DNA of 33,913 nucleotides from Candidatus Bathyarchaeota archaeon (GTDB lineage Archaea > Thermoproteota > Bathyarchaeia > Bathyarchaeales > Bathyarchaeaceae), in NCBI GenBank assembly GCA_004376295.1, contig SOJZ01000005.1:1-33913 (forward strand), read 5' to 3'. A program made the position numbers and the translations under genes. The notes beneath the pieces are model-generated. The model had not been told where the DNA came from and ran no database searches. It saw only the letters and a list, made by a program, of their open reading frames with translations. This document shows, in pieces, positions 1 through 33,913 of this stretch (its first letter is position 1; every line of letters begins with the position of its first letter).

Positions 1-151
1 TTTCCACCGTGAGAGTTCCGAATAGAATCTAGATATTTTTCATATATAAGCAATAATCCTTCCATTAGTATAGAATACTTTTGCATGCCTGTGATGAGAA
101 CTTGACATAAAACGGGCGTGGCGAACAAAGAATCCACCAAATGTGCGCATT

Positions 152-895
152 CTATCTGATGCTAAGATGGACAACTAGTCTGTCTGCAAGTTTCGAATAT
201 TCAAGAAATATTTTTTGTTTCAAGTCTTCATTCTCTAAATCGGGTGAGCCTGCTTCACATTTCTCTATTGCGGCTTGGAATTCAGAAGGGGTGTAGCCAG
301 TCCTGAATTCTTCAGAAGAACCACTCTTCCTCCTACCCAGAATAAGGTCCACCTGCTTGACTGGCAGATATCTTTCTTCTTCTATTTGGATATCTTGACG
401 TCGGAAAGATTTTGTTGAGGGGAATTTCAAGAAGATCATTTTGTAAAAACATGGGACTCTATAGCTCAAACTGTGCGGAAAATAAGGAAAAATAGGCGGA
501 TGGAAGAATGTCTTTTCAATAATCTCATCGTTCAGCCACATGAGTTGCATCATCTGTCTCCTGTCGAAATGGAATTTGTGATTCGCTCCTTCCCGTTTTG
601 CTTGGACAAAAAACAACTTTTGTCCTTCGATTTCAATAGCTAGGTCGGCCCCAGTTAATTTGGTCTCTTTCTCCGTTTGATGAATGAGATATTTCCTGCA
701 CAATCTATCACCTACCCTAAACTTCTGATATCGTTCATCGGGGACTATCCGCTCTATTTCCTCTTCTCTCATTGCATTCACCTCACGTCGGAATTCTTCC
801 GTTATGATTTCAGTCTCAGTCGGCAGTAAGCCTTTCAAGGTGCTCACTGTGTTGCAGAGGTCTTCAAGATCTTCTATTACAACTCTTGGAAACAT
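152..895 (-). CDS. Predicted PD-(D/E)XK-like nuclease-fold protein
   Basis: A 247-aa cytosolic protein with no signal peptide or membrane segment. Residues 82-101 (TGADLAIEI...VQAKR) have the layout of a PD-(D/E)XK core: D84 at the end of one strand, then a hydrophobic strand ending in Q98-A-K100, with Q in place of the usual E. This pattern is typical of restriction-endonuclease-like families of unknown specificity. The N-terminal 80 residues are charged and probably helical. The ATG start gives a compact frame, and the next gene on the same strand (967-1689) is 71 bases upstream with a TGCATGCA repeat between them. The two may be co-transcribed, but this is uncertain. The nuclease-like fold is inferred from one motif; enzymatic activity is not established. 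Confidence 0.6.
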   Translation of the reverse strand: MFPRVVIEDLEDLCNTVSTLKGLLPTETEIITEEFRREVNAMREEEIERIVPDERYQKFRVGDRLCRKYLIHQTEKETKLTGADLAIEIEGQKLFFVQAKREGANHKFHFDRRQMMQLMWLNDEIIEKTFFHPPIFPYFPHSLSYRVPCFYKMIFLKFPSTKSFRRQDIQIEEERYLPVKQVDLILGRRKSGSSEEFRTGYTPSEFQAAIEKCEAGSPDLENEDLKQKIFLEYSKLADRLVVHLSIR

Positions 896-951
896 TTTCT
901 CTCCGATAAAAGGTAACAGTTAAAGCTTATTACTCTTAACAGAAATGATCG

Positions 952-964
952 ATGCATGCATGCA
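952..964. repeat. TGCATGCA palindrome, extended copy
   Basis: ATGCATGCATGCA, in the spacer between two minus-strand genes. It is one member of the intergenic palindrome family described in the findings. Confidence 0.85.
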
Positions 965-966
965 GT

Positions 967-1689
967 CTAAGTCCTTATTTGTGCCGTTGACAGTATCTGT
1001 AGCAAGAGTTCAGCCAGAGCGATGATTTTGATAGTAATTAGTCTATCACCAAAATTGACTGTTCTATGACTGCTGGGGTTCTTGAAAAAAGCAATTGCAC
1101 CCTTGAATAGATTATACACTCCTTCCTGTTCTTGAGGCACGACACAGGATGGAATTATCAATTTGCCCTTGTCCGGGTGGAGTGCCTTAGTCATCAATAG
1201 CACACCAAAATCACTGGGATCAAGTCCAGCTTTGTTTCTTACTTCCTCTTCAACTAATTTATACACCGAAAAAATTGCAGTCTCATACTCGTCATTATTA
1301 AATATATCCGAACATTTTGACAACAACTTGGTGTTCCTTATGACCTGTTCTAGTTGCAGGCCATAAATATCAGGATCCCTTTGTTTTTCAACAATCTCCT
1401 TTCCTTTAGTAGTAAGCACCTGAAAAGCATCACCTGGTTGTGTAGCATCTTTAACGATCAGTCCAGAGGTTTTGAGTTCTTGTATAGCTTCATGAGTAAG
1501 CTGGACATCTTCTGGAGTCATTTTTATCTTGAAATGTTTATTCATCCAAGCTGGAACTATGCTATCAGTGCCGCGAGAATGACCTTTCATTTTGCCGTAT
1601 TGGATTTCATGTAGAACTTTGAGAAACATTCTTTTGAGTTGATTTTTTGAATAACCCAATGTTTTACCCCCATGATCAGAATCTATCAA
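967..1689 (-). CDS. TIGR02391 (Ymh-like) domain protein with N-terminal winged helix
   Basis: A 240-aa protein. Residues about 15-100 look like a winged helix-turn-helix, ending in a VLTTKGKEIV-type wing. Residues about 112-240 resemble the TIGR02391/Hypoth_Ymh family: an alpha-helical domain with a conserved lysine/glutamate helix (YKLVEEEVRNKAG) and the late NPSSHR motif (N204, P205, H208). The family is common in defence islands and near mobile DNA, and some members have been linked to HEPN-like folds; its biochemical role is not known to me. The start is TTG and the Shine-Dalgarno signal is weak, so the exact N-terminus is uncertain. The neighbours are a nuclease-like gene downstream and a HEPN gene on the other side. 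Confidence 0.7.
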   Translation of the reverse strand: MIDSDHGGKTLGYSKNQLKRMFLKVLHEIQYGKMKGHSRGTDSIVPAWMNKHFKIKMTPEDVQLTHEAIQELKTSGLIVKDATQPGDAFQVLTTKGKEIVEKQRDPDIYGLQLEQVIRNTKLLSKCSDIFNNDEYETAIFSVYKLVEEEVRNKAGLDPSDFGVLLMTKALHPDKGKLIIPSCVVPQEQEGVYNLFKGAIAFFKNPSSHRTVNFGDRLITIKIIALAELLLQILSTAQIRT

Positions 1690-1780
1690 CTCTATAATTG
1701 GCTTTGTGTGGAATTAAACGATTTGCCTTGCATTCCACCTATAAGAGAAATCCGAGGACGACGCTGAAAAAACTGCTTCA

Positions 1781-1789
1781 GCATGCATG
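1781..1789. repeat. TGCATGCA-family element (GCATGCATG)
   Basis: A variant copy (GCATGCATG) in the spacer between 1689 and 1944. A bare GCATGC lies at 1889-1894 in the same spacer. Confidence 0.6.
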
Positions 1790-1943
1790 TATTTCACTGA
1801 AAATGGGGGGTGGGGTGGTTTTAAATGAAGACATTGAGTTGTGTGCATCCGTTTTTGAGAATTGCAGACATCTATTTCTAACACAAAGCATGCAAGCGAA
1901 AAGAAACTAATACTACAATATGGAACTAAATATATGAGAACAG

Positions 1944-2834
1944 TTGCAAAAATTCAAGGTCATTTGTCCCCTTATCAACTTCCAAATTCCATGGAATGTG
2001 CTATTTGGCCCCCACAAAAGGACTGACGAAGAAACGAACCAGCTTTTCAAAGAGCGAAGAGAAAAGGTAGTTGAAGGGGTCGAACTCATTGATGGTGTGA
2101 AAGTGAGATACATCTCGAAGGAAGACCTTGAAGACCTGAAACGCGAACCCTTTTTCTCCTCTTTCTTCCCACATGAAATGCGTGAATCCATCTCTTCGGA
2201 AAAGTTTGTATTAGAAAGGATTATCACCACAGAAGAGAGCCACAAGTTTGAAACTAACAACGTCATACGAAGCATTATTCTAGCTTTGAGACTGTTAAAA
2301 GGTGGATGGGTTTTTGGGAATTACGTGTTCTACATTCGACTTTCTGAAAAGCGAGGGTTGACTGGATGGTCTCAGGTTCAGAACCTAAACCCTCAGACGC
2401 CGGTGGGCTGGATGAAGTATGTTTTGGACTTTGAAGAAATCCCCGACCTGAAAAAGTTGTTGAAGAAGATTCAGAAGGTAGATTTTTCTGAACGGAAAAG
2501 TTTGGGTCTGGCCTGCAAGAGATTTCAGAGGGCATATGAAGAAAGCGACGTAGAAGATCAGTTAATTGATTTGATGATCGCTTTTGAGGCTCTGTTCCTA
2601 AAAGGAAAAAAGAGTATGTCACAGCGGGGAGAGGTAATTGCAGTTGCGTGCTCCATTTTGTTGGGAAGAAATGAGAAGGAAAGAGAAGAAATCAGAAATT
2701 CCTTGACCAAAGCATACTCGATGAGGAACTCTATTGTTCACGGGGCAGAATACAAAAAAGAATCTGACATGCTTGAGTTTGTTGCACAAATAGAGGAATA
2801 CCTGAGAGGGTCTATAAAGAAACTCCTCGACTAG
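1944..2834 (+). CDS. Apea-like HEPN domain protein (predicted RNase or toxin-like)
   Basis: A 296-aa soluble protein with a two-part layout. The N-terminal ~180 residues are unrecognised mixed alpha/beta. The C-terminal ~110 residues match the Apea-like HEPN pattern: helix LIDLMIAFEALFL (207-219), a central QRGEVIAVACSILLG segment, then R261-N262-x3-H266 (RNSIVHG). The R-x4-H motif is the hallmark of HEPN ribonuclease active sites, so RNA cleavage is plausible but not shown. The start is TTG at 1944; an ATG at 1934 is in another frame. There is an AT-rich TATA-like stretch (taaatatat) just upstream. It diverges from the Ymh-like gene, which suggests a small accessory or defence cluster. Confidence 0.72.
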   Translation: MQKFKVICPLINFQIPWNVLFGPHKRTDEETNQLFKERREKVVEGVELIDGVKVRYISKEDLEDLKREPFFSSFFPHEMRESISSEKFVLERIITTEESHKFETNNVIRSIILALRLLKGGWVFGNYVFYIRLSEKRGLTGWSQVQNLNPQTPVGWMKYVLDFEEIPDLKKLLKKIQKVDFSERKSLGLACKRFQRAYEESDVEDQLIDLMIAFEALFLKGKKSMSQRGEVIAVACSILLGRNEKEREEIRNSLTKAYSMRNSIVHGAEYKKESDMLEFVAQIEEYLRGSIKKLLD

Positions 2835-2992
2835 ATATTAATAATGTGCTCAGTTTCTCTAGACGTTGAGTTTGTATAAAATCGCTTAAATTTCCAATGC
2901 CTCCTCAGTCGGAACCAATATCAGGGAAGTGAGAGCTTAACAACAAACGCTTCTTAGTATACATTACTTAATAGCACTTGTATAACCAACTC

Positions 2993-3202
2993 ATGTCTCA
3001 CATACGGTTACTGGAATGGCGTCCATGCATGCAAAGCTGGAGGGGAGCTAGACTTGTTCTAATCATATCTGGTGTTGCCCTAACCTTTTTGGGTGGATTC
3101 TTTGTTTTCAAAAAGAAGGGAAAAAATGAACAAAAATGCATGCATGCACAGTTGTTCTATCCTCAAATCGGATTTATGCTTCCACTACCACTAACTGCAT
3201 AA
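2993..3202 (+). CDS. Possible small single-pass membrane protein or remnant
   Basis: A short frame (69 aa from the ATG; a TTG lies 15 bases upstream) with one convincing hydrophobic helix (LVLIISGVALTFLGGFFVF) followed by a KKKGK stop-transfer sequence. Two TGCATGCA copies lie inside it, at 3025-3033 and 3136-3148, and its 3' end overlaps the opposite gene at 3163. Because that repeat is otherwise intergenic, this is more likely the remnant of a membrane anchor than an intact gene. Confidence 0.25.
   Translation: MSHIRLLEWRPCMQSWRGARLVLIISGVALTFLGGFFVFKKKGKNEQKCMHAQLFYPQIGFMLPLPLTA
3025..3033. repeat. TGCATGCA palindrome
   Basis: ATGCATGCA, upstream of the hydrophobic segment of the doubtful membrane ORF. 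Confidence 0.85.
3136..3148. repeat. TGCATGCA palindrome, extended copy
   Basis: ATGCATGCATGCA, 102 bp after the previous copy and just past the lysine-rich end of the hydrophobic segment. Confidence 0.85.
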
Positions 3203-3606
3203 CCAACCCAAGTTGGTTTGTCAACTGTAATTTCGAATCTGTCGCCTGAGAGTGTGTATCCGTTAACTTCCAAGTTAACTCCTTCCTCCAAAGGAAATAC
3301 AATAACTTTGCTTCCAATATTTTTCGAGATAATTGTTACCCCTGCCTCTAACGGGAGGCTACCAGCTGATGAAGCTTTGTAATAATTGCTCTTGCCTTGT
3401 CGATTAATGGTTTCAAAGTGACTGTTCTTATATTTCCAACAGACTTTATTTGGTTGGTCTAGAATATTACAAACTTCCATAACCTTTGACTTGTCCACTG
3501 GCTCGAACTTTATCCATACTCTTTGGCTTCCCGAATCCAAACATTCCACAACTTCGATTTTTTCAGTGTTGATGACAGAATGCCATTTCTTTTTCATCAG
3601 CATCAC
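3163..3606 (-). CDS. Hypothetical beta-rich protein
   Basis: A 147-aa protein I do not recognise. It has no obvious signal peptide; the start is ambiguous between GTG 3606, ATG 3603 and ATG 3597, behind GAGCGGTG. The sequence alternates hydrophobic and polar residues (for example KIEVVECL, VTIISKN, SKVIVFPLEEGVNLEVNGY), which suggests a beta-sandwich or barrel. The C-terminus is glycine/serine-rich. A promoter-like repeat element (3860-3927) lies about 254 bases upstream of the start, the same arrangement as for the next minus-strand gene. No function is proposed. Confidence 0.5.
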   Translation of the reverse strand: MMLMKKKWHSVINTEKIEVVECLDSGSQRVWIKFEPVDKSKVMEVCNILDQPNKVCWKYKNSHFETINRQGKSNYYKASSAGSLPLEAGVTIISKNIGSKVIVFPLEEGVNLEVNGYTLSGDRFEITVDKPTWVGYAVSGSGSINPI

Positions 3607-3614
3607 CGCTCAAC

Positions 3615-3623
3615 TGCATGCAT
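3615..3623. repeat. TGCATGCA palindrome
   Basis: TGCATGCAT, nine bases before the earliest start of the minus-strand gene at 3606, in its untranslated leader. Confidence 0.85.
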
Positions 3624-3859
3624 TTCTATTAATTGCAAATTAATCTTTCTGTGTGCATGTAAGCCCTCTCTCCTCTTTTCTATCTGTCGAAATTGTTTTC
3701 GGGAAATCGTAGGATTTCAAGAATAGATATCGGTAAATCTTACATTGTTGTACATGCAATCTACGTTAGATCATGATAAGGCCGCTTCGATTCTAACCAT
3801 TAAAACACGATAAAGAACGCACAAGCCTTAAACAACAAACCAAGCACGCTCTAAGCTTC

Positions 3860-3927
3860 TTTGACCCCCCTACCTTCGAAAAATCCCTGAAAGCTACCGT
3901 ACCAACACCCCCATATATACCACTAAG
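3860..3927 (-). repeat. Copy A of a repeated promoter-like element
   Basis: Begins TTTGACCCCCCT on the plus strand and ends CTAAG. A second copy with the same ends and nearly the same length lies at 4709-4775. Read on the minus strand, each copy starts CTTAG, has a TATA-like box (GGTATATATG here) next to a short G-run, and ends in a G-run plus TCAAA. The element points toward the minus-strand gene at 3163-3606. Confidence 0.55.
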
Positions 3928-3991
3928 GTTTACATTGGTTCTGTATCAGCGCGCGCAAAAAAAGAAGGAAGAATTGGTCTCATAGTTGTGT

Positions 3992-4474
3992 TTAGGGTCG
4001 TGGGGATAGTATTATGCCTTCAAATGAAGCTACGCTAGGCATGGTTGACTCTAATGAACCCATTATCTTTTTGCCCTCGTAGATACCCGTGGAATCTGTG
4101 CCAACAAATGTGCCTGAAGAAAAGGTGGGTCCCCAATTTTCTATACGAAACGTGCCTCCAATGCTACCGTCATCAGTTATGATCACGAATTTTCCATGAC
4201 CTGATCCCTCTCCGCTGGTCATATTAATGGCCTGACTAAACACCACCTCCATTGTGCCGTCAAAGTATCCCGAAACAGTCCCCACTTGTTTCACATTCTT
4301 GACTTGCAGAATATTATCGTTGGTCAGCCATATCTTGCCTGAGGGAATTGCAGTCATATTTTCAATCGTGAAAGAGATGGGTTCTTTCGTTGCAGCCGTT
4401 TTCGCCATTGCAGGAGCCATTATTACCGACAACACCAGTAGACCTACGATTAATATCAAAATTCCTTTCTTCAC
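3992..4474 (-). CDS. Secreted beta-rich protein of unknown function
   Basis: A 160-aa protein with a clear Sec signal peptide: MKKG, then a hydrophobic core to about residue 20, then an A-P-A-M-A cleavage region near residue 24. The mature ~136 residues are rich in G, T, S and alternating strands (GKFVIITDDGSIGGTFRIEN, SGTFVGTDSTGIYEG), consistent with a small extracellular beta-barrel or sandwich, possibly allene-oxide-cyclase- or lipocalin-like. It has no cysteines and no membrane anchor. A strong ribosome binding site (gaggagatcg) sits upstream of the ATG with a TATA-like ttatatag before it. It is probably exported; substrate and role are unknown. Confidence 0.65.
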   Translation of the reverse strand: MKKGILILIVGLLVLSVIMAPAMAKTAATKEPISFTIENMTAIPSGKIWLTNDNILQVKNVKQVGTVSGYFDGTMEVVFSQAINMTSGEGSGHGKFVIITDDGSIGGTFRIENWGPTFSSGTFVGTDSTGIYEGKKIMGSLESTMPSVASFEGIILSPRP

Positions 4475-4699
4475 TTTCTTCGATCTCCTCTATATAACAG
4501 TAAGAACGTTGCATTTATGCATTTATGAAAAAATCTTCTATAAGGAATGACCAGCCCCTAAACAAAGAATCAAAGAATTAGTTGAAATGCATATATTCAA
4601 AGCGCGCATGCGTGCGCCGTTATATTTCTACTTCTATCGGATATTTCTTTTCTAGCTCTATGAAGAATAGGTCGATCTCGTTTAGTATTTGTTCGCTTC

Positions 4700-4709
4700 A
4701 TGCATGCAT
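4700..4709. repeat. TGCATGCA palindrome
   Basis: ATGCATGCAT, directly adjoining copy B of the 68-nt element. Confidence 0.85.
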
Positions 4710-4775
4710 TTGACCCCCCTATATGACCGATTTCCTAAAAACTCTATACACAAACACCCTTATTATACACCTAAG
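4709..4775 (-). repeat. Copy B of a repeated promoter-like element
   Basis: Begins TTTGACCCCCCT and ends CTAAG on the plus strand, 67 nt against 68 nt for copy A. The interior is diverged but keeps ACACCC and a TATA-like ATTATAC at the same places. It lies about 235 bases upstream of the minus-strand secreted-protein gene. Confidence 0.55.
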
Positions 4776-4868
4776 TCACGTTCTAGTTCTCTATCTGAGA
4801 AAAGAGTTTGAAAAATGTGTGGAATCTGTTTAGTTCATCTTTACATGCTTGCATCAGGTCTCACAAGA

Positions 4869-4876
4869 TTTATAAT
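4869..4876 (+). promoter_or_regulatory. TATA box for the 4901 gene
   Basis: TTTATAAT centred about 28 bases upstream of the ATG at 4901. This archaeal TATA spacing would give a leaderless or nearly leaderless transcript; no ribosome binding site is visible before the ATG. Confidence 0.55.
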
Positions 4877-4900
4877 AAGCCTTTTGTTTAGTTTGTTTTT

Positions 4901-5416
4901 ATGTCAGAGGACAAACCCAAAGGCTATTACATTCGAATGAAAGAATTTTTATTAATTATCGCATCTGTAATAACAATTATCGCTGGTCTTCTAACAATAA
5001 TAACCGATTCCTATATTCCGAACCCTATTGCCTTTGAAATAGCAAAATATGTTTTACTCATTATGATTCCAATAACTGTGTCAATCTTAATAATGGTAAT
5101 CGTTCTAAGAGATATTAATAAAAAACTCAAAACAACGCCTCGAATTCTGAAAAAATTTTCAGAATTTGATTCAAGCATCTCTAGCCTCAGAAGTGCTATG
5201 TCTAACATCAATAATGACGTTAAAACATTCAAAAAATACTTCGTTAACTGTCCAAATTGCTCAAATCCTATGTTTTTGCCTATATTGCCTTCAACGGTGA
5301 AATGGGAAAGAACACATGAAAAGGATGGTCCTCCAGTTGGTTTTCATGGAGACCCAGAATATGTAATTGCTTGTCCTTCATGCCAAAAGACATGGCATAT
5401 AGTTTATCGAAAGTAG
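4901..5416 (+). CDS. Two-TM membrane protein with C-terminal zinc ribbon
   Basis: A 171-aa protein. Two hydrophobic helices (about 15-35 and 48-69) are followed by a probable coiled coil (about 80-112) and a zinc ribbon with C117-x2-C120 and C158-x2-C161 (CPNC ... CPSC). The ribbon would face the cytoplasm if both termini are inside. It probably forms a homo-oligomer at the membrane; no enzymatic motif is present. The ATG start is supported by the well-placed TATA box. Its 3' end meets, tail to tail, the region where the broken zinc-finger gene on the other strand loses coherence. Function unknown. Confidence 0.65.
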   Translation: MSEDKPKGYYIRMKEFLLIIASVITIIAGLLTIITDSYIPNPIAFEIAKYVLLIMIPITVSILIMVIVLRDINKKLKTTPRILKKFSEFDSSISSLRSAMSNINNDVKTFKKYFVNCPNCSNPMFLPILPSTVKWERTHEKDGPPVGFHGDPEYVIACPSCQKTWHIVYRK

Positions 5417-5638
5417 GGAAGTTAAAAAAAGATGGTGGTGTACCTTTGTTGCCACAATTGGGACATGCATCTTTATGGTTTTGGTAACATAGATCGCATA
5501 CGGTTTTTCCGCATCTAGCGCATGTGCATGCATGCATAAAAGGTTGGATTTAAAACGCTTGATAAAGTGGAAGAACAGAATATTGCTGATACCGTCGGCT
5601 ATCACTAGAACGCCGACTGTAAAGACTAGTAGGTGCAT
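5280..5638 (-). pseudogene. Frameshifted membrane zinc-finger gene broken at a TGCATGCA repeat
   Basis: The first 35-38 codons from the ATG at 5638 encode a hydrophobic helix (LLVFTVGVLVIADG...ILFFHF) and a basic stretch KRFKSNLLC. The next frame then encodes a cysteine-rich finger: C-x-C-x2-C-x4-C-x2-C, then HKDACPNCG. The frame changes exactly inside TGCATGCATGCAT (5525-5537). Removing 8 nt there fuses the two frames into NLLCTCARCGKTVCDLC. The start follows the stop of the upstream nuclease-like gene by two bases with a GGAAG ribosome binding site, so it was the last gene of the integrase operon. Beyond about 5420 the frame runs antisense to the 4901 gene and is probably not original. Confidence 0.6.
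5525..5537. repeat. TGCATGCA palindrome inside a broken gene
   Basis: TGCATGCATGCAT, at the exact frame break of the zinc-finger pseudogene. Confidence 0.85.
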
Positions 5639-5640
5639 GG

Positions 5641-6159
5641 TTATGACTTCCGTGCGAATACTTTCTTCAGAGTGATGACCTCGATGCCTTCCTCTATTTT
5701 ATCGTCTTGCTCCCAACAAACGATACAGTCAACCTTATCCACCAAAGTTTTGAAGAATAAATGATACCTGTGTTTGATGATGGTAAGTTCATTCTTTTTG
5801 TCGAGTCTCTTCAGAGGTCCATAATAAGGCTGTAGATCCTTGGGCATAAGGTCTACGATTTTCCGTCCTTTTCCGTCACACAAATACCAATAGTCTCCAA
5901 TTCTCCCCCATTGCCAGTCTACAGAATGATGGTAATCACCAAAAACTCGATAATGATAAGCAAAACGACTAGTAACATATTCAAACTCTATTCTTACTAT
6001 TTTGCCTTGGCGAACTGCAAGGCAGTCGGGAAAATGAGTTTGAATTTTAAGTATTTTCTCGAAGCTCAACTCTTTGTGATATTTCTTAAAAAATTCTACA
6101 ATATCACTTTCCTTGTGTAAGATAGTTTTTTTCTGTAACCTTTTCACTTCCGTTCGCAT
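5641..6159 (-). CDS. Predicted PD-(D/E)XK-like nuclease, integrase-linked
   Basis: A 172-aa soluble protein. P44-D45, then VRIEFEY with E58 and E60, then VDCIVCWEQD (143-152) form a pattern I associate with archaeal restriction-endonuclease-like proteins (PD...EFE...D-IVCW). The usual lysine is not obvious, so activity is uncertain. Its start overlaps the end of the integrase by 16 bases, so it is translated after it in the same operon. That placement suggests a role in element maintenance, integration or host interaction. A histidine/tryptophan-rich middle (HHSVDWQW) is distinctive. Confidence 0.55.
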   Translation of the reverse strand: MRTEVKRLQKKTILHKESDIVEFFKKYHKELSFEKILKIQTHFPDCLAVRQGKIVRIEFEYVTSRFAYHYRVFGDYHHSVDWQWGRIGDYWYLCDGKGRKIVDLMPKDLQPYYGPLKRLDKKNELTIIKHRYHLFFKTLVDKVDCIVCWEQDDKIEEGIEVITLKKVFARKS

Positions 6160-7004
6160 CTGACTTTTTCAGGCTTCATCAATTCCCACAACTCTTCCAT
6201 GCTTGTTTTGGCATATCGCCTTGCCTGAGTCTTCCTGAAAGTTTCCCACCCGAAAAACCGATTAATATGTGGGTCTTTGAACCTATACTCCTGCCCAAGT
6301 TGACTTGCTCGTTGGGACCTGAACCAGTGAGGCCAAATGTGGAAGTCTTTTCTACTCATTTTCTTCCTTAACTCACTGCCTTCAAGTGCACGTTGCCCGA
6401 CTTCTCGGACAATACTGTAACCCAGCGTCTTCGTTATCCACTTGCGACTTTTTACACCCAAAAACTCTTTGGCAAAACTTTCTACGCCATCACAGTAAAA
6501 CTTGCCACCCAAATAATTCGTAGGAAACAGCCAATCGTTAGCATCTTTCACCCATTCAACCATAATTGGTGTCAAAGGCTCGAAATATGGTATAGGGAAA
6601 TCCTTCCGTATCTTCACTATCGGCTTAGTGTCGAAAGTTCGCTTAACCCATGCTTCTCGTTTGTATGAATAGTGATAAAGGTCAGAAAAAGCACCTTCAG
6701 GTTTCTCATCTCTCACATCTAAGTATTCCCTAATTTTTTCGTATCTCTTGAGCAAAGCCATGTCCTTAACTACTATACGTTCTTCCTGAAACTCAAAGTT
6801 TGACCTTCGTAACATTAAGACTTCAGAAATCCGACCACCCGTTAGAAACGCAGTAGCGACCAACGCTTTGTCTCTTTTACGAAATTTGTCTGGCAAAAAA
6901 CGATAGAGAGTATTGTCGCACTCATTTGTCAGCCGTGTGAGAAATTCCCAACCACAGAATTCTTCAACATCTTCGTCTACGGACATTCTCGTATATTTAC
7001 GCAT
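6144..7004 (-). CDS. Tyrosine recombinase (integrase), short N-terminus
   Basis: A 286-aa catalytic-domain tyrosine recombinase that would catalyse site-specific integration and excision. Visible active-site residues are R58 in GGRISEVL, H226-W-F-R229 in HWFRSQR, W253 in GWETF and Y264 in ARRYAK. Only about 45 residues precede the catalytic domain, so the usual ~100-aa SAM-like core-binding domain is reduced or missing. A roughly 100-residue stretch between the first arginine and the HxxR motif is long and basic. The ATG start follows inverted repeats that may be operators or recombinase sites. It lies near the left end of the element and probably drives its mobility. Confidence 0.88.
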   Translation of the reverse strand: MRKYTRMSVDEDVEEFCGWEFLTRLTNECDNTLYRFLPDKFRKRDKALVATAFLTGGRISEVLMLRRSNFEFQEERIVVKDMALLKRYEKIREYLDVRDEKPEGAFSDLYHYSYKREAWVKRTFDTKPIVKIRKDFPIPYFEPLTPIMVEWVKDANDWLFPTNYLGGKFYCDGVESFAKEFLGVKSRKWITKTLGYSIVREVGQRALEGSELRKKMSRKDFHIWPHWFRSQRASQLGQEYRFKDPHINRFFGWETFRKTQARRYAKTSMEELWELMKPEKVRCERK

Positions 7005-7160
7005 TAGTTAGCCTGAATCGTTTGATTCAAGATGTTGCATATATTACTTAATCATATATTATTTAAGATTAAGAGGATGGAAAAACGAATTGACTCTCAA
7101 AACTTCCCTTGGCTTGTCGGTCATGCTTATGATATCATATTTATTTAAGTTATGATATCG
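7005..7160. promoter_or_regulatory. Integrase upstream region with dyads
   Basis: Three ordered elements lie upstream of the integrase start. GAATC-GTTT-GATTC is at 7015-7028. An AT-rich TATA-like stretch lies at about 7037-7070. A perfect 12-bp palindrome TATGATATCATA is at 7128-7139, with a second TATGATATC at 7151-7159, 23 bases on. The spacing of the last two (about two helical turns) suggests a dimeric repressor or recombinase-accessory site. Confidence 0.4.
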
Positions 7161-7231
7161 GTTCTCCAGACCCTCCATATATAAACTCTAAAACCAAGAC
7201 TATCGTGACTATTAAAAGCCGTGTATGCTAT

Positions 7232-7256
7232 GATACTGTTAAGTCTGTTGACCTAA
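7232..7256 (+). repeat. Boundary repeat copy A (25 bp)
   Basis: Starts GATACTGTTAAG and ends TGTTGACCTAA. It matches copy B (7553-7577) at 24 of 25 positions in the same orientation. Copies A and B bracket the small gene at 7314-7484. Confidence 0.8.
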
Positions 7257-7313
7257 GCACGCGCAACCGTCTTACACACAAAAAAGGGGAAAGTTGAGAG
7301 TCAGCTTGTCCAC

Positions 7314-7484
7314 TCACTCGCCCTTCTCAAACAGCAAGTAATGATTGACTTTGTATGCCATTGGTCCCGCACCCATGCCAGCCGTTTGATAGGTGTGGAG
7401 ACGCCAGCCATTCTTTTGCCATTCCTCAATTGTTCTACGGATATCGTGGTGGTCACCAACTTCCACACATTTCCATTCTTTCAA
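7314..7484 (-). CDS. DUF4177-like small protein
   Basis: A 56-aa protein. The opening KEWKCVEVGD and the central RRTIEEWQKNGWRLHTY fit the DUF4177 pattern, in which a short beta strand is followed by a helix with a conserved 'G-W-x-L' turn and a closing strand (here NHYLLFEKGE). It is a cytosolic single-domain protein of unknown function. The TTG start at 7484 has a good ribosome binding site (AAGGTGA) five bases before it, and an in-frame TAG upstream limits extension. It sits alone between two copies of a 25-bp direct repeat, like a cassette. Confidence 0.6.
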   Translation of the reverse strand: MKEWKCVEVGDHHDIRRTIEEWQKNGWRLHTYQTAGMGAGPMAYKVNHYLLFEKGE

Positions 7485-7552
7485 CTCAACTTCACCTTCT
7501 GTAGCATTTTTAGAATAAAGCTATCTCAGAATAAAAAGTCTAACGGTTACTA

Positions 7553-7577
7553 GATACTGTTAAATCTGTTGACCTAA
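7553..7577 (+). repeat. Boundary repeat copy B (25 bp)
   Basis: Starts GATACTGTTAAA and ends TGTTGACCTAA, one mismatch from copy A. It lies between the DUF4177-like gene and the zinc-ribbon gene. Confidence 0.8.
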
Positions 7578-7678
7578 CGTTCTTAAAGTCATAGGTTGGT
7601 GACGTGTCAAATACGTTCCTAATTTCTACAATTTGCATGACTATAATCCTTATATCTCACTGTGACGAAGTTTAAATT

Positions 7679-7873
7679 ATGCAGGAAAGCATGAAATGCC
7701 CGAGATGTGGAAGCCAATTGGAAAAAGGCAGTCTAGGTTATTCTGGCAGGACAGCTCTTCCAATTACAATCCTAAAGAAAGGCGATTTCGTTGGTGATAA
7801 AATTATTCCATTCTACTGCAAAAACTGCGGGTACATTGAGCTTTTTAGCGAAAAATTCTTGAGAAGTCGATGA
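7679..7873 (+). CDS. Small zinc-ribbon protein
   Basis: A 64-aa protein with one zinc ribbon: C-x2-C in KCPRCGSQL (residues 7 and 10) and C-x2-C in FYCKNCGYIE, about 39 residues later. The layout is that of short archaeal zinc ribbons whose members are thought to bind nucleic acid or other proteins. The ATG follows a region with a TATA-like ttatatc about 30 bases upstream. It is one of the few plus-strand genes in the element and occupies the interval between repeat copies B and C. No more specific role can be assigned. Confidence 0.7.
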   Translation: MQESMKCPRCGSQLEKGSLGYSGRTALPITILKKGDFVGDKIIPFYCKNCGYIELFSEKFLRSR

Positions 7874-7924
7874 CAATAAACGCTGACGAATCCATGAAGC
7901 ATTCTACTGCTGTAAGGTAACTCA

Positions 7925-7937
7925 ACTTAACAGTATC
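7925..7937 (-). repeat. Boundary repeat copy C, inverted and partial
   Basis: ACTTAACAGTATC, the reverse complement of the first 13 bases of copy A. It lies between the zinc-ribbon gene and the convergent 7943-8413 gene. The adjacent TATGCTAT also occurs beside copy A. Confidence 0.65.
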
Positions 7938-7942
7938 GTATG

Positions 7943-8413
7943 CTATACTCCTGTCAGGGCTTTCAGTTTGGGCACCCTCATATCCTGTCTACGGATATTC
8001 GTAAATGCACTAGTCATTTTCAGGAATAACCCTTTATTCATCCGACCGCTCGCTTTCCTCAGAATCTCGTCATAACCATTATAAATCGTAGCCATCTTAT
8101 CTCTGTAACAGCCATCACATACATCCTCAGGTTTCAGAGGCCTACCACAGAACCTGCATATTGCCGACTTTAACAAGTCCAGTTTCCGCTTTTCCTCGTC
8201 CCAGTAATCCTGTAAGTCGAAGGCTCTCACAACTTTACGACCGCGTTCATGCTTATTCACCAACGCTTCCTCGCACCAAGTATCCAAAAACCCACCGAGT
8301 CTCTCAATTACTATGTCCACAAGAGCAGGTGAAATCCCATGTGCCCCGTGACGCTTAAACTCGTTTCGAATAGCTACTCTCGCAATAAACGCTTTTTTCC
8401 CGCCTTGAACCAT
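7943..8413 (-). CDS. Histone-fold protein fused to a zinc finger
   Basis: A 156-aa protein. Residues about 8-72 line up with archaeal histones: a first helix (IARVAIRNEFKRHG), the ISPALVDIVIERLGGFLDTW long helix, and the DNA-loop/third-helix signature KHERGRKVVRAFDL, matching the 'H-x-GRKT-(I/V)-KAEDI' motif of HMf-type histones. Next comes a C4 finger, C86-x2-C89-x9-C99-x2-C102, and a basic C-terminus. It therefore probably binds DNA as a dimer and may package or regulate element DNA. A GGAG ribosome binding site precedes the ATG. The next gene upstream in the operon is a diverged paralogue with identical finger spacing. The fold assignment is by motif only. Confidence 0.65.
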   Translation of the reverse strand: MVQGGKKAFIARVAIRNEFKRHGAHGISPALVDIVIERLGGFLDTWCEEALVNKHERGRKVVRAFDLQDYWDEEKRKLDLLKSAICRFCGRPLKPEDVCDGCYRDKMATIYNGYDEILRKASGRMNKGLFLKMTSAFTNIRRQDMRVPKLKALTGV

Positions 8414-8415
8414 TT

Positions 8416-8898
8416 TTAATACTCCAACTTACTTAAGCCCCTCTGCATTTCTGCAACGATAGAGTCACGCACCCGTTTCTCATACAAAACTCTCTTTTCT
8501 TCAATCTCAACGAGCACTCGGTCGTAAAATTCGTTCAACGTTTCGTTAGGCTGTATACCTTCTAAAGCCCGTTGAAGAATTTGCACCATAATCTGTTTGT
8601 TGTCAAAAATCTGGGTGAGTTTCAGGAACACTCCAGCGTTGTAGCCTTCAGAAAACTTGTTCCACCTTTGTCGGTCAACACAAAACCTGCAAGTGTCCTC
8701 TTTCGTGAGTTTTTTCCCACAGCTTTTACAGACATACGGTTGCTGATTTAACAGGGCGGGATTCCTCAGGTATTTTTCAACATCTTTTTCAAGCCGAGCT
8801 ATGATTTGAGTTGTGAATTTGACTGAAGGCTTCCCTCTCAACCCGAGTTCCTTGTGCAACCATATAATAGTGAGTCTGGTGACAGATTGCATTCTCAC
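8416..8898 (-). CDS. Paralogous zinc-finger protein with partial histone-like N-terminus
   Basis: A 160-aa protein sharing architecture with the 7943-8413 product: an N-terminal helical segment, then a C4 finger C57-x2-C60-x9-C70-x2-C73 with the same spacing, then a common N-x-G-(V/L)-FLK-(L/M)-T motif. The N-terminus (RLTIIWLHKELG ... IIARLEKDVEKYL) could be the first two helices of a histone fold, but the GRK-x-x-x-A-x-D signature is missing. The C-terminal ~60 residues are a charged helix. It may heterodimerise with its neighbour. The GTG start overlaps the upstream stop (GTGA); an ATG six bases on is an alternative. DNA binding is inferred. Confidence 0.55.
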   Translation of the reverse strand: MRMQSVTRLTIIWLHKELGLRGKPSVKFTTQIIARLEKDVEKYLRNPALLNQQPYVCKSCGKKLTKEDTCRFCVDRQRWNKFSEGYNAGVFLKLTQIFDNKQIMVQILQRALEGIQPNETLNEFYDRVLVEIEEKRVLYEKRVRDSIVAEMQRGLSKLEY

Positions 8899-9125
8899 TC
8901 ACCTTCCATCTCACTCTCAAACAGAGCATCAATTCTCCGTCTGTAAACCTCCGCATCTAAATCCTCAAGGAAGTTATCGCAGTAAGAAAGAATTCCAGCG
9001 TAAGCGACCATGACGGAAAGTATGAGTATTTTTAACTGCAATCCGACAGATGGACTCAGAAGTAAGTTTCCCAAAACCGCCCCAACGATAAATGCTAAGA
9101 ACAAGAGGAAATTATTTAGCTTCAA
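8895..9125 (-). CDS. Small two-TM membrane protein
   Basis: A 76-aa protein with two hydrophobic helices (about 5-23 and 31-48) joined by a short loop (SPSVGLQ) and an acidic cytoplasmic tail (LDAEVYRRRIDALFESEMEGE). The TTG start has an excellent ribosome binding site (GGAGAGG), which lies inside the end of the upstream surface-protein gene; that gene's stop codon ends at the base before this start. It is part of the same operon, so a membrane or virion-envelope role next to the surface protein is plausible. I recognise no family. Confidence 0.6.
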   Translation of the reverse strand: MKLNNFLLFLAFIVGAVLGNLLLSPSVGLQLKILILSVMVAYAGILSYCDNFLEDLDAEVYRRRIDALFESEMEGE

Positions 9126-11948
9126 CTACTTCCTCTCCTTCCATTCCACCTTCGACCGCTTCTTCTTTGGCCAGTCAGCTCGCTTTCTCTTTCTCTCGGT
9201 TCTCCAAAGGCTACTTAAGTTTAGTCTTTTCAGACGCTTGAAGCTAGCACTAAATATTACGATTCCGACTATCATGACTGCACCTATAGGGGTAATGTCA
9301 AAAGCGGGGCGTGGTGGAGGGGGAGGAAGTTCAGGTGGGATACCAGGAATTACAGGGGATATCTCTTCCCATTCTTCATCTTCCACAGGGGGAACATACG
9401 GGGGAACCCAGAAACCGCCGTTACTTGGAGGAGGACCTGATGGTGGAGGTTCAGCTTCTGTGCCCCAAGTTAAAGTGAGGTCTCTTTCGCTGAAAATTAC
9501 TGGATGACTAAAAATATGATTAACGTAGGACCAATCTGGAGAACTACTGGTGTATGTGTAGTCACTCACTTTGAAAGTTTTAGGTGAACCAGACTCAACC
9601 CAGTTTTCGTTATCGAGTTTGAATTCAACAGTTCCAGATCCACTCACAGAAAGAAATTTCATAAGTTTAGCGCTCGAAAATTCCACGGTTGGAAGATCCG
9701 TGTCGTTAAGACTAAACAAGATGTAGTAGGTCGTACTGTCAAGTCTTTGGATTTTCGTGTCGATGTTCTCAGTTTGGTCGGAAGTTACTGTGATTTCTCG
9801 GGATGCATCTACCAAGTGGTTCCCCCACCAGATATTAACAGTGTGCGTCCCAAAACAAGTTGGCAGTGTTAGATAACCGTTTGAATTACTATTTTCGTCG
9901 AAACTTGTTCCATTACCTATGGTTCCTTTGAAAGCTACTTGTCTTGGAAGATTAGTTCCATCAGAGTCTCTTGCTTGAAGATATAGCGTTGGATTACCTT
10001 CATCACTGTATGCTAGATAATCGTAGTTGCTTATGCTAATGGTCAAAGTGTCATCTAAAAATCCATCATGGTTTGAATCCGTTCCTGTGTCACTGTCACC
10101 TGTTCCTGTGCTGTTTGTCCAATAGTTTCCACCAATGTAAAGACCATTACTATGTATTCGTGTTCCTATCTGCTTAGTTGTGTTCCAATAGTTAAGTTGA
10201 GGTGTTCCAGATTGGTCAATGTTAACTGTGTTGTTAAACAAATTATTGTAGAAGATGTTCTGTGTGCTACCGCTGAAAGCCATGTAGATACCAGAACCTA
10301 TGGAGTTTTGAATGATGCAATCGTAGACCGTGTTACTATCAGCATAAGAGAAGAATATGCCCCGATAGCAGTTGTTAATAGTGGAATCGCTTATTATGTT
10401 GAAATCGCAACTTGAGAGTCCTATTCCCCGGTTATTATTATTTTCTACTGTGACGTTACTAATCGTATTGTTGAAGGCATGGTCAAATTCGAATCCACGG
10501 TTGTTGCAATCACTGGCGGTTACGTTGCTGATAATATTACTGTCACTGTATTCAAGCCAAATACTGAAATCCCAACAATCGTTTGCTGTTATGTTTCCTA
10601 AAGTGTTTCCATCTGCATAACGCAAGTGGATACTACTGTCGTCCCAGCCTGAGAGAGATATGTTTTCAATTGTGATTGTAGTGATTTGACCTGGTGAGCT
10701 TCGTTCAACAAGAATTCCGTCGTCAGCTATTCCATCTGCATCTAACATATAATATTGCCCGTTCAACGTGATGTTGTTGTCTACGATTTGTATCGGCCTG
10801 TCAAAAGCGTAATCTGACGTACTTGCATTCAAATAATACGTCCAATGTTCACTCTCAGAAGTCGTATGATACTTATAGACCTCATTATCTATACGGTCTG
10901 CAATCCAGATGTAGTCATTATCCTTAGTAATACCTCGAGGATTGCCATTTCCGCTACCTGACGTATCCCAGTGGTATTCAGTGTACGTGCCATTCATATA
11001 ATATTTGTAGACTTCAGTAGTAGACCAGTCTGTAATCCAAAAGTAGGTATTATCATGGGTGATGCCACTAGCGATGACACTTCCGCTACCAGATACATCC
11101 CAGTTGTCTCCAGTATAGGTACCGTTCATATGATATATGTAAACTGCGTCGTCCGCAGCATCTGTAATCCAAAAGTAGGTCCCATTCTGAGTAATGCCAT
11201 AAGGGTCTGCGTTTCCGATACTAGCCGTATCCCAATGCTCACCAGTGTAGGTACCATTCATATGATATTTATAGACTTCTGCACCATTATTATCTGAAAT
11301 CCAAATGTAAGTGCCGTTCTGAGTGATGCCATATGGTTCAGTATTTCCACTGCCAGACGTATCCCAGTGGTCTTCGGTATAAGTACCATTCATGAAATAT
11401 GTGAAGATTTCGGTGTCATAGTAATCTGTAATCCAAAAGTAGGTCCCATTCTGAGTGGTACCACCAGCAAAGATATTTCCAGCAGCCACACTCCAATGCT
11501 CACCAGTATAAGTACCTTCCTGAGAGTACTCATTTGGATTAACCAACACAGCTGGAACAATAAAATAAGCTCCGATACCAATGTTTCGAGTTTCAGAACT
11601 GTAGGTACCATCCGCATCTGTAACGTTGAAATACCAAGGTTTTTTGGTGTCGCTTTCAGAAAGTGTGTGGTTACAAGTTATTGTTATTTCAGTGTTATTC
11701 GCATGGTTGTTTACTGTTCCAGATGCTATATCGTCTATATAGAGTGTGACATTAACGGTTGCACTAACATTACTTGTAGGTGTGCATGTAAAATTTGGTG
11801 TAGTATCAAGTGTTATAGTGTTGTTTTCTGGAGAAATAGAACTAACTGTAACAACCGCATAAACAGGTGTGATTGGCTCAGAAAAGAGGCTTCCTATTAA
11901 AAGAGAAAGGAGAATTCCTACAAAAAATAGAAAACTTCTATTCTTCAT
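9126..11948 (-). CDS. Large surface protein: Ig-like, propeller-like repeats, beta-helix, C-terminal anchor
   Basis: A 940-aa type I membrane protein. Order: Sec signal peptide (1-31); an Ig-like domain beginning SSISPENNT (about 36-120); five ~44-aa repeats (about 144-362) with NGTYTGEHWD...GIT...FWITD...VYKYHM, resembling propeller blades; a right-handed beta-helix with NosD-like spacing and N-rich turns (about 385-610); further beta domains (about 655-830); a proline-rich stalk (about 834-881); one TM helix (about 885-903); and a very basic 37-residue tail. Many N-x-S/T sequons suggest heavy glycosylation. It is probably a virion spike or cell-surface adhesin. It starts an operon with the small membrane protein and the zinc-finger pair; GGTGATTAGG precedes the ATG. 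Confidence 0.75.
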   Translation of the reverse strand: MKNRSFLFFVGILLSLLIGSLFSEPITPVYAVVTVSSISPENNTITLDTTPNFTCTPTSNVSATVNVTLYIDDIASGTVNNHANNTEITITCNHTLSESDTKKPWYFNVTDADGTYSSETRNIGIGAYFIVPAVLVNPNEYSQEGTYTGEHWSVAAGNIFAGGTTQNGTYFWITDYYDTEIFTYFMNGTYTEDHWDTSGSGNTEPYGITQNGTYIWISDNNGAEVYKYHMNGTYTGEHWDTASIGNADPYGITQNGTYFWITDAADDAVYIYHMNGTYTGDNWDVSGSGSVIASGITHDNTYFWITDWSTTEVYKYYMNGTYTEYHWDTSGSGNGNPRGITKDNDYIWIADRIDNEVYKYHTTSESEHWTYYLNASTSDYAFDRPIQIVDNNITLNGQYYMLDADGIADDGILVERSSPGQITTITIENISLSGWDDSSIHLRYADGNTLGNITANDCWDFSIWLEYSDSNIISNVTASDCNNRGFEFDHAFNNTISNVTVENNNNRGIGLSSCDFNIISDSTINNCYRGIFFSYADSNTVYDCIIQNSIGSGIYMAFSGSTQNIFYNNLFNNTVNIDQSGTPQLNYWNTTKQIGTRIHSNGLYIGGNYWTNSTGTGDSDTGTDSNHDGFLDDTLTISISNYDYLAYSDEGNPTLYLQARDSDGTNLPRQVAFKGTIGNGTSFDENSNSNGYLTLPTCFGTHTVNIWWGNHLVDASREITVTSDQTENIDTKIQRLDSTTYYILFSLNDTDLPTVEFSSAKLMKFLSVSGSGTVEFKLDNENWVESGSPKTFKVSDYTYTSSSPDWSYVNHIFSHPVIFSERDLTLTWGTEAEPPPSGPPPSNGGFWVPPYVPPVEDEEWEEISPVIPGIPPELPPPPPRPAFDITPIGAVMIVGIVIFSASFKRLKRLNLSSLWRTERKRKRADWPKKKRSKVEWKERK
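10863..11519 (-). repeat. Five in-frame ~132-bp coding repeats
   Basis: These encode the 43-44-residue NGTY...YKYHM units of the surface protein. The bases are conserved but not identical between units, so the array is moderately old and expands in register with the protein fold. Confidence 0.75.
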
Positions 11949-12041
11949 TACCTAATCACCATATCTAGACCAAACTAACGAAAAGAATAGCGAATAAGAA
12001 TAGAGATTTATTCAAAATCTTCATTCCTCATATTCACCTTC

Positions 12042-12386
12042 TCACGATCCTCTTTTGCTCCTGTGTCTGCGAGTTTGTAAGTAGAACCCTAACAAATATG
12101 GTGACCCTAGCAACAATGTGAAGAGTGGAACTCTAAATCCAGTTATGAATGTTAGACATAGAAGCATAGTCAGAAAGTAAAGTCCCAGAACCAGCTTCCA
12201 AGGCACCCCAACACAAGCCTGCCAAACACCACCGAAGAACAAGCAAACCACTTCTGGTATATGATGCCAATATAAGACAGAATTTCCAATATGGGGATTT
12301 CCACTATACGCGATGCCTTCCATTAAGATTAATGCTCCTATGGCAATTAGCAGTTCTCGGCTTTTTAGTGGGTCAAGCAACGGCAA
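12042..12386 (-). CDS. Multi-pass membrane protein of unknown function
   Basis: A 114-aa, strongly hydrophobic protein with three or four helices: about 10-28, 42-58, 63-84 and 86-103. It ends in a basic cytoplasmic tail (TRRHRSKRGS). The start is TTG, 16 bases after the LSm-like gene's stop, so the pair form an operon. It resembles a holin-sized or virion-membrane protein, but nothing in the sequence distinguishes these. The helical middle has a histidine pair (YWHHIPEV) and two cysteines. No family is recognised. Confidence 0.55.
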   Translation of the reverse strand: MPLLDPLKSRELLIAIGALILMEGIAYSGNPHIGNSVLYWHHIPEVVCLFFGGVWQACVGVPWKLVLGLYFLTMLLCLTFITGFRVPLFTLLLGSPYLLGFYLQTRRHRSKRGS

Positions 12387-12401
12387 TTAAAGCCCACTCC
12401 G

Positions 12402-12611
12402 TCACTCCATCCTCCTGATTATCTGCACAGCACTCCCACGTATCAGTAGTTTTCTACCGTCTTGTTCTACCAAGAGATTTCCAAGAGAGCCTTGGCTTAC
12501 AGTAGACGGTTCAACACCCAAAAGTCGCCCTTTGACGTAGTAAACGTTAGCTTTAACTTCTACAAGTTGATTTAGAAAGCATGTCTCAGTAAGCTGTTTA
12601 AAGCTCTTCAT
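12402..12611 (-). CDS. LSm (Sm-like) fold protein
   Basis: A 69-aa protein with the layout of a single Sm domain. A short N-terminal helix is followed by V-E-V-K and GRLLGVEP, corresponding to the Sm1 'V-x-V ... G-x-L-x-G-x-D' strand pair with E in place of D. After a loop comes KLLIRGSAVQII, close to the Sm2 'hhRG-x-x-V-x-x-I' signature. Sm proteins form rings that bind U-rich RNA, and archaeal members (SmAP, Hfq-like) act in RNA metabolism. The Sm1 motif is imperfect, so an RNA role is an inference. It is translated just before the membrane protein and reads away from the 12772 gene. Confidence 0.55.
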   Translation of the reverse strand: MKSFKQLTETCFLNQLVEVKANVYYVKGRLLGVEPSTVSQGSLGNLLVEQDGRKLLIRGSAVQIIRRME

Positions 12612-12771
12612 ATAAAAGTGAATTCAACTACTCGTTTTTATCGTTATGCTATCCTTAAAGTTCCATTAGAGACAAAGAGACAACCTCACTCATGAATACA
12701 GATGCACACGCATAGCATAGAAAGATTGAAGAGAAAAAAATTCTTATAGAATGTCCAGCTAATGTAACTGC
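12612..12771. promoter_or_regulatory. Divergent promoter region
   Basis: This 160-bp AT-rich spacer lies between the minus-strand LSm operon and the plus-strand membrane protein gene. TTCTTATAGAA, about 30 bases before the ATG at 12772, is a likely TATA box. TATGCTA/TAGCATA fragments recur at about 12646 and 12713. Confidence 0.4.
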
Positions 12772-13626
12772 ATGAGCGAAGGCATCTTTCAACTTTTACT
12801 TATTTTATCATATCTTGATATTGCGTTGATATCCATAACGATAGCAGTTTATGCAATTTCTGTGTCTTATCTGGGAAGAGAAAAATCTCGCTCTATTTCA
12901 AGAAGGAGAAGGAGAATGGCTGAGTTAAAGGAAAATGTAAGTTCGCTCAGCGCCCGAATGAAAAATGAAGAAGAGATTGATATCATACAGCGGGAAATTG
13001 CCTTTTATAAGAGAGAACAAAAAGACCTTGAAAGAAGCCTTCTTTGGTTATCTGTTAAGGGAGCAGTATATGCACCGACTGCTTTTTTCTCTGTTTCTCT
13101 TCTCGCGTGCGCATTTGGAATACTTGAGGTTTTGAACCAAGAGATTTTGCTCGCCTCGTCAGTGGTCACTATTGTTATTGGAGCACTGTGTCTAGGAAAG
13201 ACCTTAAAATCGACTGAAAAAGCCGCTACCGCGATTCCCAGACCAAAATATGAAGTATTTTTCAGTTCAACTAGGCTTAGAACCAAGCAATACAAGGCAA
13301 ATAAGCGCCCAACACTTAATCTCGTATTTCACAACATTGGTGATGAACGCTCAGAAAAGCCCCTCATGGTAATATGTTTTCCAGAGGGAATAGAGACTAG
13401 AAGAAAACCAAAGGGTTGGAACAAGATAACAACCCTCTATGGTGTACCTGCTGGTGAGTTTGAATATGGTTATAGTTTGGTAGTAGATGTCATTAACGTT
13501 GATGGCTATTTTTCAACTGGCAGATTTGACTTGGTCGCAAAGAGAACAGGAGCATACAAAATTCTCATTACAATAAAAGATCAAAGTGGTAGACACACTC
13601 ATGAAGTATCCCTCAATGTTGTGTAG
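12772..13626 (+). CDS. Three-TM protein with coiled coil and external-type beta domain
   Basis: A 284-aa protein. TM1 is at about 7-34, then a very basic patch (SRRRRRM) and a charged coiled coil (about 48-90), TM2 at about 96-118 and TM3 at about 124-143. The C-terminal domain (about 155-284) is rich in beta strands and tends toward an Ig-like or CARDB-like sandwich (LNLVFHNIGDERSEKPL, AYKILITIKDQSG). Together this suggests a membrane-anchored sensor or scaffold; there are no catalytic motifs. The start is supported by a nearby TATA-like box. It is one of the few plus-strand genes in the element. I do not recognise its family. Confidence 0.6.
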   Translation: MSEGIFQLLLILSYLDIALISITIAVYAISVSYLGREKSRSISRRRRRMAELKENVSSLSARMKNEEEIDIIQREIAFYKREQKDLERSLLWLSVKGAVYAPTAFFSVSLLACAFGILEVLNQEILLASSVVTIVIGALCLGKTLKSTEKAATAIPRPKYEVFFSSTRLRTKQYKANKRPTLNLVFHNIGDERSEKPLMVICFPEGIETRRKPKGWNKITTLYGVPAGEFEYGYSLVVDVINVDGYFSTGRFDLVAKRTGAYKILITIKDQSGRHTHEVSLNVV

Positions 13627-13667
13627 CCCAGACTCGTTGGTAACATACGAAACCTTGAGTTGAAGGA

Positions 13668-13675
13668 ATGCATGC
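13668..13675. repeat. TGCATGCA-family element (ATGCATGC)
   Basis: ATGCATGC in the convergent spacer between 13626 and 13710. It is one of only two clear copies inside the element. Confidence 0.6.
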
Positions 13676-13709
13676 CCGCACATGGATGATGGCGAGCTCC
13701 TTCATCTAG

Positions 13710-14165
13710 TCAGCCTTTTGAAGCGAAAGTCAAGATTCTCGGATTGGCCTTCGCTTCTTCTTCTATTCTTTGAATAGAAATCTGTCTCTCTTTACCGACA
13801 AACCATTCGTCGGTGATACTATCGCTTGGAATGAGATGAATCTTGAACCACATTTCGTTGTCTTTGAGACTATACAACATCAATGCAATCCAGAAGTCCC
13901 ATCCTTTCGTTTTAAGGTCTGTCTGCGTCTTTTCGAACTTTTGCTTGTTTGGAGGTATCCCCATTCCCTTCCATTTCATCTTTTTTCTCGTCTTCACCGA
14001 AATTGCAGTTGGTTTCTGAAATATTTCTCCATTAGGGAAAGGGATTACGATGTCATATTCAAGATTACTGGAACCCACCCAAATTACTTGAGGAACGCGT
14101 TCCGCTAGGAAAACTGTGGTAAGAATCTCGCCAAGGTCTCCAACTGGTTTTCTTTGCGAAGGCAT
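13710..14165 (-). CDS. Predicted restriction-endonuclease-like nuclease
   Basis: A 151-aa soluble protein. G9-D-L-G-E13 on the first helix, D38 in EYDIVIP, and K58 in ISVKTRKK follow the E-(n)-PD-(n)-ExK order of PD-(D/E)XK nucleases, with S-V-K in place of E-x-K. The order helix, strand, hairpin, strand is right for a minimal nuclease such as a Vsr-like, Holliday-junction-resolvase-like or restriction enzyme domain. A tail of charged helices follows. A GAGGCAGG ribosome binding site precedes the ATG. It diverges from the RHH gene, whose product could regulate it. The exact substrate is unknown. Confidence 0.55.
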   Translation of the reverse strand: MPSQRKPVGDLGEILTTVFLAERVPQVIWVGSSNLEYDIVIPFPNGEIFQKPTAISVKTRKKMKWKGMGIPPNKQKFEKTQTDLKTKGWDFWIALMLYSLKDNEMWFKIHLIPSDSITDEWFVGKERQISIQRIEEEAKANPRILTFASKG

Positions 14166-14277
14166 TATCCTGCCTCACTTTGTCGGTTTCAGGGATATAA
14201 CGTTTACTTACAAATGCTTACGATTGCTGATAAGTGCTAAAAGAAGGGTGCTTTGGATGCGTTAATCGGGAAAGATA

Positions 14278-14436
14278 ATGGTCAAAGTGAAGATGACAGT
14301 CAGTATTTTACCTGAGGTTGTTAGATGGATTGACGAGCAGGTTAAAAAAGGACACTTCGCGGATAGAAGTCACGCCGTGCAATATTCGTTGATAAAAGTT
14401 AGAGAATTGATGAAGAAGGGTGAGATAAAGTTTTGA
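14278..14436 (+). CDS. Ribbon-helix-helix (CopG/MetJ-type) DNA-binding protein
   Basis: A 52-aa protein. MVKVKMTVSILPEVVRWIDE fits an RHH strand and first helix, followed by the turn GHFADRSHAVQ and the second helix SLIKVRELMK. RHH proteins bind DNA as dimers through the paired strand; many are antitoxins or autorepressors. GGGAAAG lies seven bases before the ATG. The divergent spacer has ACTTAC and its inverted partner GATAAGT about 20 bases apart, a possible operator. It sits between the nuclease gene and the PIN/ATPase pair and may control either. It is not itself next to a toxin on the same strand. Confidence 0.75.
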   Translation: MVKVKMTVSILPEVVRWIDEQVKKGHFADRSHAVQYSLIKVRELMKKGEIKF

Positions 14437-14467
14437 AAGTGAGCTTTTGCTCACGCCTAAGCTATGG

Positions 14468-14956
14468 TTATGTTTCTATAGAGCGGTATTCAACTGGATC
14501 AATTATGCTGATGTGGGAGTTCTGATATCTGTATGGGTTCATTCTCAATAGTTCCCCGTCGTTTGTAACTATGTAACGTGCGTTCGAGGCGATTGCAGTC
14601 TCGATAAACTTAATGTCAGTGCGATCATTTGGTAAAGGGAGATGTTTGGTCTTGATTTGCTTCCTAGCTTTCCTTAATGGAGTTTCGTAGCAACGTCTGA
14701 GCTTTCCTAGTTGTCTAATATCTTCAAGTTTTCTTTGAAAGAATGTTTTCGTCATACCTGCCTTGTGAAATTTTCCAAAATACTCTTTCATAATCTGAGT
14801 GGAGAACACAATAGTATCGCATTTTTCAATTAGGTGTTCCAAAGCTTTTGAATAGGGCTCAAAATTAGCTAAAGCTCTAATTAGCGTGTTAGTGTCAACG
14901 ACTACGTTGGTATTTTTTTTCCTCAAAACTTTTCGCCCACTCATGGAACAACTCAT
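14468..14956 (-). CDS. PIN-domain ribonuclease-like protein (VapC-like fold)
   Basis: A 162-aa protein. VVVDTNTLIRA places the first acidic residue at D21, KEYF gives E58, DIKFIETAIA gives D114, and IVTNDGELL gives D133. This is the four-acid set of PIN nucleases that coordinate a metal and cut RNA. A basic middle (about 69-105) may bind the target. Its start lies inside the 3' end of the ATPase gene, overlapping by 62 bases from the first ATG, or 50 from the ATG at 14944. This implies tight translational coupling. The length fits PIN toxins or effector nucleases. Toxicity is inferred. Confidence 0.78.
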   Translation of the reverse strand: MSCSMSGRKVLRKKNTNVVVDTNTLIRALANFEPYSKALEHLIEKCDTIVFSTQIMKEYFGKFHKAGMTKTFFQRKLEDIRQLGKLRRCYETPLRKARKQIKTKHLPLPNDRTDIKFIETAIASNARYIVTNDGELLRMNPYRYQNSHISIIDPVEYRSIET

Positions 14957-16226
14957 TCTCTATATCAATGTAGCTTGGAATCCATTTTGTGACAAACCCT
15001 TGTTCATTCAATTCCAGTTTTTTTATCTCGGTTCCTTTCTTTTTCTTTTCTACATGATATATGGCGACATCATTTTTCGACAATTTCTTGGTCCTAATGA
15101 CCTTTGAAAGAGCCAAAATAAAAAATGGACTATGTGTCGTGCAGATGATTTGCTTGCCTTCGCGAATTGCCTCAGCGAATAATTCTTGAAGAAGAATCTG
15201 TGACTCTGGGTGTAAACTCATCTCAGGCTCCTCTATCAGAATCGTATCTCCAGGTTTGCTCCAGAATAATTGTGTGATCACAGTGAGTAGTTGTCGTGAC
15301 CCATAACTTGCGAAAGTCAATTCCAGAGGGGATTTCAAAATTGGATCATTGAAATCCGAACCGAGAAAGTTTTGGCCGCGCCATCCCGCCTTTATATTGC
15401 CTATTCCAAACTTTCGCGCCCATTTATCTATTTTGTTCGCCTTCTTTATGTGCGCTCGGGCACCAAAGATGGACGCCAACAGTTCAATGAGGTATTCCCC
15501 ATTTCTTCCAACCCAAGTTGGCCCTTCTCGCTCCATTCGAGGTCCAATTTCAGGACTAACTGTCACTCGCAATTCCACGTGTCCCCTTTCAGCAGAAACG
15601 AAGTACACTTTCCTCAGTTGTTGTATTATCGTCCCCATAGCTGTTCTAGCCAACCTGAGAGCCTCTGAAATCTCTGATGCTTCCTCAGATGGTGAGCCTT
15701 TGAGATTTTCGATGTTCAGGGCTTCATTTCCACGTGGAGCACCCCTACCTTTAAGAGAAGGTGGATGAATGAAACGGGACTGATATCCTCCATCTTCAAC
15801 TTTCTTGTAGGAGAAACCGACGATATGTTTCTTCCCCCTGTATAAGTGTTGACGGACTTCTTCACTTGCAGGTCGGTAATCGTAGATATAGCTGGTGGCA
15901 CGAATCATAACACCGCTGAGTGTGCGTGTGCGCGTCCCAACTTTGACCTCAAAACTGATCCACACATTCAAATCTTTCTTGTGGACTAAAGAGTCTACAG
16001 GCACAGGATAGGGGTATCTCATAAATTCTCCATATTGTAGGTTGCCATGAAAGGTGTGAGAAGTATCTGGCGGCAATCCTGTCATTTGAGCTAAGAAGGC
16101 TAGTCCTTCAAGAATATTACTTTTTCCAGAAGCGTTTGGACCAGCGAATATTGTGAGAGGCCTTAACTTTATTGCCCCACTGTCTTTGATGCTTTTGAAG
16201 TTCTTTAACTTCAGAGCTAAAATCAA
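14895..16226 (-). CDS. OLD-like AAA (ABC-type) ATPase
   Basis: A 443-aa ATPase of the AAA_15/AAA_21 (OLD/RecF-like) group. Walker A is GPNASGKSN (about 29-37), the ABC signature is SYGSRQLL, Walker B is TILIEEPEMSLHP and the switch histidine is in TTHSPFF. A long insertion between Walker A and the signature, about 225 residues, is the usual place for coiled coils in this family. No TOPRIM domain follows; the nuclease role may instead belong to the overlapping PIN gene. I chose the TTG at 16226 because AAAGGGA lies six bases upstream and MILALKLKNFKSI is a family-typical N-terminus. A TTG at 16256 is an alternative. Confidence 0.8.
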   Translation of the reverse strand: MILALKLKNFKSIKDSGAIKLRPLTIFAGPNASGKSNILEGLAFLAQMTGLPPDTSHTFHGNLQYGEFMRYPYPVPVDSLVHKKDLNVWISFEVKVGTRTRTLSGVMIRATSYIYDYRPASEEVRQHLYRGKKHIVGFSYKKVEDGGYQSRFIHPPSLKGRGAPRGNEALNIENLKGSPSEEASEISEALRLARTAMGTIIQQLRKVYFVSAERGHVELRVTVSPEIGPRMEREGPTWVGRNGEYLIELLASIFGARAHIKKANKIDKWARKFGIGNIKAGWRGQNFLGSDFNDPILKSPLELTFASYGSRQLLTVITQLFWSKPGDTILIEEPEMSLHPESQILLQELFAEAIREGKQIICTTHSPFFILALSKVIRTKKLSKNDVAIYHVEKKKKGTEIKKLELNEQGFVTKWIPSYIDIENELFHEWAKSFEEKKYQRSR

Positions 16227-16293
16227 TTTGATTCCCTTTAGAATACATACTTTCAAGTGTTTTTAAGGTTTGGTAGCTTCTGGAAGCCTGTAT

Positions 16294-17394
16294 CTACTTC
16301 ACGTAGGTATCAGTGATTTCGCTGGAAATTTCCAACTTGAAACTCCAACTCATCTCATCTCTCGGAACAAAAATTCGCATTCGATCTCCAGAAATAGAAA
16401 TACCTACTCCGTAAAGATTTGGGTTTACAACCGTGTGACGTAGCTTCAGGTATTCCACGACATCATTTATACTCGCTGAAATCGGGTCATAATCCACCTC
16501 TCTGAATATGCCACTTTGACTCAGAGAACCAACCCAACCTTTTACCGAGTCTGGGTCAAGCGGAATAATCCTACTGTCGTTGGTTAAGACTAAAGGCATG
16601 GGTCTAGTTCTCCCGTTGATATGTCTCACGGTTCTCACGATTTCAGCGTCTTCAAACCACGCTTTCGGCAGTAAATTATTAACTATAGGTGGCGTAGAAG
16701 CACCAAACCAGTAATTAGAGAAAGATGTTGGACACGCATCATACAGTAAGTCGGATGAGATGTCAGAACTGAACCATTCACCCCCAACCTCAGAAAACAG
16801 TGTGTCACCCAAGTCGGTTAGGCTAGTTATCACGTTGAAGGTAACCTTTACTTTTTCATCTGCATCAGAAGGGTTAGAAATTTCAACCAACTCGGTTCCA
16901 CGTAAACCGTAGAACTCAATTTGCTTATTTACTGTGAAGGAACTTTCACCCATCTTTTCAACATTTATCGTGAACGGTATATGCAACGTCCAAGGACTCG
17001 CTGTTCTAGTGTAGTATGTTTGTAAAAGTGGTATTCTGTCGTGTGTAGTCTGTGGTATAGTTTCGCTGAAAGGATTCGTGCTTTCAAAATAGCCGTAAGT
17101 CTGGGGATACACGAGTGCTACATCTTGATGAATGAGAGCTGAAAAGTATGGAGTTCCCATCACAACCATAACTTTTACAGTTGAATTTATAGATAGTTGT
17201 ATACCGTCGACAGAGAGATAACCGACTTGCTCAGGTTCAAGCGAGTAATATCTTTCCACCTCTGTCGAGTGCGGTGACTCGTAGATCCACCAGTCATCTA
17301 GCCACTTGCGGTCACTTTCAGAGACCGAGCCTACACCTTGGATTGTATAAGGTGACTCATACAACCGTGGAAGTTGAGAGCCAAAGGCTATCAT
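16294..17394 (-). CDS. Envelope or surface-type protein; N-terminus possibly frameshifted
   Basis: A 366-aa protein from the first in-frame ATG (17394). The in-frame sequence before that ATG encodes LKIALVFASIVILM, the start of a membrane helix, but no start codon precedes it before a TAA. A different frame from GTG 17560 supplies a charged N-terminus (MGESDYAPERKR...). One extra base near 17480-17490 would join them. The body is beta-rich with many aromatic residues and no cysteine pairs that I can place. The single TM helix and large ectodomain suggest a virion or cell-surface protein. I recognise no family. It lies upstream of the ATPase gene on the same strand. Confidence 0.5.
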   Translation of the reverse strand: MIAFGSQLPRLYESPYTIQGVGSVSESDRKWLDDWWIYESPHSTEVERYYSLEPEQVGYLSVDGIQLSINSTVKVMVVMGTPYFSALIHQDVALVYPQTYGYFESTNPFSETIPQTTHDRIPLLQTYYTRTASPWTLHIPFTINVEKMGESSFTVNKQIEFYGLRGTELVEISNPSDADEKVKVTFNVITSLTDLGDTLFSEVGGEWFSSDISSDLLYDACPTSFSNYWFGASTPPIVNNLLPKAWFEDAEIVRTVRHINGRTRPMPLVLTNDSRIIPLDPDSVKGWVGSLSQSGIFREVDYDPISASINDVVEYLKLRHTVVNPNLYGVGISISGDRMRIFVPRDEMSWSFKLEISSEITDTYVK

Positions 17395-17598
17395 GAGTAT
17401 TACAATAGAAGCAAATACTAAGGCTATTTTGAGATGAGTTGGAAATGTCTGTATTTCTTCGTCTGACGTGGGAAAACTCGTTTCTTAAACCCCCCGTACA
17501 CTGAGACCGTTTATTCTCTGTCTCACGTTTTCGTTCGGGTGCGTAGTCACTTTCTCCCACAAGGTAGTGTTTTTCTCTCTATCGAGGGTTAGTTTCAC

Positions 17599-17643
17599 GA
17601 GATTAAAGAGATTAAAAAGAGTAAAGAGATTAAAGAGATTTTT
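17599..17643 (+). repeat. Tandem 9-bp iterons
   Basis: Five consecutive 9-bp units: GAGATTAAA, GAGATTAAA, AAGAGTAAA, GAGATTAAA, GAGATTTTT. They end in a TTTATAAC stretch. Confidence 0.75.
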
Positions 17644-17750
17644 ATAACAACTCATACCATCACCCAGCCTCGCTCACTGTTATTCTTACCCATCTCTTCT
17701 AAACCCCCGCAAGTCCTCTTGTGGATGCGTTATCTTTTCCTAATATTAGT

Positions 17751-17767
17751 AAAGTTAGTAAAGTTTC
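17751..17767 (+). repeat. 17-bp inverted repeat, left copy
   Basis: AAAGTTAGTAAAGTTTC; its exact reverse complement lies at 18005-18021. A related AAAGTTAGTAAAATTT occurs at 19310-19325. Confidence 0.75.
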
Positions 17768-18004
17768 GTTCAAGTGATAATGAAGTGAAACGTATCATAT
17801 TTAATGAATAGGGGATAGTTCTTTTCTCTCTCTTCCTCTACTTCTCTCCTTCCCTCTTTTCTCTCCACCTCTCTCTTTCCCCCTTTTCTCTCTACTTCTC
17901 TCTCATGGAAAGAGAATGAAGGAGAGATTTCTCTCTTCTCTCTCATGGAGGAAGAATGAAGATGATTCATTATTATCGTATGTTCTACTCTTATTATCGT
18001 TGAG

Positions 18005-18021
18005 GAAACTTTACTAACTTT
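18005..18021 (-). repeat. 17-bp inverted repeat, right copy
   Basis: The reverse complement of 17751-17767, 18 bases beyond the stop of the AAA+ ATPase gene. Confidence 0.75.
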
Positions 18022-18038
18022 AGGAAATTTATAAAACA

Positions 18039-19301
18039 CTACGGTCTCACCTTATACTCACTATCTGGGTTGAACCTATGCTCAAGGTGCCACTCATTCT
18101 TAAGCCGTCGACCTAACCGTCTACCAGTTACAGCTATTCCTCGACCCCGTAATAACTCTCCCATTTCCTTGATTTTCACCCATACTCGTCCTTGTGCATT
18201 CAATTCTGCTAACATTACTTTAATCGCATCTGTTTCTGTCATTGTCGTTCCGAAACCTAATGATTCGACAGCAAATTCCAACGTGGCTGTTTCTGTCAAT
18301 CCTTTTTCTTGCATGGTTGTTAGAACGTCGCAAGATTTCGCTATAAACTCCCTTGGAATTCGGCGACTTATATTCACCAAATAACTCAAAGCCTCATCGG
18401 TGAAAGTAGGTTTAAACACACCTTTCTGAAATTTTTCTAACCGTTTATTATAAATTTCCTTCAGTTCTCTTTCTGTAGGCAACGGAAATTGCACTTGCAA
18501 AAGTCGACCTAAGATCTCGCCTTTCCTCATAATCTTATACTGGTCGTTGGTTGCGATTAAAATTACCGTTCCACATTTTTGTAAACAGCTAACTAATTCT
18601 TCTAGCGTTCTACGACCATACATTCCTCTGTCAATAAAATCGTCTGGCACGTCTATAAGGGAAATAGAGTCTTTTAGCTTCCCGCGGAACACTCTCATAT
18701 CCAAGAACCTGTGGATAATGTGCCTTTTCATAGGGCAATCATTCTTAACATTAAATATGTCATCGAATATATCCTCCGCTGTTATCGGACTACCTGTAAC
18801 TTTGGACTTTTCACGTGCTGGCCCTACATTTATAAACTTACAACGCTCATTTCTCCAACAGTTGCGGTATTGACATCGCTTCTTCATCCACAATTCAAAG
18901 TCCAAGCCAGTAAAATTACCACTAAGCGTCATTGAAGCGTCATCCCAGAGAACGCTTTTTTCGTCGCTTACTCCGATTAATTCGAACCAAATTTCGTTGT
19001 AAATGTCGGCAAACGTTTTAGGTGCCACAAAAGCCAAAACAAGCCTGTCGTGACACATTTCATTGAGTTTATCATCTGACAGTTTAACGCTGACAGATTT
19101 ACCGCCACCTTTAGGTCCTACTAGTATGATATTGGTTTTAGAAATTGCATAATTGACAATCTTATCAACAGCCTTAGTTTCTACCAAGGGTAAAAAGCCT
19201 TGATAGAGTTCGTTCTCCACAGCGTAATCATAAACGCCAAACGGGTTTTCGTTGAGTCCGAAAGTTGGATACCACTGGGTTTCTGATTCCATAAAACTCA
19301 C
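18039..19301 (-). CDS. AAA+ ATPase with cysteine-rich insert and C-terminal winged helix
   Basis: A 420-aa protein. Walker A VGPKGGGKS (61-69); a degenerate Walker B SLIDVPDD (214-221) lacking the usual E after D; sensor-1 ILIATNDQ (N252); and a C-terminal winged helix (about 353-420). Inserted between Walker A and B are four cysteines, C143-x4-C148-x5-C154-x34-C189, which could hold a zinc or Fe-S site. The order resembles Orc1/Cdc6-type initiators, and it sits next to the iteron spacer, so a replication or partition role is plausible. The ATG overlaps the upstream gene by four bases. Activity with the altered Walker B is uncertain. Confidence 0.65.
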   Translation of the reverse strand: MSFMESETQWYPTFGLNENPFGVYDYAVENELYQGFLPLVETKAVDKIVNYAISKTNIILVGPKGGGKSVSVKLSDDKLNEMCHDRLVLAFVAPKTFADIYNEIWFELIGVSDEKSVLWDDASMTLSGNFTGLDFELWMKKRCQYRNCWRNERCKFINVGPAREKSKVTGSPITAEDIFDDIFNVKNDCPMKRHIIHRFLDMRVFRGKLKDSISLIDVPDDFIDRGMYGRRTLEELVSCLQKCGTVILIATNDQYKIMRKGEILGRLLQVQFPLPTERELKEIYNKRLEKFQKGVFKPTFTDEALSYLVNISRRIPREFIAKSCDVLTTMQEKGLTETATLEFAVESLGFGTTMTETDAIKVMLAELNAQGRVWVKIKEMGELLRGRGIAVTGRRLGRRLKNEWHLEHRFNPDSEYKVRP

Positions 19302-19555
19302 CTTTTCTTAAAGTTAGTAAAATTTGTAAAGTTAAAAGTAAAGTTATTTTGCGATAATTCATAGAGATATAGCATTTCTTCATGGAAGTTCAACGTCGAA
19401 AAGTGCTGTTTCTCCAAGTTGGATAGTTTTTGGTATTCCTCTGGCGTATAGAAAATACCGCCACGTTTAGCGACTCGTAGGATATTACAGATATGCTGGT
19501 GAATGTGAACGTTACGCTCAGTTAAGATTTTTATTAGAGTAGTTGTTTCATTCAT
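19298..19555 (-). CDS. Small hypothetical protein in the AAA+ operon
   Basis: An 85-aa protein. The N-terminal half (TTTLIKILTERNVHIHQHICNILRVAKRG) and IFYTPEEYQKL suggest a helical, possibly winged-helix fragment. The tail NNFTFNFTNFTNFKKR is a low-complexity N/F/T repeat whose DNA carries a diverged copy of the AAAGTTAGTAAA motif found in the origin-like spacer. Translation is coupled to the ATPase through a four-base overlap, and AGGAG lies about ten bases before the ATG. Function is unknown. Confidence 0.5.
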   Translation of the reverse strand: MNETTTLIKILTERNVHIHQHICNILRVAKRGGIFYTPEEYQKLSNLEKQHFSTLNFHEEMLYLYELSQNNFTFNFTNFTNFKKR

Positions 19556-19579
19556 GTGTGTCAGGCTCCTTAAGTGCGG

Positions 19580-19891
19580 TTATTCCGTGCTTTTGGGGTC
19601 TTCTTCTTTCCATCGTTCTTTAAGGTCGCCCAACAGGAATTCTAGGCTTCTCAAGACTTCGCTTTTGCTTGCGTCGCTTGGAAACATGACGACTACACGA
19701 GAAGCCAAGATGAAGAGAAGCGTTCTTTTTTCATCGGGAATGCTCTGAAACATTCCTTTGGCTTCTTTGTAAGTCTGTGGATAACCTCGGAAGATTTGCC
19801 ATTTCCGTTCTATGTCTACGGGAATATTTAGCCGACCAAGTTGAACCAGACGAAAGTATCCATCTACATCGGTTTTCTTCAAATTAATCAA
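19580..19891 (-). CDS. Hypothetical small protein, first of the AAA+ operon
   Basis: A 103-aa, mostly helical protein with a hydrophobic helix (RTLLFILASRVVVMF) that is too charged on its flanks to be a clear TM segment, and an acidic C-terminus (GDLKERWKEEDPKSTE). The start is TTG; no ATG lies in frame nearby, so the N-terminus is uncertain. It is followed after 24 bases by the 85-aa gene and then the ATPase. I recognise no family. It diverges from the plus-strand zinc-ribbon gene across an AT-rich promoter spacer. Confidence 0.5.
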   Translation of the reverse strand: MINLKKTDVDGYFRLVQLGRLNIPVDIERKWQIFRGYPQTYKEAKGMFQSIPDEKRTLLFILASRVVVMFPSDASKSEVLRSLEFLLGDLKERWKEEDPKSTE

Positions 19892-20035
19892 CTCATTTTA
19901 TTATTTCTTTTTATTATTTTTATTGATTATTAACCTGATATAAAAACAATTTGATGTTTGCGATATTATATATTACTGAAAGAAGTGTTCTCAACTGTTT
20001 TAAACGAGAAGAAAAATAATTGAATAGGTGATTTT
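19892..20035. promoter_or_regulatory. Divergent AT-rich promoter spacer
   Basis: An A/T-tract region with TTATTATTT-type repeats. A TATA-like GATATTATATATT at about 19961-19973 precedes the plus-strand gene. Confidence 0.4.
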
Positions 20036-20260
20036 TTGCGGTGTCCCGACTGCGGTTCGGAATTGAAGGACACTAACAGAAGGGCATGGGCATGTGAAAA
20101 CGAAAACTGTCCAGTTATTGAAGTCAGGGTGCACGGTTTTGAATTTTATAAAATCGTGAGAAGTGGATTTTCCGACCGTGGAACCGAATTATTCCGACAT
20201 CCGCACTCTATCAAATACAGGTGGCAGAAAAAGAAGCCCACTTTTCCTTTTCAACCGTAA
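20036..20260 (+). CDS. Small zinc-ribbon protein
   Basis: A 74-aa protein. MRCPDCGSEL places C3 and C6, and ACENENCPV supplies a C-x4-C second pair, so the knuckle is C-x2-C ... C-x4-C. The tail is basic and aromatic (HPHSIKYRWQKKKPTFPF), fitting nucleic acid binding. The start is TTG with AGGTGAT eight to ten bases upstream. It is a stand-alone plus-strand gene between two minus-strand replication-type operons. Specific function unknown. Confidence 0.6.
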   Translation: MRCPDCGSELKDTNRRAWACENENCPVIEVRVHGFEFYKIVRSGFSDRGTELFRHPHSIKYRWQKKKPTFPFQP

Positions 20261-20274
20261 ATACAGCTTTTCAG

Positions 20275-20298
20275 TAAAAATGAGGGGGGTATCTATTG
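20275..20298 (+). repeat. G-run repeat flanking the orc gene, downstream copy
   Basis: TAAAAATGAGGGG plus GGTATCTATTG. Its first 13 bases are the exact reverse complement of 21567-21579, so the two copies point at each other across the gene. This copy overlaps the gene's stop codon. Confidence 0.6.
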
Positions 20299-21561
20299 CT
20301 CACCATATCTCATCTTAAGTATGTCTTCGGCGGTCTCTTTTCCACCTAGTTTTACACCCAGATCAGTCACGCCTGAGCCTGATATTACACCGTTTTTCAA
20401 GAGCGCAATGTCAAGGTCTTTCACGTTGTAGTCGGAAAAATGCACATTTGTTCTTCCTCGTGTTTCATAACTCTTGACTTCATGATAGATTATCTTACTT
20501 CCCTCTAACCGTGACAAGTAATTCTTCATCTGCGTTTCATCCACGGGTTTGACATTGTGCCTTCTACAATTCTGCAAGAAAAATTTATGCATCTTACTTG
20601 TGGTAGCTGGCTGTTCACGTTCATGTGGGCTTCTTCTCAGAGAAACGTAACCAGCCAAAGCCAACCGTTCCATTTCGGTAAAATTTCCAAGTATTTGAGT
20701 CAAAGTTATGCCCCGCACATTCTCACGGGCTTTTTCCATGTGTGCAGAGGTCACTGTTTTCGCATCTTCTTTCATCGCTTCTTGAACCGAGGCGTAAATC
20801 AGGTTCTTACCCTTCCGCACATCGCACATTAGCCTTTCAACTGTCAAATAAGAAATTTCCCTCAGTATATCGTTAGTTATAACACCGTTTTTCAATCCTT
20901 TACCAATGACAAAATTCAGGACTCGAAACATTTCGTCTCTGCTGTAATCTTCAAAGTCTAACCTGTTACTCTTCATTCTCGATGCAAGACGCATGTCTCC
21001 AGTGTCGCCAACCCAGTCGAACACGTTGCTGATCAAAATTAAGCTAACTTGGTCTTGAATAAGGTCGTATAACAGACCAGCTTGGTTTTCTCTGGGGTTT
21101 TCGGACGTGAGTATATCAACTTCGTCAATGACTAAAACGAAAGGCACTTCTTCAATTAATGAAAGAAATTTCTTTCTCATTTCGTTTGCTGAAAGCCCTG
21201 ATATCCGAGTACGACCAAGTTGCTCATAGATTTGAGAGTAGAACTGATACGGAGTTAGAGGATACAGTTTCTTGCAGTTTACCCATGCACTCTTGAGATT
21301 CTTATATTCCCTCTTGGCCTCTTCCAAAACGCCTTTGACGACATACGTTTTGCCGATTCCTGTTGTTCCGGAAATATAAAGTTCCATCCTAACGCGTTTC
21401 TTGATTAGCTTCACAGTTTGTTTGACCACACTGTCTATTTCTTGGTCTCGACACTTTATTTCTGAAAGGTTGGCTGGAACGTGATCTACGCCGAAGATGT
21501 TCTCATCTCGGAACAGACTTTCCTTCTCTTCCACTTCTTCAAACTTTTTGAAACGGGACAT
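20293..21561 (-). CDS. Orc1/Cdc6-family initiator (AAA+)
   Basis: A 422-aa protein from the ATG at 21561; GTG at 21567 would add two residues. Residue numbers here count from that GTG. Walker A is GTTGIGKT (about 67-74), Walker B is LVIDEVD (about 145-151), sensor-1 is ILISN (S180, N181), and RLASRMKSNRLDFEDYS resembles the arginine-finger region. The C-terminal ~140 residues carry the winged-helix DNA-binding domain expected of Orc1/Cdc6. It would recognise origins and load a helicase for element replication. GAGGGG lies just before the ATG and is part of the inverted repeat that also ends the gene. It is a close fit to archaeal Orc1/Cdc6 in order and length. Confidence 0.82.
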   Translation of the reverse strand: MSRFKKFEEVEEKESLFRDENIFGVDHVPANLSEIKCRDQEIDSVVKQTVKLIKKRVRMELYISGTTGIGKTYVVKGVLEEAKREYKNLKSAWVNCKKLYPLTPYQFYSQIYEQLGRTRISGLSANEMRKKFLSLIEEVPFVLVIDEVDILTSENPRENQAGLLYDLIQDQVSLILISNVFDWVGDTGDMRLASRMKSNRLDFEDYSRDEMFRVLNFVIGKGLKNGVITNDILREISYLTVERLMCDVRKGKNLIYASVQEAMKEDAKTVTSAHMEKARENVRGITLTQILGNFTEMERLALAGYVSLRRSPHEREQPATTSKMHKFFLQNCRRHNVKPVDETQMKNYLSRLEGSKIIYHEVKSYETRGRTNVHFSDYNVKDLDIALLKNGVISGSGVTDLGVKLGGKETAEDILKMRYGEQ

Positions 21562-21566
21562 AGACA

Positions 21567-21579
21567 CCCCTCATTTTTA
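21567..21579 (-). repeat. G-run repeat flanking the orc gene, upstream copy
   Basis: CCCCTCATTTTTA on the plus strand, the inverse of 20275-20287. On the minus strand its GAGGGG also serves as the ribosome binding site of the orc gene, so any protein bound here could control initiator expression. Confidence 0.6.
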
Positions 21580-21595
21580 GTGAAAAATACCCTCT

Positions 21596-21603
21596 ATGCA
21601 TGC
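21596..21603. repeat. TGCATGCA-family element (ATGCATGC)
   Basis: ATGCATGC in the divergent spacer between the orc gene and the winged-helix gene. It is the second of two clear copies inside the element. Confidence 0.6.
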
Positions 21604-21732
21604 TCTTTTGTGACATTTTTCATCGAGTAGATTTTGATAGATGCGAATCTTATTTCGGGTTATCGTGGCGAGTTTGCGAATACTATATCTAAGAGTGACC
21701 GAAAATGGAGAATTAAGTAGGAATGAACTAAT

Positions 21733-22170
21733 ATGCGAAGAAGCAAGAAGATGAGAAGGAAACTGAGTTCTGATGCTAAAATTATTTGGGCACTAATGAA
21801 GAAGCAACCGAGAAGTTTTGAAGGGTTGCGTAAAAAGTCGGGTTTAAGCAGGTCGCAATTTTATCCTACTATTGAATTCATGATAGATAGAGGGATAGTA
21901 AAGGAAATCAAAAACAAGCCACACCTCACCAAGGGGCTATTTGCTCTATTCAACTACACAGATTTGGAAGAGATTTTCATTTTAATGAAAAACCATGTCA
22001 CGCGAGTGTCTTTAGATGATCTCGCTCAGGCTGTAGGAAAGCCACCAACAGAAATTGAGAGGGAGGCTTACAGGCTAGCTCAAAAATATGAAATAAAAAT
22101 AAGTTCTGAAACCTACCCACCTGTTGCCATCTTCGACAGGTTGCGTCAGTGGTCTTTGGAGAAAAAATGA
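21733..22170 (+). CDS. Winged-helix DNA-binding regulator
   Basis: A 145-aa protein with a very basic N-terminus (MRRSKKMRRK). A winged helix follows: SFEGLRKKSGLSRSQFYPTIEFMIDRGIVKEI, in which the recognition helix is LSRSQFYPTIEFM and the wing contains KNKPHLTKG. A second helical half (DLEEIFILMKNHVTRVSLDDLAQAVGKPPTEIE) may be another helix-turn-helix or dimerisation unit. It is probably a transcription regulator of the element, divergent from the orc gene. ACTATATCTA about 45 bases before the ATG is a likely TATA box, and GTAGGAATG a weak ribosome binding site. Confidence 0.65.
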   Translation: MRRSKKMRRKLSSDAKIIWALMKKQPRSFEGLRKKSGLSRSQFYPTIEFMIDRGIVKEIKNKPHLTKGLFALFNYTDLEEIFILMKNHVTRVSLDDLAQAVGKPPTEIEREAYRLAQKYEIKISSETYPPVAIFDRLRQWSLEKK

Positions 22171-22197
22171 CAAACCGCAACACACAGAGAGGAAATG

Positions 22198-23442
22198 CTA
22201 TTTACTTTCAGCCTTAGACATCGTTTGTTCTTGCCATTCTAACGTCTCTTGCTGAACCTGCTGATCTAGCTGTATGGTTTCTTTCTCCACTCGCTTTCGC
22301 CACTCTTCAAGGATGTCCTCTGGCAACTTTGTGTGTTTTATAATGAATTTTCGGAACTCGTTGAGTTCCTGTCGGAGGCGACGAACCTCTTCCGTTGATG
22401 TTGTTTTTGTTGCTAAAGCTAATTTCAAGTGTAGTGGCGAGCCGCATCTCATGCAGTAGACTGCCGTATCCTCGTTCACAGTTTTACATCGAGCACAAGT
22501 GATTGGCTGAAACGTTGGCTCCATCTTTTCGTGGGGTTTTATGCCCGAAGCTCTCAGAATAGCGTCTACAGTGTCTTTGCCGTTGAGATGAACGTAAACT
22601 TTCGGCATTTTACTGTCTCTTGTCCACCCTGCAAAGTTTTTTAGACTTTGCTCGGTGATTTCAGTCGCTAACTGTGTCAGTCGCAAATGTCTTAGCCATT
22701 TTGGTGAAACCTTCTTCTTTATTCCTGCTCGCTTTGCTGCTTGGCTCAGAATACCACAGATATGATTGTATCTGATCCGTTGACCGTAAGTGTTGCGACC
22801 GAAGGATAGCCAGAGTGGTGCATCTGAGTTTTCTCTCTGTGGGTGGTCTTCCAGCCATCGTGCCAGATAGGTAGTTGTCTGGATTATCGGCAAGTTCCTA
22901 ACTCTAGTCTTAGATTCTTGGATGTAAAGGACAAAACCGTAGTCAGTGACCTCCACAGAACCCACGTTGAGACTAAGTAATTCCGCTGGTCGACATGCAG
23001 ATTCCCACAGTACAGCGATAATTGCTCTATTTCTAGAGTCTCCTGCACATTTGAGTAACTGTTTTAATTCCTCGTCGGTGAGCAACTCGTCCTTTGTGAT
23101 ATCATTTGTCGTAGCAGAAGATTTCACGGTTATCCACCTGACATTGTCAGGATATTGTCCTCTCTCTAAACCGTAGAGCCACCGATAGAAGCGTTTTAGC
23201 TGAATCTTCCTTAGTCCTCTGGTAGTCTTGGTCTCAATACTGTTTATGAATTCTCGGATTTCTTCCTTAGTTATCTCTTTGAACGGTTTTGGGTATTGTC
23301 GCGCAAACGTTTCAAGGTTAGATCGGTAATTGCTGATGGTTCCATCCGCCAAATCGTTAGCCCGCATTTCCTCTAAAAAGGAAGTGATATCCTTAGTTTG
23401 TGATTTAAGTAGTGATACATCCTTCTTTTTGAGTTTAAGCAC
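22198..23442 (-). CDS. Tyrosine recombinase with C-terminal zinc ribbon
   Basis: A 414-aa protein. The N-terminal SAM-like core-binding domain (about 10-110) precedes the catalytic domain: R151 in ESACRPAELL, K178 in ESKTRVRNLP, R251 in KWLRHLRLT (K248 where the HxxR histidine is usual), W273 in GWTRDSKMP and Y283 in VYVHL. After the catalytic domain comes a zinc ribbon, C316-x2-C319-x10-C330-x2-C333, then a coiled coil (about 345-410). The K for H change is common in archaeal recombinases. It should carry out integration or chromosome-type recombination. It lies at the right end, 116 bases before a host-type regulator, so it probably marks the element's right boundary. Confidence 0.88.
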   Translation of the reverse strand: MLKLKKKDVSLLKSQTKDITSFLEEMRANDLADGTISNYRSNLETFARQYPKPFKEITKEEIREFINSIETKTTRGLRKIQLKRFYRWLYGLERGQYPDNVRWITVKSSATTNDITKDELLTDEELKQLLKCAGDSRNRAIIAVLWESACRPAELLSLNVGSVEVTDYGFVLYIQESKTRVRNLPIIQTTTYLARWLEDHPQRENSDAPLWLSFGRNTYGQRIRYNHICGILSQAAKRAGIKKKVSPKWLRHLRLTQLATEITEQSLKNFAGWTRDSKMPKVYVHLNGKDTVDAILRASGIKPHEKMEPTFQPITCARCKTVNEDTAVYCMRCGSPLHLKLALATKTTSTEEVRRLRQELNEFRKFIIKHTKLPEDILEEWRKRVEKETIQLDQQVQQETLEWQEQTMSKAESK

Positions 23443-23558
23443 GTTTTTGCCCTCCGTTTTGATTGATAATTCAAAAGAGAGTTTATAAACTTTATTGTTG
23501 GAAGGAATATAAGCAATATTATTAAATTTCTAATTCTATAAATTATATAGGGTTCATT

Positions 23559-24578
23559 ATGGAAGCTAGAAGACTGCAACATATAAAGGGTGGAAGCTTT
23601 ACGTTATCCTTGCCCAAAGAATGGGTTGAAAGGCGAAAGCTTAAGCGGGGCGAGGAAATAGCTGTTTTCGAGGAAGAAGACGGATCGTTGAGGCTTTATC
23701 CCTTAAAAATGGAACGTGAGGAAACTGCGGAAGTTGTTTTGGCTTTAGAGAATTTTCCGGAAGTTAGGGCCCTCGAATACTGCATTGGAACATACTATAT
23801 ACAGGGTAGCAACAAAATCAGCATAACGTCGAAGAAGATGATTTCAGCAGACGTGAAAAAGAGACTGAAACTACTACGTATGGACTTGCCAGGAGTGGAA
23901 GTTGCTGAAGAAAGGTCTGATGCAATAAGTTTTCACGTAATAATTGGCCCAGCAGCCTTTTTGTTGGAATCACTTATAGAAAAGACTTCTTCCTTCTCAC
24001 TTCACTTACAAGAGGACGCTGTTAAATCCATTCTTGAGAACGATTTTCAGCTCGCCAGCGAAGTAATTGAAAGAAGTAAAGAGGCATTGAGGCATTATAG
24101 AATGACGATAAGACAGGTTGCCTTAGCAAGCTCTAGCAAAGCCATCGCGAGAAAGGTTGGGGTTAAGAACTGCCGTGAATGTGTTACTTTCGCCTTGATT
24201 GCCCGAGACTTGAACAGGCTTGTCTATCATTCCTCATCAATCGCAATGCATTTTCTCACCCTAAAGGGTAGAGCAAAGATAAATCGTGAAATGTTACGTA
24301 CAATAGAAGATATATCAGGCATCGTCCACGAGATGCAGAGAGATGCAGTCCAAGCCTTCCTGAAGAAGGATATTATGCTTGCAATAACAGTCATGGGAAA
24401 AATGACGAATGTTAAACGGAAGGAAAAAATGCTTCTAACAACCATTTTAAAGAGGGTTAAAGACGCTGACTTTGCAGTTGCTCTCAGTCATATCGCCCGC
24501 GACTTGAGGAGGATCGCTGGCTACTCAGTGGCTATAGCTGACGACGCCATGAACCGGACTTTGGCTCCAACACCCTAG
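23559..24578 (+). CDS. AbrB-PhoU phosphate-type regulator
   Basis: A 339-aa protein. An N-terminal AbrB/SpoVT swapped-hairpin DNA-binding domain (about 1-50; RLQHIKGGSFTLSLPKEWVERRKLKRGEEIAVF) precedes two PhoU-type three-helix repeats (about 115-225 and 235-330; VHEMQRDAVQAFLKKD and similar). Archaeal fusions of this type are annotated as phosphate uptake regulators, although no phosphate transport gene is nearby here. The ATG is preceded by an AT-rich TATA region (tattaaattt about 30 bases upstream) with no ribosome binding site, which fits a leaderless message. It is the first gene beyond the element. Whether it controls the benzoyl-CoA genes that follow is unknown. Confidence 0.8.
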   Translation: MEARRLQHIKGGSFTLSLPKEWVERRKLKRGEEIAVFEEEDGSLRLYPLKMEREETAEVVLALENFPEVRALEYCIGTYYIQGSNKISITSKKMISADVKKRLKLLRMDLPGVEVAEERSDAISFHVIIGPAAFLLESLIEKTSSFSLHLQEDAVKSILENDFQLASEVIERSKEALRHYRMTIRQVALASSSKAIARKVGVKNCRECVTFALIARDLNRLVYHSSSIAMHFLTLKGRAKINREMLRTIEDISGIVHEMQRDAVQAFLKKDIMLAITVMGKMTNVKRKEKMLLTTILKRVKDADFAVALSHIARDLRRIAGYSVAIADDAMNRTLAPTP

Positions 24579-24627
24579 GTTTTATATCGTAGGCCAAGAA
24601 TCATCTGCAATCAAGAGGAGAAATGAC

Positions 24628-25641
24628 ATGAAAGCCGCATTTTTTTATGGAGCAGGCCAACCATTAAAAATAGAGAATGTACCCACACCTGAAATCGGTC
24701 CAGAGGACGCCCTTATAAAGATAGCTGCCTGTGGAGTTTGCCACACAGACCTCCATTATTTGGAGGGAGTTCCAACATTCAAAAAGCCACCGCTGATTCT
24801 TGGTCACGAAGCCTCTGGAATAGTGACAAAGGTGGGTGAAAAGGTAACTAATGTTAAAGAAAACGACAGAGTACTTATTCCACCAGTCTTAACATGTGGC
24901 TCCTGCTATAACTGTCGAATTGGCCGTGAAAACCTCTGCAGAAACATCATTATGATTGGTAATAGCATAGATGGAGCCTACGCCGAATACACCAAAATTC
25001 CAGCCAAAGACCTGATTAAGTTGCCAACAGAAATCCCGTTGGAAGAAGCCTCGATAATTTCCGATGCTATGTCCACACCCTTCCACGCGTTAAAGAACCG
25101 AGCTAATCTTCGACCCGGCGACTCTGTGGTGATCTACGGTGTTGGTGGAGTTGGTTTGAATGCTGTTCAAATAGCAGCTGCATTAGGAGCCTTTGTGATT
25201 GCCGTTGACAAGGTTGAAGAGAAACTGCAGCATGCAAGGAAGCTGGGGGCTTCTGAAACGATTAATGTTGATGTTGAAAATCCGGTAAAGGCTGTTAGAA
25301 GGATTACCGGTGGCGGGGCTGACGTGGCCGTTGAGGCTATCGGCATCCCAGAGGTTATGCGAATGGCCTATAACAGTGTTAGATGGGGCGGTCGTGTGGT
25401 TATTGTGGGCTACAGTCACAAAGACCTTACTATTAGTGCTGCACGCTTGATGTTTAGGGAGATAGAAGTTTATGGTTCCTTGGGTTGTAGAATAGTTGAT
25501 TTTCCGCCTCTTATCGACATGGTTCGCAGAGGAAAACTGAAACTTCTTGTTTCAAACAAGATGCCGCTTGACCAGATAAATGAAGCCTTAGAAATGCTTA
25601 AAAAGGGAAAAATCAAAACAAGGGCAATTGTTATTCCTTAG
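24628..25641 (+). CDS. bzdX: Zinc alcohol dehydrogenase, BzdX-like 6-hydroxycyclohexenecarbonyl-CoA dehydrogenase
   Basis: A 337-aa medium-chain dehydrogenase. Catalytic zinc ligands: C38 (GVCHTD), H60 and E61 (GHEASG). The structural zinc loop C90-x2-C93-x2-C96-x7-C104 is complete. The Rossmann GVGGVG lies at about 176-181 and binds NAD(H). Next to bzdW and bzdN-V it most likely oxidises 6-hydroxycyclohex-1-ene-1-carbonyl-CoA to the 6-oxo compound (BzdX/Had). Other alcohol substrates cannot be excluded from sequence alone. A GAGGAG ribosome binding site and a TATA-like TTTATAT (about 24582) precede the ATG. It ends one base from the convergent bzdW. Confidence 0.72.
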   Translation: MKAAFFYGAGQPLKIENVPTPEIGPEDALIKIAACGVCHTDLHYLEGVPTFKKPPLILGHEASGIVTKVGEKVTNVKENDRVLIPPVLTCGSCYNCRIGRENLCRNIIMIGNSIDGAYAEYTKIPAKDLIKLPTEIPLEEASIISDAMSTPFHALKNRANLRPGDSVVIYGVGGVGLNAVQIAAALGAFVIAVDKVEEKLQHARKLGASETINVDVENPVKAVRRITGGGADVAVEAIGIPEVMRMAYNSVRWGGRVVIVGYSHKDLTISAARLMFREIEVYGSLGCRIVDFPPLIDMVRRGKLKLLVSNKMPLDQINEALEMLKKGKIKTRAIVIP

Positions 25642-25642
25642 G

Positions 25643-26416
25643 TTATTTTCCCTTCCACACGGGTTTCCTTTTTTCCAGAAAGGCCTTTAGACCTTCAACA
25701 GCATCCTCAGTTTTAATTAATCTGTCTAAATAGATGGTAGTTACACCGTCTAAAGCTTCTTTGAAATCTTTGTTTAAGCCTTGGTAAACTGCCATTCTAA
25801 TTAGTTTAAGGATGACCGAGCTTTTCTGTTTAAATGTCTGAACTAGTTTGTTGACAGCCTCTTCAAGTTCTGTTGAGGGGAAAACTTCGTTTATTAGGCC
25901 TATTTGTTTTGCTTCTGCTGCTGTTATGGTGTCTCCAGTGAAGATTATTTCTAGGGCTTTTTTTCTGCCAATTATCCTCGGCAAAAGTACAGTCGCAACG
26001 GTTGGTATTGCCCCAACCATGACTTCTTGCTGTCCAAACTGGGCGTCTTCAGAGACTAAAACTATGTCACAAGCAGATGCCAGTTCGCATCCTCCTCCAA
26101 AGGCAAACCCTCGCACTGCTGCTATTGTTGGCTTGTTGACTTCAGCAAGTAGGTGGAAAACTCTGTGGAAGGATTCTAGTGTTTCTTTGATTTTGTCTGG
26201 GAAATGGGCTTCTATTTCCACGCCAGCTGAAAAGGCTTTTTCTCCAGCGCCCGCAATCACCAAAACTTTGATGCCGTCGTCTTTCCCAACATCTTCCAAG
26301 GCTTTAGCGATTTCCCGCAAAGTTTCAACATTTAAAATGTTAAGTGGCGGACGATTTATGACTATTTTTGCAACCTCGCCATTTTTCTCGTAAATTATGT
26401 TCTTAAATTCTTCCAT
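25643..26416 (-). CDS. bzdW: Enoyl-CoA hydratase family, BzdW/Dch-like cyclohexadienecarbonyl-CoA hydratase
   Basis: A 257-aa crotonase-fold enzyme. The CoA-binding and oxyanion-hole strand FSAGVEIEAH (62-71) and the GGGCELASACD motif (107-117) are intact; FGQQEVMVGAIPTVATVLLPR fits the cyclohexa-1,5-diene-1-carbonyl-CoA hydratase branch, as do PPLNILN and the ...PDK... segment after the SAGV motif. It should hydrate the dienoyl-CoA formed by benzoyl-CoA reductase. It is on the strand opposite to the other genes, convergent with bzdX and divergent from bzdN, sharing with the latter a region with a perfect inverted repeat. The substrate is inferred from context and motif resemblance. Confidence 0.72.
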   Translation of the reverse strand: MEEFKNIIYEKNGEVAKIVINRPPLNILNVETLREIAKALEDVGKDDGIKVLVIAGAGEKAFSAGVEIEAHFPDKIKETLESFHRVFHLLAEVNKPTIAAVRGFAFGGGCELASACDIVLVSEDAQFGQQEVMVGAIPTVATVLLPRIIGRKKALEIIFTGDTITAAEAKQIGLINEVFPSTELEEAVNKLVQTFKQKSSVILKLIRMAVYQGLNKDFKEALDGVTTIYLDRLIKTEDAVEGLKAFLEKRKPVWKGK

Positions 26417-26482
26417 CCTTCACTCACCTTCGAGTCTGCAATCTTCATTTCTACGATATATAAATTTGCGTTCATTTGAATT

Positions 26483-26510
26483 AAATATAAATATCAAACT
26501 ATTTATATTT
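26483..26510. promoter_or_regulatory. Perfect 11-bp inverted repeat between bzdW and bzdN
   Basis: AAATATAAATA, six bases, then TATTTATATTT. It lies 40 bases before the bzdN start and 67 before bzdW. TATA-like boxes for the two directions flank it (TTATATAG at about 26523; TTTATATATC on the minus strand at about 26456). A dimeric regulator or paired TATA boxes could use it. Confidence 0.55.
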
Positions 26511-26549
26511 GAAAGAAGAAAATTATATAGGGAATAGAGAGGAATCACG

Positions 26550-27692
26550 TTGTCGGAAGAAGTATTGGAATCCTTTAGGGAATGGATAGATAATAGGCAT
26601 GAGTATGCAAGAGCTTGGAAGGAAAAGACTGGAAATAAAGTTGTTGGTTATTTCTGTACCTATGTGCCTGAAGAGATTCTGTATGCAGCAAACATCTTAC
26701 CTGTCAGAATTTTAGGCAGCCATGAACCTCCCACCGTCACAGAACCCTATATCTTTGCCATGTTTTGCCACCTTTGCAGAGATTGCTTAGCTCAGGGACT
26801 TAAAGGAAGATTCGATTACCTCGATGGAATTGTAGAGGGCCAGTCATGTCTACACTTAAGGCAAGCCTTCAACGCTTGGAGACTTCACATCCCCACAGAC
26901 TTCGCATATTACATTTACGTACCCCACGGGATTCAAAATCCTCATGCAATTCCATACCTCACTCAAGAACTTGCTAAGTTCAAGAAAGCCCTTGAAGATT
27001 GGACTGGGAAGAAGATAACCAATGAGGATTTGGATAAGGGAATAAGAATTATGAACAGAAACAGGGAGCTAATGCGAAAAGTTTACGAATACAGAAAGCT
27101 GGACAATCCGAAAATCACTGGTTTAGAAGCCATGGAAATGGTTCTCTCAAGCCAAATGGCCGACAAGGAGGAACACAGCAAGCTCTTAGAAAAGCTTTTG
27201 CAGGAATTGCCAAGTCGACAGCTTAACCGCAACCCTGGGGTTAGACTCATGATTGTTGGAAGCGAGGACGACGACAGAGTCTTCATGAGGAACGTTGAAG
27301 CAATAGGGGCAACCTTTGTGGTTGATGAACACTGCACGGGATCCAGATACATCTGGGACGACGTAGTTCCCAATGAAAAAGACAGATTACTTGCCATTGC
27401 CTCCCGCTACGTCAAAAGGGTTCCATGTCCCAGCAAGGACTGGCCCGAATTCACAAGAGTCAACCACGCCGTCAAGCTTGCCAAGGACTTCAACGTTCAA
27501 GGAGCATTGGTGATTCAAAACAAGTTCTGCGATCCGCATGGAATTGAAATCCCACCATTGAAAGACGCCCTAAAGCAGATTGGTGTTCAAACTTATCCCC
27601 TTGAGTTTGACGTTACTGTTCCGTGGGGACAATTTCGAACCAGAGTTGAAGCCTTTCTTGAAACTTTAACAGGATTGGATGAACTCTTCTAA
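26550..27692 (+). CDS. bzdN: Benzoyl-CoA reductase subunit, BzdN/BcrC-like (HgdB family)
   Basis: A 380-aa protein of the HgdB/BcrC family. Conserved cysteines C36 (YFCTYVPEE), C73, C76 and C79 (FCHLCRDC) and C100 (GQSCLH) are candidates for [4Fe-4S] ligation. With BzdO it forms the substrate-reducing half that takes two electrons to benzoyl-CoA using an ATP-activated low-potential cluster. The start is TTG with GAGAGG shortly upstream. Its stop is 12 bases before bzdO, as expected for co-translated partners. The order N-O-P-Q-M-V matches the Azoarcus-type cluster more closely than the Thauera order. Subtype is inferred from gene order and length. Confidence 0.82.
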   Translation: MSEEVLESFREWIDNRHEYARAWKEKTGNKVVGYFCTYVPEEILYAANILPVRILGSHEPPTVTEPYIFAMFCHLCRDCLAQGLKGRFDYLDGIVEGQSCLHLRQAFNAWRLHIPTDFAYYIYVPHGIQNPHAIPYLTQELAKFKKALEDWTGKKITNEDLDKGIRIMNRNRELMRKVYEYRKLDNPKITGLEAMEMVLSSQMADKEEHSKLLEKLLQELPSRQLNRNPGVRLMIVGSEDDDRVFMRNVEAIGATFVVDEHCTGSRYIWDDVVPNEKDRLLAIASRYVKRVPCPSKDWPEFTRVNHAVKLAKDFNVQGALVIQNKFCDPHGIEIPPLKDALKQIGVQTYPLEFDVTVPWGQFRTRVEAFLETLTGLDELF

Positions 27693-27704
27693 GGAGACAT
27701 ATGA

Positions 27705-29042
27705 ATGACTCAAGTTAAAGAATATCCAACAGAACCATTGAGAATTTGGGACGAAGCCAAACAGCTCAGGAGAAAATATTATGAGGATTATCTGAACGCT
27801 CATGAGCGTGGAGGACTCCGATGGGCAGGTGGCGCATGGTCCTTCAGCGCCATACCAGCCGGCCTAGGCGAGGACGTTCACTGCATAACAGGAGAACCTC
27901 ACGGAGCCACGATAGCCTTCTTCAAAGACTTCACAGCCAAATGCCACGAAGCCACCGAAGCAGCAGGCTTTCCACGCACACTCTGCGCCTACATGAGAAA
28001 CTATTGGGGCTCCATTTTACTCGACAAATACATTCTTGCTGATGGGACAGTGGTTGATGAACATCCAGTTCCAGACTTCATATGGCAGGATCACATCTGT
28101 TGCAGCCATGGAAAATGGTATCAAGTTGCCAAGTGGCTTGAGGAAAAGAAGGGTAGAAAAGTCCCAATGTATTGTGTAGATGTTTCGGTTGGTTACCCGG
28201 TGGATAAACCCCTCGAAGAATACAAGATAAACTATATTGTTCAGCAACTAAACGACGGAATTGAATGGCTAGAGAAGATTACTGGAAGAATGTACGACGA
28301 TAGACTTCTTTGTGAGGCTGTTTGGAACGAGATGAGGGCAACAAGGCTCTGGGCTGAAATCTGCACCTTAAACCAAGCCGTTCCAGCGCCGTTGGATGAG
28401 AAATCTATGTATGCACTTTATGTTATGGGAACGCTTATGAAGCATCGACCCGAATGTGTTGCCTTTTATGAGAAGCTGAAAGCTGAGGTTGAGGACAGAG
28501 TCCAAAGGGGGATAGCGGCGGTCGCCAACGAAAGATTCAGGGTGATTACCGACACCCAGCCTCCATGGGGTTTCCTAAAGATTTTCAGGGAAATGGAGAA
28601 ATACGGGGTCGTCTCAATTGGCTCCCTCTATACCTATGGACTGATTGGAATGTGGAAGTACCGCCCAGACGGAACATGGGCCCCAAAAGAGCTTCCGCTG
28701 AGAAAACCACAGACAAGAGAAGAAGCGGTAAGAACGATTGTTGAATGGACTGTTGATAGGCCTGAGTGGGCACACTTCTACGTGCCAGAAGCAAAAACAA
28801 AGATGATAATAAACATTGTAAAACAGTGGAAGGTTGACGCAGTCTTACTCCACTACAATAGAGGCTGCGAAGGTCTGAGCGTCCACATAGCTGAGAATCG
28901 TCACGGTCTACAAGAAGCTGGCGTGCCAGTCTTCCCCTTTGAGGGAAACATGGGCGACGAACGAGAATTCGATTTCCCAGGAACCCTAGCACGCCTGACT
29001 ACCTACTTCGAGAGCATGGGACTGAAGAAACTGAGGGAATAG
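27705..29042 (+). CDS. bzdO: Benzoyl-CoA reductase subunit, BzdO/BcrB-like
   Basis: A 445-aa HgdB-family protein, the partner of BzdN. C94 in LCAYMRNYWG, C132-C133 in HICCSHG and the cysteine of HYNRGCEGLS near the C-terminus are probable Fe-S or active-site ligands. WGFLKIFREMEKYGVVSIGSLYTYG is characteristic of the BcrB/BzdO branch. The heterodimer with BzdN carries the benzoyl-CoA site. GGAGAC lies nine bases before the ATG. The stop is 13 bases before bzdP. It differs from class II (BamB) reductases, which carry tungsten cofactor and have no sequence similarity to it. Confidence 0.85.
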   Translation: MTQVKEYPTEPLRIWDEAKQLRRKYYEDYLNAHERGGLRWAGGAWSFSAIPAGLGEDVHCITGEPHGATIAFFKDFTAKCHEATEAAGFPRTLCAYMRNYWGSILLDKYILADGTVVDEHPVPDFIWQDHICCSHGKWYQVAKWLEEKKGRKVPMYCVDVSVGYPVDKPLEEYKINYIVQQLNDGIEWLEKITGRMYDDRLLCEAVWNEMRATRLWAEICTLNQAVPAPLDEKSMYALYVMGTLMKHRPECVAFYEKLKAEVEDRVQRGIAAVANERFRVITDTQPPWGFLKIFREMEKYGVVSIGSLYTYGLIGMWKYRPDGTWAPKELPLRKPQTREEAVRTIVEWTVDRPEWAHFYVPEAKTKMIINIVKQWKVDAVLLHYNRGCEGLSVHIAENRHGLQEAGVPVFPFEGNMGDEREFDFPGTLARLTTYFESMGLKKLRE

Positions 29043-29055
29043 AGGGAATTGGAAA

Positions 29056-29850
29056 ATGATAACAGCTGGAGTAGATGTCGGAGCAAAATACATGAAGATA
29101 GTGCTCCTTGAAGACGGAAAAAACGTCCTGAAAAGAGCCAACGGCATCGTCGGATTCGACATCGTGAAATCCGCAACCGAAGTTTTCGAGAAAGCCTTAC
29201 TCGATGTGGGCTTGAAACGTGATCAGATTATTCGGGTTACAGCCACGGGGATGGGAAGAAAAGCCGTCCACAAGAAACCCCCAGTGAAACCTGGAGAAAT
29301 AGTGCCAGACGTTATCGCCGATGCAAAGGGAACTTACCATCTTGTGCCAGCAGTGAGAACTGTCATTGATGTTGGAGCTGAAGAAGGAAGAGGCGTAAAA
29401 GTGGGTGAAAACGGGAAGGTAAAGGACTTCGTTATTAATGAAAGATGTGCTGCTGGGGCTGGGACCTTCATAGAAACTATGGCTAGGGCCTTAGAAGTAG
29501 GCGTTGAGGATATGGGGCTTCTTGCACTGAAAGCCACGAAAGCTATACCAATGAATGCGCAGTGTTGTGTTTTCGCCGAATCAGAGGTTGTAACTCTTAT
29601 TCACTCAAAGGTTTCAAAGGAGGACATATCAAAGGCAATACATGACGCTATGGCTGGTAGAATAGCCTCAATGGTCCTAAGAATAGGCGTAGAAAAAGAA
29701 GTAGTCCTAATTGGAGGCGTAGCCCGAAACCCGGGGTTCTTGCCGCCTCTGAAAAAGGAGTTGAACACAGAAGTAATTGTTCCTGAACATCCTCAATATG
29801 TGGGCGCCCTTGGGGCGGCTTTGCTTGCATTTGAGATGGAGGGAAAATAG
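29056..29850 (+). CDS. bzdP: ATPase-activator subunit, BzdP/BcrA-like (ASKHA)
   Basis: A 264-aa BadF/BadG/HgdC-family ATPase. GVDVGAKYMKIVL is the phosphate-1 loop; VIDVGAEEGRG the phosphate-2 region; ERCAAGAGTF gives C131; AQCCVFAESE gives C170 and C171. The two cysteine sites from each of two subunits hold a bridging [4Fe-4S] cluster. ATP hydrolysis here powers electron transfer into the BzdNO pair. Unlike the ~438-aa Thauera BcrA, this is the short form expected in Bzd-type enzymes, and bzdQ supplies the partner. The ATG follows a GGGAATTGG site, and the stop directly precedes the bzdQ start. Confidence 0.82.
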   Translation: MITAGVDVGAKYMKIVLLEDGKNVLKRANGIVGFDIVKSATEVFEKALLDVGLKRDQIIRVTATGMGRKAVHKKPPVKPGEIVPDVIADAKGTYHLVPAVRTVIDVGAEEGRGVKVGENGKVKDFVINERCAAGAGTFIETMARALEVGVEDMGLLALKATKAIPMNAQCCVFAESEVVTLIHSKVSKEDISKAIHDAMAGRIASMVLRIGVEKEVVLIGGVARNPGFLPPLKKELNTEVIVPEHPQYVGALGAALLAFEMEGK

Positions 29851-30732
29851 ATGAGTGAAAAATCTAAAGAGTTTTGGCGGTGGCGAGAATATAGGCACAC
29901 GATGCCTGACATGGATTGGCACGGTGCAAAGATGGTTACAGCTGGTGTTGACATAGGTTCTGTGGGCAGCAAAACCGTCATCATGCTTGACGGGGAACTT
30001 TACGCTTACTCGGTTATGAGAACAGGTGGAGTAAGCGAAGAAACAGCGATTAGAGTGATGAATTGGGCTCTTGAGGAAACAGGCCTGAAAACCAAAAACG
30101 TTCACTGTATCGTTGGCACTGGCTATGGCAGAGTGAATGTTCCCTTTGCCAAGAGAACAATAACGGAGATCGCTTGCCATGCACGGGGAGCCCATTACAT
30201 TTACGGACCAACAGTTCGAACAGTGCTTGACATTGGAGGGCAAGACTGCAAGGCCATCAGATGCGACGAAAGAGGGAAGGTCATGTCCTTCCTCATGAAC
30301 GACAAGTGTGCAGCTGGGACCGGAAGGGGTCTCGAAGTCTTCGCTGACCTGATTAGAGTTCCAATTGAGGAGCTTGGGAAAGCTTCACTAAACGTCGAAA
30401 AAGAACCCCCGCCAGTTAGTAACACATGCGTGATTTTTGCGAAAGCTGAATCTGTGGCTCTACTTCGTCAAGGATGGCAGAAAGAGAAGGTTGCAGCAGC
30501 CTACCACCTCGCCATGGTTAACCGAATAATCGACTTGCTGACAAGGGTTGGAATCGAAAAAGACTTCGTAGTTACGGGCGGAGTTGCAAAGAACACTGGC
30601 ATAGTTTCTAGGCTGGAGAGAAATCTTGGGATCAAATCTCTTGAGCCCAAGTTGGACCCGATTCTGGCGGGAGCCATGGGCGCTGCGTTGTTCGCCAAGG
30701 CGCTTTATGAGAAGCAGTTAGGCTTGCGTTGA
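29851..30732 (+). CDS. bzdQ: ATPase-activator subunit, BzdQ/BcrD-like (ASKHA)
   Basis: A 293-aa member of the same family as bzdP. The N-terminal FWRWREYRH motif precedes the GVDIGSVGSKTVI loop; TVLDIGGQDCKAIR follows; DKCAAGTGRGLEV gives C153; and SNTCVIFAKAES gives C193. The W-R-W N-terminal extension is a feature I associate with BzdQ. The bzdPQ heterodimer would share one bridging Fe-S cluster and couple two ATP to each electron transferred. It starts on the base after the bzdP stop, so the two are translated together. Substrate range follows from the cluster rather than from this subunit. Confidence 0.82.
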   Translation: MSEKSKEFWRWREYRHTMPDMDWHGAKMVTAGVDIGSVGSKTVIMLDGELYAYSVMRTGGVSEETAIRVMNWALEETGLKTKNVHCIVGTGYGRVNVPFAKRTITEIACHARGAHYIYGPTVRTVLDIGGQDCKAIRCDERGKVMSFLMNDKCAAGTGRGLEVFADLIRVPIEELGKASLNVEKEPPPVSNTCVIFAKAESVALLRQGWQKEKVAAAYHLAMVNRIIDLLTRVGIEKDFVVTGGVAKNTGIVSRLERNLGIKSLEPKLDPILAGAMGAALFAKALYEKQLGLR

Positions 30733-30748
30733 GAAAGGGAGTGACGAG

Positions 30749-31033
30749 ATGCAGGCTCATTATGGATATAAGGATGGTTCCGGAGACTACTTCATCATCA
30801 TTGACACTGACAAATGCAACGGCTGCGGAAAATGCGTCGAAGCATGCCCCCATGGCGTTCTGGAACTGATCGAAAACGAATTCGATATTGAAGGAGGATT
30901 AATGGCGGCGGTAACAGAAGAACATCGCAAAAAGATCAAGTACACCTGTGGACCTTGCAAACCCGTTAGCGGTGAAAGAAAGCTTCCATGCGTCCTAGCA
31001 TGCGAACCTAAGGCAATAACACACTCTTGGTAG
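30749..31033 (+). CDS. bzdM: Ferredoxin-type protein, BzdM-like
   Basis: A 94-aa Fe-S protein. The first cluster motif is complete: C23-x2-C26-x2-C29-x3-C33-P. A second set, C67-x2-C70-x10-C81-x3-C85, has a widened gap (GPCKPVSGERKLPCVLAC), so it resembles a modified second [4Fe-4S] site. It is placed between the activase and the flavoprotein, so it probably carries electrons between them, as BzdM does. GGGAGTGACGAG precedes the ATG. The next gene starts 27 bases after its stop and may depend on it for translation. The unusual spacing is atypical of classical 2[4Fe-4S] ferredoxins. Confidence 0.75.
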   Translation: MQAHYGYKDGSGDYFIIIDTDKCNGCGKCVEACPHGVLELIENEFDIEGGLMAAVTEEHRKKIKYTCGPCKPVSGERKLPCVLACEPKAITHSW

Positions 31034-31060
31034 GGAAAAACCATCCCCTCTGCAAAACTC

Positions 31061-33565
31061 TTGATCAACGACGCTCAAGTCGAGGTTGAAGAAGGCACAA
31101 CCATACTTGAAGCATCCAGAAAAATAGAGGTTTATATCCCAACCATCTGTTATCATCCCGATCTGTCACCACCTAACAAGGCTAAGTCTGTTGAAGCTGT
31201 CTATCGTGGCAACACGGAAATCGTGAACCATTCTTCTGAGAAGGAGTTTGAAGGTTGCAGATTATGTTTGGTCCAAGTTGAGGGTCAAGAAGAACTTGTC
31301 CTATCATGTTGTACACCAGTTTCTGATGGCATGAAGGTTTACACCGAAACTGAGCAGGTTCGGAAAGCGAGAAAGGTTGAGTTGATGCGGATTTTAGCCA
31401 AGCATCCCCATGCTTGTTTGATCTGCGCCCAGAAGGAGGGTTGCACGACAGAGCCCTGTTCAACGAACGTTCCGGTGGAGGAGCGTTGTTGTCCCCACTT
31501 TGGAAACTGTGAACTGGAAAGGGTTGCAGAATACATTGGAATCAGAGAGGACACTCCACGCTATATGCCTCAAAACCTGCTTGTCGTAGAGGATGAGCCT
31601 CTCTTTCTGCGAGACTACAACCTATGCATCGGATGCACTCGGTGCGTCAGAGCGTGTCAGGATCTTCGCGGTGTTGGAGCTCTAGGCTTCGTTTACAAGA
31701 ATGGAGAGGTTTTCGTTGGTACGGTTGCGCCGACGCTTATGGATTCTGATTGCCGGTTCTGTGGGGCTTGTGTGGAAGTTTGTCCAACTGGAGCCTTGAG
31801 AGATAAGGAGTTGAAGGCTGCTAAGCGTGAGGTCGACTTGGTTCCATGCAAGTATGCTTGTCCAGCAGGGGTTGATGTTCCAAAATATGTCCAACTTGTC
31901 TCTGAAAGCAAGTTCGCTGAGGCTGCTGCTGTCATAAGGGAGAAGTTGCCGTTGCCGAACGTTCTGGCTCACGCTTGTTCCCGTCCATGTGAAAGCGTTT
32001 GTAGGCGTCTGAATGTTAACGAGGCTATTGCGATTCGTTGGTTGAAACGTTTTGCAATGGAGAACGATACAGGGATATGGAGGCAAAAGCTGAAGATTGC
32101 AGAATCCACTGGTAAGAAGGTTGCCATAATCGGGTCAGGTCCGGCAGGACTTAGCGCTGCTTATTACTTGGCCAGACTGGGGCATTCGGTTACTGTTTTT
32201 GAGGCCATGCCCGAACCAGGGGGAATGATGCGATATGGTGTTCAGGAATACCGCCTGCCTAAAGAAATTGTTGATAAGGACGTTCAAGGAATTGTTGATC
32301 TGGGTGTGGATGTCAAGACAGGTGTGGTTTTTGGAAAGGATCTGACGTTCGAGTCTCTCAAGGAGAAAGGATTTGACGCTGTTCTTATTGCTGCGGGTTT
32401 GCAGACTAGCCTGAGGTTGAAAGTTGAAGGTGCCGACCTTGATGGCATAGTTGGTGGACTCGACTTTCTGAGGGATTCTAGACTTGGGAAAGCTCCTACG
32501 GTGAAGGGTAGAGTCTTGGTGATTGGCGGCGGTAGTGTTGCGATGGATGTGGCTTTGACAGCCTTGAGGCTTGGAGCTAGTGATGTGCAGGCTGTTTGTT
32601 TGGAGAAGCCTGTGGAGATGCCTGCTTTTCCATGGGAGATTCAGCAAGCACTTGAAGAAGGTATAAAAATACACAACTCCTACGGAGTCAAGAATTTCTC
32701 AGGCAAGGACGGCAGAGTAACGGCAGTTGAGCTTATGCGTTGCGTCTCAGTGTTCGATGAGGAAGGAAGATTTAATCCGACCTATGATGAAAATGAAACG
32801 AAGATTATGGAAATTGACATGCTTTTGCTTGCGATTGGGCAGACTCCAGACCTTTCGTGGCGGACAGCAGATCAGCCAAACATATCAAAGACGAGGCTGG
32901 TTCAAGTCAAGTCGCCCAATATGGAGACTAGCATTCCTGACGTGTTTGCTTGTGGGGACATCATTAAAGGTCCGGGTTCTATTGTTGAGGCTTTGGCTTC
33001 AGGTAGGGAGGCTGCTTTTGCCGTTGACAGACATCTTGGGGGAACCGGAACCCTTGAGGACAGGTCTGTTGAGGTTGAGGAACCGAATCCATGGCTTGGA
33101 AAAGTGGAGAAGTTTGGGTACAACCAGTCTATTCAAATGCCCAGTTTGCCCGTTGAAAAACGGAGAGGAAACTTTTTTGAGGTTGAACTTGGATACGACA
33201 AAAAAATGGCCCAAGAAGAGGCAGGCCGTTGTCTAAGATGCGATTTAAGATTGTGCATTCAACAGGCTCCTGAACCCCCAGAAAAATGGTTGCCGTTGAA
33301 AGAAGAAAACGTAAAAGTTGTTCCAGAAGCAGAAGGCGTTTATCAGCTTTTAGACGAGGATAAGGAGATTGTTTACATTAAGGGAACGGTGAACCTTAAA
33401 CAAGCGTTGGAACATCAGCTCACAACCAATACTACGGCAAAATACTTCATTTTTGAAGAAGCGAAGATGTACACAATGAGAGAAAGCGAGCTACTTCAAC
33501 AGTACATAAAAAGACACGGAAAAATGCCCCAACAAAACACAGAAATCGAAGAAGACCTATACTAA
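31061..33565 (+). CDS. bzdV: Multi-cluster Fe-S flavoprotein, BzdV-like ferredoxin reductase, with GIY-YIG-like tail
   Basis: An 834-aa protein. Order: NuoG-like N-terminus with [2Fe-2S] cysteines (C30, C66, C69, C83/C84); an HxxC-type segment HPHACLICAQKEGC (C119, C122, C128); two 4Fe-4S motifs C189-x2-C192-x2-C195-x3-C199 and C231-x2-C234-x2-C237-x3-C241; then a GltD-like region (C263, C267 and later cysteines) and an FAD/NAD(P) domain with GSGPAGLSAAYYLA and GGGSVAMD. The last ~77 residues resemble a GIY-YIG domain. It probably oxidises NAD(P)H and reduces the ferredoxin used by the reductase, perhaps by bifurcation. The TTG start is 27 bases after bzdM. The physiological donor is inferred. 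Confidence 0.78.
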   Translation: MINDAQVEVEEGTTILEASRKIEVYIPTICYHPDLSPPNKAKSVEAVYRGNTEIVNHSSEKEFEGCRLCLVQVEGQEELVLSCCTPVSDGMKVYTETEQVRKARKVELMRILAKHPHACLICAQKEGCTTEPCSTNVPVEERCCPHFGNCELERVAEYIGIREDTPRYMPQNLLVVEDEPLFLRDYNLCIGCTRCVRACQDLRGVGALGFVYKNGEVFVGTVAPTLMDSDCRFCGACVEVCPTGALRDKELKAAKREVDLVPCKYACPAGVDVPKYVQLVSESKFAEAAAVIREKLPLPNVLAHACSRPCESVCRRLNVNEAIAIRWLKRFAMENDTGIWRQKLKIAESTGKKVAIIGSGPAGLSAAYYLARLGHSVTVFEAMPEPGGMMRYGVQEYRLPKEIVDKDVQGIVDLGVDVKTGVVFGKDLTFESLKEKGFDAVLIAAGLQTSLRLKVEGADLDGIVGGLDFLRDSRLGKAPTVKGRVLVIGGGSVAMDVALTALRLGASDVQAVCLEKPVEMPAFPWEIQQALEEGIKIHNSYGVKNFSGKDGRVTAVELMRCVSVFDEEGRFNPTYDENETKIMEIDMLLLAIGQTPDLSWRTADQPNISKTRLVQVKSPNMETSIPDVFACGDIIKGPGSIVEALASGREAAFAVDRHLGGTGTLEDRSVEVEEPNPWLGKVEKFGYNQSIQMPSLPVEKRRGNFFEVELGYDKKMAQEEAGRCLRCDLRLCIQQAPEPPEKWLPLKEENVKVVPEAEGVYQLLDEDKEIVYIKGTVNLKQALEHQLTTNTTAKYFIFEEAKMYTMRESELLQQYIKRHGKMPQQNTEIEEDLY

Positions 33566-33621
33566 CTCCCTTGAAAAGTTCTTTTGCTGATTGGTCTCAG
33601 TTTTTTGATTGCTCAACTCCT

Positions 33622-33635
33622 TAATGCATGCATTA
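33622..33635. repeat. Perfect 14-bp palindrome TAATGCATGCATTA
   Basis: The longest perfect palindrome of the TGCATGCA family in the window, 57 bases after the bzdV stop. Confidence 0.85.
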
Positions 33636-33827
33636 GTCAGATACAGATTCAGATGTTTCAAATGCATAAATTATATATATTAAACCCTATCAGTTAACAA
33701 CAGATGAAGGGGTGCGTGTAAGAAATTTTCTCCTTTCTCTTTCAGGGCTTATTTTTAAGCCTAACACGCATTCCCTGAATTTTCTTTAACAATCCTCTCA
33801 TTTGAAGTTTATGGAATATTGTTCTAT

Positions 33828-33837
33828 ATGCATGCAT
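33828..33837. repeat. TGCATGCA palindrome
   Basis: ATGCATGCAT, 11 bases before the GC-rich hairpin at 33848-33865. Confidence 0.85.
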
Positions 33838-33913
33838 CTCTGAACCTGCAAGGCTCTCGCCTTGCTCCCGCCCTCCCACCACCAACCAAGCCAACTAACA
33901 AACATTAAAGGGG

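Follow-up and report, generated by a model that had tools for sequence, protein, structure and literature searches.

A probable divergent histone fold joined to a zinc-finger module, encoded by an integrated element of a bathyarchaeal genome

Two adjacent small genes in a contig of Candidatus Bathyarchaeota raise the question of whether an archaeal mobile element encodes a protein in which a histone fold is joined to a zinc finger, and of how the product of the neighbouring gene, which has the same finger spacing, is related to it. The genes lie in the window, i.e. the whole stretch of 33,913 nucleotides analysed here, and their products are termed P1 and P2. Both open reading frames, which an earlier sequence-only reading of this DNA had singled out, are real at the coordinates of Table 1, and both lie on the minus strand. 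P1 is an orphan gene product, most likely a divergent histone fold joined to a zinc-finger module. The overall explanation favoured here, with a probability of roughly 0.5, is that in P1 the element encodes an architectural protein that binds DNA, and that P2 shares the finger-helix module of P1.

Table 1. Positions of the genes, domains and element boundaries in the window
Feature	Position	Strand	Description
Integrated element	about 44-23518		23.5 kb; 12-bp terminal direct repeat ATATAAGCAATA at 44-55 and 23507-23518
Integrase	22198-23442	minus	Pfam
Orc1/Cdc6	20293-21567	minus	Pfam
69-aa protein gene	12402-12611	minus	First gene of the P1/P2 operon
114-aa membrane protein gene	12042-12386	minus	Operon gene
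940-aa protein gene	9126-11948	minus	Operon gene; signal/TM-anchored beta-helix surface protein (NosD, E 4e-31)
76-aa two-TM protein gene	8895-9125	minus	Operon gene
P2 gene	8416-8898	minus	Basic protein, pI 9.49; 160 aa from GTG
P2 C4 finger	8680-8730	minus	C57-x2-C60-x9-C70-x2-C73
P2 post-finger segment	8599-8640	minus	N-AG-V-FLK-L-T-QI-F-D-N; common to P1
P1 gene	7943-8413	minus	156-aa basic protein, pI 9.65
P1 histone-fold region	8183-8380	minus	Residues 12-77 (alpha1 13-21, alpha2 29-56, alpha3 64-77)
P1 C4 finger	8108-8158	minus	C86-x2-C89-x9-C99-x2-C102
P1 post-finger segment	7997-8038	minus	Residues 126-139, N-KG-L-FLK-M-T-SA-F-T-N; common to P2

The element is delimited by the end of another contig of the same genome. 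The final 55 bp of this contig (C22, positions 11304-11358) are identical to positions 1-55 of the window and end exactly with ATATAAGCAATA; since this sequence recurs at the other side, the element is placed as in Table 1, with the 12 bp as a candidate attachment core. In a sister species of the same genus (genome G029), genes for MoaD-like and PhoU-like proteins are neighbours, and this is the empty site. In the genome of the window, the PhoU-like gene starts at 23559, beside the integrase, and the MoaD-like gene is found 58 bp from the end of C22. The features of an integrated mobile element are found together: there is an integrase, there are terminal direct repeats, and the site is empty in a relative. 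The assembly break between C22 and the contig of the window is such that the 55-bp overlap ends at the last base of the candidate core, as would be expected from a sample in which the integrated form occurs together with empty or circular ones.

In addition to the genes for the integrase and Orc1/Cdc6, the element encodes a TrmB-like regulator. Two replication-type ATPase genes are each flanked almost exactly by an inverted repeat of their own, 22-23 bp in length and 91% complementary; the repeat is at 18006-18027 and 19304-19325 for the gene at 18039-19301, and at 20268-20290 and 21564-21586 for the Orc1/Cdc6 gene. At 14468-16256, an OLD/AriA/NsnB-like AAA ATPase gene (PADLOC NsnB, E 5e-40; AriA, 9e-28) overlaps a PIN-domain gene, and this pair is a candidate defence cassette within the element. 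A 366-aa protein without an assigned family (16294-17394) has a distant relative in a genome from another family of the same order (L024/L025, G160:C8; 25% over 421 aligned positions), with no further genes of this element alongside. Searches for a related element with this protein and with the AAA protein turned up this distant relative alone.

The genes for P1 and P2 come last in a tight operon on the minus strand, whose start is near 12611. The P1 gene begins 2 bases past the end of the P2 gene with an ATG, and a GGAG is found 8 nt upstream, within the last codons of P2. The true start of P2 is likely the ATG at 8892, which lies behind GGTGAG and gives a protein of 158 amino acids. The 940-aa surface protein of the operon has about five 132-bp repeats toward its N-terminus, a NosD beta-helix and a C-terminal transmembrane segment with a basic tail, and might serve the element as a spike or an adhesin. 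The 69-aa protein appears Sm-like by eye, with LLIRGSAVQII near its end, and has no Pfam or PDB matches. Downstream of the operon, the sequence GATACTGTTAAGT is present three times (7222-7256, 7553-7577 and 7925-7945; 0.04 expected): two copies are direct and have CTGTTGACCTAA after them, and the third is inverted and lies just downstream of P1. The copies flank a small zinc-ribbon gene (7679-7873) and adjoin a second tyrosine-recombinase-like gene (6144-7004); they are possible recombinase sites, or they might form a small invertible or mobile unit.

The predicted layout of P1 is a divergent histone fold, followed by the C4 finger and a helical C-terminus. The finger spacing of x2, x9, x2, read earlier as common to the two proteins, is indeed present in both, and the likeness extends into a common module in which the finger is followed by N-x-G-x-FLK-x-T-x2-F-x-N. 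None of 5,000 shuffles gave as good a module score, even with the cysteines fixed, and the same result (0 of 5,000) was obtained for the part after the finger alone. The similarity of the fingers is real and reflects the common descent of a C-terminal module. The P1 finger has a weak match to DZR_2 in Pfam that is below the cut-off. Matches of the P2 finger to Stc1 and RecR, also below their cut-offs and overlapping the cysteine finger, were set aside, and PDB matches of P2 to arrays of C2H2 fingers were rejected as repeat-driven.

The N-termini of the two proteins show no likeness: 4,073 of 5,000 shuffles equalled the score obtained with the 54-residue N-terminus of P2. This N-terminus gives no signal with histone models, and the GRK-x5-D stretch found in P1 is absent from P2. 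It would therefore seem to be either unrelated to that of P1 or no longer recognisable against it, and the proposal that it is a decayed histone finds no footing here. A related question is that of origin. Duplication followed by divergence had also been proposed, and a whole-gene duplication of a histone-finger ancestor, with later decay of the histone half of P2, is compatible with the other readings discussed here and agrees with the adjacency of the genes, the common finger and following segment, and the similar size and charge of the products. We regard this origin as doubtful, as nothing in the N-terminus of P2 recalls P1 or a histone, and module exchange explains the common part equally well. 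What stands of the proposal is the shared finger and segment, and a module shared on two unrelated N-termini fits these as well as a decayed histone copy does.

The case for a histone fold in P1 starts from sequence comparisons. The GRK-x-x-x-A-x-D signature reported for P1 is present as G58-R59-K60-V-V-R-A64-F-D66 (GRKVVRAFD, residues 58-66). Of RxTxxxD, a typical but non-universal histone motif, R59 and D66 are kept and T is replaced by V61, which gives RxVxxxD. In a single-sequence phmmer search, the archaeal DNA-bridging histone HmvA (8bdk) is the sole PDB match of the N-terminal 80 residues (E 0.018), and it is also the best PDB match of the whole protein. The alignment has the expected histone register and a single 1-residue gap at its extreme end, and the match stops at residue 76 of P1. 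The reversed P1 sequence yielded zero PDB matches. The score of P1 against the HmvA stretch is 16.5 bits, compared with 10.3 for the best free shuffle and 12.0 for the best within-helix shuffle (about 20,000 of each), and none of these about 40,000 shuffles reaches the P1 score; since HmvA was selected for being the best PDB match, the E value of 0.018 is the fair figure for this comparison.

Other models give a weaker histone signal, yet one in agreement. With a diverse histone HMM from which HmvA was left out, none of 10,000 shuffles equalled P1, and a few unrelated open reading frames scored about equally; with a narrow HMM of host histones, about 1.3% of shuffles were as good as P1; and hhalign gave a P of no better than 0.013. 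Eight viral histones align to residues 12-78 of P1 (67 residues) without internal gaps, with the G-R-K and the D seven positions after R kept. Pfam and NCBIfam showed no histone match for P1 up to E 10, PF00808 included, and PHROGs, NCBIfam and PADLOC returned nothing for it; the canonical histone of the host (encoded on contig C21), unlike P1, is detected by a curated model at 2.4e-14. Taken at the level of sequence, residues 12-76 of P1 resemble an archaeal histone more than chance would allow.

The histone fold has the form helix-loop-helix-loop-helix, and the description of it as helix-strand-helix-strand-helix in the sequence-only reading was in error. Structure prediction, advised there as a check, gave two different answers. 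AlphaFold2 with P1 alone was uninformative (pLDDT 53.5, no Foldseek match); its low-confidence helices at 4-22, 29-55 and 67-88 are at positions where the histone helices would fall. When guided by an alignment of the eight single-domain histones from viral contigs, the model reaches a pLDDT of 94.5 and has the three-helix fold with a short alpha1, the helices being 9, 28 and 14 residues long; Foldseek then returns histones, with H4 at the top (TM 0.84) and HmvA within the first 40. As the guiding alignment consists of histones, this model indicates compatibility with the fold and is not proof of it. It should be pointed out that full-length alignments of P1 with histones are gapped in alpha1 and alpha3, and that the modelled version was trimmed, a choice that favours the histone register.

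A true histone fold in P1 is nevertheless considered quite probable. The reading of P1 as a histone-like protein with a C4 finger is supported by the match to HmvA, the shuffles and the guided model; the curated models are silent on it. The N-terminus could instead be some other small all-helical domain with a coincidental likeness to histones, which would make P1 and P2 two orphan zinc-finger proteins with a common finger-helix module. The missing Pfam and NCBIfam histone match, the low-confidence helical bundle of the unguided model and an operon partner that has no histone signal would suit such a domain, but we think it unlikely given that HmvA is the sole match, in the right register and with the key motif, that helix and loop lengths are preserved, and that the shuffle and reversal controls came out as they did.

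Assuming that P1 has a histone fold, one of its closest counterparts is a histone with a structured C-terminal extension. Like P1, HmvA (MJ1647 of the Methanococcales) has a structured C-terminal module after its histone fold. In HmvA this consists of two tetramerising helices (PMC10516927), whereas P1 goes on after the histone match with a C4 finger and has the longer tail, and the Methanococcales-type two-helix module is not found. Both proteins are without the L1 arginine of HMfB; P1 differs from HmvA in having V for T in RxTxxxD. HmvA-type histones are given as solely from Methanococcales in the main text of a survey that sorts prokaryotic histones into 17 classes; prokaryotic histones that carry additional domains form an established group (PMC11390915).

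As described in that text, ZZ histones also combine a zinc finger and a histone fold in a single prokaryotic chain; they are mostly proteobacterial, and have an N-terminal ZZ domain (C4 and C2H2 sites) and a C-terminal histone with a truncated alpha3 (PMC11390915). In P1 the order is reversed, the single C4 site is short and, in the guided model, alpha3 has its full length of 14 residues; the features of ZZ histones are absent. Coiled-coil and phage histones are like P1 in layout, with the histone fold at the N-terminus and a helical oligomerisation module, putative in P1, at the C-terminus. Phage histones are encoded by viruses, have no RxTxxxD and have a truncated alpha3, and for neither group does the text describe a zinc finger, unlike what is found in P1 (PMC11390915). 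Since P1 has the features of neither the Methanococcales, the ZZ nor the phage histones, it is best called a variant of prokaryotic histone-fold proteins, pending structure. The main text of a 2026 survey of archaeal histones makes no mention of zinc (PMC13260811).

Histones were also found on archaeal plasmids (Methanocaldococcus, with M. jannaschii NC_001732, Methanosphaera and Natrinema) and in viral contigs (IMG/VR loci L057-L064). These are encoded by mobile or viral DNA as is P1, but they are canonical single-domain proteins of about 66-73 amino acids with an intact HAGRKT. The view that a protein such as P1 is unusual in an archaeal mobile element is therefore right as regards a histone joined to a finger, and wrong as regards histones in general.

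Searches of 163 genomes from the order, 257 from the class and a 398-genome sample of the phylum gave no convincing relatives of P1, and neither did those of phages, plasmids, viral contigs and GTDB contigs; for P2 the outcome was the same in these 163 genomes, in viral contigs and in phages. All matches obtained were marginal (E 2e-4 or worse per genome), and the P1 matches that were inspected are unrelated proteins with a helix or a finger in common. The module common to P1 and P2 was absent from viral and GTDB contigs. The pattern-based scans of viral contigs for P1, P2 and the module, and of GTDB contigs for P1 and the module, demand near-exact short stretches, and distant relatives would escape them. 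In the phylum sample the module gave only marginal scores, from matches that are short and cysteine-driven or interrupted by stop codons. A counterpoint to the histone-fold reading is that no relatives showing conservation of either module were found.

What might P1 do for the element? The N-terminal archaeal-type histone fold would dimerise and bind DNA via its alpha1 face, and both P1 and P2 are predicted to be probable DNA-binding proteins. The preserved R59-D66 pair, K60, K20 and the basic charge of P1 are consistent with a histone dimer that binds DNA. The DNA contacts of HMfB at R10, R19 and T54 presumably correspond to N17, G26 and V61 in P1; three canonical contacts are apparently lost, and DNA binding may be weak or altered. 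The C4 finger, putatively stabilised by zinc, and the helices that follow may form an oligomerisation or partner-binding module. As P2 has the same finger-helix module and belongs to the same operon, the two proteins probably bind one another or one common target. MJ1647/HmvA forms DNA bridges, for which it needs its tetramer-forming C-terminal module, and in vitro it blocks promoters (PMC10516927). By analogy, the finger-helix module might oligomerise P1, possibly joining P2 to it, and P1 would compact or bridge the element DNA, or silence element promoters, in the manner of HmvA with its own tetramerisation module. We give such an architectural role of P1 about even odds.

A histone-fold P1 might also act as a regulator that represses the element by binding a specific sequence or a promoter, its finger touching DNA or the transcription machinery; it is a single small basic protein, the element has the TrmB-like regulator and Orc1/Cdc6 besides, and a histone variant is able to block promoters in vitro, but we judge this improbable, as the end of an operon beside surface and membrane proteins seems an unusual seat for a regulator and no operator was identified. 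The architectural reading can be extended. P1 and P2 might form a two-component, element-specific chromatin system, in which a histone-fold and a non-histone subunit are joined by the common zinc-finger module and package or bridge the element DNA, perhaps in virus-like particles with the surface proteins of the same operon. This extension is a speculative one, to which we give a low probability. If true, none of the classes set out in the main text of the survey with 17 classes would cover this histone architecture (PMC11390915).

If the reading of P1 as a histone-fold protein with a zinc-finger module is right, it adds a histone fold and C4 finger-helix architecture that was not found in the main texts of two recent surveys, one of prokaryotic and one of archaeal histones (PMC11390915; PMC13260811), and this architecture sits on a mobile element and is invisible to curated models. 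P1 and P2 would then be a small, testable pair for the question of how histone folds gain oligomerisation modules. It would also suggest that viruses and plasmids carry histone variants whose divergence puts them out of reach of standard searches.
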